A DNA stretch of 64,000 nt, taken from NCBI GenBank assembly GCA_022843485.1, contig JALHNM010000005.1, forward strand, positions 1 through 64,000, written 5' to 3'. The notes below the pieces were generated by a model that was not told the origin of the DNA, searched no databases, and saw nothing but the letters and a program-made list of their open reading frames with translations. Positions 1 through 64,000 of this stretch are shown here, piece after piece. The translations under genes were made by a program, and so were the position numbers. This DNA is from Fimbriimonadaceae bacterium. GTDB lineage: Bacteria > Armatimonadota > Fimbriimonadia > Fimbriimonadales > Fimbriimonadaceae. The stretch's first letter is position 1. Every line of letters starts with the position of its first letter.

Positions 1-1457
1 TCGTTCGGGACGATGAACCGGCAGATGCGGAGCGGGGTGGCGTCGTTGCCGCGGAGGCTCGTCACGTCACCGGCGTCCGTTCGGCCGCGCAGGCGGTTGA
101 AGCTGGTCGGGAAGATCTCTTCCTGGCCGGCAGTCGCCGCGAGGCTGAAACCACCCGTGGCCGGGTTGTCGAACACGAACGTGCCCGAGCCGGGCGGGTC
201 GTTGTTGAAGATCAGCTGGTCCCACGTCGCGCCAGCCTGGGTCGGCGGGCGGGCGATGAAGAAGTTGTACAGCGTACCAGCGTCGACCGGCACGGGCGGC
301 ACGGCGAGCTGGCCCTGGCTCCTCTTCTGGAACAGCGGGCTGATGATGGTGCTGGGCTGACCGACGGTCGGCTGGATCGTCCACACGAACTGGCCGTTGG
401 CCGGCATGTTGACGTTCGGGACCGGGATCGTGACCTGCAGCGCTTCGGCGGTTCCGCCGATCGGGTCGCCGAGGCCGGCCGGCACGGTGACGGCCGGGCT
501 GGTCCAGATGGCGGTGCCGACCGGGTTGCCACCGTTGACCGGGTCGGCGTTCTCGCGGTTCCAGAGGGAGAGCGTGAACGACGGGTCGGTCGCCTCGTCG
601 GCGGTGATGACGGCGATGTTGATGATCGCCTCCGTGGCGCGGCGGTTGGTGCCTTCCATCGCGACCGAGTTACCGGCCTCGGTGTACGTGAGGTCCGGGA
701 ACGTGAAGAACAGACCGTTCGGGTCCGCGTTGGTCACGTTGTCGAACGCGTTGGTGATCGCCGTGCTACCCGTCCAGAACGTCGCGAACAGGTTGAACGG
801 GACGGTCGCCGGGAAGGTGCTCGGGCGCTCCTGGGCGGCCCAGCCGCTCGGACCGCCGCTGGTGAAGACGCGGCGCCAGGTGACGCCGGTCGGGCCCTGC
901 TGAGCGCCGACGGTCTGGCGACCCGTGAACCGGCCACCCGCCAGGTTGACGGCGAGCGGGTCGTTCGGGTCGAACGGCGGGACGTCCATGAGGCCGCCCT
1001 GGAACTTGTAGGTGTAGGTGAACGTGGTCGGGACGGCGACGTTCGGGAGCTGGACGTACAGCTGCACGTCGTTCATGGCGAGCGGGATGGCCGGGCTCGT
1101 CCAGAGGAGCGTGCTCGGCGACGGCAGCGAGGTGCCGTTGCTACCCACGACGTTGGCGCCGTCGTTCGCGTAGATGCGGACGACCACGTTCTCGCCGCCC
1201 GCGAACGGTTCGGCGAAGTTCGCGAGGTAGACCAGGCTCATGCCCGTCAGGGTCGCGGGGGCGCCGATGACGGCACCAGCACCGCGCTCGGGCCAGCTGG
1301 TCCAGCCGGTGGCCGGCGGCTGGCCGAGGAAGGCGCCGGTCGGGCCGGCGGGGCCGTACGAGTTGGTGTATTCCGCATCGTTGCGGTAGACGTTGGTTTG
1401 GGCAAACGCAACGCTAACGCAAGCGAGCGCACCGGCAATTAGAGCAATTCGCTTCAT
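1..1457 (-). CDS. Secreted protein with two related beta-sandwich modules (3' end outside window)
   Basis: The gene starts at an ATG ending at 1457 and stays open to the window edge, so at least 485 codons are present and the C-terminus is missing. The first 19 residues (MKRIALIAGALACVSVAFA, then QT) are a clear signal peptide cleaved after AFA, so the protein is exported. The rest is Asn/Thr/Pro/Gly-rich and lacks Cys-rich or catalytic motifs. Two segments resemble each other: one with LLWTSPAIPLAMNDVQ followed by PNVAVPTTFTYTY, and a later one with AIWTSPAVTVP followed by PNVNMPANGQFVWT. They look like repeated adhesion or PEP-CTERM-type beta-sandwich domains. The missing C-terminus could carry a PEP-CTERM anchor, but that cannot be seen. 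An AGAGAG-like purine run lies upstream of the start. Function is unknown; a surface or matrix protein is the likeliest role. Confidence 0.8.
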   Translation of the reverse strand, partial: MKRIALIAGALACVSVAFAQTNVYRNDAEYTNSYGPAGPTGAFLGQPPATGWTSWPERGAGAVIGAPATLTGMSLVYLANFAEPFAGGENVVVRIYANDGANVVGSNGTSLPSPSTLLWTSPAIPLAMNDVQLYVQLPNVAVPTTFTYTYKFQGGLMDVPPFDPNDPLAVNLAGGRFTGRQTVGAQQGPTGVTWRRVFTSGGPSGWAAQERPSTFPATVPFNLFATFWTGSTAITNAFDNVTNADPNGLFFTFPDLTYTEAGNSVAMEGTNRRATEAIINIAVITADEATDPSFTLSLWNRENADPVNGGNPVGTAIWTSPAVTVPAGLGDPIGGTAEALQVTIPVPNVNMPANGQFVWTIQPTVGQPSTIISPLFQKRSQGQLAVPPVPVDAGTLYNFFIARPPTQAGATWDQLIFNNDPPGSGTFVFDNPATGGFSLAATAGQEEIFPTSFNRLRGRTDAGDVTSLRGNDATPLRICRFIVPN

Positions 1458-1710
1458 GTGCTTGACTCTCTGTTGACGTAGGCTGTTACGGCCTCACCCG
1501 GTAGCGGGGGCAAGTCGCCCCGATGGTCCTCTCGAATCCGCTAGCCGAATAAGCCCGCAATCGGAGTCAAGTTTAGCACCGGCCGGGCCAGAAGCGAAGG
1601 CTCCGCACACTGGATTTCTTCGACTCCGGTAGTTATGCCGGTTCCATCCGTCGAACACAGGTCGGCTTGGCGCACCGGCGCACAACTCCGGTCCCGAACG
1701 GCACGGCCAC

Positions 1711-2715
1711 CTAGACCAAAGGCCTAGTCCCCGGCCCGAAGTCAGCCTTGTAGTACGGCACGACCACCTCTCCTGGAGCGACCGCACGGTCCACCCGCGA
1801 CCGGGCCCGATCGCTCAGCGACCGTTGGCAGGCTTCGACGGTCTCTGCTAATTGTGCCGGGGTTCGGGCACCGACGATCGGAACGGTGACGCCCGGGGCT
1901 CCCGCGACCCACGCCAGGCTGAGCTCGGTCAGGCTGAGGCCCTCCCCTTGCGCCACCTTGGCCAGCCTCTTGACCACGGCCGTCGATCGAGCCGAAACCC
2001 GGCCCGCAGGGTCGCTGTGGGCGTACCTCGCCTTCGCGTCCCCGCCGGTCACGTACTTCCCCGTCAGCTGCCCTCCCGCCAGCGGCGACCAGGGCAGAAC
2101 GGCCAAGCCGTAGGTACGGCAGAACGGGAGGAGCTCCCGTTCGACCGAGCGGTCGAGGAGGTTGTAGGGGGGTTGCTCGCTGACGAACGCCGCCGCCCCG
2201 AGCGCCTTGGCCACGTAGAGCGCCTCGCAGACCTGCCACGCCGCGAACGTGCTGCACCCGACGTAGCGGACCTTGCCGGACCGGACGAGGTCGTCGAGGG
2301 CGCGGACCGTCTCGTCGATCGCGACGCTCGGCTGGGGCCGGTGGATCTGGTAGAGGTCGATCCAGTCCGTCCCGAGCCGCCGCAGCGAGTCTTCGCACGC
2401 CTGGATCACGTGTCTGCGCGAGTTGCCCCAGGCGTTGGGGTCGCTGTCGCTCATGCGGCCATGCCCTTTCGTCGCGATGACGAGCTCGTGCCGCTTGCCC
2501 CGGATCGCTTTGCCCAGGATCGTCTCGCTCTGGCCCCGGGCATAGACGTCGGCCGTGTCGAAGAAGTTGAGCCCGAGGTCGAACGCCTTCCCCATCACGG
2601 CGAGCGACTCCTCTTCGGTCGAGCCCCAGTCCTGCGGGTCCCAGCCGAACGTCATCGTCCCGAGGCACGGGTTGCTGACCATGACGCCAGTGCGGCCGAG
2701 GGGCCGGTAGTCCAT
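1711..2715 (-). CDS. Aldo/keto reductase family oxidoreductase
   Basis: This 334-residue protein is a full-length NAD(P)H-dependent aldo/keto reductase. It begins MDYRPLGRTGVMVS and shows the family's catalytic tetrad: D53 and Y58 in FFDTADVYARG, K83 in IATKGHG and H125 in YQIHRPQ. The C-terminal half has the cofactor-binding ...VPIVGARTPAQL stretch. Members reduce aldehydes and ketones in the cytosol; the substrate cannot be told. The sequence resembles the YajO/Tas-like subgroup that acts on 'general stress' carbonyls. It is transcribed away from guaB, with 85 bases between the two starts. TAGAAC lies 6 bases before the ATG, a near match to the leaderless promoter motif seen elsewhere here. 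Confidence 0.93.
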   Translation of the reverse strand: MDYRPLGRTGVMVSNPCLGTMTFGWDPQDWGSTEEESLAVMGKAFDLGLNFFDTADVYARGQSETILGKAIRGKRHELVIATKGHGRMSDSDPNAWGNSRRHVIQACEDSLRRLGTDWIDLYQIHRPQPSVAIDETVRALDDLVRSGKVRYVGCSTFAAWQVCEALYVAKALGAAAFVSEQPPYNLLDRSVERELLPFCRTYGLAVLPWSPLAGGQLTGKYVTGGDAKARYAHSDPAGRVSARSTAVVKRLAKVAQGEGLSLTELSLAWVAGAPGVTVPIVGARTPAQLAETVEACQRSLSDRARSRVDRAVAPGEVVVPYYKADFGPGTRPLV

Positions 2716-2800
2716 GGCGTCGTTCTACCCGTTCGCGCCAGGCCCCGCCTGTGGCCCGGACGCTCCCGGGACGGGATCGGGAGGGAGGGTACAAGGGGAC

Positions 2801-4279
2801 ATGAGCCGGTTTCGCGAGGGACTCTCGTTCGACGACGTCCTCTTGGTGCCTAAACGGTCCGACGTCCAGCCGAACGAGGTGGACACCTCCTCCGACTTCC
2901 TTCCGGGCATCACCCTGAGCGTCCCTATCGTCTCCGCCCCGATGGACACCGTCACCGAGGCCCGGCTCGCCATCGCGATCGCGCGGGAGGGCGGCGTCGG
3001 CGTCATCCACCGCAACATGCCGATCGAGGTCCAAGCCGACAACGTCGACCGGGTCAAGCGTAGCGAGCACGGGGTCATCACCGACCCGTTCAAGCTCACC
3101 GCGGAGAAGACGATCGAAGAGGCCGTCCAACTCATGGCCCGGTTCCGCATCAGCGGCGTCCCGATCACGGACGAGGCCGGGCACCTTGTGGGGATCCTCA
3201 CGAACCGGGACATCCGCTTCGTCGAAGACTTCAGCCAGCCGATCAGCGCGCGGATGACCTCGGAGCGCCTCGTCACGACACGGCCGGGCACGACCCTCGA
3301 GGAGGCCCAGAAACTCCTCGCGGAGCACCGGATCGAGAAACTCCCGATCGTGGACGAGGAGGGCTACCTCAAGGGCCTGATCACGATCAAGGACATCGAG
3401 AAGGTGCGGCGCCACCCGAACGCGACGAAGGACAGCTACGGTCGGCTGGTGGTGGGCGCGGCGATCGGGCCGCTCCGGGAGCCTTACGAGCGGGCCAAGG
3501 CCCTTTACGACGCCGGGGTGGACTTCGTGGTGATCGACGCGGCCCACGGCCAGAGTCGGGGCGTCATCGAGTGCGTAAAGACCCTCAAGGAGCGGCTGCC
3601 CGAGCTGATGGTGGTGGCCGGGAACGTTGCGACCAAAGAGGGTGTCCGCGACCTCCATGCCGTGGGGGCCGACGCCCTCCGGCTCGGGATCGGCGCGGGG
3701 TCGATCTGCACCACCCGGATCGTGGCCGGAGTCGGCGTGCCCCAGTTCCAGGCCGTGCTGGACTGCTGCGAGGAGGCGAACGCCCTCGGGTTGCCGACCA
3801 TCGCGGACGGGGGGATCCGGTCTTCCGGGGACGTCGTCAAGTCCCTCGCGGCCGGGGCGAGCTGCGTGATGATGGGCAACATGTTCGCCGGCTGCGAGGA
3901 GTCGCCGGGCGAGACCGAGATCTACCGGAACCGCGCCTACAAGGTCTACCGAGGGATGGGCTCGATCGGGGCGATGCGCACCGGCTCGAGCGATCGCTAC
4001 TTCGCGGTGAAGTCGACGGGGGCGGCCATGGTGCCGGAGGGCGTCGAGGGGCGTGTCCCGTTCAAGGGGCCGCTCAGCGACACAGTCGTCCAGATCGTGG
4101 GCGGACTCAAGTCGGGCATGGGTTACGTCGGGGCGCGGTCCATACAGGACCTCCAGGCCCGGGCCGAGTTCGTCAAGATCACGAACGCGGGCCTACGCGA
4201 GTCGCACCCGCACGACGTCTGGATCACCAAGGAGCCGCCGAACTACAGCTCTCCCTACGCGATGGGCGAGTCGGACTGA
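2801..4279 (+). CDS. guaB: IMP dehydrogenase
   Basis: This cytosolic enzyme oxidises IMP to XMP with NAD+, the committed step of guanine nucleotide synthesis. The frame is open from 2714, but the family N-terminus (MSRFREGLSFDDVLLVPKRSD) begins at the ATG at 2801, which has purine-rich AAGGGG just before it and gives the usual length of 492 residues. The TIM barrel is interrupted at about residues 90-205 by two CBS domains. The catalytic cysteine is C303 in GSICTTR, and the mobile flap contains the DRYF segment. Oddly, the active-site loop reads GIGAGSICTTR, where most family members have GIGPGSICTTR. It is followed after 64 bases by a secreted-protein gene in the same direction. Confidence 0.97.
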   Translation: MSRFREGLSFDDVLLVPKRSDVQPNEVDTSSDFLPGITLSVPIVSAPMDTVTEARLAIAIAREGGVGVIHRNMPIEVQADNVDRVKRSEHGVITDPFKLTAEKTIEEAVQLMARFRISGVPITDEAGHLVGILTNRDIRFVEDFSQPISARMTSERLVTTRPGTTLEEAQKLLAEHRIEKLPIVDEEGYLKGLITIKDIEKVRRHPNATKDSYGRLVVGAAIGPLREPYERAKALYDAGVDFVVIDAAHGQSRGVIECVKTLKERLPELMVVAGNVATKEGVRDLHAVGADALRLGIGAGSICTTRIVAGVGVPQFQAVLDCCEEANALGLPTIADGGIRSSGDVVKSLAAGASCVMMGNMFAGCEESPGETEIYRNRAYKVYRGMGSIGAMRTGSSDRYFAVKSTGAAMVPEGVEGRVPFKGPLSDTVVQIVGGLKSGMGYVGARSIQDLQARAEFVKITNAGLRESHPHDVWITKEPPNYSSPYAMGESD

Positions 4280-4343
4280 GGCCCCCGGTGCCCGGAGGGC
4301 CCGGTGGGCGTAACCCCATCGGCACAGCCCAGTAAGACTTCGT

Positions 4344-5039
4344 ATGCGCACCGTCGCTCTTCTGCTCGCCGTCGCCGTCGCCTCGCTGGGGGTCGCCCAA
4401 GACCCGGTCACCATCGCCCGCAAGCCCGTACTCGGCGAGACGCGCCTCCTCACAGGCAAGGTGAGGGTGGAGGTCATGAACGCCGAGATGCTCATCGAGA
4501 GCGTGAGCGAGGCGACCGTCCTCGAAGTCAAGCCTGGCGGAGGATGGGTCATCAAGTCCAAGCCGGTCTCGATGAAGCAGAGCTTCAACGGGAACGAGTC
4601 CGAGGCGTCCGCCGACGATCTGGGGCCAGGGTCGACCCGCGAGTACGACGCTCGAGGCGTCCTCGTCCGCCGAGACCCGGCCCCGGACGACGACGCCTCG
4701 GCCCAGATCACGGGCATGTTCCAGTTCCTCCTCCCTGAGGCGCAGGTCGTCACGGGTACGCCGTGGGAAGTCAAGCTCGCGAAGAGCGAGGTCGCGGGAA
4801 CGGAGCCGATCACCTTCACCTACACGCTGGTCGCGCAGGAGGACGTCGAAGGGGAACCTGCGTACAAGGTCTCGTTCGCCGCGAAGGAGGAGAAAGAGGA
4901 CCCCACCACCTCCGCCGGCACCTTGTGGGTCAGCGTCGCGACGGGCGAGCTGCTCAAGCTCACCGGCGAGTTCAAGAACGCCGTGGCCCAGGGGATGAAG
5001 ATCGACGGCCAGGTCGACCTAGTGTCGAAGAAGAAGTAA
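4344..5039 (+). CDS. Secreted protein of unknown function
   Basis: This 231-residue protein begins with a signal peptide (MRTVALLLAVAVASLGVAQ, cleavage after VAQ or nearby), so it is exported. The mature part is rich in Lys, Glu and Val in alternating patterns typical of a beta-barrel or beta-sandwich. It contains repeated GTPWEVKLAK- and GTLWVSVATGELLKLTGEF-type strands. The layout resembles the DUF6263-like secreted proteins of Planctomycetes and Armatimonadetes, but this is an impression only. It runs in the same direction as guaB, 64 bases after it, and ends at a bidirectional hairpin. A TAAGACT sequence lies close to the ATG and could be its own -10 element. No function can be assigned. 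Confidence 0.82.
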   Translation: MRTVALLLAVAVASLGVAQDPVTIARKPVLGETRLLTGKVRVEVMNAEMLIESVSEATVLEVKPGGGWVIKSKPVSMKQSFNGNESEASADDLGPGSTREYDARGVLVRRDPAPDDDASAQITGMFQFLLPEAQVVTGTPWEVKLAKSEVAGTEPITFTYTLVAQEDVEGEPAYKVSFAAKEEKEDPTTSAGTLWVSVATGELLKLTGEFKNAVAQGMKIDGQVDLVSKKK

Positions 5040-5065
5040 GGGCCGGGGGCTCTCGCCCCCAGCCC
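5040..5065. terminator. Bidirectional hairpin terminator between convergent genes
   Basis: GGGGGC (5045-5050), a TCTC loop and GCCCCC (5055-5060) form a perfect stem, extended by outer GGG/CCC pairs. It sits between the convergent genes ending at 5039 and 5087. There is no strong U-tract, so termination may rely on the GC stem alone. Confidence 0.6.
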
Positions 5066-5086
5066 TTCCCCACAGCTGGCCCCAGT

Positions 5087-6373
5087 TCAGTCCTTCTTCT
5101 TCTTGACGATGAGCCGCGAGGTCGGGTCGAGGAACCCCGTCTCGACCACGCGGTTGTTGCGGTCGTAGACCACGAGCGAGGACGTCCGCACGTCGACGGA
5201 GTACACCCGGCGCCGGTCCTTCGCGTTCTTGGCCCCTTGACGGGCGTCGTCGAGGGCGGTGATCTTGTAGCCGATGAGCTCTTTGTCCGCATTGAGCACG
5301 GGCTGCATCTCGCTCACGAACACGCTGTGCCCGTAGACTGGCCGGAACTGCCGGACCCAGAGGCCGGGCTGCACCTGGACCGGGACGGCCGCGAGCATCT
5401 GGAAGTGCATGGTCACGTCGGCGCCGTTCTTGAGGGCCTCCTGGGCGACACGGCCGTCGCCGGTCGATTCGACCACGAGCCCGAGGTCGTTGCGCTTGAT
5501 GAACGCCTCGGCGCCCGGGACCATGTCCTGGGGCCGGGTGCCCTTGACGTTCTTGCCCGTCTGGAGGTCGCCTTCGAGTTCCTTCTCGATGTCCGCGATC
5601 GTTTTCTCCAGCGTGATCGTCTTGGCGTCGGCCATGTAGCGGAACGAGCGGGCCATGCTCCCGGGCGTGCAGTGCCAGGGCTTCTCGTCGAGCCGCTGGA
5701 TGTCCTTCTCGTCGATAGCGACCTTGGACTTCTCGCCGAACTGGACGGGCGGGGCGTCTCCACCGGAGATCCCGAACATGTTGTTGACGAGGGGCCGGGC
5801 GACAGGGCCGACCCCGCGCAGGAACCAAGGGAGGTCGAGGCCGGCCGTCGTGCTCACGAAGTCACGGTACAGCCGGTCGGCGGCGACCCCTCCGAACAGG
5901 CGCTGCACAGGCTCGACGACGACCGGGTTCGGGGCGTAGACAGGGGCTCCGGTGACCGGCTCGGGTTCGATGGCGAAGCCGACCTCCAGTGTCGAGAGGG
6001 TCTCGATCGAGCGGCCGGGGAGGGGGCCGTCGAGCGTGGTCGGGAGCTGGCCGAGCAGGTCTTGGGAGTCGTTGACGATGACCGGGAAGTTGCGGACGAC
6101 CCATTCCCGGCCGCCCCCGCCGGGTCGGGCGACGACGACGTTGAGATAGCCGATCCAGTACCCGAACTCGTCGTTCCGGGTCATCGAGGCGATGTCGGTC
6201 GGTTCGAGGGTGAGCACGTACTCCCCGGAGTCGGAGCTGGGGTGGAAGACGCGGTCGTCCTCGCTCACCCAGGACACCTGGTTGACGTCGAGTCGGGCGG
6301 CGAGGGCCGGCAACGGGGCGGCCACGGCGCAGGCCACGGCAAGGGCGAAAAGTGTGTTCAGGGTGCGGTTCAT
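5087..6373 (-). CDS. Secreted protein with C39-like cysteine-protease-fold domain
   Basis: This 428-residue protein opens with a signal peptide (MNRTLNTLFALAVACAVAAP, cleavage near ALAA). Residues 30-210 have no recognisable family. Residues 225-428 look like the papain-fold C39/C39-like superfamily. C235 sits in PWHCTPGSMARSFRYM, which matches the C-x-P-x-S start of the long helix in that fold. H349 sits in VYGHSVFVSEM, matching the GGHAV-type strand. A QMLAAVPVQV strand lies between them. A following YKITALDDAR stretch would supply the third residue (Asp). It could be a secreted peptidase, a thiol hydrolase or a dead binding domain. The usual Gln four to six residues before the Cys is not obvious. 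Confidence 0.72.
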   Translation of the reverse strand: MNRTLNTLFALAVACAVAAPLPALAARLDVNQVSWVSEDDRVFHPSSDSGEYVLTLEPTDIASMTRNDEFGYWIGYLNVVVARPGGGGREWVVRNFPVIVNDSQDLLGQLPTTLDGPLPGRSIETLSTLEVGFAIEPEPVTGAPVYAPNPVVVEPVQRLFGGVAADRLYRDFVSTTAGLDLPWFLRGVGPVARPLVNNMFGISGGDAPPVQFGEKSKVAIDEKDIQRLDEKPWHCTPGSMARSFRYMADAKTITLEKTIADIEKELEGDLQTGKNVKGTRPQDMVPGAEAFIKRNDLGLVVESTGDGRVAQEALKNGADVTMHFQMLAAVPVQVQPGLWVRQFRPVYGHSVFVSEMQPVLNADKELIGYKITALDDARQGAKNAKDRRRVYSVDVRTSSLVVYDRNNRVVETGFLDPTSRLIVKKKKD

Positions 6374-6513
6374 CGGTGTCTCCGGGGGGATGTCCCCTCA
6401 GCAAGCCGAGTGTCCAACGACGGCAGGCCCCGGACGCGAGTCCTTCAGAAAGTGGAACGCACGTGCTCCCGGCGCCGGGCCTCCCGTCCGGTCCGGTCAT
6501 AATCCCGGGTCAC

Positions 6514-6604
6514 GGAGTGGTGTCCGAGAGGTCGAAGGAGCGCGACTGGAAATCGCGTATAGGGCACAACCCTATCGTGGGTTCGAATCCCACCCACTCC
6601 GCCA
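6514..6604 (+). tRNA. tRNA-Ser(GGA)
   Basis: A complete class II tRNA. The acceptor arm GGAGTGG (6514-6520) pairs with CCACTCC (6594-6600). The anticodon stem CGCGA/TCGCG encloses CT-GGA-AA with the anticodon at 6548-6550 (serine, UCC and UCU codons). A long variable arm pairs GGG with CCC around CACAA. The T arm is GTGGG-TTCGAAT-CCCAC. A discriminator G at 6601 is followed by a genome-encoded CCA (6602-6604). Confidence 0.98.
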
Positions 6605-6626
6605 TCCCACTCGAAGACCCCTCTCG

Positions 6627-6671
6627 GTATGCCTGGCCGGTGCGGGACCGTTGAGCGGGTGCCGGGCATAC
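6627..6671 (+). promoter_or_regulatory. Inverted repeat overlapping a -10 element
   Basis: GTATGCCTGGC (6627-6637) and GCCGGGCATAC (6661-6671) are inverted repeats with one G-T wobble and a 23-base spacer. They lie between tRNA-Ser and the next start codon. The right arm contains CATACT (6667-6672), which sits 6 bases before the ATG at 6679 and looks like a -10 box. It could be an operator or a tRNA-distal terminator; the overlap with the promoter favours an operator. Confidence 0.4.
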
Positions 6672-6678
6672 TCCTCCC

Positions 6679-7071
6679 ATGACCCCGACCCCCGACGAGT
6701 GCGCGGCCCGGAGCCGGGTCGTGGCGGCGTTGCTAGAGGCGATCGCCACGGGAACGACCGTCAAGCTCCCTGACTTCGACCGCAGCCTCTCCGCACCCGG
6801 CCAGACCGCCCTGCACCGCGTCGGGATCGAGCCGAACCCGTTCGGCGCCACCCTCGGGCCGTTCCGCTATCAGTTCGAGGGCGAGGAGGACCTGCTCCAC
6901 CTCATCGTCGCCCGGCTCGACGGAGCGGAGCTCAGCCACGAGGAGGGCCGGTCAGTGGCCGCCTTCGTACTCGATGGGGTGGCCCCGGGGTTCGTCTGGG
7001 CGAAGCCGGGGACGGTGACCCAGCATTTCTACTTGGGCCACGACGTGCTCGTCGGGGCGGTCAGGCCCTGA
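6679..7071 (+). CDS. Small protein of unknown function
   Basis: This 130-residue protein has no family I recognise. It has no signal peptide, membrane segment or Cys cluster. Predicted helices at the N-terminus (ARSRVVAALLEAIAT) are followed by mixed alpha/beta sequence ending in a QHFYLGHDVLVGAV strand. The start codon is 6 bases downstream of a CATACT -10-like box embedded in an inverted repeat, with no Shine-Dalgarno sequence. Its 3' end overlaps the convergent zinc-ribbon gene by 11 bases. The amino acid composition is normal for this genome, which supports a real gene. Confidence 0.68.
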   Translation: MTPTPDECAARSRVVAALLEAIATGTTVKLPDFDRSLSAPGQTALHRVGIEPNPFGATLGPFRYQFEGEEDLLHLIVARLDGAELSHEEGRSVAAFVLDGVAPGFVWAKPGTVTQHFYLGHDVLVGAVRP

Positions 7072-7363
7072 GGTCGAGGCGCCTGCGGAACAGCCCGGCG
7101 AACCAGTCGCGGACACGGCCGACCAGGGTGGGCCGTCGACCCGCCCGGCCAATGAGCCCGAGCACTTCGGGGCACTCGGCGAGCAGGTCGTAGAGCCGCT
7201 CCTCGATGAGGTACGGGTCGTCGTCGAACTGCCCTTGCCAACCGCAGACGAAGCACTCCTGGTTCTCGGCCAGGTTCAGAGACTCGCAGAGGGGGCACAC
7301 GTGGAAGGCATCAGCCGACAACTGGGCCAACGGGTCTGACGGGGCGTTGCGCGGGCTGATCAT
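7061..7363 (-). CDS. Small zinc-ribbon protein
   Basis: The 100-residue product carries CPLC and, 12 residues on, CFVCGW, a four-cysteine zinc-ribbon (rubredoxin-knuckle type). After this comes an amphipathic tail ending in FRRRLDLRA. I place the start at the ATG ending at 7363; an in-frame ATG at 7387 would add eight residues. AAGAAT lies 6 bases before the 7363 start, fitting the leaderless pattern seen in this window. It is transcribed away from the gene at 7405 with only 41 bases between them. Such proteins often bind nucleic acid or act as subunit adaptors, but no function can be assigned. Confidence 0.72.
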   Translation of the reverse strand: MISPRNAPSDPLAQLSADAFHVCPLCESLNLAENQECFVCGWQGQFDDDPYLIEERLYDLLAECPEVLGLIGRAGRRPTLVGRVRDWFAGLFRRRLDLRA

Positions 7364-7404
7364 AGTGCCATTCTTAAGGGTCGGCACCTTGAACGCCGCA
7401 CGTT

Positions 7405-8292
7405 ATGATCGTCGAGGATTTCTGCGCTCTGTGCCGCAAGGCCCGCTATGAGTTCGGCCCTGGGGAAGGGCTCTTCCGGGGCCGGTCGGGCGACTTGGCC
7501 GTGGCGGACGCTGACGGGCCCGGGCGGGTGGTCGTTCGTCGGGGGGAGGGTCTGCTCATCGAGACCGACCGGGGGCTCGTAGGCGGCATAGAGGCGAAGT
7601 TCGACGAGTGGGCGACGGTGTGGCGCGCCGAGGAGGTGGGGGCGACCGCAGTCGAGGTCCAGTGGGGGCCCGAACCGAGGCTCGTCGGCCCGGGCCGGGC
7701 GTGGGCCGGGGGGTGCGGCTGGGTTCGGACAGGAGCCGAAGGGGCGTTGGTGGACGGCGTGCCGTGGGGCCCGGGAGAGTTGGTCCCCGCGTTCCGCGAG
7801 GTCGTGGGCGACGCCGAAGGGTGGGGGGCCGAGGGGCTCGAGTGCGTGCTGGTGGACGCCTTCGACGCGACCGACCCATTGGCTCGCAAAGCCCGAGCCT
7901 GGACGGTTCAGAACGCCACTGACGTCTTCGAGGTCGAGTCCCTACTTGCGGATGGGACGCCCCATGTCGGCCGCCACCTTAGCCACTTGAACGCGGCGAC
8001 GTGGACCGTCGCCCTCCCGACGGCGACCGAGGGGCTGCGGCTTCGGAAGTTCTACGACCGGTTCCACGGGCGTCAACGGGCCCGAGTGCTGATCGACGGA
8101 GCCTTCGCGGGGTGGTGGTACGAACCCCTCCAAAACCGCGAGCGCCGGTGGGCTTGGAGCGAGGTGGGCGTCGGCGCGGAACAACTACTCGGCAAAGCCG
8201 AGATCCGCTTGACGGTCGACCCTCCTGCGGGCACGTCGCTGTGGAGCGTCAGCCGGATCGAAGTCTGGGCCCTGAAGCGAGTGGGCGACTAG
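7405..8292 (+). CDS. Hypothetical protein with C-terminal DUF2961/CBM-like beta domain
   Basis: This 295-residue protein starts with a small CALC motif, then a Gly/Val/Arg-rich beta region. The C-terminal 110 residues contain LRLRKFYDRFHGRQRARVLI, DGAFAGWW and a LGKAEIRLTV strand. This resembles the beta-sandwich that ends many DUF2961 (GH172-like) enzymes and several sugar-binding modules. The GH172 catalytic barrel itself is not visible, and there is no signal peptide. It is divergent from the zinc-ribbon gene. A role in carbohydrate recognition is possible but weak. The stop overlaps the end of the convergent terC gene by 4 bases. Confidence 0.72.
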   Translation: MIVEDFCALCRKARYEFGPGEGLFRGRSGDLAVADADGPGRVVVRRGEGLLIETDRGLVGGIEAKFDEWATVWRAEEVGATAVEVQWGPEPRLVGPGRAWAGGCGWVRTGAEGALVDGVPWGPGELVPAFREVVGDAEGWGAEGLECVLVDAFDATDPLARKARAWTVQNATDVFEVESLLADGTPHVGRHLSHLNAATWTVALPTATEGLRLRKFYDRFHGRQRARVLIDGAFAGWWYEPLQNRERRWAWSEVGVGAEQLLGKAEIRLTVDPPAGTSLWSVSRIEVWALKRVGD

Positions 8293-9047
8293 GGCGTGGT
8301 CGTCTCCGGCCCCTCCGCCTTAGGATGGCGCCTGGCGTACACCACGCCGAACAAGACGATGACCGCCATCACCACCCAGAAGAGGCGGGGGTCGAGCATC
8401 GGAATCGCAAAGCCGAGCTTGGCACCGCGATCGTGCTCGACGAACTCCACGCCGTGGTGGAGGGCCATGAACGTGAGCTTGACCCCGACCCAGGCCACGA
8501 GGGCGTAGGCCATGTGGTCGAGGGAGGGATAGCGCTCGAGGAGGCCGACGAACAGACCCGCGGCGAACCGCAGGAGGATCACGCCCAAGATCGCCCCGGT
8601 GTAGACGACCCAGAGCTTGTCCGCCCCCCTTACGACGGCCACCGCCGCGAGGACGCTATCGACGGCGAACGCAATGTCGGTCACCTCGACCGCTACGACC
8701 GTCGCCCAGAACCCTTTCCCCGCCTTCACCGCCCGCTGCGGGCTCGCGACCCCGACGAAGTGCTTCCCGGCGACGTAGAGGAGGTAAGCGGCCCCGACCA
8801 GCTGCAGCCACCAGAGGGAGAGGATCTGCGCCGCGAGCAGGATCGCGAAGAACCGGAACACGAACGCCCCCCCTAGGCCGTAGAGCAACGCCCGTCGCTG
8901 CTGGTCGGGGGGCAGGTGCCGCACCATCGTCGCGAGGACGAGCGCGTTGTCCGCGGAGAGCAGTCCTTCGAGCAGGATGAGGAACCCGATGACCGGGAGG
9001 TCGGTGGCGGCGAAGGTCTGACCGAACATCAGGGCGGGCAGGGCCAT
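8289..9047 (-). CDS. TerC-family integral membrane protein (probable metal-ion exporter)
   Basis: The protein (252 residues from this start) has about seven hydrophobic helices and the two acidic TerC signatures inside the membrane: LSADNALVLA near the N-terminus and FAVDSVLAAV mid-protein. Family members such as Alx, MeeF and YceF/YkoY export Mn2+ or supply metals to secreted enzymes. The frame is open to 9104, but the ATG at 9047 (MALPALMFGQTFA) is preceded by GGGAG at a good distance and leaves the divergent fmdB promoter region free. Manganese-related yybP riboswitches often precede this family; I see none here. Confidence 0.9.
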   Translation of the reverse strand: MALPALMFGQTFAATDLPVIGFLILLEGLLSADNALVLATMVRHLPPDQQRRALLYGLGGAFVFRFFAILLAAQILSLWWLQLVGAAYLLYVAGKHFVGVASPQRAVKAGKGFWATVVAVEVTDIAFAVDSVLAAVAVVRGADKLWVVYTGAILGVILLRFAAGLFVGLLERYPSLDHMAYALVAWVGVKLTFMALHHGVEFVEHDRGAKLGFAIPMLDPRLFWVVMAVIVLFGVVYARRHPKAEGPETTTP

Positions 9048-9096
9048 TCTGCCATACTCCCGGAGCCAGGGGCCGACACCGGCCCCGCGAACGTCT

Positions 9097-9357
9097 ATGC
9101 CCACCTACGTCTACGAGTGCCAGGCCTGCGAGCAGGTGTTCGAGGCTGACCAGCGCATCACCGAAGAGCCCCTCTCGACCTGCGCGCGCTGCGACGGGGG
9201 CCCGGTGAAGCGGCTCATCCAACCGCCCGCGATCCTGTTCAAGGGCCCTGGGTTCTATGTCACGGACTCGGCCGCAAAGCCCTCCGAGCCCGCGGCGAAG
9301 ACCGAGACCCCGGCCCCTGCCCCAACCTCCGACAACACGGCGAAGGGCGACGACTGA
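9097..9357 (+). CDS. FmdB-family zinc-ribbon protein
   Basis: This 86-residue protein has the classic FmdB/CxxC_CxxC_SSSS start, MPTYVYECQACEQVFE, with CQAC and, about 25 residues on, CARC. These form a zinc ribbon, followed by the VKRLIQPPAILFKGPGFY segment. The last 30 residues are Pro/Ala-rich and disordered, as usual for the family. FmdB was first described as a putative regulator of the formamidase operon in Methylophilus; the general role is still unclear. It is divergent from the TerC gene. Confidence 0.92.
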   Translation: MPTYVYECQACEQVFEADQRITEEPLSTCARCDGGPVKRLIQPPAILFKGPGFYVTDSAAKPSEPAAKTETPAPAPTSDNTAKGDD

Positions 9358-9399
9358 TAGCCACGTAGCGGCCGGTTTCAGCCAGAAGCGCGCCCGCCG

Positions 9400-10794
9400 T
9401 CAGCTCTCCCGCTCTTCCTCTTCGGACTTCCCGGCAGCGAGGGCCGTGTCGGCGTCGAGCCTTGCGCCATCGGGAACGGCGACTTGGGGCATTGGCCTCG
9501 GCACGTAGGCGCCGGTGAGGGCCTTGTCCCGGACGCGGAGCCGCTCGGCTCGCTCATCGGCGCCGGGCGCGACCGGCCAGAGGGTCCGGTCGATCCAGTA
9601 GCTGTGCATGAACTCGCCCCAAACGCGCTCGTAAACCTCGGCGGTCTGTCGGGCGATCCCTTCCCAGTGGAAGTCGGTCCGCAGCCGTTCGCGGGCCTTG
9701 ACCTTCATGGCCTCGGCGCGGACAGGGTCACGCAGGACACGGAGGATGCCCCAGGCGAGCGACCCGTGGTCTCCGGCATAGCTGTTCGTGCCGGTCTCGT
9801 CGTGCCGCACGACCTCCCGTAGGCCCCCGGCGTCGCTCGCGACGACGGCGCAGCCCGCTGCCATCCCCTCGAGCGCCACGATCCCGAACGGTTCGTAGAG
9901 TGACGGGAAGACGGCGACGTCGGCCACGCGGTAGAGCTGGTGGAGCGAACGGTTCGCCATAAAGCCGGTGAAGAGGACCTTGTCCTTGAGCCCGTACCAC
10001 CTGACGAAGCGCTCGAGGTTCTCGCGATGGCCCCCGCCGACGACGACGAACTTGGTGTTCGGCTCCTCGGCGAGGACGGCGCTCGCGGCGTTGAGGAGGA
10101 CGTGGATCCCCTTCTCACGGACGAACCGACCGACGTACATGACGATCTTCTCCTCCGGCCGGGCGAGGCGGCGGCGCCACTCCCCCAGTTCGTCGGGGCT
10201 CGCCTCGAACTCGAACTTCTTGGCGTCGACGCCGTTGTAGATGACGTCCGACTTGTCGGCTGGGCAGTTGAAGTAGCGGTCGACCTCCTGCTTCATGAAC
10301 TCGCTGCACACGATGACCCTCCATGCCTCATAGGTGAGCCAGTACTCCTGCTCGTGGATGTACTTGCTGATAGGGGTGTGGACGCCGTTGTTCCGGCCCC
10401 ACTCGGTGGCGTGGACGGTCGCGACGACGGGGAGCTGGTACTCATACTTCAGTTCGCGGGCGGCGTCGAGGCTCAGCCAGTCGTGCGCGTGGAAGAGGGT
10501 GGGTTGCCCCCCGGGTCGCCAGTCCTCAAGGAGCTTGCGAACCCGGAGGTCGGTGGCCTTGTTGAGGAGCTGGATCTCGTGGACGAAGTTGTGCGGCTCT
10601 TGGTCGAGGTGGACGCGGTGGACGTGGACGCCGCTGGGTTCGACCTCTTCGTCCGGGGCGAGTGGTGTGGCCTTCGTGACGACGTGGATCTCGATGCCGA
10701 GCTTGACCAACTCTTTGGACAGGTCGTAGACGTGGGGGCTGATCCCCCCGACGATCCGAGGGGGATACTCCCACGAGAGCATGATCACGCGCAT
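9400..10794 (-). CDS. GT4-family glycosyltransferase, glycogen-synthase-like
   Basis: This is a cytosolic GT-B glycosyltransferase that transfers a sugar from a nucleotide donor with retention. The N-terminal domain opens MRVIMLSWEYPPRIVGGISP, typical of starch/glycogen-synthase-like GT4 enzymes. The C-terminal domain has MYVGRFVREKGIH and the EX7E donor-site motif LYEPFGIVALE (E301 and E309). ADP-glucose-dependent glycogen or maltose-1-phosphate synthesis is possible, but sucrose- or exopolysaccharide-type activity cannot be excluded. Eight codons upstream are open, yet the ATG at 10794 matches family starts and has TAAACT 8 bases upstream (10803-10808), so a leaderless mRNA is predicted. 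The last 30 residues are a charged tail. Confidence 0.88.
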   Translation of the reverse strand: MRVIMLSWEYPPRIVGGISPHVYDLSKELVKLGIEIHVVTKATPLAPDEEVEPSGVHVHRVHLDQEPHNFVHEIQLLNKATDLRVRKLLEDWRPGGQPTLFHAHDWLSLDAARELKYEYQLPVVATVHATEWGRNNGVHTPISKYIHEQEYWLTYEAWRVIVCSEFMKQEVDRYFNCPADKSDVIYNGVDAKKFEFEASPDELGEWRRRLARPEEKIVMYVGRFVREKGIHVLLNAASAVLAEEPNTKFVVVGGGHRENLERFVRWYGLKDKVLFTGFMANRSLHQLYRVADVAVFPSLYEPFGIVALEGMAAGCAVVASDAGGLREVVRHDETGTNSYAGDHGSLAWGILRVLRDPVRAEAMKVKARERLRTDFHWEGIARQTAEVYERVWGEFMHSYWIDRTLWPVAPGADERAERLRVRDKALTGAYVPRPMPQVAVPDGARLDADTALAAGKSEEEERES

Positions 10795-10802
10795 CGGGTC
10801 GT

Positions 10803-10808
10803 AGTTTA
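10803..10808 (-). promoter_or_regulatory. -10 element of a leaderless promoter (glycosyltransferase)
   Basis: TAAACT on the minus strand lies 8 bases from the ATG at 10794. Transcription would begin at or next to the start codon. No Shine-Dalgarno sequence is present. Confidence 0.55.
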
Positions 10809-10891
10809 GCCCGTCCACCCACGGCGGGCCCGCCGCACGAGAATACGAATTCCGATGCGGTCGTGGAAGGGCCGGTCGGACGTACGGGCGG

Positions 10892-11872
10892 TCAAACGAA
10901 GCCGAGTTCGCTGAGGATCCGGGGGTTCTGACGCCAGTCCGTCCGTACTTTGACGAACAGCTCGAGGTAGACCCGCTGGCCCGTCATCTCCTCGATCTCG
11001 AGCCTGGCCTCGGTCCCGACTCGCTTGAGCATCTGACCCTTCTTGCCAATGAGGATCCCCTTTTGGCCGTCGGTCTCGACCATGATGACGACCCCGATGT
11101 GGACGGCCCCGCCCGGTTCCTCGGGCTCTTCCCAAGACTCGACGTAGGCGGCCACGGCGTGCGGAACCTCGGCGCGGGTGAGGCGGAGCACCTTCTCACG
11201 CACGAGTTCGGAGGCGAGGTCGCGCATGGGCAGATCTGTGACCTCGTCCTCGGGGTAGAGCGGGTCGCCCTCCGGCAGAAGCCCGACCAACAAGTCCAGG
11301 AGCCGGTCCAGATTCTGCTCCCGGGTCATCGAGGTCATCATCACGCGTTCGGTCGCGAAGAGCTCAACGTAGGCGTCGTAGTTCGCCTGAACCTCGGCGG
11401 GCGGCAGCAGGTCCATCTTGTTGAGGCACAGCACGACGGGGGGGCCGCTCGACTTGCGCTCCCCTTCGCCCGGCGCCGGGGAGGGCGACCCCAACCTGCT
11501 CGCCAGGGCCTGGGCGAGGGCTCGATCCTCCTTGCCGGGGCGCTTGCTGACGTCGACCATGATGAGCACGGCGTCGACGTCGCTGAGCGATTGGAGGACG
11601 GTCTCGTTCAGCACGGCACCGAGACGGTGGCGGGGTTCGTGCAGGCCGGGAGTATCGGCGAACGCGATCTGCCACTCGGGTCGGGTCGCGATCCCGAGGA
11701 TGCGTCGCCGCGTGGTCTGCGCCTTGTCGCTGACGATACTGACCTTCTGGCCGACGACGGCGTTCACGAGCGAACTCTTGCCGACGTTCGGCTTGCCGAC
11801 GACGGCTACGAGACCGGCACGGTAGGGGCGCCCTTCAGCCACGGCGCCCCCGGGAGCGGGTTCGGGCCCCAT
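10892..11872 (-). CDS. era: GTPase Era
   Basis: Era is an essential GTPase that binds 16S rRNA near its 3' end and helps 30S subunit maturation. All parts are present. The G1 loop GKPNVGKS is at residues 26-33, switch I has QTTRRR, G3 is DTPG (73-76) and G4 is NKMD (151-154). The C-terminal KH domain contains GILIGKKGQMLK (GKKG at 276-279). At 326 residues it is slightly longer than usual because of an insert at about residues 128-143 (SPSPAPGEGE), encoded by a palindromic repeat-like sequence between G3 and G4. The ATG directly follows the stop codon of the upstream gene, with GAGGGAG overlapping that stop, so the two are translationally coupled. Confidence 0.97.
   Translation of the reverse strand: MGPEPAPGGAVAEGRPYRAGLVAVVGKPNVGKSSLVNAVVGQKVSIVSDKAQTTRRRILGIATRPEWQIAFADTPGLHEPRHRLGAVLNETVLQSLSDVDAVLIMVDVSKRPGKEDRALAQALASRLGSPSPAPGEGERKSSGPPVVLCLNKMDLLPPAEVQANYDAYVELFATERVMMTSMTREQNLDRLLDLLVGLLPEGDPLYPEDEVTDLPMRDLASELVREKVLRLTRAEVPHAVAAYVESWEEPEEPGGAVHIGVVIMVETDGQKGILIGKKGQMLKRVGTEARLEIEEMTGQRVYLELFVKVRTDWRQNPRILSELGFV
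11457..11488 (-). repeat. Palindromic GC-rich repeat inserted in era
   Basis: An imperfect palindrome centred on GGCGCCGGG encodes SPSPAPGEGE in a surface loop of Era where other Era proteins have no such insert. The coded peptide belongs to the PLP-x-GEGE type produced when interspersed bacterial palindromes land in reading frames. Similar sequences occur at 30726 and 46153. Confidence 0.4.
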
Positions 11873-14800
11873 CTACTCCCTCTTGCGGAAGAGCACGTTC
11901 AGCCCAAGGTCGTCGGCTTGGCGGTCGGCGCCTTCGCGTCGGCCGTTCGCGCCCTCTTCCCCGCCACCACCCTTCCTGCGTCGGCGGCGTCGCCGTCCTC
12001 CGCGGCTTCGCTGGGCCGATTCGTCCTCGTCGTCGATCGGGACCTCGACGGGGACTTCGAGCATCGAGGGTTTGAGGAGGAGGTCGTCGGCCATCTCTTC
12101 GCTCCAAGACTCCTCGACCCACTCGTCGAGCTTCATGATTGGCACGTCGAACCGCATCGCGTCCCAGTGGAGGGTGTTGTCCTGCCGGGGGAGCGGGTCT
12201 TCGAGCCGGAGGGTCTCGGCCGGGTCGGTCGCGAGCAGGTGCTCGACGTCGGCCCGCAACCCGACCAGGAAGCTGTGGGTCGAGCCGTCGAGGCCGTGGA
12301 ATCGGAGGCTGTTCGCCTCGGTGGCCATCCACTCGCCGGTCGTGAGGGAGTAGGCGGCCCAGCGCTCGGGGAGCATGACCGTCCGCGGGGCGGTGCCGGT
12401 GCAATGGACCGTCAGGAACGGTCCCCGAACGTGCACGACGTCGTTGGTGAGGCTCCAGACATGGGCGCCGGCAGCCTCGCCGAGCGCACGGAAGAGCCCG
12501 GGGGTGACGACGGGCTCGCCGAGGAACACGCTGGTCCACGACTCGCCCCGTTCGCCGGGGAAGTCGCGGCGCACGAAGCTGGGCAGCCCGGTCTGGGAGT
12601 ACTCACCGAGCACCCGGCCGTCCTCGGGGATGGCGAAGTAGCTCGGTTCGAGCCTCCCCCCGGCGGCCATGCCCTTCTCGGGGAGGGCCTGGCAGAGCGG
12701 GTCTCGGAAGTTGAGGATCGTCGTCCCGGACTTGCTGTTAAACGGTTGGGGCCGCAGGGCGATGCCTGTGACCTCGCGCACCCGTTCGAGGCTCTCGCGC
12801 CCGCCTTCGAAGAGTCCGGCGCAGTACACCCAGAAGAGCACCTTGCCGTCGCGCTGGAGCCGGGTCTTGATCGCGCTGCGGACCTCGGGCCGGATGTCCC
12901 AGGCGTTCACGAACACGTGGAGCTTGGACTCCGGGAAGCTCTCGCGGTGGGCGAGGTCGCTCAGCAGGTAGAAGCCGACGCTCAGGCCAGAGCGGACGAC
13001 CGACTCGCGAACTTCCTGGACGAGCGTCTCGAACGCCCGGGGGTCGACGAGGTAGGCCAAGGAGCGCTCGTCGATGAACACGGCCACGTCGGGGGCGGTC
13101 TGAGGGGTGGCGAGGCGCCAAGAAAGGGCGTTGTGGACCCTGCCCCCACGCTCCCAGATCCCGTGCGAGTTGAGCCAGCCGTTGCCCCAACTGTCCATCC
13201 AGCAGACGCCGCCGCCATGGGCGAGGGCCGCACCGACTCCGCGCCAATGGACGCTCTCGAGCGCCTGGGGGGTCTTCATGACGGGGTTGAAGTCGTCCGC
13301 CTCGCGCCGCCCGCTGATCGGCGTCTTGAAGTCCTCCTCGCTCATGAACAGCTTGCCGTTCAGCGCGAAGGAGTCGATCGGGCCGGGGGCCGAGGCCGAG
13401 CCGCCGGGCTCGCGGTTGCGGTAGCTGGGCGGTCCGGCGATGTAGTCGATATCCGGGCAGCGCAGGAGCTTGCCGAGCGAGAGGTGACCGCTGTAGGCGT
13501 GGCTCCATTCGAAGGTGTAGCCATAGCTCGCACCGACGAGGTACCGACCTTCGCTGGCCCGCTTGACGGCGTAGGCCAGGCCAGCGATGCGCTCGCAGGT
13601 CGAGTCGCTCAGGAACAGGTGGTAGTCGACCCAGCGCCGGGCCTTGCGGTCGGTCCGGACGAAGTCCTCGCTCTGGGCGCTGAGGGTCTGCTCGTCGGGG
13701 ACGGCGACGGTGTCGAACTGGGCTTGGCCGTCGAACCAAGAGGCTCGGAGCGAGACGGCGTCGTCGCGGTAGCGCTGGCGGAGCCACAGACGGAACTTGT
13801 CGGTGGCGGCGACGGAGGTGTCGTAACCCGCTTCGCGACCGAAGAACCACTCCCCGCGCTCGATGTGCAGCCCCATCACGTGGCCGCCGGTGTCGACGAT
13901 GCGAAGCTTTCGTACGAACGACTCGAGGCAGGACTCGGCCACGGACCAGAAGGCGTCGTCGCAGAAGCTGGGTTCGGCGACGCCGCCGTCCTCCAGGATG
14001 TAACGGCCCTTCGGGTAGGTCCTCTCCCATCCGTCCGCGGCCACGAACACCGTGCGGAAGACGATCTGGGCGTCGGGGTCGACTTTCGTGACCGCCTTGA
14101 TCAGGTAACCGGCGAAGCCGACCGCCTGGTCGACGGCCCTCGGGTCGACGTCGAGCTCCACGAGCAAGGAGTAGAGGTGGAGTCCGTTCTCGGACGCCAG
14201 CTTGACCTCTTCGAGGACCGTGGCGAGGTGGTCCTCGTCCTGGGCGTTGGCGAAGAACGCGACGGGCGGGTAGACCGTCTTGTGGCGGACGAGCACGGGC
14301 ACGCCGTCACGCACGACGACCTGCGCGGCGTCGGCCGGGATGGCGATCGGTTCTCGCACGGGCAGTTCGGGGGTCTGCGGCCGCTTTGGGGTCCGCGGGC
14401 GGACTTGCTCCTCGCGGACGGGTTCGGGCTGGGGCGCGGCGCGACGGGCCTGCTCTCGGCCACGCCGTGGCTCGGCGGGGGCGGGTTTCGGCTCGACGAC
14501 GGCGGTCGGCACGACGTCGCGCCGGTCCTTGCGCTTCCGGCTCCGGCGGCGTCGCGGGGCGAGCCCGGACTCGTCGCCGTCCCCTTCGCCTCCAAGGCCG
14601 TCAGGGGCGGTCTCGTCGAGATCGGGGGGCGAATCGACGTCGTCCTCGGTCGTCGATGGGGGCGGACCGGCCGAGCGGGTCCGCCACACGGGCACCGGGA
14701 GCGGGTCGCCGTAGGCGGGGTCCTCCGGGGCGAAGACCGGCTCTGCCTTAGCGGCGGCGGCGCGGCGACGCGGAGACTTCGCCGGTTCGGCTACGGGAGT

Positions 14801-15268
14801 AGCGGCGGACGGAGCGGACGCGGCCGGTGCCGGCTCAGGCTTCGCCTCCGGTTTGGCCTTGGGCTCCGGTCGGGGCTTGGCCGCGGCCGGGGTTCGACCA
14901 GCGAAGAGCGGCGGAGCCTTCGGCTTCGCGGCGGGTTTCGCTTCGGGTTCGGCCTGGGGTTCGGCGGGGGATTTCGGGCTGGACTTTGGAGTGGACTTGG
15001 CGGCCGGCGTCGACGGGGTCTCGGGCTCGGCTAGCTTCGTGCGAGTTCGGGGTCGCGGGGCCTTCTTCTCGACCTCGACCAGTTCGGCGAGCGTGCCGGG
15101 GGCCTTCGCGACCGGCTCGACCACTCTCTTGGCTCGGCTGCGGGCGGGGGCCTTCTCGACCGGGGTCTGGGTGGGGGCAGCGGCTTCGGCCGCGGGCTTC
15201 GACCGGCGTCTCGGGGTCTTGGGTTCCGGACTCTCAACGGTCGGTTCGGACTCTTTCTTCTTCGGCAT
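11873..15268 (-). CDS. Glycoside-hydrolase-42-like protein with long disordered N-tail and Arg-rich C-tail
   Basis: This 1131-residue protein has three parts. Residues 1-300 are disordered and rich in Pro, Ala, Lys, Glu and Arg (runs such as RRRRSRKRKDRR). Residues 300-1080 look like a clan-A glycosidase of the GH42 type. A TIM-barrel stretch has LHIERGEWFFGREAGYDTS (E470 a candidate acid/base) and FRLWLRQRYRD, which resembles the FRxWLxxKY motif of GH42. KLFMSEEDFKT follows (E644/E645 candidate nucleophile), then a trimerisation-like domain with DVAVFIDERSLAYL. The last 50 residues contain GGRRRRRRRKGGGG, as in RNase E tails. There is no signal peptide, so it seems cytosolic. The frame is open further upstream, but MPKKKESEP at 15268 is the natural start. 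It is directly coupled to era. Confidence 0.85.
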   Translation of the reverse strand: MPKKKESEPTVESPEPKTPRRRSKPAAEAAAPTQTPVEKAPARSRAKRVVEPVAKAPGTLAELVEVEKKAPRPRTRTKLAEPETPSTPAAKSTPKSSPKSPAEPQAEPEAKPAAKPKAPPLFAGRTPAAAKPRPEPKAKPEAKPEPAPAASAPSAATPVAEPAKSPRRRAAAAKAEPVFAPEDPAYGDPLPVPVWRTRSAGPPPSTTEDDVDSPPDLDETAPDGLGGEGDGDESGLAPRRRRSRKRKDRRDVVPTAVVEPKPAPAEPRRGREQARRAAPQPEPVREEQVRPRTPKRPQTPELPVREPIAIPADAAQVVVRDGVPVLVRHKTVYPPVAFFANAQDEDHLATVLEEVKLASENGLHLYSLLVELDVDPRAVDQAVGFAGYLIKAVTKVDPDAQIVFRTVFVAADGWERTYPKGRYILEDGGVAEPSFCDDAFWSVAESCLESFVRKLRIVDTGGHVMGLHIERGEWFFGREAGYDTSVAATDKFRLWLRQRYRDDAVSLRASWFDGQAQFDTVAVPDEQTLSAQSEDFVRTDRKARRWVDYHLFLSDSTCERIAGLAYAVKRASEGRYLVGASYGYTFEWSHAYSGHLSLGKLLRCPDIDYIAGPPSYRNREPGGSASAPGPIDSFALNGKLFMSEEDFKTPISGRREADDFNPVMKTPQALESVHWRGVGAALAHGGGVCWMDSWGNGWLNSHGIWERGGRVHNALSWRLATPQTAPDVAVFIDERSLAYLVDPRAFETLVQEVRESVVRSGLSVGFYLLSDLAHRESFPESKLHVFVNAWDIRPEVRSAIKTRLQRDGKVLFWVYCAGLFEGGRESLERVREVTGIALRPQPFNSKSGTTILNFRDPLCQALPEKGMAAGGRLEPSYFAIPEDGRVLGEYSQTGLPSFVRRDFPGERGESWTSVFLGEPVVTPGLFRALGEAAGAHVWSLTNDVVHVRGPFLTVHCTGTAPRTVMLPERWAAYSLTTGEWMATEANSLRFHGLDGSTHSFLVGLRADVEHLLATDPAETLRLEDPLPRQDNTLHWDAMRFDVPIMKLDEWVEESWSEEMADDLLLKPSMLEVPVEVPIDDEDESAQRSRGGRRRRRRRKGGGGEEGANGRREGADRQADDLGLNVLFRKRE

Positions 15269-15443
15269 GTGCGCACAGGCGGGGCCGCTCGCCCACCGGC
15301 CGGGTGTGGGTGGGTCAGCGGGCGGCACTCGACGCCGGGAAGAGTATGGCAGATGAACCGGGTAGGGCCCCGCCGACCGGGCACTGAGCACGCCCCGCAG
15401 ATCTGCCGATGATCCTTTACGGAGGCTCCTTAGGAGAACCGAA

Positions 15444-17258
15444 ATGGACATCCGACTCATGACCGCCCTCAAACCGGCGGCGGACGCCCTCGCCCGGCCA
15501 CGGCCGGCGGCGGCTCCGAGCCCGGTCTCGAGGCCACCCACCGGCGACCCCCCGCCGAAGGTCGATAACGGCCTTCGCCCGGAAGCGACGCGCGACGAGC
15601 AGAAGACTCCCGCCGAGACGCTGGACCGAGCGAAGGCTCCAGACCGAGCCACAGACCGAGCCCTCGAACGAGGTTCGCCCGACCCGACGACCGACCCCGA
15701 CCCGGCTCAAGCGGTCGCCCTCCTCGCCGAGACCCTTGCCGGGTACGGCTTGGGGACGGCTCAGGCCGCTGACGCGGGCGTCGAGCCCGTCGCTTCGCTG
15801 CGCCAGGCGATCCAGGCCGCACCGATACCGGCGTCGATCAAAGAGGTCTTCCTCGGGATGGTCGACGTCGCGAGCGGAGCCCCCGCCCCGGCGGCGGACC
15901 TGATCGGTCTTGGGCGCCCGGTGCCCACACCGGTCCCGCCCGTCCCGGGGCGACCCCTTCCCTACTCCGAGGCCGTCGGCCCCGAGCTGCCGGTGCCGAG
16001 CCCGACTTCGGTCGAAGTTCCCGAGCCCGCGATCTTGCCCAGGCCCACTTCCGACCCGGCGTCCCAGGTTCCAGTGCCCTCTCTTGGTCGGCCCGAGCCT
16101 GTCCCGGTTCCCAACCCGACCCCGGCACCGGCGATCCTGCCGCGCCCGACGATGGGCGATCCAAACGGCCTTCTCGCCTCGAGCGGACCGCAGGCCACTG
16201 GGCAGACTCTCGACGCGGAGACTGTCGCCGCTCTCAACCCGGTGTCCGTCACGGTCGAGACGGCGGCCCCGGTGCCGGTGGACATCCGGCCCGCGAGTCG
16301 CCGCGAGGCCCCGGAGCCAAGGCTGATGCCCTCGGCTGTGACCGAAACACCGGAGCCCAGTCCCGTCCCGAACCCGAGGCCCGTCCCGGCGGCGGACACG
16401 GTGCCAACACCGGGCCCGACCCCGGTGCCAGGCTCCCCGGCCTCAGCGTCTGCGATCCCCGGGATCGCGATGACGGCCACACCTCGCGAGATGCAACCGG
16501 GACGCCCGGTGCCCGCACCCCCCGTCGCCACCTCGACGACGGAGTCCGAGCCCGTCCCGGCTCCCCGCCAGGCCAAGGGCGAGCAGAGGCCGTTACCCCC
16601 TATCGGCCCGGGCGTCCCGAGGCCGGTCCTCGACGGACCCGTGCCACGCCCCACCCCGAACCCGAAGGGAGACTTCCAAACCCTGCTCGAGGTGCCGGTG
16701 ACCGAATCGGAGGCGCCGACGCCCGGGATCGTGCCCAGTCCGAGTGCACCGCCGACGGAGGCCCCGAAGGCCCGGTCGACCACCGAAACCCCCGCTCCTA
16801 CGACCCAAGCCCTAGCCCGGGAGACCGCCAACGCGGTCGTCCGGCAGGTAGCGGACCGGATCGAGACGATGGTCGTCGCCCGCCAGAGTGGGAACGTGAC
16901 CGTGCGGCTCGAGCCGGCCGACCTGGGGACGATCACCATGACCGTCAAGTCGATGGGTCAGCGGATCGACGCTGAGGTCAGCGCGAGCGAGGACTCGGTA
17001 CGCGCGGCCTTGGCTGCCAACCGCCAAGACCTCGTGCAGAGCATCGAGAGTCGGGGCCTCACGTTGAACTCCTTCAGCGTGGGGGCGGAGACGAACGCCG
17101 ATGCTCGCGGGCAGCAGTTCGCGAGCTACCGCGAGGCCCAAGGCGAGGCCGTGCGGACGGCGGTGATGGGTTCGCTCTTCGGCGACGGTCGGCGTGACGA
17201 GCCCACCCCTCGGACGCTCGCGACCCGGTCGATGAGCCTGGTGGAGGTGTTCGCGTGA
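15444..17258 (+). CDS. fliK: Flagellar hook-length control protein FliK
   Basis: This 604-residue protein is exported through the flagellar type III system, measures hook length and switches export specificity. Residues 1-460 are an extreme Pro/Val/Glu low-complexity region of PVPxP-type units, as expected for the flexible FliK ruler. Residues 465-570 form the conserved Flg_hook domain: VVRQVADRIETMVVAR, then NVTVRLEPADLGTITMTVKSMG and SIESRGLTLNSFSV. An AGGAG Shine-Dalgarno site (15432-15436) lies 7 bases before the ATG, unlike many genes here. The stop overlaps the GTG start of flgD (GTGA), so they are coupled. It is first in the flagellar cluster and divergent from the glycosidase-like gene. 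Confidence 0.9.
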   Translation: MDIRLMTALKPAADALARPRPAAAPSPVSRPPTGDPPPKVDNGLRPEATRDEQKTPAETLDRAKAPDRATDRALERGSPDPTTDPDPAQAVALLAETLAGYGLGTAQAADAGVEPVASLRQAIQAAPIPASIKEVFLGMVDVASGAPAPAADLIGLGRPVPTPVPPVPGRPLPYSEAVGPELPVPSPTSVEVPEPAILPRPTSDPASQVPVPSLGRPEPVPVPNPTPAPAILPRPTMGDPNGLLASSGPQATGQTLDAETVAALNPVSVTVETAAPVPVDIRPASRREAPEPRLMPSAVTETPEPSPVPNPRPVPAADTVPTPGPTPVPGSPASASAIPGIAMTATPREMQPGRPVPAPPVATSTTESEPVPAPRQAKGEQRPLPPIGPGVPRPVLDGPVPRPTPNPKGDFQTLLEVPVTESEAPTPGIVPSPSAPPTEAPKARSTTETPAPTTQALARETANAVVRQVADRIETMVVARQSGNVTVRLEPADLGTITMTVKSMGQRIDAEVSASEDSVRAALAANRQDLVQSIESRGLTLNSFSVGAETNADARGQQFASYREAQGEAVRTAVMGSLFGDGRRDEPTPRTLATRSMSLVEVFA

Positions 17259-17677
17259 ACGGCGTCAACCCGGTGAACGGGTTCGACTACTTCGGCGCGG
17301 GCGCCCCGAAGCAGGCCAAGAGCGAGCTCGATATGCAGACGTTCATGCGCCTGCTGACCGTGCAGTTGGCGAACCAGAACCCGCTCGAGCCGATGAACGA
17401 TCGCGACTTCTTCGCCCAGATGGCCCAACTCGGGCAGGTCCAGGGCCTCGACTCGATGAAGAACTCGCTTGAGGTCTCCCAAGCGACCTCGCTCATCGGA
17501 CGGACGGTCACGGCCGTTCGGACGATGCAGGAGGGTTCCCAAGGGGGCAGCAGCCTCGTGACCGGGACCGTGACCAGGATGCTCGTCCGTGACGGGCAGC
17601 GGATCGTGACCATCGAAGACGCAGCCGGCGAGAAGGTCGATGTGCGCCTCGGGAACATCCGCGAAGTCAACCAGTGA
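17255..17677 (+). CDS. flgD: Flagellar hook assembly scaffold FlgD
   Basis: FlgD caps the growing hook and lets FlgE subunits polymerise. The 140-residue protein carries the conserved N-terminal export and capping region, with FMRLLTVQLANQNPLEPMNDRDFF and MAQLGQVQGLDSM. The C-terminal Tudor/Fn3-like region seen in enterobacterial FlgD is reduced to one small beta domain (TGTVTRMLVRDGQRIVTIED), as in many short FlgD proteins. It starts with GTG inside the fliK stop codon. Confidence 0.94.
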   Translation: MNGVNPVNGFDYFGAGAPKQAKSELDMQTFMRLLTVQLANQNPLEPMNDRDFFAQMAQLGQVQGLDSMKNSLEVSQATSLIGRTVTAVRTMQEGSQGGSSLVTGTVTRMLVRDGQRIVTIEDAAGEKVDVRLGNIREVNQ

Positions 17678-17695
17678 CCTTGAGACCTTGACCCA

Positions 17696-18061
17696 ATGAG
17701 CACCCCGATCCAGAACGCCCAGGTCCAGGGCCTGATCCAGACGAGGACGGACGCCCCGCGCCCCGTCCCGGCGGGCCAGCGAGCCGAGTTCGACTCCTTG
17801 CTGGCGGACAGGCTAAAGCTGAGCGCCCACGCGAAGACACGCCTGCAAAGCCGGGACATCCAGCTCGACCAGGCGGCGTGGGAGCGGGTGCTCACCGGGG
17901 TCGACAAGGCCGCCCAGAAGGGGGCCCGCGAGACGCTCGTGATGGTGGACGACGTCGCGCTCGTGGTGAGCGTGAAGAACCGGACCGTCATCACCGCCGT
18001 GGACAAAGAACGCCTTCGCGAGAACGTGTTCACGAACATCGACAGCGCGGTGATCGCCTAG
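17696..18061 (+). CDS. Flagellar operon protein (TIGR02530 family)
   Basis: This 121-residue protein matches the small 'flagellar operon protein' found between flgD and flgE in many Gram-positives and related phyla. Its core is LSAHAKTRLQSRDIQL, then AARETLVMVDD-like and ALVVSVKNRTVITAVD strands and FTNIDSAVIA at the end. The biochemical role is unknown; its position suggests work in hook assembly. It begins 18 bases after flgD and is followed by a 138-base gap before flgE. Confidence 0.88.
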   Translation: MSTPIQNAQVQGLIQTRTDAPRPVPAGQRAEFDSLLADRLKLSAHAKTRLQSRDIQLDQAAWERVLTGVDKAAQKGARETLVMVDDVALVVSVKNRTVITAVDKERLRENVFTNIDSAVIA

Positions 18062-18199
18062 CGAGACCCGCCCCGACCGAGGGGGGAGGACGGACAGACC
18101 GGACCGGGCGCGCCGCGCCCAGAGGTCGCCCGAACGGCACGAACGCCGCCGGGCCCGCCCCTTCCCCGTCACCCTAACACGAGGACAGAGAAGGAAGCC

Positions 18200-19453
18200 A
18201 TGCTCCAAGCCATGCTCGCTGGCGTCGCCAGCATCAAAGCGCAACAGACCCGGATGAACGTGATCGGCAACAACCTGGCGAACGTCAACACGACGTCGTA
18301 CAAGGGGAGCCGGGTCACGTTCCAGGACATGATCGCCCAGACGATCCGAGGGGCCTCTCGCCCTTCGCCCGGCCTTGGTGGTACGAACCCGATCCAGTTC
18401 GGCCTCGGTGTGCTCGTCGCCGGGACGGACATCAGCAACGAACAGGGTTCGCTCAACGCGACGAACCGGCCGACGGACTTCGCCATCCAGGGGAACGGGT
18501 TCTTCACGGTCTCGAACGGGGACCGGATCGCGTTCACCCGTGACGGGGCGTTCGACCTCGACGCGAACGGGGACGTGGTCCACCGCGCGACCGGCGAGCG
18601 GATGCTCGGTTGGACCGCCGACCAGGCGACGGGGGCGATCGACCCGAACCAGCCGATCGGCCCGGCGAGTTCGCTTCGGGTGCCCATCGGCGCCCGGACG
18701 GCGGTCCAGGCGACGACCCAGGTCGTGGCCGCGGGCAACCTCGACTCCCGCGTCTTCGTCCAGACGGGTACGCAGAACACGCAGTTCACCATGCGGGTCT
18801 TCGACAGCCTGGGCGGCGAGCACATGCTGACGATGACCCTGACGGAGTCGGGCACCGCGAACCAATGGGGCTGGACGGTCGCGGGCTCGGCCGGCACGAC
18901 GGTGACGGGGTCGGGAACGCTCGCCTTCAGCCCCGCCGACGGTACGCTCACCTCGGGCTCGCCGGGGTCGATCACGGTCACCCCGCCTGTCGGTTCGGGT
19001 GTGCCCGCGTTCCCGATCAGCATCAACTTCGACGACGTCAACCAGCGGGCGGCGCAGATGCAGATCCAGATGAGCAGCCAGAACGGGTTCGCCCCCGGGT
19101 CGCTCTCGGCGTTCTCGGTCGGGACGGACGGGATCGTGACCGGGCTCTACACGAACGGCCTTACCCGGCCGCTCGGCCAGATCGCCCTTGCGATCTTCCC
19201 GAACGCGAACGGCCTTGAGCGGACCGGTTCGAACCTGGTCCGCGGTACGGACAACTCGGGCATCCCGGTCATCGGCACTCCGAGGACGGGGGGCCGAGGA
19301 TCGATCAACGCCGGCTTCCTCGAGCAGTCGAACGTCGACATCGGGAACGAGTTCACCGACCTGATCATCACCCAGCGTGGGTTCCAGGCCAACACTCGGG
19401 TCGTGACGACGGTCGACGAGATGCTCCAGGACCTGATCAACATCAAGCGGTAA
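18200..19453 (+). CDS. flgE: Flagellar hook protein FlgE
   Basis: FlgE subunits build the universal joint between rod and filament. The 417-residue protein has both conserved ends that form the helical D0 core: an N-terminal QQTRMNVIGNNLANVNTTSYK motif and a C-terminal QRGFQANTRVVTTVDEMLQDL. The FlgE-type D1 strand DFAIQGNGFFTVSNGDRIAFTRDG is near residue 95. The Ser/Thr/Gly-rich middle is the surface domain. GAAGGAAG, a strong Shine-Dalgarno sequence, precedes the ATG. It is the last gene of this flagellar group; a hairpin follows the stop. Confidence 0.96.
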   Translation: MLQAMLAGVASIKAQQTRMNVIGNNLANVNTTSYKGSRVTFQDMIAQTIRGASRPSPGLGGTNPIQFGLGVLVAGTDISNEQGSLNATNRPTDFAIQGNGFFTVSNGDRIAFTRDGAFDLDANGDVVHRATGERMLGWTADQATGAIDPNQPIGPASSLRVPIGARTAVQATTQVVAAGNLDSRVFVQTGTQNTQFTMRVFDSLGGEHMLTMTLTESGTANQWGWTVAGSAGTTVTGSGTLAFSPADGTLTSGSPGSITVTPPVGSGVPAFPISINFDDVNQRAAQMQIQMSSQNGFAPGSLSAFSVGTDGIVTGLYTNGLTRPLGQIALAIFPNANGLERTGSNLVRGTDNSGIPVIGTPRTGGRGSINAGFLEQSNVDIGNEFTDLIITQRGFQANTRVVTTVDEMLQDLINIKR

Positions 19454-19460
19454 CGCCCCC

Positions 19461-19490
19461 CGCCCCGAGGCCTTAGCCAGCCTCGGGGCG
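19461..19490 (+). terminator. Hairpin terminator after flgE
   Basis: CGCCCCGAGGC (19461-19471) and GCCTCGGGGCG (19480-19490) form a perfect 11-base-pair stem around an 8-base loop, just after the flgE stop. A clear U-tract is missing. Confidence 0.65.
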
Positions 19491-19519
19491 CCTAGTGACA
19501 TTTCGGGGCTCCAGGCGGT

Positions 19520-20011
19520 ATGAAAGGGATGAAGGCGATGGACTACGACGACGAACAGGACGGGAGAGCTTTCCCCAAGGTGGGTGTGGCCTTGGGGCTG
19601 CTCGTGGTGCTCGGGGGCGTGGCCTTCTTCGGGCTGATCGCCGCGGGCTCGATCCCGGCGCCGTGGGACGAGGGCGGGACGACCCGGCTCGACCCCGTGT
19701 CCGACCTCGAGGCCCGGTTCCGGACTGACCCCGACTCTTGGGACACCCCTGACCCCGGTCTGCCGCCGTTGCCGTTCAACGACGAGGGGTTGGACTTGAG
19801 GAGCCGGCAGCGGGTGCGCGTGCCCGCGGAAGAGCGGTTGCCCGAGGCTCCGGCCGCCACCCCGCCGCCGACCCCCGTGAACCCGGCCACGAGGCCGGAC
19901 GGCGAGCCGAGCCGAGTGATCGAACACTACGTCCCTGCCCCGGGGATGACGCCGCCGACGCAACAACCCTACAACCCGGCCTTCCCGCGCCGCTCGCCGG
20001 ACGGGCTTTGA
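19520..20011 (+). CDS. Single-pass membrane protein, Pro-rich, unknown function
   Basis: The 163-residue protein has a short acidic N-terminus (DYDDEQDG), one transmembrane helix at about residues 20-45 (VGVALGLLVVLGGVAFFGLI) and a Pro/Arg-rich extracytoplasmic tail without recognisable domains. Internal starts at M4 or M7 are possible. It follows flgE after a hairpin, so it may be transcribed separately. The position suggests a link with flagella or the envelope, but nothing in the sequence proves one. Confidence 0.65.
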   Translation: MKGMKAMDYDDEQDGRAFPKVGVALGLLVVLGGVAFFGLIAAGSIPAPWDEGGTTRLDPVSDLEARFRTDPDSWDTPDPGLPPLPFNDEGLDLRSRQRVRVPAEERLPEAPAATPPPTPVNPATRPDGEPSRVIEHYVPAPGMTPPTQQPYNPAFPRRSPDGL

Positions 20012-20056
20012 GCCTGGCAGGGGGCGCGCCGGAAGCCAGGGTGGTACTCTGGGGGC

Positions 20057-20437
20057 GTGGTTCGTGAACCGATTTCGACTCCCGATGCCCCTGCCGCGAT
20101 CGGGCCCTACTCCCAGGCCGTCCGGGCTGAGGGGAGCTTCCTCTTCATGAGCGGCCAGATCGCCTTGCGGCCAGATGGGACGATGGTGGAGGGCGATGTC
20201 CGGGCCCAGTGCGAGCAGGTCGTCGCCAACATGCGGGCCGTGCTGGCGGCGGCCGGCCTCAGCCCGGCCCACCTCGTCAAGACCACGATCTTCCTCTCCT
20301 CGATGGACCACTTTGCGACGGTGAACGAGGTGTACGGCACCCTGTTCGACGGCGCCCCGCCCGCTCGCTCGACCGTGGCCTGCCTCGGTCTCCCGCGGGG
20401 GGTCGACGTCGAGATCGAAGGCATCGCGGTGTACTGA
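20057..20437 (+). CDS. ridA: RidA family enamine/imine deaminase
   Basis: The 126-residue protein is a typical RidA (YjgF/YER057c/UK114) family member. These trimers hydrolyse reactive 2-aminoacrylate and other imines made by PLP enzymes. It has APAAIGPYSQAV near the N-terminus, SGQIALRPDG, and the PARSTVACLGLPRGVDVEIE segment whose Arg binds the substrate carboxylate. It starts at GTG; TACTCT (20045-20050) lies only 6 bases upstream and there is no Shine-Dalgarno site, so a leaderless transcript is likely. Confidence 0.95.
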   Translation: MVREPISTPDAPAAIGPYSQAVRAEGSFLFMSGQIALRPDGTMVEGDVRAQCEQVVANMRAVLAAAGLSPAHLVKTTIFLSSMDHFATVNEVYGTLFDGAPPARSTVACLGLPRGVDVEIEGIAVY

Positions 20438-20461
20438 CGGTCCGGGTAACGTGGCGGGCCC

Positions 20462-21364
20462 GTGCACCACATCGTGTCCGTCAGCCTTGGGTCCAGCACG
20501 CGCGACAAGACGCACGAGTGTGAGATCCTCGGCCGCCGTTTCCTCATCGAGCGGAGGGGGACGGACGGGGACATGGCCCGCTTCAAGGCCCTGATGGAAG
20601 AGCTCGACGGCCACGTCGACGCCCTCGGGGTCGGTGGGGCGGACGTGTGGGTCGTGGTCGGCGAGCGGCGGTACGCCTTCCGCGAGATCGAGGCGCTCGT
20701 CTCGGGGGTGCGCAAGACGCCGGTCGTCGACGGGAGCGGGCTCAAGCACACGCTCGAGCGCGAGGCGGTGCGGTGGCTCGAAACGTCTGGCACCCTCGAC
20801 CTCTCCTCGGCGCGTGCGCTGCTCGTGAGCGGGGTCGACCGGTTCGGAATGGCGCAGACGCTGGACGGGCTGTGCCCGAACGTGGTCTACGGCGACATCC
20901 TCTTCGGGCTGGGGCTACCCATCCGAATCCGGTCGTACCGGACGCTTTCGATCCTCGCCCAGATCCTGCTCCCCGTCGTGACCCGGTTGCCGTTCCAATG
21001 GTTCTATCCGACCGGCGAGAAGCAGGAGCGGCGCACCCCGAAGTTCCCGGAGGTGTTCGATTGGGCGACGCTCGTCTGCGGGGACTGGCACTACATCCGC
21101 CGCTTCGCTCCGGACCGGATGGCCGGGAAGACGGTGATGACGCAGACCTTGCGGACGGCCGACCTCGACTGGCTGCGGACGACGGGGGTGGCGCGCGTCG
21201 TGACGACGACCCCGGTTATGGGGGGCGAGACCTTCGCGACGAACGTGATGGAAGGGGTCCTCCTCACCCTCATGGGCAAAAGGCGCGAAGAAGCGACGCC
21301 GGCCGACACCCTGGCCATGCTCGCGGAGCTTGGGTGGAGCCCGAACGTGATCGACTTGGGCTGA
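20462..21364 (+). CDS. Conserved protein of the 'quinate 5-dehydrogenase'-labelled family
   Basis: This 300-residue protein starts at GTG with VSVSLGSSTRDKTHE and continues with RRGTDGDMARFKALMEELD and DALGVGGADVWV. These match a conserved family in Deinococcus, Chloroflexi and Synergistetes that databases often call quinate 5-dehydrogenase (from memory of the family). I see no Rossmann GxGxxG nucleotide-binding loop of the shikimate dehydrogenase type, so that label is doubtful. A hydrophobic stretch (LSILAQILLPVVTRLP) lies mid-protein, then TMTQTLRTADLDWL and a GGETFATNVMEG loop. It follows ridA by 24 bases and may be co-transcribed. Enzymatic function is unknown. Confidence 0.8.
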   Translation: MHHIVSVSLGSSTRDKTHECEILGRRFLIERRGTDGDMARFKALMEELDGHVDALGVGGADVWVVVGERRYAFREIEALVSGVRKTPVVDGSGLKHTLEREAVRWLETSGTLDLSSARALLVSGVDRFGMAQTLDGLCPNVVYGDILFGLGLPIRIRSYRTLSILAQILLPVVTRLPFQWFYPTGEKQERRTPKFPEVFDWATLVCGDWHYIRRFAPDRMAGKTVMTQTLRTADLDWLRTTGVARVVTTTPVMGGETFATNVMEGVLLTLMGKRREEATPADTLAMLAELGWSPNVIDLG

Positions 21365-21384
21365 TCCAGTACACTCTCGTAAAG

Positions 21385-22242
21385 ATGAGCGAGACCGGGT
21401 CAGAAGTTCGAGTTCGGACGCCCTTGTTCGGGTTCCACGTCGTTGCGATCACGGGGGTGGGGGCCGGGCTTGGTCTTGTCTACGATCTCTGGCGGGGGCT
21501 GGAGGACTACACCCGACCACCCCTTTCCGGCCCCCCTTGGCTCGCGGCGACGGCCGTGTTGCTCGCCTGCCTGGGACTCTTAGCCCTGCTAGTGTGGATG
21601 GAGGTCGCGGTACGGCAAGGGTGGGACCCCCCGTTCTTCCGCGTCCGCGTGTACGGGGCCCAGGTGGTCGGCAAGTTGGCACCCCAAGCATCGGAGCCCA
21701 TCGCCAGTCTCAGCCTGCGCTTCCGGGACGGGAAGACCCACGTTTACATGGCTGACCCGGTCGAGTTCGCCGTGGTCCAGGTCGGGGACTATGTGGTGGC
21801 GGAGACGTTCGGCAAGTTCATCGCGCACGTCCGGGTGCTCGAACGTTCGGCCCGCCCGCTTGAGCCGGAAGTGGCCCAGGCCGGTCGGCGAACCCTGGTG
21901 TCCAGGAACCTGAATCCGAACACCATGGACTATCTGGTGATGGGCGGCGTGATCCCTGTGTGCGGGTGGATCGTCGGGAGCAACTTCTTGCCGCTCGTGT
22001 ACCTCCAGGACGTGTACTTTGTGGGCCGGAGGCGGTTCTCCCGGGTCAGAGACACGCTCGTCGATATCCGAGGCGACGAGGCGTTCTGGTTCAACATCGT
22101 CCCTGTCACGGTGGCCTTGTTGGCGATCGTGGTCGTGTCCGTGATCTGGGTACGAGGTTGGCGCAGCCGAGCCGTGTGGGAGTTCGACGAAGCGGAGCAG
22201 TCCGACCCACCGTGGTCGAGGCGGATCAGCAGCCTGTGGTGA
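21385..22242 (+). CDS. Integral membrane protein of unknown function
   Basis: The 285-residue protein has two N-terminal transmembrane helices (about residues 15-35 and 50-72), a soluble middle domain, and further helices around residues 180-200 and 240-262. The middle domain carries PPFFRVRVYGAQVVG and VEFAVVQVGDYVVAETFGKF. The arrangement resembles a DUF3592-like membrane protein: a membrane-anchored beta domain with a late helix pair. The frame is open far upstream, but the ATG at 21385 (MSETGSEVRVRTP) is natural, with TACACT (21370-21375) 9 bases before it. Its 3' end overlaps convergent ppk1 by 17 bases. Confidence 0.72.
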   Translation: MSETGSEVRVRTPLFGFHVVAITGVGAGLGLVYDLWRGLEDYTRPPLSGPPWLAATAVLLACLGLLALLVWMEVAVRQGWDPPFFRVRVYGAQVVGKLAPQASEPIASLSLRFRDGKTHVYMADPVEFAVVQVGDYVVAETFGKFIAHVRVLERSARPLEPEVAQAGRRTLVSRNLNPNTMDYLVMGGVIPVCGWIVGSNFLPLVYLQDVYFVGRRRFSRVRDTLVDIRGDEAFWFNIVPVTVALLAIVVVSVIWVRGWRSRAVWEFDEAEQSDPPWSRRISSLW

Positions 22243-24334
22243 ATCCGGCGTCCCCCTCGGCCCCGATCCCCGCGGAGGGATGGTCGACCAGGACGCGCTG
22301 GAGTTCGAACGGGTCGTCGTTCGGGCCGCGCCGGACCCGCCGGTAGAGCCCGTTCTTCCCCAGTTCCCAGGCTTTCTCGTTGTCGCGGAAGGAGTCGAGA
22401 AGGACCCGGTCGCGGAGGTACGCGATCTGCGCGGGGTCTTTGACGGGCACCAGCACCTCGATGCGCCGGTCTAGGTTCCGGCGCATCATGTCCGCGCTCC
22501 CGATGAACGCTTCGGGGGTCCCGCCGTTCTCGAAGTAGTAGACCCGCGAGTGCTCGAGGAACCGGCCGACGATGCTCACGACCCGGATGCGGTCGCTGAG
22601 CTTGCGCACGCCGGGGCGGAGGCAGCAGATCCCGCGCACGACGAGCCCGACTTCGACCCCGGCCTCGCTCGCGTCGTAGAGGGCGTCGATGACCTCGGGA
22701 TCGACGAGCGAGTTGAGCTTGAAGAGGATGCGCCCCGAGCCGGTGGTGCGGTAGACCTCGACCTCACGTTCGATACGCTCGATGATCTGCTCCCGCAAGT
22801 CCAAAGGGGCGACGAGGAGCTTGCGATAGTGCGACTGCCGGCTGAACCCAGTGAGGTAGTTGAACAGCTCGGTGATGTCCTGGCAGACCTCGGGGTCGCA
22901 CGTGAAGAGTCCGAGGTCGGTGTACAGCCGGGCGGTCTGCGGGTTGTAGTTCCCGGTGCCGATGTGGGCGTACGTCTTGATCCCGCCGGGCTCGTCGCGG
23001 ACCACCAGGCAGAGCTTGCAGTGGACCTTGCGGTCCGAGAACCCGTAGGTGACGTGGACCCCGGCCTGTTCGAGGGCTCGCGACCAGACCAGGTTGTTGC
23101 TCTCGTCGAAGCGAGCCTTGAGCTCGACCATGACCGCGACCTGTTTGCCCTTCTCCGCCGCCCGAAGGAGGCTCTCGACGATCGGCGACTCGGTGCCGGC
23201 GCGGTAAAGGGTCTGCTTGATGCCGATGACGCGAGGATCCTCGGCCGCGGCCGCCACGAACTCCTCGACCGAGCGGAAGCTGTCGTAGGGGTGGTGGACG
23301 AGAACGTCGCGCCGGGCGATCTCGGCGAACAGGCCCGGCTGGCGGCTCACTCGGGCGTGGGCGAAGGGGACATGGGGGCGGAACTTCAGGTTCGGCTTAT
23401 CGACCTTGGCGAGAGCGTACATGACGTCGAGCCCGATGAGCCCATCGACGCGGTTGACGTCCTCCTTGTCCAACTTGAGGCCGCTGCGGAGGGTCTCGAC
23501 CGGGCCGTCCCCGAGGCCTGCGCTGCACTCAAGGAGGACCGGGTCGCCGAAGCGACGCATGCTCAGTGTGCGCTCGATCGCGGAGATGAGGTCGGCGGCC
23601 TCGATCTCTAAGATCTCGAAGTCGGCGTCGCGGATGACCCGAAAGGCGTGGCAAGCCGCGACCTCGACCCCTGGGAATAGGTAGTGGAGGTGGTTCGCGA
23701 TGAGGTCCTCGACGAGGACGAACTGCATCGCCCGCCCCGGGAGGCGGATGAGCCGCGGCACGACGGGCGGCACTTTGACTCGGGCGAGGCGGGTCTTGTC
23801 GCCCTCTCGCAGCTCGACGGCCAAGTTGAGCGACCGGTTCGAGATGAACGGGAACCGGATCGCGGGGCTGAGCATGAGGGGGGTGCACAGCGGGAAAACG
23901 GTCCGTTCGAAGAAGGCGGTCATCTCGCGCTGGCGGGGGGCGGCGAGACTTTGGAACGTAACGATGGCGACACCGTTGCGCTCGAGCGCGGGCCGGAGGT
24001 CTTGTGACCACACGTCGCTCGCCTTTTGGCGCAGGGGCCGGGCGACGTCCGCGATCATCGCGAGTTGCTGCGTCGGGGTGAGGCCGTCCGGGGTTGGCTC
24101 GACGATCCCGCTCGCCTCCTGCTCGTGGATGCCAGAGACGCGGACCATGTAGAACTCGTCGAGGTTGCTCTCGAAGATGGCGAGGAACTTGAGCCTCTCG
24201 AGCAGGGGGTTCGACTTGTTCTCCGCCTCGGCGAGGACGCGGGCGTTGAACTGGAGCCAGCTGAACTCGCGGTTGACGTACCGGCTGTGCTGGACCCAGT
24301 CGAGTCCGGGGACGGCTGGCCTCACAGCGGGCAC
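22226..24334 (-). CDS. ppk1: Polyphosphate kinase 1
   Basis: PPK1 reversibly polymerises the ATP gamma-phosphate into inorganic polyphosphate at the inner face of the membrane. The 702-residue length is normal. The N-terminal domain has SRYVNREFSWLQFNARVL and FESNLDEFYMVRV. The first phospholipase-D-like domain carries H438 in KVHCKLCLV, the phospho-histidine position, followed by YAHIGTGNYNPQTARLYTD. The second essential His is in VGRFLEHSRVYYFENGG. The start overlaps the end of ppx by 13 bases, so synthesis and degradation enzymes are made from one mRNA. Confidence 0.97.
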   Translation of the reverse strand: MPAVRPAVPGLDWVQHSRYVNREFSWLQFNARVLAEAENKSNPLLERLKFLAIFESNLDEFYMVRVSGIHEQEASGIVEPTPDGLTPTQQLAMIADVARPLRQKASDVWSQDLRPALERNGVAIVTFQSLAAPRQREMTAFFERTVFPLCTPLMLSPAIRFPFISNRSLNLAVELREGDKTRLARVKVPPVVPRLIRLPGRAMQFVLVEDLIANHLHYLFPGVEVAACHAFRVIRDADFEILEIEAADLISAIERTLSMRRFGDPVLLECSAGLGDGPVETLRSGLKLDKEDVNRVDGLIGLDVMYALAKVDKPNLKFRPHVPFAHARVSRQPGLFAEIARRDVLVHHPYDSFRSVEEFVAAAAEDPRVIGIKQTLYRAGTESPIVESLLRAAEKGKQVAVMVELKARFDESNNLVWSRALEQAGVHVTYGFSDRKVHCKLCLVVRDEPGGIKTYAHIGTGNYNPQTARLYTDLGLFTCDPEVCQDITELFNYLTGFSRQSHYRKLLVAPLDLREQIIERIEREVEVYRTTGSGRILFKLNSLVDPEVIDALYDASEAGVEVGLVVRGICCLRPGVRKLSDRIRVVSIVGRFLEHSRVYYFENGGTPEAFIGSADMMRRNLDRRIEVLVPVKDPAQIAYLRDRVLLDSFRDNEKAWELGKNGLYRRVRRGPNDDPFELQRVLVDHPSAGIGAEGDAGFTTGC

Positions 24335-25230
24335 GGCTCGATCCTCCCCCGGGACATCAGTAAGACCGCCCCTTCTCGGACGCCGTACTCGCTAATGGTC
24401 GTCTGGTCGAACCCGAACCGGCGCATGATCGCGAGGTAGACGAGCGCCCCGGGCAGCAGGGTCGCGGCGCGACGGGCCTTGACTCGGAACCGGTCAGAGA
24501 GGCGGTCCACAGGGAGGCGTTGCGCGACCCGGGCGAGGTACTCCAACTCGTCGAGCCGCAACAGCCGCTCGCCGTCGGGGTGGAGGGCTCGGAGGAAGCC
24601 CCGGGCCACCCCGCCGCTCGAGACCATGCGTCGGGCCCCGGTCATCGCCGGTGCGCTTGAGAGCCGCTCCTCGATAATCGCGATCGCCCGGGCGACGTGA
24701 GCCTCGTCGGGCACCTCGCTGAGCCCGGCGCGGTCGAGGATCACGCCCGTCCCAAGCGGGAGCGAGACGGCGCACTCGAGCTCTTCGCCGTTGCAGAGGG
24801 CGATCTGGACGCTTCCCCCACCACCCTCTACCAAGAGGAAGGGCGACGGGCCGTCGGAGTCGAAGAGGGCTCCGAGCAACCCGAGCTCTGCCTCCACCGA
24901 GGGCGAGACGAGGTCGACCTTGAGGCCGGTCTCGACCTCGATGCGGCGAAGCACGTCCGCGTGGTTCTCGGCCCGCCGCATGGCCTCGGTCGCGAACAGG
25001 TAGAGCCCGCTGGCCCGTTGCTGAACGGAGCGGCGGCGGAACCCGGTGACGGATCGGACGAGATGGTCGGCGAGGGCGACCGGGATGTGCCCCTTCTGGC
25101 TTACGATCTGCCCGAGCGAGAGCCAGTCGCTCTCGTTGACGAGGCGGGAGAGCCCCGTCGATCCAAGGCTGGCGACGAGAAGGTGGGCCGTGTTGCTCCC
25201 GATATCGGCCGCCGCCAGCACCTTCGTCAT
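24322..25230 (-). CDS. ppx: Ppx/GppA family exopolyphosphatase
   Basis: The 302-residue enzyme belongs to the ASKHA fold Ppx/GppA phosphatases, which remove terminal phosphate from polyphosphate or pppGpp. The phosphate-1 loop is AAADIGSNTAHLLVA and the second loop is LLVEGGGGSVQIAL. SGGVARGFLRAL and DELEYLARVAQRLP fit the C-terminal part. It lacks the HD and extra domains of long Ppx, as in short actinobacterial-type Ppx. It is upstream of ppk1 with a 13-base overlap. TAGACT lies 10 bases before the ATG, so its mRNA would have an almost absent leader. Confidence 0.93.
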   Translation of the reverse strand: MTKVLAAADIGSNTAHLLVASLGSTGLSRLVNESDWLSLGQIVSQKGHIPVALADHLVRSVTGFRRRSVQQRASGLYLFATEAMRRAENHADVLRRIEVETGLKVDLVSPSVEAELGLLGALFDSDGPSPFLLVEGGGGSVQIALCNGEELECAVSLPLGTGVILDRAGLSEVPDEAHVARAIAIIEERLSSAPAMTGARRMVSSGGVARGFLRALHPDGERLLRLDELEYLARVAQRLPVDRLSDRFRVKARRAATLLPGALVYLAIMRRFGFDQTTISEYGVREGAVLLMSRGRIEPCPL

Positions 25231-25280
25231 CCCATGGGCGAGTCTAGCACCGGCGGCAGGGACGGGGCGGCTCTCGGGCC

Positions 25281-26621
25281 CTAGGGGCGGTAGTAGGCGT
25301 TCATCTTGCGGAGCCGCGTGCTGATGACCCGCATGACTTGAAGGCTGAACCTGGGTGTCTGCTGAACCATGAACGTGAACCGCTTCTCGTCGACCTCGGC
25401 GAGCCGGACTTTGGTCTTCGCCACCGCCGTGGCGGCCCGGGGCTCTTCGGGGTTGATGAGAGCCATCTCTCCGAAGAGGTCGCCCTCGGAGAGCAGGTCG
25501 ATCGGCGAATCGTTGAGGAGGATCTCGACCTCGCCCTCGACGATGACGTACATCGAGGAACCGGTGTCGCCGGCTCGGAAGACGGTCTCTCCAGGCTCGA
25601 AATCGGCGGTGTCCGTCGCATGACGGAACATCATGAACTTGTCCATTTCGGGTCGGGGCACGTTACCCGATTGGGGACGCCAGTTGGTGGCGGTCGCTTG
25701 GTAGACGGGGCGTGGAAGCTCGACCTGGGACAGGTGCTCGGTGAGCCAATCGCTGTTCCTAGCGACCATAGAGGGGTGCCAGTCGTGACCCCAGTCGAGG
25801 GAGACGTACGCCTTGGGCCCGGCAAGCGCCCGGTGGATCGCCTCGACTTGGGCCGGACGTACGGCGGGATCCTTGAGCCCGGCGGTGACGAGCGTCGGGA
25901 CTCGACACCGCGTCGCTTGGTTGACGGTGTCGAAGTACGAGAGCGTGTGGCCGACGACTTCCCTACCGAGCGGCATGGAGGCCATGAAGTCGGTGAGTTC
26001 TTTGAGCGGGTACCGATGGACCGAGCCGGAGAGCACCCACGGCATACCGCCGAGGAACGGGAGGTCTGCGACGACGGCCCGCACCGCCGGGCACCACGCT
26101 CCGAGCCACACGGCCATCCCGCCGCCCTGGCTCAGGCCCATCGCCGCGAGGGCGTCCTCGTCCACTTCGGGCTGGGCCTGGAGCACCCGGACGGCGATGA
26201 GGGCGTTCTGGACCATCCGGCGGAACACCCATGTCTCCGGGTGGGCGGCCCCGTCGGCGAAGTAGCCCCGGGCGGGAGTGTAGGCCTCGTCGTGGAAGGG
26301 GCCCTCTCCGAAGAAGTTGAACGAGAGGCTCGCGAAGTCCGGCCTCGTGCTGTAGGCGTCGGGCGGCCGCGACCAACGGCCGTAAGGCGGGATCCAGAGG
26401 AACCCGGGGCACGCTCGACGACCCTCGGGCCAGGCGAGCCAACCGTGGAGCGTCTCTCCCCCGACACCACGGAAGGTGAGGGTGTCAAGCGAGAGCCCGG
26501 GGGGGCGGTCGTAGTTGGACGCGTGGCGGCGGAAGTCGAACGGAGCCGCATCGGCCTCCTCGACGGTTGCCCGCCAGAAGGCGTCGAAGTCTTCGGGGAC
26601 GTAGGGCTCGAGCCCGGTCAT
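25281..26621 (-). CDS. Acetyl xylan esterase-like hydrolase fused to a cyclic-nucleotide-binding domain
   Basis: This 446-residue protein joins two complete domains. Residues 1-300 are an AXE1/cephalosporin-C deacetylase alpha/beta hydrolase: DFDAFWRATVEEAD at the start, S154 in MGLSQGGGMAVW, D241 in AGLKDPAVRP and H269 in LDWGHDWHP form the triad. Residues 316-446, beginning MDKFMMFRHATD, are a cNMP-binding domain with FGEMALINPEEPRAATAVA, which carries the Glu and Arg of a cAMP phosphate-binding cassette. No helix-turn-helix follows. The start codon overlaps the stop of the NIL-domain gene (ATGA). The frame is open further upstream but the family start is at 26621. The link could be a true fusion or a lost stop between two genes. 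Confidence 0.85.
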   Translation of the reverse strand: MTGLEPYVPEDFDAFWRATVEEADAAPFDFRRHASNYDRPPGLSLDTLTFRGVGGETLHGWLAWPEGRRACPGFLWIPPYGRWSRPPDAYSTRPDFASLSFNFFGEGPFHDEAYTPARGYFADGAAHPETWVFRRMVQNALIAVRVLQAQPEVDEDALAAMGLSQGGGMAVWLGAWCPAVRAVVADLPFLGGMPWVLSGSVHRYPLKELTDFMASMPLGREVVGHTLSYFDTVNQATRCRVPTLVTAGLKDPAVRPAQVEAIHRALAGPKAYVSLDWGHDWHPSMVARNSDWLTEHLSQVELPRPVYQATATNWRPQSGNVPRPEMDKFMMFRHATDTADFEPGETVFRAGDTGSSMYVIVEGEVEILLNDSPIDLLSEGDLFGEMALINPEEPRAATAVAKTKVRLAEVDEKRFTFMVQQTPRFSLQVMRVISTRLRKMNAYYRP

Positions 26622-26857
26622 GCCCCGACGGACCGCTGGAGGGCGTCGACGTGCATGCCGGTGGTCATGAGCCAGGCAGTGGCCCGCTGGATCTCCTCGA
26701 CGGGCCCGTCGAGCCTCACCTGCACCCATCCGAAGTCCTGGTCCACGTTCGCCTTGGTCACGCTGACCTTGACGTCGAACTCCCGGCAGAGCCGCCAGAT
26801 CCAAGGCTGCTCGACCTGGGCCCCGCGCGCGGTCAGGTTGATGTCCACCACTGCCAT
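26618..26857 (-). CDS. NIL-domain protein
   Basis: The 79-residue protein is one ferredoxin-like NIL domain: VVDINLTARGAQVEQPWIWRL, then FDVKVSVTKANVDQD, then FGWVQVRLDGPVEEIQRATAWL. NIL domains occur at the end of methionine ABC-transporter ATPases and as small free proteins near homocysteine or sulfur-transfer genes, where they may sense a ligand. TACACT lies 10 bases before the ATG. Its stop is shared with the start of the esterase-cNMP gene, so the two are co-transcribed. Confidence 0.88.
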   Translation of the reverse strand: MAVVDINLTARGAQVEQPWIWRLCREFDVKVSVTKANVDQDFGWVQVRLDGPVEEIQRATAWLMTTGMHVDALQRSVGA

Positions 26858-26947
26858 GTCGCCGGGGAGTGTACCGCTCTGGGGGCGGGGGCGGAATGGG
26901 AGGGGGACGCCGTCGGGGGCCGACGGCGTCCTTTCCGGGCGGGTCCG

Positions 26948-28627
26948 TCAGCGACGGACGACGAAGAAGAGCTGGTTCGCGGCGGCCTGCCAGGCGTTCT
27001 GGGACGTCGGGCCGCTCGAGCGGTAGCGGACACGGAAGCGGATGTCGCCCGCTTGGCTCACGAACCTGGCCGAGTTGGTCGTTTCACCGGAGACGATCGT
27101 GTCGGTGAGGGGGGCGGTACGCTGGTCGAGTTGGACGTAGGCGTTGGCCGACCAGTCGAACATCTCGAGGGTCTGAGTGACGTTCACGCTCGTGCTGCGA
27201 CCGGCGTAGGAGTAGCGGAGCCCTTGGACCGCGCCCCCGCCGATGTTCACGCCGAACGAGACGGTGATCGGGGACTCTTGCTGGTTGAGGACGAGCCCGC
27301 GCTCGAAGACCATCGACCGGCCGTCGAGCAGGACGAGGTCGTTGAGGTCGCCGGAGACGAGGCGTCCGCGCTCCACGTTGAACGACTCTGCTTCCCAGCG
27401 AACCCCCACCGTGGCCTCAGCGGCGCGGACGGCACGGGACGTGTTGACGCGGCCGAACCCGAAGACGGTGGGGTCGCCGATCGAGTCGGAGGTGTTCTCG
27501 ACGATGGTCTCGACCTCTTCGTTCGAAAGGTTCGGGTTGACCGACCAGACCATGGCGGCGACGCCGAGGGCGATCGGGGTGGCCATGCTGGTGCCGCTCG
27601 CGAAGCCGTAGCCTCCGGGGACGGTGGCGTAGATGTTATCGCCGGGGGCGAAAACGTCGATCGCACGGCCGAACGCCGAGAACCCGGCTCGGGTGTCGGC
27701 CTGGGTCGAGGCGCCGACGACGGTGACCTCTTCCCAGTCGAAGCCAGAGAGGTTTCGGGCGTCGTTGCCGGCGGCCCAGAACAGGAGGCCGCCCTTGCTG
27801 CGGACGTAGGCCCCGGTGTCGCGGGCGAGGACGAGGTCGACGCCGGTCCAGCTCATGTTCACGAGCCGGGCCCCGTTATCGACGGCCCAGATCGCGCCGT
27901 CGGCGAGGGTCTGCCAGGTGGGCCACTCCCCGTTCGCGCCCATGCACCGGATCGGCATGATGCGGAAGTTCCAGCCGACACCGGTGAGGCCGACGCCGTT
28001 GTTGCCGTGGGCGGCGGCGCACCCGGAGACGTGGGTGCCGTGGCTGTCGAACGGTCCGACGGCCCCGCCGTCGACTTGACGCCGCCTGTCGCGGGCGTTG
28101 TAGCCGGGGACGTAGAGCGCGGAGAGGTCAGGGTGGGCGAGGTCGTTCCCGGAGTCGACGATGCCGAGCGTCACGTTGGCCCCGGTATGGAGCAGCCAGG
28201 CGTCGGTCGACTTGATGTTGGTGTGGTGGTACTGCTGCGCGAAGAGCGGGTCGTTCGGGACGGTGGTCGTGAAGACGCGCCAGTTGGGCTCGACGTACTC
28301 GTAGTCGCCGGTGGCCATGAGCTTCGTCGCAAACGAGGACTCGGTCTCGCCTTTCGGGACGTCGAAGATGACCCAGTCGAGTTGGGGCAGTCGTCGCGAG
28401 TCGGGCAGGCGCAGCACCCGATCGCGGGCGCGAGTCTGGATTCGATCGGCTCGGGCGCCGACGACGCCTCGAGTGGCGAGGGCCTCGGGCTGGAGGGGCT
28501 TTGCGATGAGTTCACCGCTGAATTCGAGTTGGCCGGGTCGCTCGACGAACCGGACGGGGCCGCCCGACTGGGCCAGCAGCACGCTGGGCAGCAGGGCGAG
28601 GGCGGAAAGGGTGAGAAGGGCACGCAT
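26948..28627 (-). CDS. Secreted subtilisin-like serine protease (S8)
   Basis: The 559-residue exported protease starts with a signal peptide (MRALLTLSALALLPSVLLAQ). An inhibitor-like propeptide spans about residues 25-125. The catalytic domain has D158 in TLGIVDSGNDLAHPDL, H196 in DSHGTHVSG, oxyanion N288 in WAAGND and S347 in GFASGTSMATP. About 170 C-terminal residues form a beta-rich domain (VNVTQTLEMFDWSANAYVQL) that may bind substrate or the cell surface. Unlike many neighbours it has a full promoter and an mRNA leader of about 44 bases, with GAGG near the start. It is divergent from leuA. Confidence 0.93.
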   Translation of the reverse strand: MRALLTLSALALLPSVLLAQSGGPVRFVERPGQLEFSGELIAKPLQPEALATRGVVGARADRIQTRARDRVLRLPDSRRLPQLDWVIFDVPKGETESSFATKLMATGDYEYVEPNWRVFTTTVPNDPLFAQQYHHTNIKSTDAWLLHTGANVTLGIVDSGNDLAHPDLSALYVPGYNARDRRRQVDGGAVGPFDSHGTHVSGCAAAHGNNGVGLTGVGWNFRIMPIRCMGANGEWPTWQTLADGAIWAVDNGARLVNMSWTGVDLVLARDTGAYVRSKGGLLFWAAGNDARNLSGFDWEEVTVVGASTQADTRAGFSAFGRAIDVFAPGDNIYATVPGGYGFASGTSMATPIALGVAAMVWSVNPNLSNEEVETIVENTSDSIGDPTVFGFGRVNTSRAVRAAEATVGVRWEAESFNVERGRLVSGDLNDLVLLDGRSMVFERGLVLNQQESPITVSFGVNIGGGAVQGLRYSYAGRSTSVNVTQTLEMFDWSANAYVQLDQRTAPLTDTIVSGETTNSARFVSQAGDIRFRVRYRSSGPTSQNAWQAAANQLFFVVRR

Positions 28628-28677
28628 AGGGACGAACCTCGCGGAGGGCGCCGGTCGCTACCCTCGCGTCCATGGCC

Positions 28678-28707
28678 ACGATACTTCTAGGCCCTCATTC
28701 TTGTCAA
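28678..28707 (-). promoter_or_regulatory. -35/-10 promoter of the subtilase gene
   Basis: On the minus strand TTGACA (28707-28702) is followed after 18 bases by TATCGT (28683-28678). It predicts a start near 28671 and a leader of about 44 bases. It is the one place in the window where both consensus hexamers are obvious. Confidence 0.65.
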
Positions 28708-28781
28708 GTTTTTCGCAACCGTCGCGACGGCCCAGCGAGGTCTGAGCGAACGGCTCGCGCCGCCGGAGTGAGCGGGTGCCG

Positions 28782-28787
28782 TATAAT
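28782..28787 (+). promoter_or_regulatory. -10 element of leaderless leuA promoter
   Basis: A perfect TATAAT ends 9 bases before the leuA ATG at 28797. No Shine-Dalgarno sequence fits in between, so transcription should start at or within two bases of the start codon. Confidence 0.7.
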
Positions 28788-28796
28788 CGTGGCAGC

Positions 28797-29945
28797 ATGG
28801 CTGATCAGGTCTCCATCTTCGACACGACGCTTCGCGACGGGGAGCAGAGTCCGGGCGTCCACCTGGACATGACCCAGAAGCTCGAGATCGGCCGGGCCTT
28901 GGTCGACCTCGGGGTGAACGTCCTTGAGGCCGGCTTCCCGATCAGTTCCCCCGGGGACTTCGAGAGCGTCCACACGCTGGCCAAGGAGCTCCGCGAGGTC
29001 ACCGTCTGCGGGTTGACCCGGGCAAAGGCGAAGGACATCGAGGTCGCGGCGGAGGCCCTCCGCCCCGCCGAGCGGCCACGAATCCACACCGGGCTGGGGG
29101 TGAGCGAGAACCACCTGCAGTACAAGCTCAAAATGAGTCGCGAAGAGGCGCTCGAGGCGGGCGTTGCGGCGGTGAAGCTGGCCAGGAGCTTTGTGCCGGA
29201 CGTCGAGTACTTCATGGAGGACTCGGGCCGTGCGGACCGCGACTACGTGTACAAGGTCGTCGAGTCGGTCATCGCGGCTGGGGCGACGGTAGTGAACGTG
29301 CCCGACACTACGGGCTACACGAGCCCCGACGAGTACGAGGCGCTCATCCGGGGGATCGTCGAGAACGTCCCGAACAGCGACAAGGCGGTCTTCAGCTGCC
29401 ACTGCCACAACGACCTCGGGATGGCGACGGCCAACACGCTGGCTGGGATCGTCGGCGGGGCGAGACAGGTCGAGGTAACGGTGAACGGGATCGGGGAGCG
29501 AGCCGGCAACACAGCCCTTGAAGAGGTCGTCATGGCCCTGCACATCCGCAAGGACAAGTACGGGCTCGAGACGACGATCAAGACGCAGAAGCTCTTGGAG
29601 GTCTCGCGGCTCGTGTCGCGGCTGACGGGCATGATCGTGCAGCGCAACAAGGCGGTCGTCGGGGCGAACGCCTACGCGCACTCGAGCGGGATCCACCAGG
29701 ACGGGGTGCTCAAGGAGCGCTCGACCTACGAGATCATCGACCCCGAACTCGTGGGGGCCGAGAAGTCCGAGATCATCCTCACCGCGCGATCCGGTCGGCA
29801 CGGGCTGCGGCACCGGCTGGGCGAACTCGGGTTCAACTTCCCCGAGGAGCGCTTCGAGCAGCTCTACGAGCGCTTCCTCTCGATGGCCGACCACAAGTCC
29901 GAAGTCAAAGACGAGGACCTGCGCGAGCTTGTGAGCACGCGCTGA
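28797..29945 (+). CDS. leuA: 2-isopropylmalate synthase-type enzyme without regulatory domain
   Basis: The 382-residue enzyme is a DRE-TIM metallolyase condensing acetyl-CoA with a 2-oxoacid. The motifs FDTTLRDGEQSPGVHL at the N-terminus, the metal-binding HCHNDLG, and VNGIGERAGNTALEEVVMAL are intact. Family LeuA proteins are about 500 residues with a C-terminal allosteric LeuA dimer domain; here the protein ends after the connecting helices (GELGFNFPEERFEQLYERFL), so leucine feedback control is probably absent. Homocitrate or citramalate synthase are alternatives; the sequence around NGIGERAGN fits isopropylmalate synthase best. The ATG at 28797 is preferred to one 21 bases upstream, because a perfect -10 box lies between them. 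Confidence 0.88.
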   Translation: MADQVSIFDTTLRDGEQSPGVHLDMTQKLEIGRALVDLGVNVLEAGFPISSPGDFESVHTLAKELREVTVCGLTRAKAKDIEVAAEALRPAERPRIHTGLGVSENHLQYKLKMSREEALEAGVAAVKLARSFVPDVEYFMEDSGRADRDYVYKVVESVIAAGATVVNVPDTTGYTSPDEYEALIRGIVENVPNSDKAVFSCHCHNDLGMATANTLAGIVGGARQVEVTVNGIGERAGNTALEEVVMALHIRKDKYGLETTIKTQKLLEVSRLVSRLTGMIVQRNKAVVGANAYAHSSGIHQDGVLKERSTYEIIDPELVGAEKSEIILTARSGRHGLRHRLGELGFNFPEERFEQLYERFLSMADHKSEVKDEDLRELVSTR

Positions 29946-29995
29946 GGCCGACCCACCCCGTATGTCGGGATTCGCGCGCCTGTGCGTCACGGATC

Positions 29996-30012
29996 GGTTA
30001 AGGTCCGGTTAA
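29996..30012 (+). promoter_or_regulatory. Pho-box-like direct repeat upstream of phosphoesterase
   Basis: GGTTAA at 29996-30001 and again at 30007-30012 (11-base period) within ATCGGTTAAGGTCCGGTTAA. It closely matches the element at 39241. In PhoB-type boxes two 11-base half sites replace the -35 element. The downstream gene encodes a phosphoesterase. Confidence 0.45.
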
Positions 30013-30063
30013 ATCTAACGGCACAAGGCTCCCGGGTAGCGACAGGCCGCGTGGGTGGCCAGT

Positions 30064-32736
30064 ATGCTGATGTCGATGATCTGTGCCCTCCTCGCCGTTG
30101 CGCTCTCGTCTCCTGTCGCCCCTGACGCGGCCCCTCTCGTCTTCCGGGCCCCGGCGGGTCGTGAGTTCGCGAAGATCGTCCCCGGCGGGAGAACGATCCT
30201 GCCGAACGGTCGCTTCCTGACGCCGAAAGGCCGCCGGCTCTACGGTGGGTCGGACGTGTGGCAGACGCTTGTGTCGCCGGACGGGCGGACGGTGGTCGTG
30301 TTCCACGACGACGGCCTGACCTCGTACGACCTAACCGAGGCGAAACCCGAGCGCAAGGCGGTCACGATCAAGGGGCTTGCTCCGGCGGGAGTGTTCCTGC
30401 CTGGCGGCAAGCGGCTCGTCGTGAGCCTGGGCGACTCGGGCAAGCTCGCCCTGCTGCGGGTGCCGGAGATGACCACGGTCGCCGAATGGGACACTGTCAA
30501 GGGCGCGCCGGGGAGGTACGTGAACGACCTCGTGGTCAACCGCGCTGGGACCCTCGTCTACGGCGTGGACGTCGCCCGGCAGGAACTGGTCACGGTCGAC
30601 GCGGCGAGCGGGGCCGTGCTCTCGACGGTGCCTGCGGGCAGGCAGCCGTACGCCTTGGCCTTCGGGCCAGATGAGCGGAGCCTTATCGTCGCGAACATCG
30701 GGCTCTTCGACTATTCGACGATCCCGCTCCCCCGCGAGGGCGAGGGCTACCGGGAGGGCCTGACCCGCCCGCCGTTCGCCTTCCCGAGCGAAGCCGCGGT
30801 GCAGGGCGTCGAGTTCGAGGGCCGGTTCGTGCCCGGGCTCGGCGAGGTGGGGGCACCCGGGGCCCAGTCGGTCTGGCGGTACGACCTCGCCGACTCGAAA
30901 GCCCCGCGGTTCGACGCCCACGCCAAGTGCGGGGTGATGATCACCGCCGTCACCGAGGGACGGGAGGCGGTCGGCGGAAGCGCCCCGAACGCGCTGCTGG
31001 TCCGAGGTGACCGCCTTTACGTCTCGAACGCGAACAACGACACAGTTCAGGTGTTCGACGCCCGGACACTGAAGACGGTGCGGACGATCCGGCTCTCCCC
31101 CACGAAGGAGACGGCGCTTTTGCGGGGCGTGATCCCGAGTGGGATGGCGATGGATCGCTCCGGGAAACGCCTTTACGTCTGCGAGAGCGGGCTGAACTCG
31201 GTCGCCGTCGTCGATCCGGGGACGGGCCGCGTTCGGGGGCGGATCCCGACCGGATGGTTCCCGATGCAGGTCCGGCTGACCCCGGACGAAAAGACCCTCG
31301 TGATCGCCTGCCAGAAGGGGCTCGGCCGGGGCCCGCGCGGGGCGCTCGACCCGCGGCCCCAAACCGACGAGCGGTTCGGGCTGCCGGACATGCCAGGGAT
31401 GGCGGACGTTGTCCCGGTGCCGACCGACGCCCAACTGCGGAGTTGGTCGCGCGAGGTGTTGGTGAACAACGGGCTCGTGCCCGTTTCAAACCCCGACACG
31501 ACCCCGAACCCGATCCCGCTCGTGCCAGGCAAGGAGAGCGAGCAGATCAAGTACGTCGTGTTCATCACGAAGGAGAACCACACGTTCGACGGGATCTTCG
31601 GGGGGCTGAAGGGCGCGAAGGGTCGGCCCGAGTACGCCGAGTTCGGGATGGAGGGGTGGATCAAGGAGAAGGGCAAGGACGTGCGGATGCCGATCATGCC
31701 CAACCACGTCCGGCTGGCCGAGCAGTTCTCGATCAGCGACAACTTTTACATGGAGCCCCAGGCGAGCGGCGACGGCCACCGGTGGCTCATCGGCGTCTAC
31801 CCCTCGCTCTGGACGACCCGGGTGTTCTACGCCGGGTGGCAGTTCCGTCGGGACGACCGGGCGAAAGGTCGCCTCGTCTCGATGGGCTCGGACGGGTCGC
31901 AGATCCCGGAGGACTACCTCGAGAACGGCTCGATGTGGGAGCACTTCGAGCGGGGCGGGGTGAGCTTCCGGAACTACGGTGAGGGGTTCGAGCTTCCGGG
32001 GCAGATCGAGCCGGGCAACCCGCCGCGCACTGGGTCGCTCCTGCAGGTCAACCACCCGGTCAACCGGGCGCTCTGGGACAACACCTGTTGGGAGTACCCG
32101 GTCTACAACACGAACATCCCCGACATCGCCCGGGTCGAGTGGCTCAAGGAGGACGTCGAGAAGAACTTCCGGGCGAAGGGCAAGCCGCTTCCCCGCTTCA
32201 TCAACGTGACGCTCTGCAACGACCACGGCGACGCGGCGAGACCGGATTGGGGGTACCCGTTCGTGTGCTCGTACATGGCGGACAACGACTTGGCCCTCGG
32301 GCGCTTGGTCGAGTGGCTCTCGCAGCAGCCGGAGTGGCCACAGATGGCGGTCTTCGTGACTCAAGACGACCCGGGTGGGGACGACGACCACATCGACCGG
32401 CACCGATCCTTCGTCCTCGCGCTCGGGCCGTGGGCGAAGCGCGGGTACGTGAGCCGCGACCACACGTCGATCATGTCGATCCTGAAGACGATCTACCTCA
32501 TCTTCGGGCTCGGGCCGAACACGATGTTCGACGCGCTGGCCACTGACCTTCGGGACATGTTCACGATGCGGCCCGACACCCGCGGGTACACGCACGTGAT
32601 GACGGACCCGCGGGTGTTCGTGCCTGAGACGGCCTACAAGCCGGGCGACCCGCGGTTCAAGGATCGCCGTTGGGTCGAGCCGGGGGTCAAGATGGACGAC
32701 CCCGAGTTCGTGGAGGGGCTCCGGCGGGGCGGTTAG
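30064..32736 (+). CDS. Secreted beta-propeller / phosphoesterase fusion protein
   Basis: The roughly 890-residue exported protein has an N-terminal signal (MICALLAVALSS). A YncE/YVTN-type seven-bladed propeller of about 470 residues follows (blades such as DRLYVSNANNDTVQVFDART and GKRLYVCESGLNSVAVVD). The C-terminal phosphoesterase of the acid phosphatase/phospholipase C superfamily has VFITKENHTFDGIFGG, with the nucleophile Thr, NDHGDAA and FVTQDDPGGDDDHIDRHRS for metal binding. Such fusions hydrolyse phosphate esters outside the cytoplasm. Blade three contains a palindromic insert (PLPREGEGYREG). A GTG at 30055 is an alternative start. The end overlaps the convergent dGTPase by 4 bases. The upstream Pho-like repeat suggests phosphate control. 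Confidence 0.9.
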   Translation: MLMSMICALLAVALSSPVAPDAAPLVFRAPAGREFAKIVPGGRTILPNGRFLTPKGRRLYGGSDVWQTLVSPDGRTVVVFHDDGLTSYDLTEAKPERKAVTIKGLAPAGVFLPGGKRLVVSLGDSGKLALLRVPEMTTVAEWDTVKGAPGRYVNDLVVNRAGTLVYGVDVARQELVTVDAASGAVLSTVPAGRQPYALAFGPDERSLIVANIGLFDYSTIPLPREGEGYREGLTRPPFAFPSEAAVQGVEFEGRFVPGLGEVGAPGAQSVWRYDLADSKAPRFDAHAKCGVMITAVTEGREAVGGSAPNALLVRGDRLYVSNANNDTVQVFDARTLKTVRTIRLSPTKETALLRGVIPSGMAMDRSGKRLYVCESGLNSVAVVDPGTGRVRGRIPTGWFPMQVRLTPDEKTLVIACQKGLGRGPRGALDPRPQTDERFGLPDMPGMADVVPVPTDAQLRSWSREVLVNNGLVPVSNPDTTPNPIPLVPGKESEQIKYVVFITKENHTFDGIFGGLKGAKGRPEYAEFGMEGWIKEKGKDVRMPIMPNHVRLAEQFSISDNFYMEPQASGDGHRWLIGVYPSLWTTRVFYAGWQFRRDDRAKGRLVSMGSDGSQIPEDYLENGSMWEHFERGGVSFRNYGEGFELPGQIEPGNPPRTGSLLQVNHPVNRALWDNTCWEYPVYNTNIPDIARVEWLKEDVEKNFRAKGKPLPRFINVTLCNDHGDAARPDWGYPFVCSYMADNDLALGRLVEWLSQQPEWPQMAVFVTQDDPGGDDDHIDRHRSFVLALGPWAKRGYVSRDHTSIMSILKTIYLIFGLGPNTMFDALATDLRDMFTMRPDTRGYTHVMTDPRVFVPETAYKPGDPRFKDRRWVEPGVKMDDPEFVEGLRRGG
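30726..30760 (+). repeat. Palindromic repeat-like insert in propeller domain
   Basis: CTCCCCCGCGAGGGCGAGGG encodes LPREGEG, part of IPLPREGEGYREGL. This is the hallmark peptide of interspersed GC-rich palindromes that have entered reading frames. Related sequences are at 11457 and 46153. Confidence 0.45.
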
Positions 32737-33989
32737 TCGGCGCCTTCTCCTGGCTCCGCCAGTCCGTTCGCCTGGGCCTCGGTCAATGACGCGACGACGT
32801 CGGCGCTGACCCGGGCCAGGGGTTGCCCTTCCTCGACCGCCTCCCGCGCCCAGACCGGCGCGAGCGGGGTCACAGCGCCGTGTTCGAGGGCTTCGAGTGT
32901 CCGGGCGAAGAGGGCGCGGACGACCTCGCGTTGACCGACCCGAAGCCGCTCGAGTTCGGGGGCCTCGACGACGACCTGCCACACGGCCTGCTTGAGCACT
33001 TCCACAAGGACGCGCACTTCGGGCTCGACGGCGAGAGTGGGGGGGTCGGAGGCGGTCAGGCTCGATCCCTGGACGGCGAAGCGTTCGATGAGGCGGCTGG
33101 AGAACCGGTGCAGGGCGGCCCGGTCTGCGCTAGAGCCCGAGAACGGGCCGCCCAGGGGGTACACGGAGGCCAGCCAATCGACGGCGCGGTCGAGGTCGCC
33201 TCGGGTGATCCACGCGAGGGCGGGTCGGCCTTGGAGGAACGCGGCGACGCGGTCGAGGAAGGGCGCGCGCCCGTCACCGGTGAGGAGGGTCTCGAGGGGG
33301 AGCGTGCGGGCCCGGGCGAAATCGTAGACGTCGTGGACGGAGTAGGCGACGTCGTCGGCGAAGTCGACGACCTCGGCTTCCAGGGTCCGTCTGGGAGGGG
33401 CCTGGCTCCCGACCGCCCACTCGAACGCCTCGGCGTCCTGGGGGTAGACGCCGTACTTGTCGGTGGCGTCGGGATGGGCGCCGCGGGGCCAGGGGTACTT
33501 GAGTGTGGCGCGAAGGGTCGCCCGGGTGAGGTCGAGCCCGGGGCCGTCGGCGGACCGCACGGCTAGGCGGGTCACGATCCGGAAGGACTGGGCGTTGGCC
33601 TCGAACCCGCCCGCTTCGGGGTCTACGGCATCGACCAACTCGCAAAGCACCCGCTCGCCGTGGTGTCCGAAGGGCGGGTGGCCGAGGTCGTGGACGAGGG
33701 CGGCGGCCTCGACGACGTCGGGGGAGAGCGTCTCGTCCGGTGAGAGTCGGTCGGGGTAGCGACGGAGCAGGTGCTCGGCGGTGCGTCGGGCGATCTGCGC
33801 GACTTCGAGGGTGTGGGTGAGGCGGTTGTGGTGGAGGGCCTCGGCGGTGCTCGGCGCGACCTGGGTCGTGCCCGCAAGGCGCCGGAAGGCGGCACTGTAG
33901 AGCACCCGGTCGCGATCCTTCTCGAACCGCGACCGGTTATCCGCACCCGGCAGACCGTGGCGCCGGGCCTCGCGATCAGCCCCGGTCAC
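32733..33989 (-). CDS. dgt: Deoxyguanosinetriphosphate triphosphohydrolase (dGTPase)
   Basis: The 418-residue HD-domain enzyme splits dGTP or other dNTPs into nucleoside and tripolyphosphate, controlling dNTP pools. It begins with the family signature RFEKDRDRVLYSAAFRRLAGTTQV. The metal site is AALVHDLGHPPFGHHGERVL (HD pair), and DFADDVAYSVHDVYDF supplies the later metal-binding Asp. The GTG start at 33989 has no good Shine-Dalgarno sequence. It lies 33 bases downstream of the E2 acyltransferase gene and may be read from the same mRNA. Confidence 0.95.
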   Translation of the reverse strand: MTGADREARRHGLPGADNRSRFEKDRDRVLYSAAFRRLAGTTQVAPSTAEALHHNRLTHTLEVAQIARRTAEHLLRRYPDRLSPDETLSPDVVEAAALVHDLGHPPFGHHGERVLCELVDAVDPEAGGFEANAQSFRIVTRLAVRSADGPGLDLTRATLRATLKYPWPRGAHPDATDKYGVYPQDAEAFEWAVGSQAPPRRTLEAEVVDFADDVAYSVHDVYDFARARTLPLETLLTGDGRAPFLDRVAAFLQGRPALAWITRGDLDRAVDWLASVYPLGGPFSGSSADRAALHRFSSRLIERFAVQGSSLTASDPPTLAVEPEVRVLVEVLKQAVWQVVVEAPELERLRVGQREVVRALFARTLEALEHGAVTPLAPVWAREAVEEGQPLARVSADVVASLTEAQANGLAEPGEGAD

Positions 33990-34022
33990 CGGCCTCTTCG
34001 CCTGGCCTGCCGACCCATGGCG

Positions 34023-35321
34023 CTAGCGATAGAACTCGAACTTCTCGAGCCGGCCTTTGACCGTCTGGAGGAAGCGGCCGGCGGTGAGGCCGTCGACGAG
34101 GCGGTGGTCGTAGGTGAGGACGAGGTTCATGATCGAGCGGATCGCGATCATGTCGTCGACGATCACCGGCTTCTTGACGATGCCGTAGGCGCCGAGGATG
34201 CCGCTCTGGGGGGCGTTGATCATCGGGGTGCCGAGGACGGCGCCGTAGGAGCCCGGGTTGGTGAGCGTGAAGGTGCCGCCCTGGACGTCGGCGACGCCGA
34301 GCTTGTTGCCCCGGGCGTTTGCCGCAATGGTCTCCAGGTCCTTGGCGACCTCGACGACGGACTTGGCCTGGCAGTCGCGGATGACGGGGACGATGAGCCC
34401 ACCGTCCCCTTTCTCGCCGAGCGAGACGGCGACGCCCATGTGGACGCCCTTGTGGAGCGTCACCTGGCCGTCGACGAGGGCGGCGTTGAGGTAGGGGAAC
34501 TCGAGCAGGGTGTCCGTGATCGCCTTGATGAAGAACGGCGTGTAGGTGAGCTTGACCCCGAACTGGGCCTGGAAGCTGTCCTTGTTGAGCTCGCGGAACT
34601 TGACGAGGTTGGTGACGTCGACCTCGATCAGCGTCGAGACGACGGGCACTTGGCTGGAGCGCGTCATCGCCTCGGCGATCATCTTGCGCATCCCGGTGAG
34701 GGCGTGGGTCTCCGAACCGGCGCCGGAGGCGACGGGGGCGGCCGGGGCGGCGAGTCCGCCGAGGTCCGCGCTCCGGGCCGGGCTCGGGGCGGTCGCGCTC
34801 TTGCCTCGGTTGGCGAGGTAGCCCTCAAGATCCTTCTTGTTGACCCGTCCGCCGGCGCCGCTCCCGGCGATCGAGGCGAGTTCGCCTTCCGTCACGCCGT
34901 TCTCGCGGGCCATCGTGCGCACGAGCGGGGTGTACCAGCGCCGACCGCCCTGGTCGGTCTGGACGGCGGGTTCGGGGGCCTGGGCTGGCGTAGCCGGGGC
35001 GACGGGTGTGGCGGGGGGCGGGGAGCCCGCGGAGGCCGCAGCGGCGGGGCCGCCGTCAGCGATCATCGCTTTGGCCGCAGCCTCGTCCGCTTCGATGAGG
35101 CCCATCGCGTGGAAGACCTCGACGTCCGAGCCCTCGGGGATCAGGATCTTGACCAAGAAGCCGCTGGCGGGGGCGCCGAGTTCGGTGTTGACCTTGTCGG
35201 TCATGATCTCGACCACCGGTTCGTCCTCCTTGACGAAGTCACCGACCTGCTTCAACCAGCGACTGACGGTCCCTTCATGGACGGACTCGCCCAACTCCGG
35301 CATCAAGATCTCGACGGGCAT
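34023..35321 (-). CDS. Dihydrolipoamide acyltransferase (E2) of a 2-oxoacid dehydrogenase complex
   Basis: The 432-residue protein has an N-terminal lipoyl domain with the modified Lys in MTDKVNTELGAPASG, then a Pro/Ala linker. A peripheral subunit-binding domain follows (VRTMARENGVTEGELASIAGSG). The CAT-like catalytic domain ends in YDHRLVDGLTAGRFLQ, with the active His and Asp. Length and the GTLTEW-free lipoyl sequence fit SucB or BkdB; which complex it serves cannot be told because no E1 or E3 gene is nearby. TAGAAT (35330-35335) lies 8 bases before the ATG, predicting a leaderless mRNA. Confidence 0.93.
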   Translation of the reverse strand: MPVEILMPELGESVHEGTVSRWLKQVGDFVKEDEPVVEIMTDKVNTELGAPASGFLVKILIPEGSDVEVFHAMGLIEADEAAAKAMIADGGPAAAASAGSPPPATPVAPATPAQAPEPAVQTDQGGRRWYTPLVRTMARENGVTEGELASIAGSGAGGRVNKKDLEGYLANRGKSATAPSPARSADLGGLAAPAAPVASGAGSETHALTGMRKMIAEAMTRSSQVPVVSTLIEVDVTNLVKFRELNKDSFQAQFGVKLTYTPFFIKAITDTLLEFPYLNAALVDGQVTLHKGVHMGVAVSLGEKGDGGLIVPVIRDCQAKSVVEVAKDLETIAANARGNKLGVADVQGGTFTLTNPGSYGAVLGTPMINAPQSGILGAYGIVKKPVIVDDMIAIRSIMNLVLTYDHRLVDGLTAGRFLQTVKGRLEKFEFYR

Positions 35322-35329
35322 ACGGTGTC

Positions 35330-35335
35330 ATTCTA
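35330..35335 (-). promoter_or_regulatory. -10 element of leaderless E2 promoter
   Basis: TAGAAT on the minus strand, 8 bases upstream of the ATG at 35321, in the 71-base gap after the upstream lyase gene. There is no Shine-Dalgarno sequence. Confidence 0.6.
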
Positions 35336-35392
35336 GCCCGAACCGGCGATCCCCGGGGCAAGCCGCCCCGGGCCCGCTTCGAGAGGTCTTCC

Positions 35393-36790
35393 CTACCTGC
35401 CCGGGATCCCCGGTTCGGTGAGGAGGGCGGGGTCGAGGGCTTTGGCGAGGGTCTCTTCGTCTAGGAGGCCCTTCTCACGCACGACCTGGGGGATCGTCTT
35501 CTTCTCGGCCAGGGCGGTCTTGACCACGTCGGCCGCCGTCTTGTAGCCGACGTAGACGTTGAGCGCCGTCGCGAGCGAGGGGGAGGTCTCGGCGTAGTGG
35601 CGGCACCGTTCGGCGTCGGCCTCGATGCCGAGCACGCAGTTGTCGGTGAACGTCTCGAGGGCGTTGGTCAGGATTTGGAGCGCGAACTGAGCGCTGAAGG
35701 CCATGCCGGGCATCATCACGTTGAGTTCGAGCTGGCCGGCGCGGACGCAGTCGTCGATCGTGGCGCACTGACCGAGCACCTGGAACAGCACGATGTTCAT
35801 GTTCTCCGCCATGCTCGGGTTGACCTTGCCGGGCATGATCGACGACCCGGGTTGGACGGCGGGCAGGACGATCTCGGCGATCCCGGTGAGCGGGCCGCTG
35901 CAGAGGAGGCGGAGGTCGTTCGTGATCCGGGTCAGCTCGTTGCAGAAGAGGCGCAGCGATGCGGCGAGGGCGGCCATGCAGAACTGGCTCTGCATCGCCT
36001 CGCGCATGTCGGGGGCGGTGCGGAACTCAAGGCCGGTGGCGTCGCGGAGGTTCGCTACGACCCGATCCCGGTAGTCGGGGTGGGTGTTGAGGCCGGTGCC
36101 GGCGGCGCTCCCGCCGATGCCGAGCTCCTCGAGCTCGAAGGCGGCTTGATCCAGCCACCGCCGGGCGCGGCGGAGGGCCACGGAATAAGCCATGAACTCT
36201 TGGCCCAGGCGGATCGGCACGGCGTCTTGGAGGTGGGTGCGGCCGGACTTGAGCACCCCGTCGAACTCGACCGCCTTCTGGGCGAAGGCGTCGGCGAGGC
36301 CGTCCACGGCTGGGAAGAGGTCCTCCATCATCAGCCTCGCCATCACCCGCATCGCGGTCGGGAACGTGTCGTTCGTGGACTGGCCGTAGTTGACGTGGTC
36401 GTTCGGGTTGACCTTCTGGTACTCGCCCTTTCGGCCGCCGAGGATCTCCTCGGCGCGGTTGGCGAGGACCTCGTTCACGTTCATGTTCAGGCTTGTGCCC
36501 GCGCCCATGTGGAAGACGTCCACCGGGAACTGGTCGCGAAGGCCCCCGCCTAGGACCTCGTCGGCGGCGGCGACGATCGCCTCGCCTTGGGCCCGGTCGA
36601 GGAGGCCGAGGTCGGTGTTCGCCTGGGCGCACGCCTTCTTGAGCAGGACGTAGGCGTCGACCATCCGCGGGTGCTCGGTGAGCCCAGAGATGCGGAAGAG
36701 GTTGCGGGTGCGCTCGGCCTGGCTCCCCCAGTAGGCGTCGGCGGGCACATGGACGTCGCCCAGAGAGTCCTTCTCGATTCGGGTGCTCAT
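35393..36790 (-). CDS. Aspartate ammonia-lyase / class II fumarase family lyase
   Basis: The 465-residue enzyme belongs to the aspartase/fumarase superfamily, which eliminates ammonia or water to give fumarate. Conserved region 1 is GAGTSLNMNVNEVLANRA, region 2 is NPNDHVNYGQSTNDTFPTA and region 3 is the mobile loop GSSIMPGKVNPSMAENMN, whose Ser is the catalytic base. The wording GAGTS(L)NMN and PNDHVN-QSTND is closer to aspartase (AspA) than to FumC, which normally has GSGTQSNMN. The loop ending MAENMN is atypical for both. TAGACT (36800-36805) is 9 bases upstream of the ATG. It precedes the E2 gene on the same strand. Confidence 0.9.
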   Translation of the reverse strand: MSTRIEKDSLGDVHVPADAYWGSQAERTRNLFRISGLTEHPRMVDAYVLLKKACAQANTDLGLLDRAQGEAIVAAADEVLGGGLRDQFPVDVFHMGAGTSLNMNVNEVLANRAEEILGGRKGEYQKVNPNDHVNYGQSTNDTFPTAMRVMARLMMEDLFPAVDGLADAFAQKAVEFDGVLKSGRTHLQDAVPIRLGQEFMAYSVALRRARRWLDQAAFELEELGIGGSAAGTGLNTHPDYRDRVVANLRDATGLEFRTAPDMREAMQSQFCMAALAASLRLFCNELTRITNDLRLLCSGPLTGIAEIVLPAVQPGSSIMPGKVNPSMAENMNIVLFQVLGQCATIDDCVRAGQLELNVMMPGMAFSAQFALQILTNALETFTDNCVLGIEADAERCRHYAETSPSLATALNVYVGYKTAADVVKTALAEKKTIPQVVREKGLLDEETLAKALDPALLTEPGIPGR

Positions 36791-36865
36791 ACCGGGCGGA
36801 GTCTACTCTCGCGATGCGCCCCGAGAGCGGGGGCTCGGCGGGCGGGAACCGGGTACAACAGCGAT

Positions 36866-37549
36866 ATGGTTCAGTCTTGGAAGTCGGGGTTCGGAATTCT
36901 TCTTACAACCGGCCTAGTGTTCGGCGGGCTCCTTTCCGTAGCGTCGTGCGGGGGATCGGGGTCGGTGACGGGGATTACGGCGCGGTTGGTCTCGATCCAC
37001 CTGGCGCCGGGGTTCGGGCCGCTCACCCTTGAAGTGGACGACCGCCCCGTGGGCCCGCTGGCGGCACTCTCGAGCCGGACGGACTCCGTGCTCGAAGGAG
37101 CCTATCAGACGCTCTACCGAGACTCGAACGGCTTCGCGGCCTCGTCCGCTGCCGTGCAGCTCCGCTCGGACGAGTGGCGGTTCCTGGTCGTGACGCCCAC
37201 CACGGCCTACCAGGAGGCCCTCGCGCGGTTCCCACTGGGCACCCAAGGCTGCCTGGTCATCGCCCCTGCCCTCTCGACCGGGAGCTACGACGTCTACATC
37301 ACGCCCGGAACGCCCGGGCTCGGGACGGCGATCGAAGTTCGGCAGAACGTTCCGGGCACTGGGCGGGCCGAGCAGTGGGTCGTCACGCCGGGTACTTACC
37401 GCGTCGTCGTGACCCCGGCCGGCGGATCGACGGTGCTCCTGGACTCGGGCCAGTTCGCGGTCTCGGCCTCGTCCGCCACGTTCTACGGGCTTTACCGGGA
37501 CAGCGGGGGCACACCTCAAGGCCAACTCCTGACGGTCGCCGTGCCCTGA
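36866..37549 (+). CDS. DUF4397-type lipoprotein
   Basis: The 227-residue protein has an N-terminal signal with a lipobox ending in SVASC (LLSVASCGG), so it should be lipid-anchored on the outer face. The body is a DUF4397 beta-sandwich: RLVSIHLAPGFGPLTLEVDD, SGSYDVYITP-like and WVVTPGTYRVVVTPAGG strands, typical of secreted Planctomycete and Bacteroidete proteins. Function is unknown. TACAAC lies 6 bases before the ATG, a near match to the leaderless motif. It is divergent from the aspartase/fumarase gene. Confidence 0.85.
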   Translation: MVQSWKSGFGILLTTGLVFGGLLSVASCGGSGSVTGITARLVSIHLAPGFGPLTLEVDDRPVGPLAALSSRTDSVLEGAYQTLYRDSNGFAASSAAVQLRSDEWRFLVVTPTTAYQEALARFPLGTQGCLVIAPALSTGSYDVYITPGTPGLGTAIEVRQNVPGTGRAEQWVVTPGTYRVVVTPAGGSTVLLDSGQFAVSASSATFYGLYRDSGGTPQGQLLTVAVP

Positions 37550-37692
37550 CCCGGCTTCCGTTCTTCCCACCCCAACGGCCTAGCCCCGATAAGCTCGAAC
37601 ACCGGGATTTCGGTACGGCCGTCACAGGATGCGATTTGGGATCGAATATCGGCACGTCAGATGCAGAACTGCACTGAGAGGACGCCACGAAC

Positions 37693-38367
37693 ATGAATCG
37701 ATCCCTTGTCTTCTTCGCTGGTCTGGCCGTTGCCGCCACGGCCCCGGCTCAGATCGTCGCGACCACGCTCACCGACGCCGAGACGAACGCCCTGCTCATC
37801 AACAAGACGTTCGCCGCCGAGTCGCGGATGGGCAACAACGGCATGAGCGGGGACTTCGAGCTCGGCCTCCAGAAGCCGACCTCGGGCTACTTCGCCACTT
37901 CGAACCGGACGTGGACGAACGGCGGGGCGCTGTCGTTCACCCTCGCTTTCGACGGGACGAACCTTGACTACACGGTCGGCGGCGTCACGGTCAGCTACAG
38001 TCTGCTCCCGGGCGAGAAGAAGGGGCTCTCCGACGTCTTCTTCCGACTTCGCGCCCCCCAGAACGGGACGGTGACCGTGTCGGACGTCAAACTGGACGGA
38101 GTGGACGTGACCGGCTTCACCCCGCGGACGGACGGGGCGAGCGTGTTCTGGCTGAAGGCGGCGGACATCGCGGCCCAGACGGGTTCGGGCCTCGCGGACG
38201 GGTTCACGATGACGGGCACGCAGGTGTTCTCGTGGACCGGACAGGCTCCGACCGCCTCGCAGCTGGCCTACCAGATCAAGGTCGCCGAGGCCGTGCCGGA
38301 GCCGGCCACGATGGTCGCGCTCGGGGCGGGGCTCCTCGCCTTCGCCCGCCGTCGCCGGGGTCGCTGA
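37693..38367 (+). CDS. PEP-CTERM sorting-domain protein
   Basis: The 224-residue secreted protein has a signal peptide (MNRSLVFFAGLAVAATAPAQ), a beta-rich body, and a C-terminal PEP-CTERM tag. The tag has VPEPATMVALGAGLLAF as sorting motif and hydrophobic helix, ending in the basic RRRRGR. An exosortase would cleave it for export to the surface or biofilm matrix; no exosortase gene lies in this window. GAGAGGACG upstream is a Shine-Dalgarno sequence, so this gene is leadered. A hairpin follows the stop. Confidence 0.92.
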   Translation: MNRSLVFFAGLAVAATAPAQIVATTLTDAETNALLINKTFAAESRMGNNGMSGDFELGLQKPTSGYFATSNRTWTNGGALSFTLAFDGTNLDYTVGGVTVSYSLLPGEKKGLSDVFFRLRAPQNGTVTVSDVKLDGVDVTGFTPRTDGASVFWLKAADIAAQTGSGLADGFTMTGTQVFSWTGQAPTASQLAYQIKVAEAVPEPATMVALGAGLLAFARRRRGR

Positions 38368-38370
38368 GCG

Positions 38371-38407
38371 GGTCTGTGCCCCCGGGCTGAGTGCCCGGGG
38401 GGCGGAC
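38371..38407. terminator. Bidirectional hairpin between convergent genes
   Basis: CCCCCGGGC-TGAGT-GCCCGGGGG forms a perfect 9-base-pair stem, with outer GGTCTG/CGGACC pairing. It lies between the PEP-CTERM gene stop and the end of the M15 peptidase gene on the other strand. Confidence 0.65.
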
Positions 38408-38415
38408 CGTAGGCG

Positions 38416-39012
38416 TTAGGCGCGAGGGGGCTGGGTGGCTTGGAAGTGCATCGCGTCCCTGCCCCAGAAGGCTCCGGCCGCCATCCATCCCTCGGCCGCG
38501 AAGCACTCCATGACCTCGAGGGGCATGACGGCCTGGGCCGGCCAGTGGGTCCTGTTCCCGTTGCGCCCCGCATCGAGGTCGATGGCGATCGCCCAGGAGT
38601 GCATAGACCAGGCGGACCCGTTCCTCATCTTGCGGGGGTTATAGAGGCCGTTGTAGGTAAGGATGCCCGCCTCGCGCCGCGAAGCTTCGTCCGGGAAGGC
38701 CTCGGCGAGACGGATGAAGACGCGGGCGAGCGACTCCGCGCACTTCTCGTGAGGGCGAAGGACGCGAACCGGCTGCCCATCGTAAAAGATTGGGAACGGA
38801 AGCTCGACCCGCCCCATCGGGGGGGTGTAACCGCCCTCTTCGCCCTTACGGCCGTAAAAGACGGGCACGTTCGCCTGGGTGGGGAACGGGTGCGGCTCGG
38901 GCATCATGTCCTCGAGGTGCCGGCGGCACGCCGCGATGCTGATGGGACCCCAGAACCCGTCGGGCTCGACCCCGATGCGTTCCTGCATTTTCTTGATTCG
39001 GGCGATGGTCAT
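38416..39012 (-). CDS. M15-type peptidoglycan peptidase with peptidoglycan-binding start
   Basis: The 198-residue protein resembles phage endolysins. An N-terminal peptidoglycan-binding helix set (RIKKMQERIGVEPDGFWGPISIAACRRHL) is followed by an M15 D-Ala-D-Ala carboxypeptidase/L-Ala-D-Glu peptidase domain. Zinc ligands appear as H and D in SMHSWAIAIDLDAG and the late H in DAMHFQ. There is no signal peptide, so in phages it would need a holin. No phage genes flank it, so it may be a domesticated endolysin. GGAAGGACAAGAG before the ATG is a strong Shine-Dalgarno sequence. Confidence 0.88.
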   Translation of the reverse strand: MTIARIKKMQERIGVEPDGFWGPISIAACRRHLEDMMPEPHPFPTQANVPVFYGRKGEEGGYTPPMGRVELPFPIFYDGQPVRVLRPHEKCAESLARVFIRLAEAFPDEASRREAGILTYNGLYNPRKMRNGSAWSMHSWAIAIDLDAGRNGNRTHWPAQAVMPLEVMECFAAEGWMAAGAFWGRDAMHFQATQPPRA

Positions 39013-39240
39013 AGTCTCTTGTCCTTCCCGCGTAAACGGGATGTGTACTTAGGATAGAGCATGAGGAACCACTTTCCTCACCCATGGTCGCGCGGCACGA
39101 CCGGAACTTTAGGTCGTTTAGCAGTCACGGGTCGGGGCTGAGGTTGGAGCGCTCACCGACACCAGATGGCTTGACGAGTCTGAGCATGCCCTGCGTTCGA
39201 CCTGCCGGGGCCCCGATTTCCGAAACAGTCCTCATGATCG

Positions 39241-39257
39241 GGTTAAGGTTCGCTTAA
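39241..39257 (+). promoter_or_regulatory. Pho-box-like direct repeat at the regulator promoter
   Basis: GGTTAA (39241-39246) and GCTTAA (39252-39257) repeat with an 11-base period inside ATCGGGTTAAGGTTCGCTTAA. The -10 hexamer TAGACT starts 7 bases later, so the repeat occupies the -35 region, as a PhoB-type activator site does. The copy at 29996 is nearly identical. Confidence 0.5.
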
Positions 39258-39264
39258 GGGCTCG

Positions 39265-39270
39265 TAGACT
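39265..39270 (+). promoter_or_regulatory. -10 element of leaderless regulator promoter
   Basis: TAGACT lies 8 bases upstream of the GTG at 39279, just after the 11-base direct repeat. Confidence 0.55.
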
Positions 39271-39278
39271 TCGCGGCC

Positions 39279-40523
39279 GTGGCAGACCTGGGAGCGGCGC
39301 TTCGGGAAGAGCGTAAGAGGTTACGGCTGACGGTTCGCGAGGCGGCCCGCGGGGCGGCGGTCTCGATGAGCACCGTCAAGCGGTGGGAGTCCGGCGAGAG
39401 AGTCCCCCACGGGGCCTTGGTCGGGGCATACGCGAGGTACCTCGCGTCTCTGGGGTCGTCGATCTCGCCGACGGTCGGCTTTGCCCTGGATACCAGCCGG
39501 TCGAGGATCCCCGGCCTGTTCGCGTTCTACCGCCGCCGGGCGGGGCTGACGCTCCGGATCGCGTCGGCGGCGGTCGGGCTGAGCCCTGCGACGCTCCACC
39601 GGATCGAAGTCGGTGTCCGACCGCCGGAGGACGAGGACGAGTTCGGACGGCTCTGTGGGCTCTATGGGTGCCGAAAGGCCGACGCCGAGCGCCTCCACGG
39701 GCTGCTCACGAACCCCCTCCCGGCCTCCGGAGCCGAGGCCTGGCAGATCGGGTGGACGCTCAACGACTTCCGTGCCGGAAAGGACGAGAACGACCTCCCG
39801 ACCGCGTCGTGGATCGCGCAGGTGGGCGACTCCTATGCGGCCCACAAAGCGGCCGAGCCGACGGAGACGCTGCAGTGTCTGGCGGCGTGGCAGAGCGCCC
39901 TCACCGGGTCGGGCGACTGGGAGCTCGCCTCCAAGGTTGGGGCCCGGATGGTCGAAATCGCCCAGGCCGCGCCCGAGACCGCTCCGTACGTCAGGCCGGT
40001 GAAGCGGTTCCGTGCGTTCACGTTCGGGCTACGGGCTGACGTGCGCGACGCCCGGCGGATCGCTGCTCGGCTCGCCGACTCGGTCTCGGGTCAGGTTGGT
40101 CTGGACGCCTACGACGGCTACCTCTATGCAGGCCGCCTCGCCCGCGCGCTGGGCGACGAGGCGCGGTGGGGCACGCTGAGCGAAGGGCTCCTCGAAGCAG
40201 GGCGGAGTTCGGGCAACCCGATGTACGAGTCGGCGTCGCGGGTCCACAAGGCTCTGGGCGACGACCAGTTCCGCCCCACCGACCGGCTGTTCGAGGTGTG
40301 CGCTGAGGTCGATAACCCGGACGCGTCCGGGTGGACCCGCTTCTTGGCCGAGACCGCCCGGTTCCAGGGCCACTGTCGACGCCGGGACTGGGGGGCGGCC
40401 GCCTCGGTCGGCACCCGGCTCCGGGCCGCATTCGAGACTCGGGGCTTCGGTAGCCCCGTCCTCGACGAGGCGCTGGTTCGCTTCCCTGAGCTGCAAGAAG
40501 CCCTCGAACCCGCCTACGCCTGA
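39279..40523 (+). CDS. Double XRE-type helix-turn-helix protein with helical repeat region
   Basis: The 414-residue protein has two successive HTH domains. Residues 5-60 contain ALREERKRLRLTVREAARGA followed by MSTVKRWESGERVP, and residues 78-130 contain FYRRRAGLTLRIASAAVGLS followed by ATLHRIEVGVRPP. The remaining 280 residues are helical Ala/Arg/Leu-rich sequence with TPR-like spacing, as in regulators that sense a peptide or metabolite. No enzyme domain is seen. It starts at GTG with TAGACT 8 bases upstream and a Pho-box-like repeat at the -35 region. No toxin or phage partner is adjacent. A transcription regulator is the safe call. Confidence 0.82.
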   Translation: MADLGAALREERKRLRLTVREAARGAAVSMSTVKRWESGERVPHGALVGAYARYLASLGSSISPTVGFALDTSRSRIPGLFAFYRRRAGLTLRIASAAVGLSPATLHRIEVGVRPPEDEDEFGRLCGLYGCRKADAERLHGLLTNPLPASGAEAWQIGWTLNDFRAGKDENDLPTASWIAQVGDSYAAHKAAEPTETLQCLAAWQSALTGSGDWELASKVGARMVEIAQAAPETAPYVRPVKRFRAFTFGLRADVRDARRIAARLADSVSGQVGLDAYDGYLYAGRLARALGDEARWGTLSEGLLEAGRSSGNPMYESASRVHKALGDDQFRPTDRLFEVCAEVDNPDASGWTRFLAETARFQGHCRRRDWGAAASVGTRLRAAFETRGFGSPVLDEALVRFPELQEALEPAYA

Positions 40524-40652
40524 TCGTCGTCAGTCACGCCAGCCAACCTTGAACACCCGCGCGGTCGCGGATCCGGAAGACTGGCCCTGCCGGGGCCCAG
40601 GTGTGGTGTACCGAGATCGACCAAGCCCGTTGGACGGTGCGGTTCGACTAGC

Positions 40653-40675
40653 CCCGGGGCCCTGCTAGGGCCCGG
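40653..40675. terminator. Hairpin at the end of the ABC transporter gene
   Basis: GGGCCCT-GCT-AGGGCCC with outer CCGG pairing forms a hairpin with one bulge across the stop codon of the ABC gene (40665-40667). It could end transcription from both directions. Confidence 0.45.
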
Positions 40676-42473
40676 CGGGCACGGGGTCCGCTTTGAACTG
40701 CTCGTTGTAGAGGCGGGAGTAGAGCCCGCCCTGGGCGAGCAGGGTCTCGTGCGTCCCTCGCTCGACGATCCGGCCCGCCTGCATCACCAAGATGAGGTCG
40801 GCGGCGAGGATCGTCGAAAGCCGGTGGGCGATGGCGAAGGTCGTGCGGCCCTTCATGAGTTCGGCCAGCGAGGCCTGGACGAGCCGTTCGCTGTGCGTAT
40901 CGAGGGCGGAGGTGGCCTCGTCGAGGATGAGCACCCGCGGGTCCTTCAGGATGGCCCGGGCGATGGCGAGGCGCTGCTTCTCGCCCCCGCTGAGCTTGTA
41001 GCCCCGTTCGCCGACGACCGTGTCGTAGCCCTCCGGGAGCGAGGCGATGTGGTCGTGGATGGCGGCGCTCCGGCAGGCGGCCTCGAGCTCGGCGTCGGTC
41101 GCCGTAGCCCGGGCCATGCGCAGGTTCTCCCGGATCGTGGTGTGGACCAGGTACGTCTCCTGGGTGACCGTGCCGACGAGACGCTGGAGTGACGCGAGGG
41201 TCAGGTCGCGCAGATCGACACCGTCCAGCTGGATCTGGCCCTCGTCTGGGTCGTAGAGCCGGGGGATGAGATAGGTCAGGGTGGTCTTCCCTGCCCCGCT
41301 CGGTCCGACCAGGGCGACGAGCCGACCTGGCTCGGCCACGAAGGAAACGTCATGGAGGGTCGGCTCGGGGCTCTCGGGCTCGTAGCGGAACCCGACGCCG
41401 CGGAACTCGACCCGGCCTTCGGTCTGGTCGACTGGTGCGACCCGGGCGCCGGGGCGGTCTTGGACGTCGTGGGGCATGTCCAGGTACTCAAAGATCCGCT
41501 GGAAGAGCGCGAACGAGCTCATGATCTCGACCTGGGCGCTCAGGAGGCCGGTCATCGGGAAGAAGAGCCGGGCCTGGAGGCCGGTGAAGGCTACAAGCTT
41601 GCCGATCGTGATCGCGGTGTCTCCCTGTTGCACGAGCAGCCAACCGGCGAGCCAGAAGACGAGGGCCGGAGCGAGCTGGGTGATCAGGCGGATGAGCCCG
41701 AAGAAGAGGTACTGGACGACGTTGGCCTTGACCTGCCACCGAGCGAGGGACTGGTTCTCCTCCTCGAACTTGGCGTGGAGGGGCCCGGACTCGGCGATCG
41801 TCTTGCTCAGCAGGATCCCGCTCACGCTGAGCTGCTCTTGCATCATGCTGTTGAGCTCGGAGGTCTGTTCCTGGACGCCCTTGCGCACAGTCCGCGCGAA
41901 TTCGCCGACGTACTTGCCGAAGACGGCGAAGAACGGCACCATCGCCACGCTGAGCAGCGTGAGCCGCCAATCGATGACCGCCATCGCGACGACGGTCGTG
42001 ACGACGATCGCCAAGTTGCTGAGTTGGTCGGTGATCGTGTTGCTGACGACCGACTGGACCCCGGCGACGTCGCTGATGAGGCGGGTCTGGATCTCGCCCG
42101 TCCGGGTGGAGGTGAAGAACCGGAGGGACATCCCTTGGAGGTGCTCGAAGAGCCGCCGCCGGAGGTCGCACATGATGCGCTGGCCGACGACCACGCTCCA
42201 GTAGCCGTACAGCAGCGTCACCGCCGCGCCGAGGACGACGGCGAGCACGGTGAGGAGCGAGTAGACCGTGACGACGCCCATGTCCCGGGCGAGAAGGCCG
42301 TCGTCGATGACCCGTTGGAGGAGGAAGGGCGGCCCGAGGCCCAGCACGACGCCCACCAGGACGGCCACGAACGTCCCCGCGACCTCGCGCCGGTAAGGGG
42401 CGAACAGCCCGAGAACCCGGCGCAGGATCTGCCGGTCGATCGATCGGGGAGTGGGGGCCTCGTCCTCGGGCAT
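40665..42473 (-). CDS. ABC transporter, fused permease and ATPase (MsbA/MDR type)
   Basis: The 602-residue half-transporter has about six transmembrane helices in residues 20-330 and a nucleotide-binding domain after residue 355. Walker A is GPSGAGKTT, the signature is LSGGEKQRLAIARAIL, Walker B is RVLILDEATSALD and the switch His is in TFAIAHRLSTI. It works as a homodimer exporting lipids or drugs across the inner membrane; the substrate is not indicated. TAGCGT (42482-42487) lies 8 bases before the ATG. It is not in an operon with a second half-transporter, which supports a homodimer. Confidence 0.95.
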   Translation of the reverse strand: MPEDEAPTPRSIDRQILRRVLGLFAPYRREVAGTFVAVLVGVVLGLGPPFLLQRVIDDGLLARDMGVVTVYSLLTVLAVVLGAAVTLLYGYWSVVVGQRIMCDLRRRLFEHLQGMSLRFFTSTRTGEIQTRLISDVAGVQSVVSNTITDQLSNLAIVVTTVVAMAVIDWRLTLLSVAMVPFFAVFGKYVGEFARTVRKGVQEQTSELNSMMQEQLSVSGILLSKTIAESGPLHAKFEEENQSLARWQVKANVVQYLFFGLIRLITQLAPALVFWLAGWLLVQQGDTAITIGKLVAFTGLQARLFFPMTGLLSAQVEIMSSFALFQRIFEYLDMPHDVQDRPGARVAPVDQTEGRVEFRGVGFRYEPESPEPTLHDVSFVAEPGRLVALVGPSGAGKTTLTYLIPRLYDPDEGQIQLDGVDLRDLTLASLQRLVGTVTQETYLVHTTIRENLRMARATATDAELEAACRSAAIHDHIASLPEGYDTVVGERGYKLSGGEKQRLAIARAILKDPRVLILDEATSALDTHSERLVQASLAELMKGRTTFAIAHRLSTILAADLILVMQAGRIVERGTHETLLAQGGLYSRLYNEQFKADPVPAGP

Positions 42474-42517
42474 CGTGCGTTACGCTACCCGAGGACGAAA
42501 AGGCTCAGCGGCCGGTG

Positions 42518-43180
42518 TTAGCGGCCGGGGGCGTACTTGACGGTGCAGCCGTAGGGCGAGGTCGTGGCCTTGGAGACCGGCTTGCCGGCCTTAGCCTCCT
42601 TGATCGCGGCGACGACGAAGTTCTCGGCCCCATCGACCTTCTTGGGGTCGGCCGAGGAGTCGCTGTCGATGGCGCCGGCGTAGATCACCGTGCCCTTGGG
42701 GTCGATGACGAACATGTGCGGGGTGCGAGTCGCCCCGTACATCCGGCCGATGCGGCCGCTCTCGTCGATGAGCATGTGTCCGGGGGCCATCTTCCACTCT
42801 TCGGCCTTCTTGTTGGAGGCTTCGGTGGTCATGTGGCCCTGCTGGCCCGGGGCGCCGGAGTTGACGGTGATCCAGACGATCCCCTCCTCGGCCATCTCGG
42901 CCTGGAGCTTTTGCATGTGGCCTTCCACGTAGTGCTTTTTGACGAAGGGGCACTCGGGGTTGAACCACTCGAGCACGACCCATCTACCGCGGAACGTATC
43001 GGCGTTGACGATGCGACCCATGGTGTCGGTCGCGGTGAACATCGGCGCGGCGGCACCGACTCGAGCCCCCGGGGGCGTCGAGGTCGGGGCGGGCTGGGTC
43101 TGTTGGCCCCCCATCTGGGCGAGGGCGACCACGGCGGCGCAGGCGCTGACGAGGAGCAGGCTGGTCTTGACGGTGCGCAT
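42518..43180 (-). CDS. Exported redoxin (AhpC/ResA-like thioredoxin fold)
   Basis: The 220-residue protein starts with a signal peptide (MRTVKTSLLLVSACAAVVALAQ). A thioredoxin-fold domain follows: GAAAPMFTATDTMGR, then VVLEWFNPECPFVKKHY with one active-site Cys, and TPHMFVIDPKGTVIYAG. The single CPF site, rather than CxxC, and the later PYGCTVKY Cys are typical of the 'redoxin domain' proteins of Planctomycetes that resemble peroxiredoxins. TATAAA (43188-43193) ends 7 bases before the chosen ATG; an ATG 21 bases upstream would overlap that box, which supports the later start. Confidence 0.9.
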   Translation of the reverse strand: MRTVKTSLLLVSACAAVVALAQMGGQQTQPAPTSTPPGARVGAAAPMFTATDTMGRIVNADTFRGRWVVLEWFNPECPFVKKHYVEGHMQKLQAEMAEEGIVWITVNSGAPGQQGHMTTEASNKKAEEWKMAPGHMLIDESGRIGRMYGATRTPHMFVIDPKGTVIYAGAIDSDSSADPKKVDGAENFVVAAIKEAKAGKPVSKATTSPYGCTVKYAPGR

Positions 43181-43187
43181 ACAGACC

Positions 43188-43193
43188 TTTATA
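43188..43193 (-). promoter_or_regulatory. -10 element of leaderless redoxin promoter
   Basis: TATAAA on the minus strand, 7 bases from the ATG at 43180; no Shine-Dalgarno site between. Confidence 0.55.
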
Positions 43194-43311
43194 CGAGCCA
43201 ACGGCCGCGAGAGTCCCGCCAGGGCACCTGCATTCGTCGGACGGGGCTGCGGAACGGGGGGTGAGGATCGTGCGGGGGGTCTCCCGACAATAGAGACGAG
43301 AGGTGCTCTCC

Positions 43312-43671
43312 ATGACGATCCGACCGAACTCTCTGCCGACCCCGGCCTCCGCGGCCACCCTGAAAGTCCAGATCCGACCGCGCCCGACGCAGACCCCTGC
43401 CGAAGGCCGACCCGGAGTCCCGAGCCCCACCGCTCAGCCGACGACCGCCCCCCGCCCGACGAGCTCGGCCCCGGTCTCGACCCCGGCTCGCCCCCGGCCG
43501 GCCGCTGAAACCCCCGTGCCCCAGCCCATCGACCGCCCCCGCCGGACGGCCGAGGCCCCCGTGCCGCAGCCGACCGACCGACCGGTGGCGTCCTCGTCCG
43601 CCCCGTCGAGCCTCCCTGTTGCGAACGCCGCCCTCGCCGCCCGTCTCCAGGCCGCCAGCGACAACGGCTAA
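43312..43671 (+). CDS. Proline-rich low-complexity protein with tandem repeat
   Basis: The 119-residue protein is Pro/Ala/Arg/Thr-rich and probably disordered. It holds two near-identical units: AAETPVPQPIDRPR and TAEAPVPQPTDRPV. A short hydrophobic helix (LPVANAALAARLQAA) ends the protein. GAGAGG precedes the ATG at 43312 at a proper distance, so I choose it over an in-frame GTG at 43303. The PVPQP style resembles the FliK linker of this genome, which hints at an export or spacer role, but there is no conserved domain. Its end overlaps the convergent DUF1801 gene by 4 bases. Confidence 0.6.
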   Translation: MTIRPNSLPTPASAATLKVQIRPRPTQTPAEGRPGVPSPTAQPTTAPRPTSSAPVSTPARPRPAAETPVPQPIDRPRRTAEAPVPQPTDRPVASSSAPSSLPVANAALAARLQAASDNG

Positions 43672-44135
43672 GCCTTCCGTGTCCTAGGACGGTCGAGGGC
43701 CGCTCGGTAGCGCCCCACGTAAACGTCCACAGGCACCTTCGCGACGACCTGCCCGATCAGTTCGACGGGCAGGTCGTCGAGTTTCTTGAACCGGACGCAA
43801 CTCTTGCCCATGTCGAGTCGCTTCCCCGTCTTCTTGTACTCCTCCACGAACCAATTCAGGAGTCCCTCGTCACTGTAGAGTGGCATGAGGTAGACGGCCA
43901 TGTGGTTCTTCTGCGAGCCGAGGTGGCAGAACGGGAGCGGTTCCTTCGGGTCGCAGTGGTAACCGGGCGGGAAGACGGAGTGGGGCACGACGTAGCCGAT
44001 CATCCCGTATTGGACGGTCTCCTCGTACCCGGGCGGGAGGTTCGCCAAGACGACCTGGCGGACGGCCCGGAGAGCGGCAGCTCGATCCTCAGGGAGGGAG
44101 TCCAGGTAGTGGTCGACGGACTCGGAGGCGGGCAT
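43668..44135 (-). CDS. DUF1801 (YdhG-like) protein
   Basis: The 155-residue cytosolic protein matches the DUF1801/YdhG-YjbR-like fold: SVDHYLDSLPEDRAAALRAVRQVVLANLPPGYEETVQYGMIGYVVP, then CHLGSQKNHMAVYLMPLYSD and RFKKLDDLPVELIG. The function is unknown; a small-ligand or iron-sulfur-free binding fold is known from structures. A perfect TATAAT (44143-44148) ends 7 bases before the ATG at 44135. The ATG nine bases further upstream overlaps that box, so the start at 44135 is better. Confidence 0.88.
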   Translation of the reverse strand: MPASESVDHYLDSLPEDRAAALRAVRQVVLANLPPGYEETVQYGMIGYVVPHSVFPPGYHCDPKEPLPFCHLGSQKNHMAVYLMPLYSDEGLLNWFVEEYKKTGKRLDMGKSCVRFKKLDDLPVELIGQVVAKVPVDVYVGRYRAALDRPRTRKA

Positions 44136-44142
44136 AGGAGTC

Positions 44143-44148
44143 ATTATA
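44143..44148 (-). promoter_or_regulatory. -10 element of leaderless DUF1801 promoter
   Basis: Perfect TATAAT on the minus strand, ending 7 bases before the ATG at 44135. It overlaps an alternative in-frame ATG, so it decides the start. Confidence 0.65.
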
Positions 44149-44164
44149 GAGGGCCAAGAGGCCC

Positions 44165-44914
44165 TTAGCGCGAATCCCGCGTCCGGCGAGCCCGGAAGCG
44201 GGCCACGGGACGGTCATCGGTGTCGCGGAGCTCGAGTCGGTCGGCCTTGACAATGAACGTGACCCCGCGGCCGAGAGCATCGACGAACCTCCGCTCCTGA
44301 TCCAGGAGTTCAGGGGGCCCGGCCATCCGAGTCGACCCTCCGGGCGTGACGGTGATCTGGCTCCCCGTCACGAGGTAGCGGCCAGTCAAGCGGTTCACCC
44401 CTCCGAACCCACTGAACCCCCCGCCCTCTGCGTCGAACTTCAAGGACGGGAGTTCGTCCCTCAGGCCCCGTCGGGCTGCGACGCCACGCAGTTCGGTGAG
44501 TTCCCAGGTCGGGCCGATCAAGCTCGGGCGGGCCACCGCCTCCCCCTTTCGGGCGAGGACGACGTCAAGGCGTGCCTTCCCGTCCAGGGCAACGGAGACC
44601 GGCGAGGCCGTCTCGAACCAAACCTCCCCATCGACTTCGATCGAGACCCGGGCCCGGCCACGCCCTTTCGCCCCGACCGCCTCGCGGCGGTAAGCGACCC
44701 GGAAGAAAAGGGGTACCGACTTCCCCGCCGTCCGGTACCGCGCCTCGGCGATAAACTCGCCGCTCGCCGGATCTTCGATGCGGACGGTCAGGATCGCCGA
44801 AGGCGGAAAGGCGATGCGTTCGCGGGTGGTCGCCGTCCCGACGAGCACGGCGTCTTGGGCGGCGACAGGCCCGGCGAGCAGGCTGGCGGCAAGGATCGGC
44901 ACGGCGCGCGTCAT
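44165..44914 (-). CDS. Exported YbaY + META domain protein
   Basis: The 249-residue protein has a signal peptide (MTRAVPILAASLLAGPVAAQ). Residues 25-130 are a YbaY/type III pilotin-like beta domain: VLVGTATTRERIAFPPSAILTV and SVPLFFRVAYRRE. A META/HslJ domain follows: LIGPTWELTELRG, KFDAEGGGFSGFGGVNRLTGRYLV and a last RFVDALGRGVTFIVKADRLELRD strand. This pairing is common in secreted proteins of heat or antibiotic stress, but the role is unknown. No lipobox Cys is seen. Confidence 0.88.
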   Translation of the reverse strand: MTRAVPILAASLLAGPVAAQDAVLVGTATTRERIAFPPSAILTVRIEDPASGEFIAEARYRTAGKSVPLFFRVAYRREAVGAKGRGRARVSIEVDGEVWFETASPVSVALDGKARLDVVLARKGEAVARPSLIGPTWELTELRGVAARRGLRDELPSLKFDAEGGGFSGFGGVNRLTGRYLVTGSQITVTPGGSTRMAGPPELLDQERRFVDALGRGVTFIVKADRLELRDTDDRPVARFRARRTRDSR

Positions 44915-45047
44915 TGATCAAGGGACGAGCCGGAAGGGGGGCCAGGTCGCACCCCGGGCCAGGAGGCCCCCCGAGCGGAACCTCATTGGGCGCCTGACTG
45001 ATACCTATGGTCTGGAGGCCGGGACGGCACGAGGTCCGGCGGACACT

Positions 45048-45713
45048 ATGGACTGGGTCTTCGCGCTCACGCTCGCTCTTCTCCTCGGTTGGCTCCTGGC
45101 GCACGACACCTGGGTGCTCGCGACTCTGGTGGGCGACGGAGTCAAGGCGGTGGCGTCGACCTCGGACGGGTTCCCGACCTTCGACAACGGCGTCCGCGCC
45201 TCGCGGGCGGCCTCCTGCGAGGTGGTGAGCGCGGCCGGTCGGGTCGGGGCCGCCACGTTCCGCCCTCACAGCCACTCGACCGACATCGCCTGGACGGGGA
45301 CGGTCGAACCGCCGTGCCTTGTGGCCCTGCGGCTCCACCCGCACCCGATCGCCTTGGACCGGGTCGCCTTCGAGGCCTACCTCGCCTGCGAGGGGCGGCT
45401 GGAGCAGTACGCGGACCGGGTCGGAACCGACAACCGCGAGGTCTACACGAAGTGCGCGAAGGGAGTGCCCCGAGGGGTCCCCCTCTCGGCGGTGACGGAG
45501 TTCAGGGCCGGCCACCCGCTCGAGATCGTGCCCTCGGGCGAAGGGTTCGCCGTCCTGAAAGACGGAAAAGAGACGGAGCCTGGGCAGTGTCCCGTCCGCC
45601 GGTTCAGCGCGGACGGGGCGCACCTCGTCCGGGCCCAGTGGATCGAGCCGGTCGAGGCCCCGGATCATGGCTGGGTGAGCGTCTGGGCGACGCTCACCTA
45701 CTACGACCCGTGA
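45048..45713 (+). CDS. Membrane-anchored DUF4198-like protein
   Basis: The 221-residue protein has one N-terminal hydrophobic helix (VFALTLALLLGWLLAHDTWVLAT) and a soluble beta domain. GRVGAATFRPHSHSTDIAWTG, HPHPIALDRVAFEAYLACEG and FEVLP-like strands resemble DUF4198/NikM-like metal-related proteins, with several His (FRPHSHS, RLHPHPIA). A role in metal or nutrient handling is plausible but unproven. The ATG at 45048 is preferred; the frame is open further upstream but lacks a good start. Confidence 0.65.
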   Translation: MDWVFALTLALLLGWLLAHDTWVLATLVGDGVKAVASTSDGFPTFDNGVRASRAASCEVVSAAGRVGAATFRPHSHSTDIAWTGTVEPPCLVALRLHPHPIALDRVAFEAYLACEGRLEQYADRVGTDNREVYTKCAKGVPRGVPLSAVTEFRAGHPLEIVPSGEGFAVLKDGKETEPGQCPVRRFSADGAHLVRAQWIEPVEAPDHGWVSVWATLTYYDP

Positions 45714-46126
45714 CCCAATGAGCGGGTGGCCGCGAGCCGCCACACCCCTTTCACGCGCCGCCAGGTGTCTTGGTAGACGTGGACGTGCTCCTTGCCGTCC
45801 TTTCCGGAGCTGACTTCGTGCGAGCGGACCTCGGCCCGGTCGCCGCGCACCTCGAGGCTCACGATGCGCACCTTGTAGAGTTGGGTCGTCCGGCCCCGGG
45901 CGGCGCGACCACGGAGCGTCCGTTCGTACTCACGGCGCGTCTTGACCTCCCCTTCGGCGTTTTTCAAGGTGTACTCCGGCGCAAGGATCTTGAGCATCGC
46001 CTCGACGTCGTTCGCGACGTAGGCCTTGGCGAACCGGTCGTACTGGGCCTGGATGGCGGAACGGACCTGCGCCGGAGCCAGCAAGGGCAGGCAGGCGAGG
46101 GCGAGGCTGGCGAGCGCACGGGTCAT
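45701..46126 (-). CDS. Exported SnoaL/DUF4440-like protein
   Basis: The 141-residue protein has a signal peptide (MTRALASLALACLPLLAPAQ). An NTF2-like cone fold follows: RSAIQAQYDRFAKAYVANDVEAMLKILAPEYTLK and a strand set ending WRRVKGVWRLAATRSL. Such domains bind small ligands or act as isomerases; no catalytic pair is certain. CAGAAT lies 6 bases before the ATG. Its 3' end overlaps the convergent DUF4198-like gene by 13 bases. Confidence 0.82.
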   Translation of the reverse strand: MTRALASLALACLPLLAPAQVRSAIQAQYDRFAKAYVANDVEAMLKILAPEYTLKNAEGEVKTRREYERTLRGRAARGRTTQLYKVRIVSLEVRGDRAEVRSHEVSSGKDGKEHVHVYQDTWRRVKGVWRLAATRSLGHGS

Positions 46127-46152
46127 GCCCCGATTCTGCCAGACAGGGGAGC

Positions 46153-46183
46153 GTTCCCCTTTACCCGAAGGTGAGAAAAGGGC
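46153..46183. repeat. Degenerate palindromic repeat upstream of mrpA
   Basis: GTTCCCCTTTACCCGAAGGT followed by GAGAAAAGGG is an imperfect inverted repeat. It could encode SPLPEGEK in one frame, as the related sequences at 11457 and 30726 do. It lies between the DUF4440 and mrpA starts. Confidence 0.35.
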
Positions 46184-46223
46184 CCACCTCGGGGTCTACG
46201 CCCACGCCGAGGGGGAGTCGGAT

Positions 46224-48518
46224 ATGCTGGGCCCGCTTTGGAGGTCTGGCTTGCCTGACGGGGGGATGCTGGCGGTGCTCGGGGTGGGTTTCTTGCTCTC
46301 GGTGCTCGCCCCGTTCGTGGTGCGTGCGGCGGGCCCGAAGGGGTTCGCGTGGCTGGCCGCGTACCCAGCGGGGGTGTTCGCCTGGGGGCTGGCCGCGCCC
46401 TCCGAGGTGACCGCCTTCCCTTGGGCGGCCGGGGTCGAGGTGGCCCTGCGCCTCGACGGGTTGTCGCGGCTGTTCGTGTTGCTCGTCTCGGGCTTGGGGG
46501 CGCTGATCTTGGTCTACGCCTCGGGGTACTTCAAGCCGCGGCCGAACTTGGGCCGCTTCGCGGGGGCGTTCATCGGGTTCATGGCCTCCATGCTCGGGCT
46601 CGTGTTGGCGGACGACGCGATCCTCCTGTTCGTGTTTTGGGAACTCACCAGCGTCACGAGCTACCTGCTCATCGGGTTCGACCACGAGTCGCCCTCGGCC
46701 CGGGCGTCGGCCCAGCAAGCGTTCCTCGTCACGGCGGCTGGGGGGTTGGCGATGCTCGCCGGGTTCGTCGTCCTTCACAGCGAGACCGGGACGTTCCGGT
46801 TCAGCGAAATGGGGTTCGTGGTGCCGGAGGCCTTGATGGGGGCCCCAGCGCTCCTGTTGATCGTCGCCGGGTGCGCGACGAAGTCGGCCCAGTTCCCCTT
46901 CCACTTCTGGCTGCCGAACGCGATGGCGGCCCCAACCCCGGTCAGCGCCTTCCTCCACTCGGCGACGATGGTCAAGGCGGGGGTCTACCTCCTGGCCCGG
47001 CTCAAGCCGACGATGGAGTCGGTGACGCTCTGGAGCCCGCTCCTCATGGGGCTCGGCGCGGCCACGGCCCTCGTCGCCCTGGCCCTCCTCGCCTACCACC
47101 ACGACGCGAAGAAGCTCTTGGCCTACACCACGATGGGCGCCCTCGGGGCCCTTGTGTTCCTTCTGGGCCAGCCCGACCGGTACGCCCTCCAGGCGTTCGT
47201 CGCCCTCGTGACCGCCCACGCGCTCTACAAAGGGGCCCTGTTCCTGACCGCGGGCTCGCTCGACAAAGCGACGGGGACTCGGGACGTGTTCGCCTGGTCC
47301 GGCCTCGGGCGGGCGATGCCTTGGACTGCGTTCGGAGGCGCCTTGGCGGCGGGATCGGCCTTGGGCTTGGTCGGGACGCTCGGGTTCATCGGGAAGGAGT
47401 ACGCGCTGAAGGTCGGGGGCGCACCGGCCGGTTGGATCGTCACCGCTGCGTTCGCGTTGGGCGCGGGCCTTGTGGCGAGTCGGGTCGGGATCCTCCCCTT
47501 CGTCGGCGGTCGGCGCGAGGCGAAGGCGATCGAAGTCCCTTGGGCGATGTGGCTGGGCCCCGTGGTCCTCGGCGTGGCCGGAATCGGGTTGGCGCTGTCG
47601 GTCGGACTCTGGGGCGCGGGGCTCTTCGACGAAGTCGGGGCCTCGCTCCGGGGGCGGCCGGTCGATTGGACGTGGAAGCCGTTCTTCGGGTTCGACCGAG
47701 TGTTCGCTGCGAGCCTGTTGCTCGCGGGTCTTGGTTTTTGGCTCGGGTGGCGGATCCGGCCGCTGGGCTCGACTCCGCCGACCATGGGCCTGGACCGGTC
47801 CTGGCACCGGGCGGTCGCGGCGCTTCCTGGTTGGGCGGCGAAGGCGACCTCCTGGCTCGCCCCGGTCGGGTCGGTCACTGGCGCGGCGGCAGGCGGCCGT
47901 CTGCGGGACGGCCTCGCGGGCCTCTTCTCGGTGGTGACCGTCGTCGTCGCCACAGGCCTTGCCTCTTCGGGCCCGATCCGTTTCGCGGTGCCTTTCGTTT
48001 GGCCAGGTGTGTTCGAGGCGATGCTGGTCGTGCTGGCGGGGGCGACGGCGGTGGCGGTCGTGTTCGCGCCGCGCCGGGTGTCGGCGATCTGTATGCTCGG
48101 GATCGTCGGCACCGGGGTCGCGCTCATTTTCCTGACGCACGGCGCGCCCGACCTCGCCTTGACCCAGCTCCTCGCCGAGCTCCTGGTCATCGTGATCGCC
48201 GTACTCGTCTTCTACCGGCTCCCGAAGTTCCGGTCGCTCTCATCGGGCTGGGTGCGGGTTCGGGACGCGACTATCGCCCTCGGGTTCGGGACGGTGATGG
48301 CGCTGTTGCTGCTGGCCGTCCAGAGCTCGCCTCCTCAGGCCGACGTCGCGGCGGGGCTGGCGGCGAGGTCGGTGCCGGAAGCGTACGGTCGGAACGTCGT
48401 GAACACGATCCTGGTGGACTTCCGCGCTCTGGACACACTCGGGGAGGCCACGGTGCTGGTCGTCGCTGCGATCGGTGTCCTTGCGCTCATGCGACTGCGG
48501 ATGGAGGACGCGGCGTGA
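46224..48518 (+). CDS. mrpA: Na+/H+ antiporter subunit MrpA
   Basis: MrpA is the largest subunit of the membrane Mrp antiporter, which uses the proton gradient to expel Na+ and resists salt and alkaline stress. The 764-residue protein has about 20 transmembrane helices. It is related to complex I Nuo[50 protein letters not shown] and [17 protein letters not shown] contain the proton-channel Glu, Lys and His. The C-terminal quarter is the MrpB/NuoJ-like DUF4040 region ending [21 protein letters not shown] lies before the ATG at 46224. First gene of a seven-gene operon. Confidence 0.96.
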
Positions 48519-48994
48519 GGTCGTTGATCCTGAGCGTGGGGGCCCGGGCGGTCTCGCCGCTGCTCCTGGTCTTCAGCTTCCACTGCCTGCTGCGGGGCCA
48601 CAACGAGCCCGGCGGGGGGTTCATCGGCGGGCTTGTGGCGGGCTCGGCGGTCGCGCTGTGGGTGTTGGCGGATGGGGTCGAGAGGTTTACGGTCCAGGCC
48701 GTTCCCGGGGGAGAAGGGCAGACTGTGCGGAGCGGGAGCTCCGCGCTCCGTGGAGGGATGGTGGACCCCGTGACCGTGATGAGCGTGGGGCTCCTGACGA
48801 TGCTCGCGAGTGGGTTCGTTGGGCTCGCCCTGGGTCGGGAGGACTTTCTGACCGGGGCTTGGTGGACGGTGAACACCCCGCTGGGGTCCGCGAAGCTCGG
48901 GACGCCGCTCCTCTTTGACCTGGGCGTGTACTTCGTCGTCGTCGGGGTGGTCGTGGCCTTCGTGTTCGAGCTTTCCCAGGAGGCGCCCCAATGA
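48515..48994 (+). CDS. mrpB: Na+/H+ antiporter subunit MrpB
   Basis: The 159-residue membrane protein carries the MnhB signature [20 protein letters not shown] after a first helix and ends with [18 protein letters not shown]. It starts at GTG within the mrpA stop (GTGA overlap). It assembles in the Mrp complex. Confidence 0.94.
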
Positions 48995-49350
48995 GCGTCC
49001 TGGTCGTCGTGCTCGTCGGAGTGCTCTTCGCGGTGGCGGCCTACCTCATGATGCGCCGGAGCATCGTGAAGCTGATCTTCGGGCTGCTCCTCCTGGGGAC
49101 GTCGGCGAACCTGTTCATCTTCGTAGCGGCGCGACTGGTGCCGGGTCGGCCCCCGATCGTGGCCCCAGGGCAGAGCACACTCGAACCCCCGTTCGCCGAC
49201 CCGCTCGGCCAAGCGCTGATCCTTACCGCGATCGTGATCAGCTTCGGTGTGCTGGCGTTCGCGATGGTGCTGGTGAAGAAGACGTATCAGGCGATCGGGG
49301 ACGACGACCTGGACGCGCTCGACCCGGTGAGCCGGGAGGAAGAGGGGTGA
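48991..49350 (+). CDS. mrpC: Na+/H+ antiporter subunit MrpC
   Basis: The 119-residue protein is NuoK-like with three membrane helices: [34 protein letters not shown] and [20 protein letters not shown]. The LTAIVI helix with its polar residues is a MrpC hallmark. It begins ATGA, overlapping the mrpB stop. Confidence 0.94.
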
Positions 49351-50831
49351 GCGCCCTCTGGCCGGTGCTCTGGCCGCTCCTGACGGCGACCGTGATGGGC
49401 CTGCTCTGGCGGCACCCGGTGTGGCATCGCTGGATCGGGGTGGGCGCATGCTTTGCGCACGTCTTCATCGCCGTTCACCTCATGGGGGAGGCGAACGGAA
49501 GAGGTCCGGTCGTGACGACCCTCGGGGGATGGAAACCGCCGTTCGGCATCGTGTTCGTGGCCGACCGACTCGGCGCGGCCATGGTTCTGGTCACGGCTGT
49601 GATCGGGTTCGCCATCGCCCTAAGCTCAGTTCGGGGGATCGACGCCCGGCGGGAGGCGTTCGGCTACCACCCGCTGGTCCAGACGCTGCTCGGAGGGGTG
49701 TGCGGGGCGTTCCTCACGGGCGACTTCTTCAACCTCTACGTCTGGTTCGAAGTCATGCTGGTCTCCTCGTTCGTGCTGCTCGCGCTCGGGGGGGAGCGCA
49801 GGCAGATGGCGGGGGCGCTCCACTACGTCTCGTACAACCTGGTCGCGAGCGCGACGTTCCTCATCGGGATGGGGACGCTGTACGGGTCCATCGGGACGCT
49901 GAACATGGCGGACGTGGCCCAGAGGTTGCCGCAGGCGAACCCGGCGGTGGCGGCGGTGGTCGTCGGCCTGCTGACCGTCGCGTTCGGAGTCAAGGCGGCG
50001 GTCTTCCCCCTGTTCACCTGGCTCCCAGCGAGCTACCACACGCCGCCGACCCTGGTTTCGGCCCTGTTCGCGGGCCTGCTCACGAAGGTAGGGGTCTACG
50101 CTTTGATCCGGACTACCACGTTGCTCGGCCCCGATTCGGCCCCCTGGTTGCCGGGGGTGTTGGTCGTGGTCGCGGTGCTCTCGATGGGGTTCGGCGTGCT
50201 CGGAGCGGTCGCGCAGGACGACTTCCGGCGGGTGCTCTCGCTCCACATCGTCAGCCAGATCGGCTACATGCTGTTCGGGCTCGCGTTGATGACCCCGCTC
50301 GCCCTCGCGGGAGCGGTGTACTACGTGCTGCACCACATCCTCGTCAAGACGAATCTGTTCCTGATCGGCGGGCTCGCGAAGCGGATGTGCGGGACGGAGC
50401 GGTTGGCGGGAATGGGCGGGCTCTACCGCCGGTCGCCCGGGCTGTCCCTCCTGTTCCTCGTGCCCGCGCTCTCGCTGGCGGGGCTGCCCCCTCTTTCGGG
50501 CTTCTGGGCCAAGCTGTTCGTCGTGCGCGCTGGGATCGAGGCGGACGCCTGGGCAGGGGTGGCCGTCGCGCTGGCCTGTGGGCTTTTGACGCTCTTCTCG
50601 ATGCTCAAACTCTGGAACGAGGCATTCTGGAAGCCGGCCCCGCAGGAGCCCACCGAGCCTCTCTGGACTGCTCGCCGGAAGTGGATGGCTGTCCCGGTGG
50701 CGTTGCTCGCGATCGGCACGGTCGGATTCGGGCTGTTCGCGGGGCCGCTCTTCGCGTTTTCGGAGCGTGTGGCGGAGGAACTCCTCCGGCCGGAGACGTA
50801 CGTTCAAGCGGTCCTCGGGGGGTCCAAGTGA
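49347..50831 (+). CDS. mrpD: Na+/H+ antiporter subunit MrpD
   Basis: The 494-residue NuoN/NuoM-like subunit is the likely proton channel. Typical sites: [25 protein letters not shown] (Glu in helix 5), [19 protein letters not shown] (Lys and Pro kink) and [18 protein letters not shown] (Lys in helix 10-12). About 14 helices. The GTG start overlaps the mrpC stop. Confidence 0.96.
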
Positions 50832-51298
50832 TCGGCTGGGCACTGGCCTTAGCCCTGGTCTGGACGGGCCTCCAGGGCGAGGCGACGCTCGCGAACTTCG
50901 TTCTCGGGTTTGGCTTGGCCTGGGGGGCGCTCGCGGTCGTCCGGCCGCTTGGGGGGCGTCGCTTCGGGACGAGATGGCGGCCGGTGCCGATGGTCGCGCT
51001 GGCGGCCCTGTTCGTCCGGGAGCTGTTCGTGTCTAACGCCCGGGTCTTCGCGGCGTGCCTCTGGCCCCAAGGCCGAGACCGCGCTGTCATTGCCGTGCCC
51101 TTGACCGTTGAGGGGCCCGCCGCGATCGCCGTCTTCGCGAACCTGGTGACGCTGACCCCGGGCACGCTCTCGTTGGACGTGTCGGAAGACCGGCGGACGC
51201 TCTTCGTACACACACTGTTCTGTTCGGAGGCCGAGGAGTCTCAGGTCCGGTCCGGGCTCGCGGCGATGGAGAGGCGGGTCAAGGAGGCGATGGAGTGA
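50828..51298 (+). CDS. mrpE: Na+/H+ antiporter subunit MrpE
   Basis: The 156-residue protein has two or three N-terminal helices and a cytoplasmic domain. VPLTVEGPAAIAVFANLVTLTPGTLSLD is the diagnostic MrpE segment, followed by RTLFVHTLF. GTG start overlapping the mrpD stop. Confidence 0.95.
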   Translation: MIGWALALALVWTGLQGEATLANFVLGFGLAWGALAVVRPLGGRRFGTRWRPVPMVALAALFVRELFVSNARVFAACLWPQGRDRAVIAVPLTVEGPAAIAVFANLVTLTPGTLSLDVSEDRRTLFVHTLFCSEAEESQVRSGLAAMERRVKEAME

Positions 51299-51564
51299 GC
51301 CCAGTCGCGGTGGCGGGGGCATGGGCGGCGATCGGGATCCTTACGGTGGGGCTCGCCCTGACTGGGTTCCGTCTCTTGCGTGGCCCGCACCTCGCCGACC
51401 GGGTGATCGCCCTCGATCTGCTGGCGGTGCTGGCGATCGTTGCGGTGGGGTGCCTCTCGGTGGTCTACCGCCTGCCCGTCCTGCTCGACGCGGCCCTGGT
51501 CATCGGGTTGCTCGCGTTCCTGAGCACGGTCGCGTTCGCCCGGTACATGGAGCGTGAGTCGTGA
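51295..51564 (+). CDS. mrpF: Na+/H+ antiporter subunit MrpF
   Basis: The 89-residue three-helix protein carries the MrpF signature GPHLADRVIALDLLAVLAI, including the conserved Asp in helix 2, and ends with the FARYMERES tail. GTG start overlapping the mrpE stop. Confidence 0.95.
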   Translation: MSPVAVAGAWAAIGILTVGLALTGFRLLRGPHLADRVIALDLLAVLAIVAVGCLSVVYRLPVLLDAALVIGLLAFLSTVAFARYMERES

Positions 51565-51902
51565 TCGCCGGGTGGGTGGCGGCGGGGCTTATGGTGATGG
51601 GGGCCGTCTGCGTCACGGTCGCGGCGTTCGGCATCGGGCGGTTCCCGGACAGCCTCGCGAGGGCCCACGCGCTGGGCCTAGGTGCGACGATGGGAGTCCT
51701 CTTCGCGATGGTCGGCGTCACCGTGGCGTTCTTCGACCTCGCGACGGGAGCGAAGGCGATCCTGACGGTGCTCTTCGTCTACTTCACCTCGCCGGTGGGC
51801 TCGCACATGCTGGGCCGGGCCGCATACCGCTTCGGGCTGCTGCCGGTCGGTCTGCGCGTGGACGAGCTTGCCGGCGAGGATCGCGGTTCGGAGGACACCT
51901 AG
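51561..51902 (+). CDS. mrpG: Na+/H+ antiporter subunit MrpG
   Basis: The 113-residue protein has three helices and the MrpG motif GRFPDSLARAHALGLGATMGVL, then FTSPVGSHMLGRAAYRFG. GTG start overlapping the mrpF stop; it ends the operon and overlaps the convergent DinB gene by 4 bases. Confidence 0.95.
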   Translation: MIAGWVAAGLMVMGAVCVTVAAFGIGRFPDSLARAHALGLGATMGVLFAMVGVTVAFFDLATGAKAILTVLFVYFTSPVGSHMLGRAAYRFGLLPVGLRVDELAGEDRGSEDT

Positions 51903-52366
51903 CCCATCGGATCGACGCCCAGCATCTGGAGGAGGTAGGAGATCTGGCCCTCGTGGTAGGCCATGTTCCAGACGTGGAAGTAGACGTTGTCGACGACCAA
52001 GAACTCGCCCGGGAAGGGCATCTCGGTCGGCGTGGCGAGGTCCTCCTCGGTGAGCGAGCGCACGTGGGCCACGATGCGGGCCGTGTCCTCGCGGAGCCGG
52101 GCCTCGAGGGCCTCGAGGGTCGTGTACTCGGCGCGGTGCGCCTTCCAGGCCTCCATCCGCTCGGGCGACCACTCCATCTTTCGCTCGGAATAGACGTCCC
52201 AGTTCTGGCCGACGGCGGTGGCGACCTCTTGGAACTGGTCGAGCGCGCTGCGCATCCCTGGGGCGGGCGACCAATCGAGGCGGTCGGCCGGAACCCGTTT
52301 CACCATCTCGATGAAGGAGTCTTGCTGGCGTTCGAGGAGGCGGACAAGCGTCTGTCGTGCGTCCAT
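51899..52366 (-). CDS. DinB-family protein
   Basis: The 155-residue four-helix bundle has the DinB metal triad: one His in VYFHVWNMAYHEGQI and an N-terminal partner region (FIEMVKRVPADRLDWSPAPGMRSA). Family members are thiol-dependent transferases or damage-inducible proteins, and a nickel or zinc ion sits between the helices. TATGAT (52373-52378) lies 6 bases before the ATG, predicting a leaderless mRNA. Confidence 0.9.
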   Translation of the reverse strand: MDARQTLVRLLERQQDSFIEMVKRVPADRLDWSPAPGMRSALDQFQEVATAVGQNWDVYSERKMEWSPERMEAWKAHRAEYTTLEALEARLREDTARIVAHVRSLTEEDLATPTEMPFPGEFLVVDNVYFHVWNMAYHEGQISYLLQMLGVDPMG

Positions 52367-52372
52367 CGTTCG

Positions 52373-52378
52373 ATCATA
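52373..52378 (-). promoter_or_regulatory. -10 element of leaderless DinB promoter
   Basis: TATGAT on the minus strand with 6 bases to the ATG at 52366. The direct repeat at 52409-52425 lies about 30 bases further upstream. Confidence 0.55.
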
Positions 52379-52408
52379 CCGATCGTTACCCCGCGTCGTG
52401 CCTGGGCC

Positions 52409-52425
52409 CTAACCCCCCGTTAACC
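52409..52425 (-). promoter_or_regulatory. Third, weaker 11-base direct repeat
   Basis: Read on the minus strand, GGTTAA is followed after 5 bases by GGTTAG, the same 11-base period as the repeats at 29996 and 39241. It lies between the divergent DinB and pseudopilin genes. The intervening bases are all GC, so chance cannot be excluded. Confidence 0.3.
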
Positions 52426-52448
52426 CCAAGGGGCCAAGGTCGTAGTCA

Positions 52449-53162
52449 ATGTCCGTTCTCGATCCTTGCACGTTCCCTCGCCGCCGCGGCTTCACGCTCA
52501 TCGAGCTGCTCGTTGTCATCGCGATCATCGCGGTGCTCGCCGCCATCCTCTTCCCAGTCTTCGCCCAGGCGAAGGCCAAGGCCAAGCAGTCCCAGTGCCT
52601 CAGCAACACGAAACAGTTGGCGGTCGGGCTCCGGCTCTACTCGGACGACTGGAACGGGGTCTACCCGGGGGCCGGGTGCGTCGATGAAGTGGGTTGGGTG
52701 GACAGTCGCCGACGAGGGGGGATTGAGACGGGGGAGATCTTTCCGTACGTCAAGTCGGCCGGGGTCTACCTTTGCCCCCTCGACCCGAACCTCGACCGGA
52801 ACCGGTACTCGTTCGCGATGAACGTATGCATGTCGCGGCGGGCGGAGTCGACCCTGGCATGGCCCTCCTCGACGGTCCTCCTGCTGGAGGAGAACGAGAA
52901 CACGGCGGGTGGGAACACGGGGCTCAACGATGGCTGCTACTACGCCTGGTACACGCAGGACCGGCCCGCCGTGCGGCATAACCGAGGCGGTCACTTCGTC
53001 TACGGCGACACGCACACGAAATGGCACCCGGGGATCGATTTCCGGTTCGCGCGGACCGGGCCTGAGCGGGGTATCGGTCGGCTGTGGGAGCGGTTCGACC
53101 CGGGCCGACCCGAAGAGGACGAGCCCCGGCTCCCCTGGCGGGATACGTACTGCTTCGAGTGA
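52449..53162 (+). CDS. Type IV pseudopilin-like protein (DUF1559-type)
   Basis: The 237-residue protein has a short basic leader, then the prepilin peptidase motif [20 protein letters not shown] with the Glu at +5, so it is processed and N-methylated. The continuation [21 protein letters not shown] is the common form in Armatimonadetes. The C-terminal part contains the H-x-GD type [18 protein letters not shown] found in DUF1559/H-X9-DG proteins of Planctomycetes. It may be a cell-surface or type II secretion pseudopilin. Its start codon has no clear Shine-Dalgarno site. Confidence 0.92.
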
Positions 53163-53201
53163 GCCCGGCAGGGGCCTGCCCGGACCCTGCAAACTATAGC
53201 G

Positions 53202-53663
53202 ATGGCGATACCGACGTGGCTCCTCGGAGCTCAGGGCGACTGGGTCGGCCGGTCGCGGCTCTTCATGAGCTGGCTCCCGGAGGGCGAGCGTGTGCGCGAC
53301 TCGGACTCGACCCTCGCGGTCCGGCCCCACCTCGGCGGGCACTTCGCGACGCTCGACACGACCTGGCACGAAGACGGCCCGCAAGAGGGCACGCTGCTCG
53401 TGTGCGGTAACGAAGAGGGCCGCGCGACCGGAGGGTGGTGCGACTCGTGGCACCAGAACGCCTCCGTGCTGACCCTCGACGGGACGTGGGACGACGAAGC
53501 GGTCCGACTCGAAGGCCGGTACGCCGTTCCCGGCCACCCGGACTGGGGCTGGCGGATCGCCCTGCGGCTTGAAGGCGATGAACTGGTCGTGGCCATGGAG
53601 AACGTCTCCCCCGAGGGCGAGGCCGAGCCGGCGGTCGAGGCCCGTTACCGTCGGGCGAATTAG
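53202..53663 (+). CDS. DUF1579-type protein
   Basis: The 153-residue cytosolic protein resembles DUF1579, a small beta-barrel family: LLGAQGDWVGRSRLFMSWLP, STLAVRPHLGGHFATLDTTWHEDGPQEGTLLV and WHQNASVLTLDGTWDDEAVRLEGRY. The function is unknown. It ends with a loop GEAEPAVEARYRRAN. It is followed after 41 bases by the PLP enzyme gene. Confidence 0.85.
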   Translation: MAIPTWLLGAQGDWVGRSRLFMSWLPEGERVRDSDSTLAVRPHLGGHFATLDTTWHEDGPQEGTLLVCGNEEGRATGGWCDSWHQNASVLTLDGTWDDEAVRLEGRYAVPGHPDWGWRIALRLEGDELVVAMENVSPEGEAEPAVEARYRRAN

Positions 53664-53704
53664 GCGGGTGGCGCGGAGGGAGGGGGAACGGCCAGACTAG
53701 CGGG

Positions 53705-54877
53705 ATGGCCGCCCCCCACAGATGGCGCAGTCGCACGATCGCCCAACACGTCGGCGAGGACGAGAAGCTGCTTGGGGCTGTCGCGCCGCCGATCTTCCAG
53801 AACACGCTGTTCGTCCAGGAGGATTGGGACGCCTTCACCCGGAGCGCCGAGGCGCTCGAAGGGCCGCCGTACCTTTATTCGCGGCTCACGAACCCGACGC
53901 TGCAGGTCGCCGAGAAGAAGATCGCGGCCCTGGAAGGGACCGAGTCCTGCAAACTTCTCGGGAGCGGGATGGCGGCGATGTCCGGCGCGATCATGGCCCG
54001 GGTCGAGGCGGGTTCCCACGTGGTCTGCGTCGACTCGGTCTATGGGCCGACCCGCAAGTTCCTGACGGACTACCTCTGCCGGTTCGGGGTCGAGACGAGC
54101 TATGTGGTCGGCGAGGACCCGCAAGAGGTCTTCGACGCCTGCCGGCCGAAGACGTCGCTGATCTTCCTGGAGTCGCCCTCCAGCCTCCTGTACCGGCTCC
54201 AGGACCTTGGGGCGATCGGGTCTTGGGCCAGAGAGCGCGGGATCTCGACGGCGATCGACTCGACCTATTCGACCCCGCTGAACCAGAACCCGGCGGCTTT
54301 CGGGATCGACACCGTCTGCCACACAGTCTCGAAGTACCTGGGAGGGCACAGCGACGTGATCGGTGGGGCGATCTGCTGTAGCGCCGAGCGGATGCGGGGG
54401 ATCACGTTCGGCGAGGCGGAGCTCTTCGGGACGGTCATGTCCCCGTTCAACGCCTGGCTTGTGAACCGGTCGATGCGGACGCTGCACCTGCGGGTGCGGG
54501 CGGTGGCGGAGACGGCGGACCGGGTCGCCAACTGGCTCCGAGGGCGGGACGAAGTGGCGAGGGTGTTCCACGTCGGCTTGCCGGACTTCCCCCAGGCGGA
54601 GCTCCGGGACCGGCAGATGCGGGGCTGGGGTGGGCTGCTCACCTTCGAGCCGCGGGATCAGCGGGTCGAGTGGGTCCGGCCGTTCACCGAGGCACTCCGG
54701 GTCTACCGGCTCGGCGTGTCCTGGGGCGGTCACGAGTCCCTCGTCGTCCCGCTTGAGGTCCAGCCGATGGACTGGCCGGAGAAGCGGTGGATCGTGCGAC
54801 TCTACTGCGGGCTAGAAGACCCCGAGGACCTGCTCGAGGACCTCGAGCAGGCCTTTGCGAAGGTCGCGGCGGGCTAG
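53705..54877 (+). CDS. Cys/Met-metabolism PLP enzyme (cystathionine gamma-synthase/lyase family)
   Basis: The 390-residue enzyme belongs to fold type I trans-sulfuration PLP enzymes (MetB, MetC, MegL, MetY). The PLP phosphate site is LGSGMAAMSGAIMA, YSRLTNPT lies upstream, DSTYSTPLNQNP supplies the ring-binding Asp, and the PLP lysine is in HTVSKYLGGHSDVIGG. It acts on homoserine esters or cystathionine; the sequence cannot separate these. SWGGHESLVVPLEV is the C-terminal substrate loop. It ends 14 bases from the convergent SDR gene. Confidence 0.93.
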   Translation: MAAPHRWRSRTIAQHVGEDEKLLGAVAPPIFQNTLFVQEDWDAFTRSAEALEGPPYLYSRLTNPTLQVAEKKIAALEGTESCKLLGSGMAAMSGAIMARVEAGSHVVCVDSVYGPTRKFLTDYLCRFGVETSYVVGEDPQEVFDACRPKTSLIFLESPSSLLYRLQDLGAIGSWARERGISTAIDSTYSTPLNQNPAAFGIDTVCHTVSKYLGGHSDVIGGAICCSAERMRGITFGEAELFGTVMSPFNAWLVNRSMRTLHLRVRAVAETADRVANWLRGRDEVARVFHVGLPDFPQAELRDRQMRGWGGLLTFEPRDQRVEWVRPFTEALRVYRLGVSWGGHESLVVPLEVQPMDWPEKRWIVRLYCGLEDPEDLLEDLEQAFAKVAAG

Positions 54878-54891
54878 GCCGCCCTCCTCCC

Positions 54892-55635
54892 TCACCAGGG
54901 GAGCGGCTCGCCCAGGTGCAGGAACGCGCCGGACGGCCCGTCGGGGGGGAGCGTGGCGAGGGCGACGGCCGTCTTGGCACCGCTCACGATGTCCATCGGG
55001 GCCTCTGAGCCGCCCATGTCCGTCTTCACCCACCCGGGATGGGCCGAGTTGACCTTGACCGGGGTGTCCCGGAGCTCGTAGGCGAGGTGGACGGTGAAGG
55101 CGTTGAGCGCCGTCTTGCTCGAGTTGTAGCCGAAGAGCTTCGTCGAGTAGATCGGCGACGCCGGGTCCGCGTGGAGCGTCAGCGAACCCAGGATCGAGCT
55201 GAGGTTCACGATCCGGCCCGCCTCGCTCGCCTGGAGGAGGGGCAGGAGCCGCTGGGTGAGGTCGACGAGCCCGAAGAGGTTGACTTCGAACGTTCGGCGC
55301 AGGAGGTCGGGACCGATCGATGACGCGGTCGCCGCACCCCAGTCGTCTTGCGCCTCGATCTGAACGCCCGCGTTGTTGACGAGCACGTCGAGCCGGCCGT
55401 ACTTGGCTTTGACCTCCTCGGCGGCTCTGGCGATGCTCGCAGAGTCCTCCATGTCGATCACCAACAGGTCGGCCTGGGCGCCTTGTGCACGCAGCTCCGC
55501 GACGGCGGCCTCGCCCCGGCCCTGGTCGCGGGAGCCGATGAGGACGTGGAAGCCCTGGGCTCCGAGTTGGCGGGCGGTCTCGAGGCCCAGCCCCTTGTTC
55601 GCGCCCGTGACGAGGGCGATGCGCGGAGTGCTCAT
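54892..55635 (-). CDS. Short-chain dehydrogenase/reductase
   Basis: The 247-residue classical SDR has the cofactor loop TGANKGLGLE, NNAG in VLVNNAGVQ, catalytic Ser in IVNLSSILGS and YNSSK with the Tyr and Lys. PGWVKTDMGG is the C-terminal part. The sequence resembles carbonyl reductase-like SDRs (NADPH). The start at 55635 is preceded by AAGGAACGG, a Shine-Dalgarno site that lies over the stop codon of the upstream old-yellow-enzyme gene; the two are co-transcribed. Confidence 0.94.
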   Translation of the reverse strand: MSTPRIALVTGANKGLGLETARQLGAQGFHVLIGSRDQGRGEAAVAELRAQGAQADLLVIDMEDSASIARAAEEVKAKYGRLDVLVNNAGVQIEAQDDWGAATASSIGPDLLRRTFEVNLFGLVDLTQRLLPLLQASEAGRIVNLSSILGSLTLHADPASPIYSTKLFGYNSSKTALNAFTVHLAYELRDTPVKVNSAHPGWVKTDMGGSEAPMDIVSGAKTAVALATLPPDGPSGAFLHLGEPLPW

Positions 55636-55646
55636 GGTGCCGTTCC

Positions 55647-56738
55647 TTAGGCCCCGCTGGCGCCGACGGTTCCCGGGGTCCCGATCCAGGCGGGGTAGTC
55701 GGTGTAGCCCTTCGGTCCGGGGGTGTAGTACGACTCGCGGTCGGCCTCGGTCAACGGAAGGCCGCACTCGAGCCGGGCTGGAAGGTCGGGGTTGGCGATG
55801 AACAGCGTGCCGAACGCGACCAGGTCGGCCCCGAGGGCCAAGGCGCGGTCGGCGCGGTCTCGATCGTAGCCGCCGCACACGACGAGCGGCCCAGAGAAGG
55901 CCTCGCGGATCGCGGGGGTCGCCTGGTCCTCATCCGGCCGGTCTAGGGCGCCCACGACGTGGAGGAAGGCGGGGTGGCGCTCGTCGCACCGGGCCGCGAG
56001 GGTCCGGTAAGTCTCGACGAGGTCGGTGTGGGTCATCCCCCGGTAGAGGCCGTGGGGGTTGAGTCGCAGTCCGACTCGGTCGTAGCCCCAGACCTCGGCT
56101 ACGGCGTCGAGGACCTCGAGGGCGAACCGGCAGCGGTTCTCGGGCGACCCTCCGTACTCGTCGGTCCGGACGTTCGTGCCGTCGCGGAGGAACTGGTCGA
56201 TGATGTAGCCGTTCGCACCGTGGATCTCGACCCCGTCGAACCCCGCGTCCTTAGCGACCTGGGCCGCGTGGCGGAACTCGGCGACCACCCCCCGCACCTC
56301 GTCCGTCGAGAGGGCGCGCGGTGGCTCGAACGGTCGGAGCCCGTCGGGGGTTCGGGTGTCTCCCGTCGGGCCGATGGCGCTCGGGGCGACGGGGCTTTGG
56401 CCATCGAGCCAGAGCGGGTGCGAGATCCGCCCGACGTGCCAGAGCTGGAGGACGATGCGCCCATCGGCTTGGTGGACGGCACTCGTCGAAAGGCGCCACC
56501 CCGCGGTGTGCTCGGGCAGGTAGCAGCCCGGGGTGTCCGGGTAGCCGATCGCGAGCGGGCCGATCTGGCTCCCTTCGCTCACTATGAGCCCGGCAGTGGC
56601 TCGCTGCCGGTAGTACTCGGCCATGAGGGCGTTCGGGACGCGCTCTTGGCCCGCGCGGCTGCGGGTGAGCGGGGCCATCACGATGCGGTTCGGAAGCCGG
56701 ATCGCGCCGAGCTGGACCGGGTCGAAGAGCGAGGGCAT
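55647..56738 (-). CDS. NADH:flavin oxidoreductase (old yellow enzyme)
   Basis: The 363-residue FMN enzyme reduces activated C=C bonds of enones and nitro compounds. SLFDPVQLGAIRLPNRIVMAPLTRSRA is the OYE start. FDGVEIHGANGYIIDQFLRDGTN gives the substrate His-Asn pair, TDEYGGSPENRCRFALEVLDA is the signature and VVCGGYDRDRA binds FMN phosphate. It is closest to NemA/N-ethylmaleimide reductases. The frame stays open upstream, but the family start is the ATG at 56738. It is divergent from dnaE. Confidence 0.94.
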   Translation of the reverse strand: MPSLFDPVQLGAIRLPNRIVMAPLTRSRAGQERVPNALMAEYYRQRATAGLIVSEGSQIGPLAIGYPDTPGCYLPEHTAGWRLSTSAVHQADGRIVLQLWHVGRISHPLWLDGQSPVAPSAIGPTGDTRTPDGLRPFEPPRALSTDEVRGVVAEFRHAAQVAKDAGFDGVEIHGANGYIIDQFLRDGTNVRTDEYGGSPENRCRFALEVLDAVAEVWGYDRVGLRLNPHGLYRGMTHTDLVETYRTLAARCDERHPAFLHVVGALDRPDEDQATPAIREAFSGPLVVCGGYDRDRADRALALGADLVAFGTLFIANPDLPARLECGLPLTEADRESYYTPGPKGYTDYPAWIGTPGTVGASGA

Positions 56739-56881
56739 GGCGGGAGGATGGCGCACGGCGGGGTCCCGGGTCTGGGCCGGGCAATCTCCGGGTTCGGTCC
56801 GGTTCAGGGGCTCGCCACGGGGGAAAAACCAAGCATCGGGCGACCGGGCTGACCCGTCAGAATGAGGGCCGGAACCCCGCA

Positions 56882-59800
56882 ATGTGCTCCTCCCCGTTCG
56901 TCCACCTCCACAACCACACCGAGTACTCGCTCCTGGACGGCGCGGCGCGGATCCCCGATATGGTGGCTCGGGCGAAGGAGCTGGGCATGCCCGCCATCGC
57001 CATCACCGACCACGGGGTGATGTTCGGGTGTATGGAGTTCTACTTCGAGTGCGTGAAGCAAGGGGTGAAGCCGATCCTTGGGATGGAAGCCTACGTCGCG
57101 CCGAAAGGTTTGGGCGTCAAGCAAGGGAGCGACGAGAAGCAGTCTTACCACCTCCTGCTCTTGGCAAGGAACGAGGAGGGCTACCGAAACCTGTGCCGAC
57201 TGCACTCCATAGCGGCGCTCGAAGGGTACTACTACCGTCCCCGAATCGATCATGAGGTTCTACGTACGTACGCGAGGGGCCTTATCGGATCGACGACGTG
57301 CATCGGTTCGGAAGTGAACCAGTTGTTGCTCGCTGGGCAGTACGATGAGGCCCAGTACCGAGCGGGGATGTACAAAGAGATCTTCGACGAGGGCTGCTAC
57401 TTCGTCGAGTTACAGGACCACGGAATCCCCGAGCAGCGGCAGATGAACGAGGGCCTGTTGCGGATCTCCCGCGAACTGTCTCTGCCGGTGGTGGCCACGA
57501 ACGACGCCCACTTTACGTGCCAAAGCGACTCGGAGCCACACGACGTCCTGTTGTGCATCGGGATGGGGCGTTTGCGGGAAGATCGCGACCGGATCCGGTT
57601 TACCGGTAACGAATACGTGAAGACGAGGGACGAGATGGCTGCCCTCTTCCCCGAACGGCCGGAGGCGATCGAGAACACACTCCTCTTCGCAGACATGTGC
57701 GAGTTAGAGCTTGGCAAGACCCGAAACCTCATGCCCCAGCCTGAGATGCCCGACGGTGCAACCCCATCGACTTACCTGCGAGAACTTGCAGAGCAAGGAC
57801 TTAGGGCTCGAGTGAAGGGCGCCGACGACCAGGCCTGGGAGAGGCTCGAGTACGAGCTGGGCGTCATCGAGAAAACGGGCTTTGACTCTTACTTTTTGCT
57901 CGTCCGTGAGTTCGCCCACTTCACGCGAGACCAAGGGATCATGTTCGGCGTTCGCGGGTCTGCGGCCGGTTCGCTCGTCTCCTACACGCTAGGGATCACC
58001 GACGTCGATCCGCTCGAGTACGATCTGACCTTCGAGAGGTTCCTGAACCCAGAACGGGTGTCCATGCCCGATATCGACATGGACTTCGAGGACGCACGGC
58101 GGGACGAGGTCATCCGATGGGTGCAGCAGCGGTACGGTCAGGACAGGGTGGCACAGATCGTCACGTTCGGGACGCTCGGCGCGAAGGCAGCGATCAAGGA
58201 CTCCGGGCGAGTGATGGGCTTCTCGCCCGTTGAGACGGACAAACTCTGCAAGCTGCTCCCAGGCCGACCGGGCTTAACGCTCAAGAAGGCCCTAGAAGAC
58301 CCTGGCCGGGACGGGGACGAAGAGGCGAAGCGTTGGTACGCTGAGTGCGCCGGGTTCCGAGACCTCCTGCGCGACCCGAAGTTGAACACCCTCGTCACGA
58401 CCGCCCGGACGATCGAAGGGCTCTCGCGCCACTGTGGGGTCCACGCGGCTGGGGTGGTCATCTCGAAAGAGCCCCTCATGGACACGGTGCCCCTCTACCG
58501 GGGCAACGATGGACAGCCGGTGACTGCTTTCGAGATGGGGATCTTGGAAAAGATCGGGCTCCTCAAGATGGACTTTCTCGGGCTGAGCAACCTCACGGTG
58601 CTTGCCCGAACGATCGATAACGTGCGCCGGACCCGCCCGGCCGCCCCAACAACCCTGTTCGAGCAGAGCCTCTCGCCGGGCGATATCCCGTTCGACGACG
58701 ATAAGACGTTCGAGATGCTCGGACGCGGCGAGACGGTAGGAGTGTTCCAGCTCGAATCGGGCGGGATGCGTCGGAACATCATCGAACTTAAGCCCCGCAG
58801 CGTGCGCGAACTCGCGGCGATGGTGGCGCTTTACCGACCGGGCCCGATCGAACACATCCCCACCTACGTCGATAGCAAGTTCGGAAGGAGACAGCCTCAG
58901 TACCTCGACGAGCGGATGCGCACGATCCTCGAAGAGACGTACGGGATCATCGTCTACCAAGACCAGGTGCTTAAGCTCGTCCAGGCCCTCGCCGGGTTCA
59001 CCCTTGGGAAAGCCGACATCCTCCGCCGCGCGATGGGCAAGAAGGACAAGGCAGTCATGGACTCGATGTACGCCGAGTTCATCGAGGGGGCGAAAGTGCA
59101 CGGGGTCGACCCCAAGGCCGCCGAGGAAGTTTGGGAGCTCCTTAAGCCCTTCGCGGGTTACGCATTCAACAAAGCCCACGCGGTCTGTTACGCGATCCTC
59201 GCTTATCAGACGGCGTACCTTAAGGCCAACTACCCCGTCGAGTACATGGCCGGTCTGTTAGCAGTATATCGCGATAAAGAGGATCGGGTCACGAACTTTA
59301 TCGAAGAGTGCCGACGCCAGAAGATCGCGGTGCTGCCGCCAGACGTCAACCGGTCCGAGGTCGACTTCTCGATGGAGCCGGAAGGGTCGAGGATGCACAT
59401 CCGGTTCGGGCTCGCGGCGATCAAGGGCGTCGGCGAGGGGCTCGTTCGTTCGATCTTAGAGGAGCGCGAGGCCAACGGTCCGTTCCGGCACCTCTACGAG
59501 TTCGCCGAGCGGGTGCGTCCGAGCGGGATGAACCGGCTTGCCCTCGAAGCCCTCGTGAAGGCAGGCGCGCTCGACAGCCTCGAGCCCAACCGCGCCAAGC
59601 TCCTCGAGAACTTGGAAGGCGCCCTGGTCTTCGCCGACACCCGGAGCCGGGACCGAGCGGCGGGTCAGGACTCGCTGTTCGGCGGTGAGGAGCCGGCCAC
59701 GGCCCTCGAGTACCCCGACCTCCCGGACACGGAACCGCCCGACCGGGCGGCGGTCTTGAAGATGGAGAAGGAGGTCATGGGGGTCTACGTCTCCGACCAC

Positions 59801-60466
59801 CCGCTCCGGGGCTACCAGCGGGCGCTGCGGACGAGCTCGAGCCACTCGTGCGCCGCGACGCTCGAACTCGAAGATCAGACCCAGGTGCGGCTCGCCGGAG
59901 TCATCGCCAACGTCCGCGAGATCGTGACCAAGTCGAAGGGCGAGCGCATGGCGAGCCTCGTGCTCGAGGACTTTTCGGGCCAGGTCGGGTGCGTGGTCTT
60001 CCCCAACACCTACGCCCGGCTCCGGGGGACGGTCGAGAAGGACCGGGTCGTCGTGCTCAAGGGGACAGTGACCCACCGGGACCGGCCCGGGAGCGGCGGC
60101 GAGAAGTCAGTCGAAGTCATGGTCGATTCCATGGAGGCGCTCCCGGCACCCCGCCTCGACGCGATGGACGACGACGCGATCGACGGTACGGTGGCGGTCT
60201 CGATCCATCGGGCGACCCCCAGCCAGTTGGAGCGGTTCAGGGAAGTCGTCGTCGCGAACCCAGGGTCGTACGAGGTCGTCCTTCAATTCGCGGCCGTTCC
60301 AGAGGCGGACCCGATCGTGCTCGTCCACCGCGTCGATGGCCGGGACGAGGTCATCGGTCAGCTTCGGCGAGCCCTGGGCGGGGGCGACATCCGCGTGGTC
60401 CACTCTGAGCGCGAAGAGGCCGAAGGGCCGGACTGGCCGGAACAGAACCGACCCATCGCACGTTAA
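56882..60466 (+). CDS. dnaE: DNA polymerase III subunit alpha
   Basis: DnaE is the catalytic subunit of the replicative polymerase. At 1194 residues it is full length without an intein. The PHP domain starts HLHNHTEYSLLDGAARI. The C-family palm has PDIDMDFEDARRDEVIRW (catalytic Asp pair) and GVRGSAAGSLVSYTLGI. The finger region FNKAHAVCYAILAYQTAYLKANY is intact. The helix-hairpin-helix and OB domain (VRLAGVIANVREIVTKSKGERM) form the end. The base composition shifts to lower GC from about 57200 to 59300. Followed by the secreted helical protein at 60477. Confidence 0.97.
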   Translation: MCSSPFVHLHNHTEYSLLDGAARIPDMVARAKELGMPAIAITDHGVMFGCMEFYFECVKQGVKPILGMEAYVAPKGLGVKQGSDEKQSYHLLLLARNEEGYRNLCRLHSIAALEGYYYRPRIDHEVLRTYARGLIGSTTCIGSEVNQLLLAGQYDEAQYRAGMYKEIFDEGCYFVELQDHGIPEQRQMNEGLLRISRELSLPVVATNDAHFTCQSDSEPHDVLLCIGMGRLREDRDRIRFTGNEYVKTRDEMAALFPERPEAIENTLLFADMCELELGKTRNLMPQPEMPDGATPSTYLRELAEQGLRARVKGADDQAWERLEYELGVIEKTGFDSYFLLVREFAHFTRDQGIMFGVRGSAAGSLVSYTLGITDVDPLEYDLTFERFLNPERVSMPDIDMDFEDARRDEVIRWVQQRYGQDRVAQIVTFGTLGAKAAIKDSGRVMGFSPVETDKLCKLLPGRPGLTLKKALEDPGRDGDEEAKRWYAECAGFRDLLRDPKLNTLVTTARTIEGLSRHCGVHAAGVVISKEPLMDTVPLYRGNDGQPVTAFEMGILEKIGLLKMDFLGLSNLTVLARTIDNVRRTRPAAPTTLFEQSLSPGDIPFDDDKTFEMLGRGETVGVFQLESGGMRRNIIELKPRSVRELAAMVALYRPGPIEHIPTYVDSKFGRRQPQYLDERMRTILEETYGIIVYQDQVLKLVQALAGFTLGKADILRRAMGKKDKAVMDSMYAEFIEGAKVHGVDPKAAEEVWELLKPFAGYAFNKAHAVCYAILAYQTAYLKANYPVEYMAGLLAVYRDKEDRVTNFIEECRRQKIAVLPPDVNRSEVDFSMEPEGSRMHIRFGLAAIKGVGEGLVRSILEEREANGPFRHLYEFAERVRPSGMNRLALEALVKAGALDSLEPNRAKLLENLEGALVFADTRSRDRAAGQDSLFGGEEPATALEYPDLPDTEPPDRAAVLKMEKEVMGVYVSDHPLRGYQRALRTSSSHSCAATLELEDQTQVRLAGVIANVREIVTKSKGERMASLVLEDFSGQVGCVVFPNTYARLRGTVEKDRVVVLKGTVTHRDRPGSGGEKSVEVMVDSMEALPAPRLDAMDDDAIDGTVAVSIHRATPSQLERFREVVVANPGSYEVVLQFAAVPEADPIVLVHRVDGRDEVIGQLRRALGGGDIRVVHSEREEAEGPDWPEQNRPIAR

Positions 60467-60469
60467 ACT
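60464..60469 (+). promoter_or_regulatory. -10 element of leaderless promoter inside dnaE end
   Basis: TAAACT overlaps the dnaE stop codon and lies 7 bases from the GTG at 60477. Translation would begin at the 5' end of the mRNA. Confidence 0.5.
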
Positions 60470-60476
60470 CGTAGCC

Positions 60477-61193
60477 GTGCCGCACCCCGTCCGCTCCCTC
60501 GCCACCGCTGGTCTCCTGCTTTCGGTCGGGACGGCGCTTGCCCAAGGCGACGCCGCTTTCTACCGCCACGTCGCCGACATCGAGATCCTCCAAGCGAAGT
60601 CGGTACAAGCGGACCTTAAGGTGACCGAAGCCCAACGGGCAAAGCTGAACGCCCACGCCGATTGGTACAACAAGGGCACCGAAGCCGCCCTGAAGGCGGC
60701 GGGCGAGAAACCCTCCGAGGCTCAGCAGCGGGACGCCCGCGCCAAGCTGGGAGCCCTCCAGCGCCAACTCCGCGACCGAGTGCTCGGGGAGCTCACCTCC
60801 ACCCAGCTGCGTCGCCTGTCCCAGATCAGCCTTCAGCGCCTTGGGATCCTGGCGGTCCTCGACGAGACGATCGCCGCACGGATCGGGCTCTCGGCAGCGC
60901 AACGCAAGACGATCGGTGACAGCTGGAACGAGACCGGGCAGAAAGTCGCGGCGCTCGAACGGAGAACGCGGGAACCTATCTATAACCGGTACAAGGATCG
61001 GAAACCGAAGGACGAGGCCGATGCAAAGCGGCTCCAGGGGGCTTATGACAAAGAGATGTCCGAGGTCACCACGAAGAACAAGCCCGAGGTCGACCGGTTG
61101 AAGGCCGGGTTCGAGGGCGTGGTCTCTCGAACCCTCACGGCGGGCCAGAAGAAGACGTGGGAAGACCTCAAGGGCCCCGCATTCAAGGTTTGA
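60477..61193 (+). CDS. Exported helical protein with LTxxQ repeats
   Basis: The 238-residue protein has a signal peptide (MPHPVRSLATAGLLLSVGTALAQ) and is mostly helical and charged. Three segments share a sequence of the kind VTEAQRAKLNAHA, LTSTQLRRLSQISLQRLG and LTAGQKKTWEDLKG, as in Spy/CpxP or Planctomycete stress proteins. It may be a periplasmic chaperone. The GTG start has TAAACT 7 bases upstream. Its end overlaps the convergent hydrolase gene by 11 bases. Confidence 0.8.
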   Translation: MPHPVRSLATAGLLLSVGTALAQGDAAFYRHVADIEILQAKSVQADLKVTEAQRAKLNAHADWYNKGTEAALKAAGEKPSEAQQRDARAKLGALQRQLRDRVLGELTSTQLRRLSQISLQRLGILAVLDETIAARIGLSAAQRKTIGDSWNETGQKVAALERRTREPIYNRYKDRKPKDEADAKRLQGAYDKEMSEVTTKNKPEVDRLKAGFEGVVSRTLTAGQKKTWEDLKGPAFKV

Positions 61194-62166
61194 GCGTCTC
61201 GGTGAGGAAGCTCCGGACCGCGGCCAGGAAGTCGGAGGACGGGGGACCCGCGAACCCCGGGTCGGTATCGGAGCGGACGGGCTTGAAGTTGTGGCTCGCG
61301 TCCTCGACGATGTGCTTGCGCTGGACGCCGTTCGGGCGGGCAGCCAAGGCTTCGTAGAGCGGCCCGGCGTCCCGCTCCGGGCTGATCTGGACGTCGCGGC
61401 TCCCGTTCACGACGAGCGTGGGGGCCTTCATGGCCCTGGCGAGGGCGGCGGGGTCGAGGCCGAACGACTGACGGAGGTAGACGGCGACCGAGTCGTTGTA
61501 GAGCGGCCGGAGGACGTCGGGGACGTCGCCCGGGATCTGGCCGGTCTCCTGGATCGCGAGGGCGATGCGGTCGTTAGCCTCGAGCAGCTTGGCCGCTGCC
61601 TCCTCGCCCAGTGCGCGGGGGAACTGGGCGGCGAGTTGCTCGCGGAGGACGGTCCAAAGCGGTCGTCCGGGTGCACCGGCAAGCACGACGGCGGCCGGTT
61701 CGACGGAGCCTGAGATGCCGAGAGTGATCAGCCCCCCCTCGCTATGGCCGAGCACGGCGCAGCGCCCAGGATCGATGCCTTCGGCCGACTGCATGGCCTT
61801 GAAGGCGCCGGTGGCGTCGCCGAGGTGGTTCTCCCACGAGAAGAACGGGCCGAACTCTTCCGCGGCCGTCGGCCACGTCGAGCGGGAGGCGGCGCAAGCG
61901 CGCTTATCGAACCGGAAGGTCGCGATCCCGGCGGCGGCGAGGTCCTCAGCGACCGACTTGAGCAGGTCGGTTCGCAGAGCGGGCAGCTGGTTCCCGTCGC
62001 GGTCGGTCGGACCACTGCCCGGGAGGAGCAGGACGGCGGGGACAGGCTTGGCCGCGGCTTCCGGGCGGAGCAGAGTGCCCTTGAGTTCGATCCCGCCCGC
62101 ACCGGCGAAGGTGATTTCGGTCGAAGTGGCCTGGGCGACGGCGAGCACGAGGGAGAGGAAGGGCAT
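61183..62166 (-). CDS. Exported or anchored alpha/beta hydrolase
   Basis: The 327-residue protein has a short N-terminal hydrophobic helix (MPFLSLVLAVAQA) and an alpha/beta hydrolase fold. VLLLPGSGPTDRDGNQ gives the oxyanion region, GHSEGGLI the nucleophile Ser, LVVNGSRDVQISPERD the Asp and EDASHNFKP the His. It resembles the YqiA/dienelactone-type serine hydrolases that cleave esters or peptides. It starts 14 bases after the stop of the upstream Gfo/Idh/MocA gene and is likely in that operon. Confidence 0.9.
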   Translation of the reverse strand: MPFLSLVLAVAQATSTEITFAGAGGIELKGTLLRPEAAAKPVPAVLLLPGSGPTDRDGNQLPALRTDLLKSVAEDLAAAGIATFRFDKRACAASRSTWPTAAEEFGPFFSWENHLGDATGAFKAMQSAEGIDPGRCAVLGHSEGGLITLGISGSVEPAAVVLAGAPGRPLWTVLREQLAAQFPRALGEEAAAKLLEANDRIALAIQETGQIPGDVPDVLRPLYNDSVAVYLRQSFGLDPAALARAMKAPTLVVNGSRDVQISPERDAGPLYEALAARPNGVQRKHIVEDASHNFKPVRSDTDPGFAGPPSSDFLAAVRSFLTETLKP

Positions 62167-62180
62167 GGCGTTGCTTGCTG

Positions 62181-63251
62181 TTAGACGGTGAGGTCGATCG
62201 GCTCCTCGACACCCGTCACGCTGGACTTGTAGAGGGCGTCGAACACGGCGTTGAGCACGAGGCCCTGTTCCCCGGGGACGGGCGAGGGGTCGCCGTTCCG
62301 GATGGCGCGGACGAAGGCCTGAACCTCGGCGATGTGGGCACTCTCGACGCGGGGGACGTTGCGCGGGCGGAGGTCGAACAGTTGCCGGTCCACCTCTGTG
62401 TAGACTTCGACCGGGTCGTCGCCCCACCCCTTGACGACCGCCCCAGACTTGGTGCCGAACAGCTGAGTCTGGAAGAGGTCGTCCTTGAGGTTGGCCATGA
62501 AGCTGCTTTCGAGGACCACGACGGCACCGGTCTCGAAGCGGATGAAGCCGACGGCCATGTCCTCGACGGTGAACTTGGCGCGGTCGTAGTCGCCCATGCC
62601 GTTCCAGAGGTCCGGGTTCCGGCCGAGCTTGTCCCACGTCTTTCCGCTGGCGCTGACCGGCGTCGGGTGGCCCATCAGGAACAGCGTGAGGTCGAGGATG
62701 TGGACGCCGATGTCGATGAGCGGTCCGCCGCCTTGTTGCTCCTTGTCGATGAAGACGCCCCACCCAGGGACTCCCCGGCGCCGCAGGGCCTGGGCACGGG
62801 CATAGAGGACCTCGCCCATGTGCCCGGCGTCGATGTAGTCGCGCGCGAACCGGGCGGGCCCGCCGAAGCGCATCTGGAGGGCCACCTGCAGGATCTTGCC
62901 GCTCGCACGGGCGGCGCGGCACATTGCCCGAGCCTCGTCGCCGTCCATCGCGAGGGGCTTCTCGCAGAGCACGTGCTTGCCGGCGTTCAGGGCGTCCACC
63001 GTCGGTTTCAGGTGGTGCTTGTTGGGGGTGGTCACGCTCACGGCGTCGAGCGTGGGATCGGCCAGGAGGTCCCGGTAGTCGGCGGTGACCTTCGGGATGT
63101 CGTGGGTCTTGGCGACATCTTGGGCGAGGTCCAGGTTCGTATCGCAGGCCCAGACGATCTCGCACTCGTCGGGGAGGGACTGGTAGCCGGGGATGTGGCA
63201 CCCGCGGGCGATGCCCCCTGTCCCTATGAGGCCGACTTTCAGCTTCCGCAC
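62181..63251 (-). CDS. Gfo/Idh/MocA-family oxidoreductase
   Basis: The 356-residue NAD(P)-dependent sugar or inositol oxidoreductase has the Rossmann start VGLIGTGGIARGCHIPGYQ. The EKPLAMD motif carries the catalytic Lys, and DIGVHILDLTLFLMG is the C-terminal GFO_IDH_MocA region. The substrate cannot be named. It starts at GTG with TAGCCT (63260-63265) 8 bases upstream. It is followed by the hydrolase and preceded by a second family member, so a sugar pathway is plausible. Confidence 0.93.
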   Translation of the reverse strand: MRKLKVGLIGTGGIARGCHIPGYQSLPDECEIVWACDTNLDLAQDVAKTHDIPKVTADYRDLLADPTLDAVSVTTPNKHHLKPTVDALNAGKHVLCEKPLAMDGDEARAMCRAARASGKILQVALQMRFGGPARFARDYIDAGHMGEVLYARAQALRRRGVPGWGVFIDKEQQGGGPLIDIGVHILDLTLFLMGHPTPVSASGKTWDKLGRNPDLWNGMGDYDRAKFTVEDMAVGFIRFETGAVVVLESSFMANLKDDLFQTQLFGTKSGAVVKGWGDDPVEVYTEVDRQLFDLRPRNVPRVESAHIAEVQAFVRAIRNGDPSPVPGEQGLVLNAVFDALYKSSVTGVEEPIDLTV

Positions 63252-63259
63252 GGGAGAGG

Positions 63260-63265
63260 AGGCTA
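63260..63265 (-). promoter_or_regulatory. -10 element of leaderless oxidoreductase promoter
   Basis: TAGCCT on the minus strand with 8 bases to the GTG at 63251, in the 39-base gap between the two oxidoreductase genes. Confidence 0.5.
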
Positions 63266-63290
63266 CCCGTCCCGCACCCCGTCGCGAGGG

Positions 63291-64000
63291 CTACGGGGCT
63301 TCGACGGGGGTGGGCGCGCCGTCGTTGCGGGCACTTTCGAGGGCGGCAAGGCTCACGGCCACCGCCCAGGCCCCTTCTTCGGCCGTGACGGGGGGCTGGC
63401 CGGAATCGACGGCCTCGACGAACGCCTGGAGCTGCCGGTAGTACGGGTCGTCAGTCGGGGCGTAGGTGTTCTCTGTCCTGGTGCCGCCGTCCGTGTGGAT
63501 CCGGAGGGTCGGGTTGTCACGGCTGTCGAGCTCGATCAAGCCCTCGCTCCCAGCGGCGTCAATGGTCGTCCGGAACCCGCTTGGGTCGAGCCAGGTCGAC
63601 TCGACGTGGGCGACGCAGCCGCCCTCGTAAGACACCGTGGTCAGGGCATAGTCTCCGACGAACTCGGCCCCCGCGATCTGTGAGCCCTGACGCACCGAGC
63701 GGGACACGACCGTGAGCGGCCGCCCGAGGGTCCAGTTCAGCCAGTCGAAGTCGTGGACGGCGAGGTCGAGGAGCACCCCGCCCGACCGGGCGAAGTCTTG
63801 GAACCAGCCGCCGGTGCCGGTCGGGGCCTTTCCGCCGCGGCGGAGCCGGACCGAGGCGGGGCGCCCGATCGCCCCGGCCTCGATGCGGTCGTGGGCGGCA
63901 CGGTGCTCCGGGAACCAGCGTACGACGTGGGCGGGTACGAGCAGGGCCCCCGAAGCCCGAGCGGCGGCCATGAGCGACCGGCACTCGTCGAGCGTCGGGC
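63291..64000 (-). CDS. Second Gfo/Idh/MocA-family oxidoreductase (5' end outside window)
   Basis: At least 236 C-terminal codons of a Gfo/Idh/MocA protein are present; the frame stays open to the window edge, and the N-terminal Rossmann domain with its start lies beyond it. GGWFQDFARSGGVLLDLAVHDFDWLNWTLG is the family's substrate-domain motif with the catalytic Asp and His. AGSEGLIELDSRDNP follows. It lies 39 bases upstream of the other family member on the same strand. Both probably serve a shared carbohydrate route. Confidence 0.9.
   Translation of the reverse strand, partial: PTLDECRSLMAAARASGALLVPAHVVRWFPEHRAAHDRIEAGAIGRPASVRLRRGGKAPTGTGGWFQDFARSGGVLLDLAVHDFDWLNWTLGRPLTVVSRSVRQGSQIAGAEFVGDYALTTVSYEGGCVAHVESTWLDPSGFRTTIDAAGSEGLIELDSRDNPTLRIHTDGGTRTENTYAPTDDPYYRQLQAFVEAVDSGQPPVTAEEGAWAVAVSLAALESARNDGAPTPVEAP

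Follow-up and report, generated by a model that had tools for sequence, protein, structure and literature searches.

A tailed GH42-like protein with cytosolic sequence features in the Fimbriimonadales: a candidate multivalent hub

What does a glycosidase-like barrel do with long charged tails, encoded immediately ahead of era? The question is raised by a gene on the minus strand (11873..15268) of the window, the whole 64,000-nucleotide stretch of a Fimbriimonadaceae genome analysed here, whose 1131-aa ORF (P0001) has orthologues in the nearest genomes. The gene starts with the ATG at 15268 and ends with a TAG at 11875-11873, directly followed by the ATG (11872-11870) of era (10892..11872, minus strand), which is identified by the NCBIfam equivalog NF000908 (334.6 bits) and whose first base is the one after the stop codon. 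The protein comprises an N-terminal tail predicted from its composition to be disordered (residues 1-305, 14354..15268), a folded core (approximately residues 306-1050), and a C-terminal tail (residues 1051-1131, 11876..12118) that includes an R7K run; these and all features of the gene given below lie on the minus strand. A previous description made from the letters of this DNA, the sequence-only reading, had proposed just such an ORF, with a charged N-tail of about 300 residues, a GH42-like core, a basic C-tail and a stop codon abutting the era ATG, and was correct in each of these respects. Among the titles and abstract openings of the papers searched, none described such a tailed GH42-like protein. 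Divergent from the gene lies a FliK-like gene with a Flg_hook match (15444-17258, plus strand), a flagellar block being common upstream in many loci of the window's own family, here f1. Elsewhere in the window (46000-52000), strong negative AT skew extends over genes of ordinary membrane-protein codon content, which we take to be a multi-subunit antiporter operon.

The proposed relationship of the core to GH42 enzymes is supported, the homology being shown through relatives, since the window copy itself scores below threshold in Pfam (12.3 bits against PF02449, gathering cut-off 21); it has no match in NCBIfam, and found no relative in a single-sequence search of the PDB. Some orthologues pass the cut-off, with matches located at their own coordinates (G039, 30.3 bits; G048 and G028, 25 bits each; G038, 22.7 bits), 41 of 60 match PF02449 at E <= 0.1 (best 4.3e-9), and a search of the PDB with a profile of the 60 recovers GH42 beta-galactosidases (5dfa/4oif, E 0.0013; 4uni, E 0.0039). 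Alignment by HHalign with canonical GH42 proteins of sister genomes, for which the template comprised just four sequences, covered 89 columns at E 2.6e-6; in the window's own genome PF02449 was without a match at E 0.001. Three-dimensional matches are taken as supporting only. Two AlphaFold runs on six sequences gave poor models (mean pLDDT 47.3 and 46.3); with the former, the first five Foldseek rows were GH42, aligned along the whole core. The best VIA-align row was 3u7v (Z 15.2, 254 aligned, rmsd 4.4), with GH35 enzymes next, all of them clan-A barrels, the absence of GH42 from that listing excluding nothing. From the profile, Pfam, Foldseek and HHalign matches we infer a GH42-like TIM-barrel region at about residues 325-720 (13109..14296), and the Foldseek match of the weak model suggests GH42-type second and third domains at about residues 721-1010 (12239..13108). 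A cytosolic location is not in itself rare among GH42 enzymes; it is the tails that make this protein odd.

An acidic pair is conserved in the barrel. In the profile of 60 orthologues, the predicted acid/base E473, within a GEW motif (13850..13852), is found in 55, the predicted nucleophile E644, within a SEED motif (13337..13339), in 56, and D646 (13331-13333) in all 60. Of the candidate residues put forward earlier (E470 and E644/E645), E644 was well chosen, whereas E470 varies among orthologues and was rejected as acid/base. Both Glu residues are retained by 104 of the 119 rows examined (114 distinct cores), as expected of an active enzyme, and the active site therefore clearly matters in most lineages. 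The 15 rows lacking an intact pair all belong to f1 and, in the FastTree topology on which this count rests, form five maximal clades, with ten genomes in the largest, two in another and a single one in each of the remaining three. In the ten-genome clade both Glu positions are changed in nine members, and one keeps E644. All 15 loci retain the tails, the adjoining era and the terminal motif described below. Conservation of the pair holds for most of the family and fails in five clades, in keeping with the idea that the protein is able to do without it in some lineages, although another residue may there have replaced the lost Glu.

Orthologues occur in 56 of the 61 nearest genomes, including 50 of 50 of high quality, and the gene is mostly single-copy and near-universal in the order; over the phylum, some match was obtained in 231 of 291 genomes (160 of 194 of high quality). 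A scan of genome contigs with a close-relative query gave five loci, all titled as the same phylum, and the viral contigs searched yielded no relative. Our sample comprises 119 loci from 11 families, five named records among them being nearly equal to numbered genomes. A stretch precedes the core in all 119, of at least 70 residues where the ORF is complete and charged in all those printed out; the shortest, at L054, lacks an ATG and could result from a frameshift. Every orthologue examined is thus tailed, and neither of the outcomes that would have spoken against the sequence-only reading (homologues all tailless or all far from era, or a secretion signal in a corrected gene model) was observed. 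Tailless relatives are found in deeper genomes, 19 of which supplied 30 loci, 27 of them long enough for comparison. All 27 have at most 25 extra C-terminal residues, and 16 (14 at the stricter value of 2.0) have a strongly hydrophobic, signal-like start, some of the remainder being cut at the locus edge. No hydrophobic segment was found within the first 60 residues of any of 114 tailed orthologues whose N-terminal end is closed, nor of the window copy. The two counts are not quite like-for-like, since tailed rows were read from the first Met and tailless ones from whichever Met is followed by the most hydrophobic segment. Secretion from a mis-called start was rejected on this ground; the signal peptide was indeed absent, as first reported, and the tailed family has cytosolic sequence features. 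An unrooted FastTree was built from 61 tailed rows and 27 tailless ones, two of the latter long; in it a branch of full support separates the two groups, which makes a single origin of the tailed proteins likely.

The N-tail of the window copy (about 305 aa) is rich in Pro, Ala, Lys, Glu and Arg, and its 275-aa low-hydrophobic stretch is the longest among 311 crude ORFs (462 kb) of the same genome, and the only one of at least 200 aa. Orthologues from genomes of 34% and 39% GC are also tailed, with Lys/Glu/Ser-rich sequences instead, by which an explanation of the tails as a high-GC artefact was rejected. An Arg/Lys patch, RRRRSRKRKDRR, occupies residues 239-250 (14519..14554), while the tail pieces 200-305 and 1051-1131 hold acidic and basic residues in about equal numbers. 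Basic runs of at least four within the last 140 residues occur in only 60 of 84 order members, and RGG-type stretches are commoner outside the order (26 of 34 loci) than inside it (12 of 84). As a DNA pattern, RRRGGRGR does not exceed its control in seven of eight genomes and numbers 17 against 6 in the window's own; the single match in G105 lies just past the core of the tailed gene. Such basic patches would allow an association with RNA or the ribosome, which falls short of showing RNA binding.

Within the order, what is kept is an aromatic-Arg motif rather than Arg-richness. This linear motif recurs along the N-tails of the window's family and closes the proteins of order members; it is the new element here. 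In 69 N-tails of f1, taken from the first Met (sometimes too early), R follows F or W at 146 of 318 positions as against 34.4 expected from Arg content, a comparison among related rows that is not a significance test; the genome background is 500 of 6519. At least one FR or WR is present in 68 of the 69, in typical copies such as LPVPxWRPRS, VSFRPRK and PTFRSR, represented in the window by LPVPVWR at residues 190-196 (14681..14701). Among proteins with complete ends, FR or WR lies within the last 14 residues in all 84 from the order and in 1 of 34 from elsewhere. The window copy ends in GLNVLFRKRE (11876..11905), a terminus whose form, FRKR[ED] followed by a stop, occurs a single time in the whole genome. 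Two low-GC orthologues keep FR/WR while Arg almost vanishes elsewhere in the tail; in one at 34% GC (L044) the N-tail has 3% Arg, yet FR, WR and a terminal VMFRKRI persist. The terminal motif is missing outside the order, so that any motif-binding role could not take one form throughout the family. No end resembling it was found in RNase E/G termini read by eye at 23 of 30 loci. Mimicry of FtsZ was considered and dropped, the FtsZ ends being of canonical DIPxFLR-like type, unlike FRKRE; both ftsZ products end in this way, copies of ftsZ being mostly two in f1, f3 and f5 and one in f2 and f4, and the linker of one FtsZ copy carries a conserved SP[RK][DE]IW motif in many f1 genomes. At 12 f1 loci (L058, L063, L115, L116, L125, L126, L129-L134) the gene after era encodes a protein of approximately 310 aa, and in each of the four tested the FtsZ-binding domain ZipA_C was matched just over the Pfam cut-off (E 5e-5 to 1.8e-7); ZipA is known from gammaproteobacteria, far from these genomes. 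A link to these proteins was also abandoned, as [LI]PVPAWK is present in two ZipA_C-like proteins and absent from the other ten.

The genomic setting is conserved in part. The gene is immediately followed by era at 62 of 63 f1 loci, six of six named records, one of one f3 locus and five of six f5 loci (74 of 76 together), the exceptions being an f1 locus with era inverted and an f5 contig that ends, leaving five of five testable. The era start, as placed by script, lies -23 to +6 from the end of the stop codon in 58 of 60 f1 and named loci, no placement being obtained for nine of the 74. In the few kb of flank fetched, era was beside the gene at none of 43 loci in f2, f4, f10-f14 and f19. The linkage is therefore conserved in f1, f3, f5 and the named records and absent in eight other families; these have tails without an adjoining era, which argues against era as the key to function. 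A HAD phosphatase gene, PpaX/phosphoglycolate-phosphatase-like though below specific cut-offs, overlaps or abuts the start at 31 of 119 loci (18 in f1, seven in f2, one in f4, five in f19), its end falling -86 to +33 from the first ATG, and so spans more families than era. Downstream of era in the window is a GT4 glycosyltransferase of GlgA/MshA type (9400-10818, minus strand), found near the tailed gene at eight of 119 loci only; remaining neighbours vary and are mostly housekeeping or unknown.

The reading we favour, tentatively and with a probability of roughly 0.4, is that a GH42 barrel has become a multivalent hub in the cytosol, with dispensable catalysis. The tailed cytosolic family would descend from GH42-like glycosidases that had no tails and were often exported, and its barrel, probably trimeric by analogy with GH42, would serve mainly as a rigid oligomeric core displaying flexible tails. 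These may offer short beta-strand-like motifs (hydrophobic, any, hydrophobic, any, F/W, R) together with basic patches, so that one oligomer could bind several copies of a partner protein and possibly an anionic polymer. Catalysis would be ancestral and may persist in most species without being what keeps the gene; the loss of catalytic residues in several lineages that retain the protein suggests a binding hub. In favour of this reading are also the near-universal, mostly single-copy presence of the gene in the order, the tails of all 119 orthologues, the conservation of FR/WR in f1 N-tails and at the C-terminus across the order, the fully supported branch that sets tailed proteins apart, and the absence of a PF02449 match from the window's own genome at the threshold given above. 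Against this stand the 104 of 119 rows with both Glu, the upstream HAD phosphatase gene, which would also fit sugar metabolism, and the absence of the terminal motif outside the order. The first two of these favour a plainer alternative, quite possible though we rank it lower, namely that the protein is a working beta-glycosidase of the cytosol acting on an imported or internal sugar, that its tails are mere solubility or crowding spacers and that the Glu losses are local degeneration; the pair is intact in most tailless relatives as well, and the GT4 gene after era might be added. Spacers, however, have no need of a position-specific terminal motif, the ten-genome clade keeps protein, tails and era junction with no intact pair, and the neighbours are varied, most of them housekeeping or unknown.

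That the barrel is RNA- or ribosome-associated and acts together with Era during ribosome assembly, with rRNA bound by the tails, as the sequence-only reading proposed, would accord with the era junction, mostly of a few bases, with the basic C-tail and with the RGG-type stretches outside the order; it appears unlikely given families that have the same tails and no adjoining era, the incomplete occurrence of basic runs, and the balanced charge of the window tail pieces. Its link is one of synteny lacking elsewhere; the stronger facts are that the protein has changed compartment, that its motif is conserved and that the catalytic pair has been lost repeatedly. A hub of transcription termination or RNA decay, sharing a motif-binding partner with Rho, seems slightly less probable again. 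Among the 311 ORFs the only other terminal low-hydrophobic motif hit was Rho, with MTHVFRPRK (one further weak hit was internal), and of 31 Rho loci read (including L246-L267 and L231:2312-3688), the start is MTHxFRPRK-like in 15 of 15 f1 genomes (14 FRPRK, one FRPKG) and MHFR[KR]P in seven of seven f5 (six by script, the seventh read separately). Copies of VSFRPRK type occur in f1 tails, and the sole plausible gene of the window's own genome to contain FRPRK is that of Rho. Such a start is nevertheless found in none of nine Rho proteins of f2-f4 (0/7, 0/1 and 0/1), Rho is without the alternating hydrophobics, and the match is one of five residues in Arg-rich tails, the DNA pattern numbering five in this genome and five in the control. 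The Rho match is best treated as a lead, and not as evidence of interaction. An extension of the favoured hub, in which the tails of an order-wide cytosolic assembly hub and the Rho N-terminus bear the same aromatic-Arg motif and are read by one shared partner, is improbable to a similar degree as the ribosomal role. If it were true, a former sugar enzyme, its catalysis already gone from several lineages, would organise transcription termination, RNA decay or ribosome assembly, with era in the same transcript. The gene is close to universal in one order of a poorly studied phylum and makes it possible to test how a glycosidase gives up first export and then catalysis as it acquires disordered tails that bear a motif. 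The motif is short, conserved and ready for pull-down, so that a hidden interaction network could be opened directly.

Several known systems bear comparison. Like the GH42 beta-galactosidases (PDB 4uni, 3tts, 5e9a, 5dfa/4oif; PF02449), the window protein carries Glu where the two catalytic residues are expected, one ending strand 4 and the other strand 7. In GH42 the acid/base Glu is directly preceded by Asn (the NE motif), and canonical GH42 of sister genomes show NEYG, whereas Gly precedes E473; the tailed family differs further in its long disordered tails, in lineages without the catalytic pair, and in being a conserved gene sitting among housekeeping genes. The tailless GH42-like proteins that other families in the phylum encode (L304-L333) share the same core along its length and, in most, the GEW and E-x-D motifs, but are often exported and in many genomes present in several copies. 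RNase E-type degradosome scaffolds likewise have a folded core, from which extend long charged tails equipped with linear motifs and basic patches; the tailed protein, unlike them, is without a nuclease domain, and a separate RNase E/G gene was matched in 41 of 41 genomes searched.

Follow-up and report, generated by a model that had tools for sequence, protein, structure and literature searches.

The PhoP box of Bacillus is made of TT(A/C/T)ACA repeats with 5-bp spacers, its sites often holding four repeats; written as TTAACA-N5-TTAACA it matches the repeat described here in period and very nearly in half-site, in another phylum. The PhoB box of E. coli consists of two 11-nt direct repeats at a fixed 10-11 nt from the -10 element, upstream of pstS, porin and phosphonate genes (PMC1906773, PMC4415409), an arrangement and a set of targets that we also find here, with a different half-site, TTAAC. 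In Cyanobacteria, the SphR Pho box comprises at least three CTTAACCT repeats with 3-bp linkers (PMC1906773). It shares with the present motif the TTAAC half-site, the 11-bp period and the location upstream of pst and phosphatase genes, but differs in its number of CTTAACCT repeats, at least three against two as a rule here, in sequence (CTTAAC-AWTYC here) and in phylum. The CtrA box, TTAA-N7-TTAA, has the same core in the -35 position (PMC11264516), but belongs to a cell-cycle regulon of Alphaproteobacteria, while the regulator found here is PhoB-like. For Armatimonadota, our search of the open-licence literature yielded no description of a Pho box or Pho regulon.

We analyzed a stretch of 64,000 nucleotides from a Fimbriimonadaceae bacterium of this phylum (the window), for which a preliminary description had proposed that a shared 11-base direct repeat, GGTTAA-N5-G(G/C)TTAA, is a possible Pho box. 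All three copies that it listed, including the one on the reverse strand, are present, and the identities that it gave to the neighboring genes are borne out, as is the absence of the repeat from ppk1 and ppx. The sites and genes are as follows:

22226-24334, - strand: ppk1, polyphosphate kinase, without a Pho box
24322-25230, - strand: ppx/gppA phosphatase, without a Pho box
29996-30012, + strand: predicted Pho box 1, GGTTAAGGTCCGGTTAA, GGTTAA-N5-GGTTAA, with the core TTAA-N7-TTAA at 29998-30012
30064-32736, + strand: secreted phosphoesterase with PF04185 (Pfam, 43.6 bits) and a beta-propeller, its N terminus reading as signal-like in the sequence
39241-39257, + strand: predicted Pho box 2, GGTTAAGGTTCGCTTAA, GGTTAA-N5-GCTTAA, with the core, identical to that of the regulon, at 39243-39257
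39265-39270, + strand: candidate -10 element TAGACT, 7 nt past box 2, where the norm in the regulon is 11 nt
39279-40523, + strand: double HTH (HTH_31/XRE-like) regulator, with two HTH_31 stretches
52409-52425, - strand: third, weaker site, GGTTAACGGGGGGTTAG, GGTTAA-N5-GGTTAG, with 1 mismatch to the core
52449-53162, + strand: pseudopilin of the prepilin N-methylation/DUF1559-like type, downstream of the third site

The phosphoesterase gene starts 52 bp downstream of box 1, and the pseudopilin gene, on the + strand, 24 bp from the third site. With 1 mismatch allowed, the repeat has 3 matches in the window, compared with 0.06 expected from dinucleotide shuffles. TTAA is indeed scarce in this DNA, as had been claimed: the window holds 14, of which 5 lie inside the three sites.

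With pattern searches and fetched stretches, we extended the count to all 2.96 Mb of the assembly (20 contigs). The results show that the repeat is real and not a product of chance, and they refine the 11-base version to a conserved core, TTAA-N7-TTAA, which has an 11-bp period. This core has 23 exact copies; a spacer of 6 gives 6 copies, and the other spacers in the range 0 to 25 give 0-2 each. Since the mean over these other spacers is 0.6, the 23 spacer-7 copies lie far above chance, for which the expectation is about 0.3-0.6 exact N7 cores per genome (about 0.3 under a first-order Markov model). The reversed-pattern control, AATT-N7-AATT, has no copy genome-wide. Matches with one mismatch total 66, chance ones included, against 17 in the control. 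All 29 of the spacer-6 and spacer-7 sites are intergenic, as judged on gene calls from a simple codon model.

Ten of the 23 exact spacer-7 sites precede genes for the acquisition of phosphate or organophosphorus compounds, and an eleventh stands upstream of the operon that encodes a PhoB-like regulator. The ten comprise pstS (TIGR02136), followed by pstC; a Porin_O_P (oprP-like porin) gene, followed by pstS2-pstC-pstA-pstB; two PhoX genes; an alkaline phosphatase; two metallophosphoesterases (Metallophos); two PF04185 phosphoesterases, one of which is the window gene at 30064; and a phosphonate-degradation (Phn) HD oxygenase. Both PstS copies of the genome have boxes upstream. One-mismatch copies are found at phnD-phnC, at another metallophosphoesterase and at a divergent pair, in which a PhnX-like hydrolase and an HpnW_proposed (HpnW-type) FAD oxidoreductase are arranged around a TTTACATTCCCTTAAC box (L200:1336-3198); the pair is predicted to be a case of phosphate-controlled phosphonate catabolism. 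We also looked upstream of ppx-ppk1, phoU, the second pstB and a phoR-like gene, and none of them has a box.

Of the exact sites, about half have downstream genes without a known phosphate function, mostly of surface type (prepilin-like, PEP-CTERM, lectin and unknown secreted proteins), as well as the HTH gene 39279. Prepilin N-methylation/DUF1559-like pseudopilins recur directly behind boxes, at L051, L052, L057, L058, L061 and L067, at 52449-53162 in the window and, in the same-genus genome G001, at L299:10580. At L061:3954-4128, a secreted-protein gene is separated from a pseudopilin gene by a region with several TTAA repeats (3954, 3976 and 4114), possibly a complex operator. The secreted protein at L059:4136-5671 has a box and a weak PstS-like match (25 bits), and a pseudopilin gene comes after it. 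At L054:4005, an exact box has no called gene in the 1.2 kb downstream, which may harbor a small gene or a non-coding RNA.

Among named genomes, the PstS relative with the highest identity (63%) is from a Fimbriimonadaceae bacterium (L125). Conservation was analyzed at the pstS promoters of 27 relatives, a set counted apart from the own genome: 21 of them have the exact motif, and the remaining 6 have a copy with one mismatch. Within 420 bp upstream of pstS in the relatives, spacer 7 occurs 22 times and any other spacer 0-2 times, while the remaining 97 kb of these pstS loci contain no spacer-7 copy. The aligned consensus of 21 pstS promoters is (C)TTAAC-AWTYC-(C)TTAAC-AWTC. Two repeats are the rule in the 27 promoters, L185 alone having three TTAA in register, which places the motif outside the SphR-box class with its at least three repeats. 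For gene 30064, TTAA-N6/7-TTAA stands just upstream of all three close orthologues (G001, 71%; G019, 52%; G002, 50-75% over two fragments), and is absent upstream of a 44% homologue (G039) and of 31-39% paralogues in other genomes. An orthologue of the HTH gene 39279 was not found in the fetched loci, and the neighborhood of this gene is not syntenic in G001. As background only, the pstS promoters of 80 named genomes were surveyed: some Clostridia, Cyanobacteria and Gammaproteobacteria have an exact TTAA-N7-TTAA there, and many Proteobacteria with GC-rich DNA have none. Three outcomes had been named in advance as counting against a Pho box: repeats lying mostly inside genes, downstream genes unrelated to phosphate, and promoters without conservation. 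None of these was found, given the intergenic placement, the acquisition genes and regulator operon behind the exact sites, and the copies at every pstS promoter of the relatives and at the three closest orthologues of 30064. The Pho-box reading is thus supported; the phosphate role suggested for the HTH gene 39279 obtained no independent support.

We scored -10 hexamers downstream of the motif, and the mean score is highest at an offset of 11 nt past the second TTAA, both in the relatives' pstS set and in the own sites, which are independent of each other. This peak is the geometry of a PhoB-type promoter, with the box replacing the -35 element, and it fits the 10-bp spacing to the -10 element of E. 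coli PhoB boxes (PMC1906773). A good -10 element at 11 nt is seen at neither window site. Box 1 is without a clear one, and the TAGACT after box 2 does lie 7 nt from the repeat, as the preliminary description had it, a distance that it took for PhoB-type geometry where 11 nt is usual here. Its geometric argument is therefore weaker, and its conclusion still holds.

This spacing bears on the strongest of the rival explanations, in which box 2 (39243) and the site at 52409 do not belong to the regulon, having arisen by chance or by decay, even though the motif serves as a Pho box at other places. The 7-nt distance at box 2 would agree with it, as would the finding of no orthologue of gene 39279 in the fetched loci and the mismatch at 52409, which places that site in the class of 66 matches against 17 in the control; yet the exact N7 core is expected well under once per genome, neither site lies inside a gene, and pseudopilins are a recurrent gene type behind boxes. 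We consider this explanation rather unlikely. In our judgement, which was not computed, box 1 is very probably functional and box 2 likely so, while the odds for the 52409 site fall slightly short of even.

Four full OmpR-type regulators are encoded in the genome, and the best PhoB match among them is the PhoB-like regulator on contig C11 (G000:C11:5932-6603). Its best NCBIfam model is PhoB (TIGR02154, 252 bits, below the equivalog cut-off of 296), and its nearest solved structure is RegX3. A strong match to this regulator is present in 28 of 31 genomes and is single in all but one. Genome G005 has no exact motif, and at the thresholds applied it lacks both pstS and a C11-type regulator. An orphan kinase (G000:C2, about 174033-175274) is most like PnpS/PhoR (283 bits, below the equivalog cut-off of 334); the genes for regulator and kinase adjoin neither each other nor pst. 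Directly upstream of the PhoB-like gene, and overlapping it, lies the gene for a 374-aa protein, here called X (L049:6600-7724, - strand, G000:C11). Protein X is 54-80% identical in 16 relatives and uncharacterised; its AlphaFold model has a pLDDT of 81, with weak KOW/NusG-like and barrel-sandwich matches. In the own genome a well-scoring box precedes the X-phoB operon, which has boxes upstream in several relatives as well.

That the genome has four full OmpR-type regulators, in a family that often reads 11-bp repeats, and that many targets are surface proteins, could suggest a different member of the family (e.g., the one in the L050 kinase-regulator pair) governing a general envelope stress response with the phosphate genes as one branch. 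The broad and nearly always single occurrence of the C11 regulator, the boxes at its own operon and the standing of the pstS promoter as the best-conserved site make this very unlikely. A CtrA-like master regulator of surface and pilin genes, for which the identical TTAA-N7-TTAA core, the -35 placement in Alphaproteobacteria (PMC11264516) and the pseudopilin genes behind several sites would speak, we reject as extremely improbable because the conserved regulator scores 252 bits to the PhoB model against 144 to that of CtrA (cut-off 350) and because the conserved targets, pstS and phosphatases, are not those that define CtrA. None of the four OmpR-type regulators, at 121-147 bits against the same cut-off, is a CtrA orthologue.

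Taken together, these results make it very probable that the repeat is the Pho box, a PhoB/PhoP-type operator, of this Armatimonadota lineage, from which we infer binding by PhoB and a response to phosphate. In the proposed mechanism, the two head-to-tail 11-bp half-sites would take the place of the -35 element. At low phosphate, the PhoR/PnpS-like kinase on C2 would phosphorylate the PhoB-like regulator on C11, and a dimer of the latter, occupying both half-sites, would recruit sigma-70 RNA polymerase to a weak -10 element. Through box 1 the regulator would switch on the gene of the secreted phosphoesterase (30064), which is probably a member of the Pho regulon; box 2 would probably act on the HTH gene 39279, a possible member, with a less certain geometry. 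It is a more speculative and on balance improbable extension of the Pho-box reading that the Pho response of Armatimonadota has parts particular to this lineage, such that protein X, made from the phoB operon under Pho-box control, would aid PhoB or the polymerase, and that pseudopilins and PEP-CTERM surface proteins would belong to the regulon and aid phosphate capture.

Pho switches are well known elsewhere; what is new is a Pho box and a predicted regulon for a phylum in which we found none described. The work provides an operator consensus together with this predicted phosphate regulon, and extends the TTAAC-type Pho box of Cyanobacteria and Bacillus, very probably, to Armatimonadota. Less expected are the surface pseudopilins near boxes and the conserved, uncharacterised gene that shares an operon with phoB. 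For several uncharacterised surface proteins of these bacteria, phosphate scavenging is suggested as a role.
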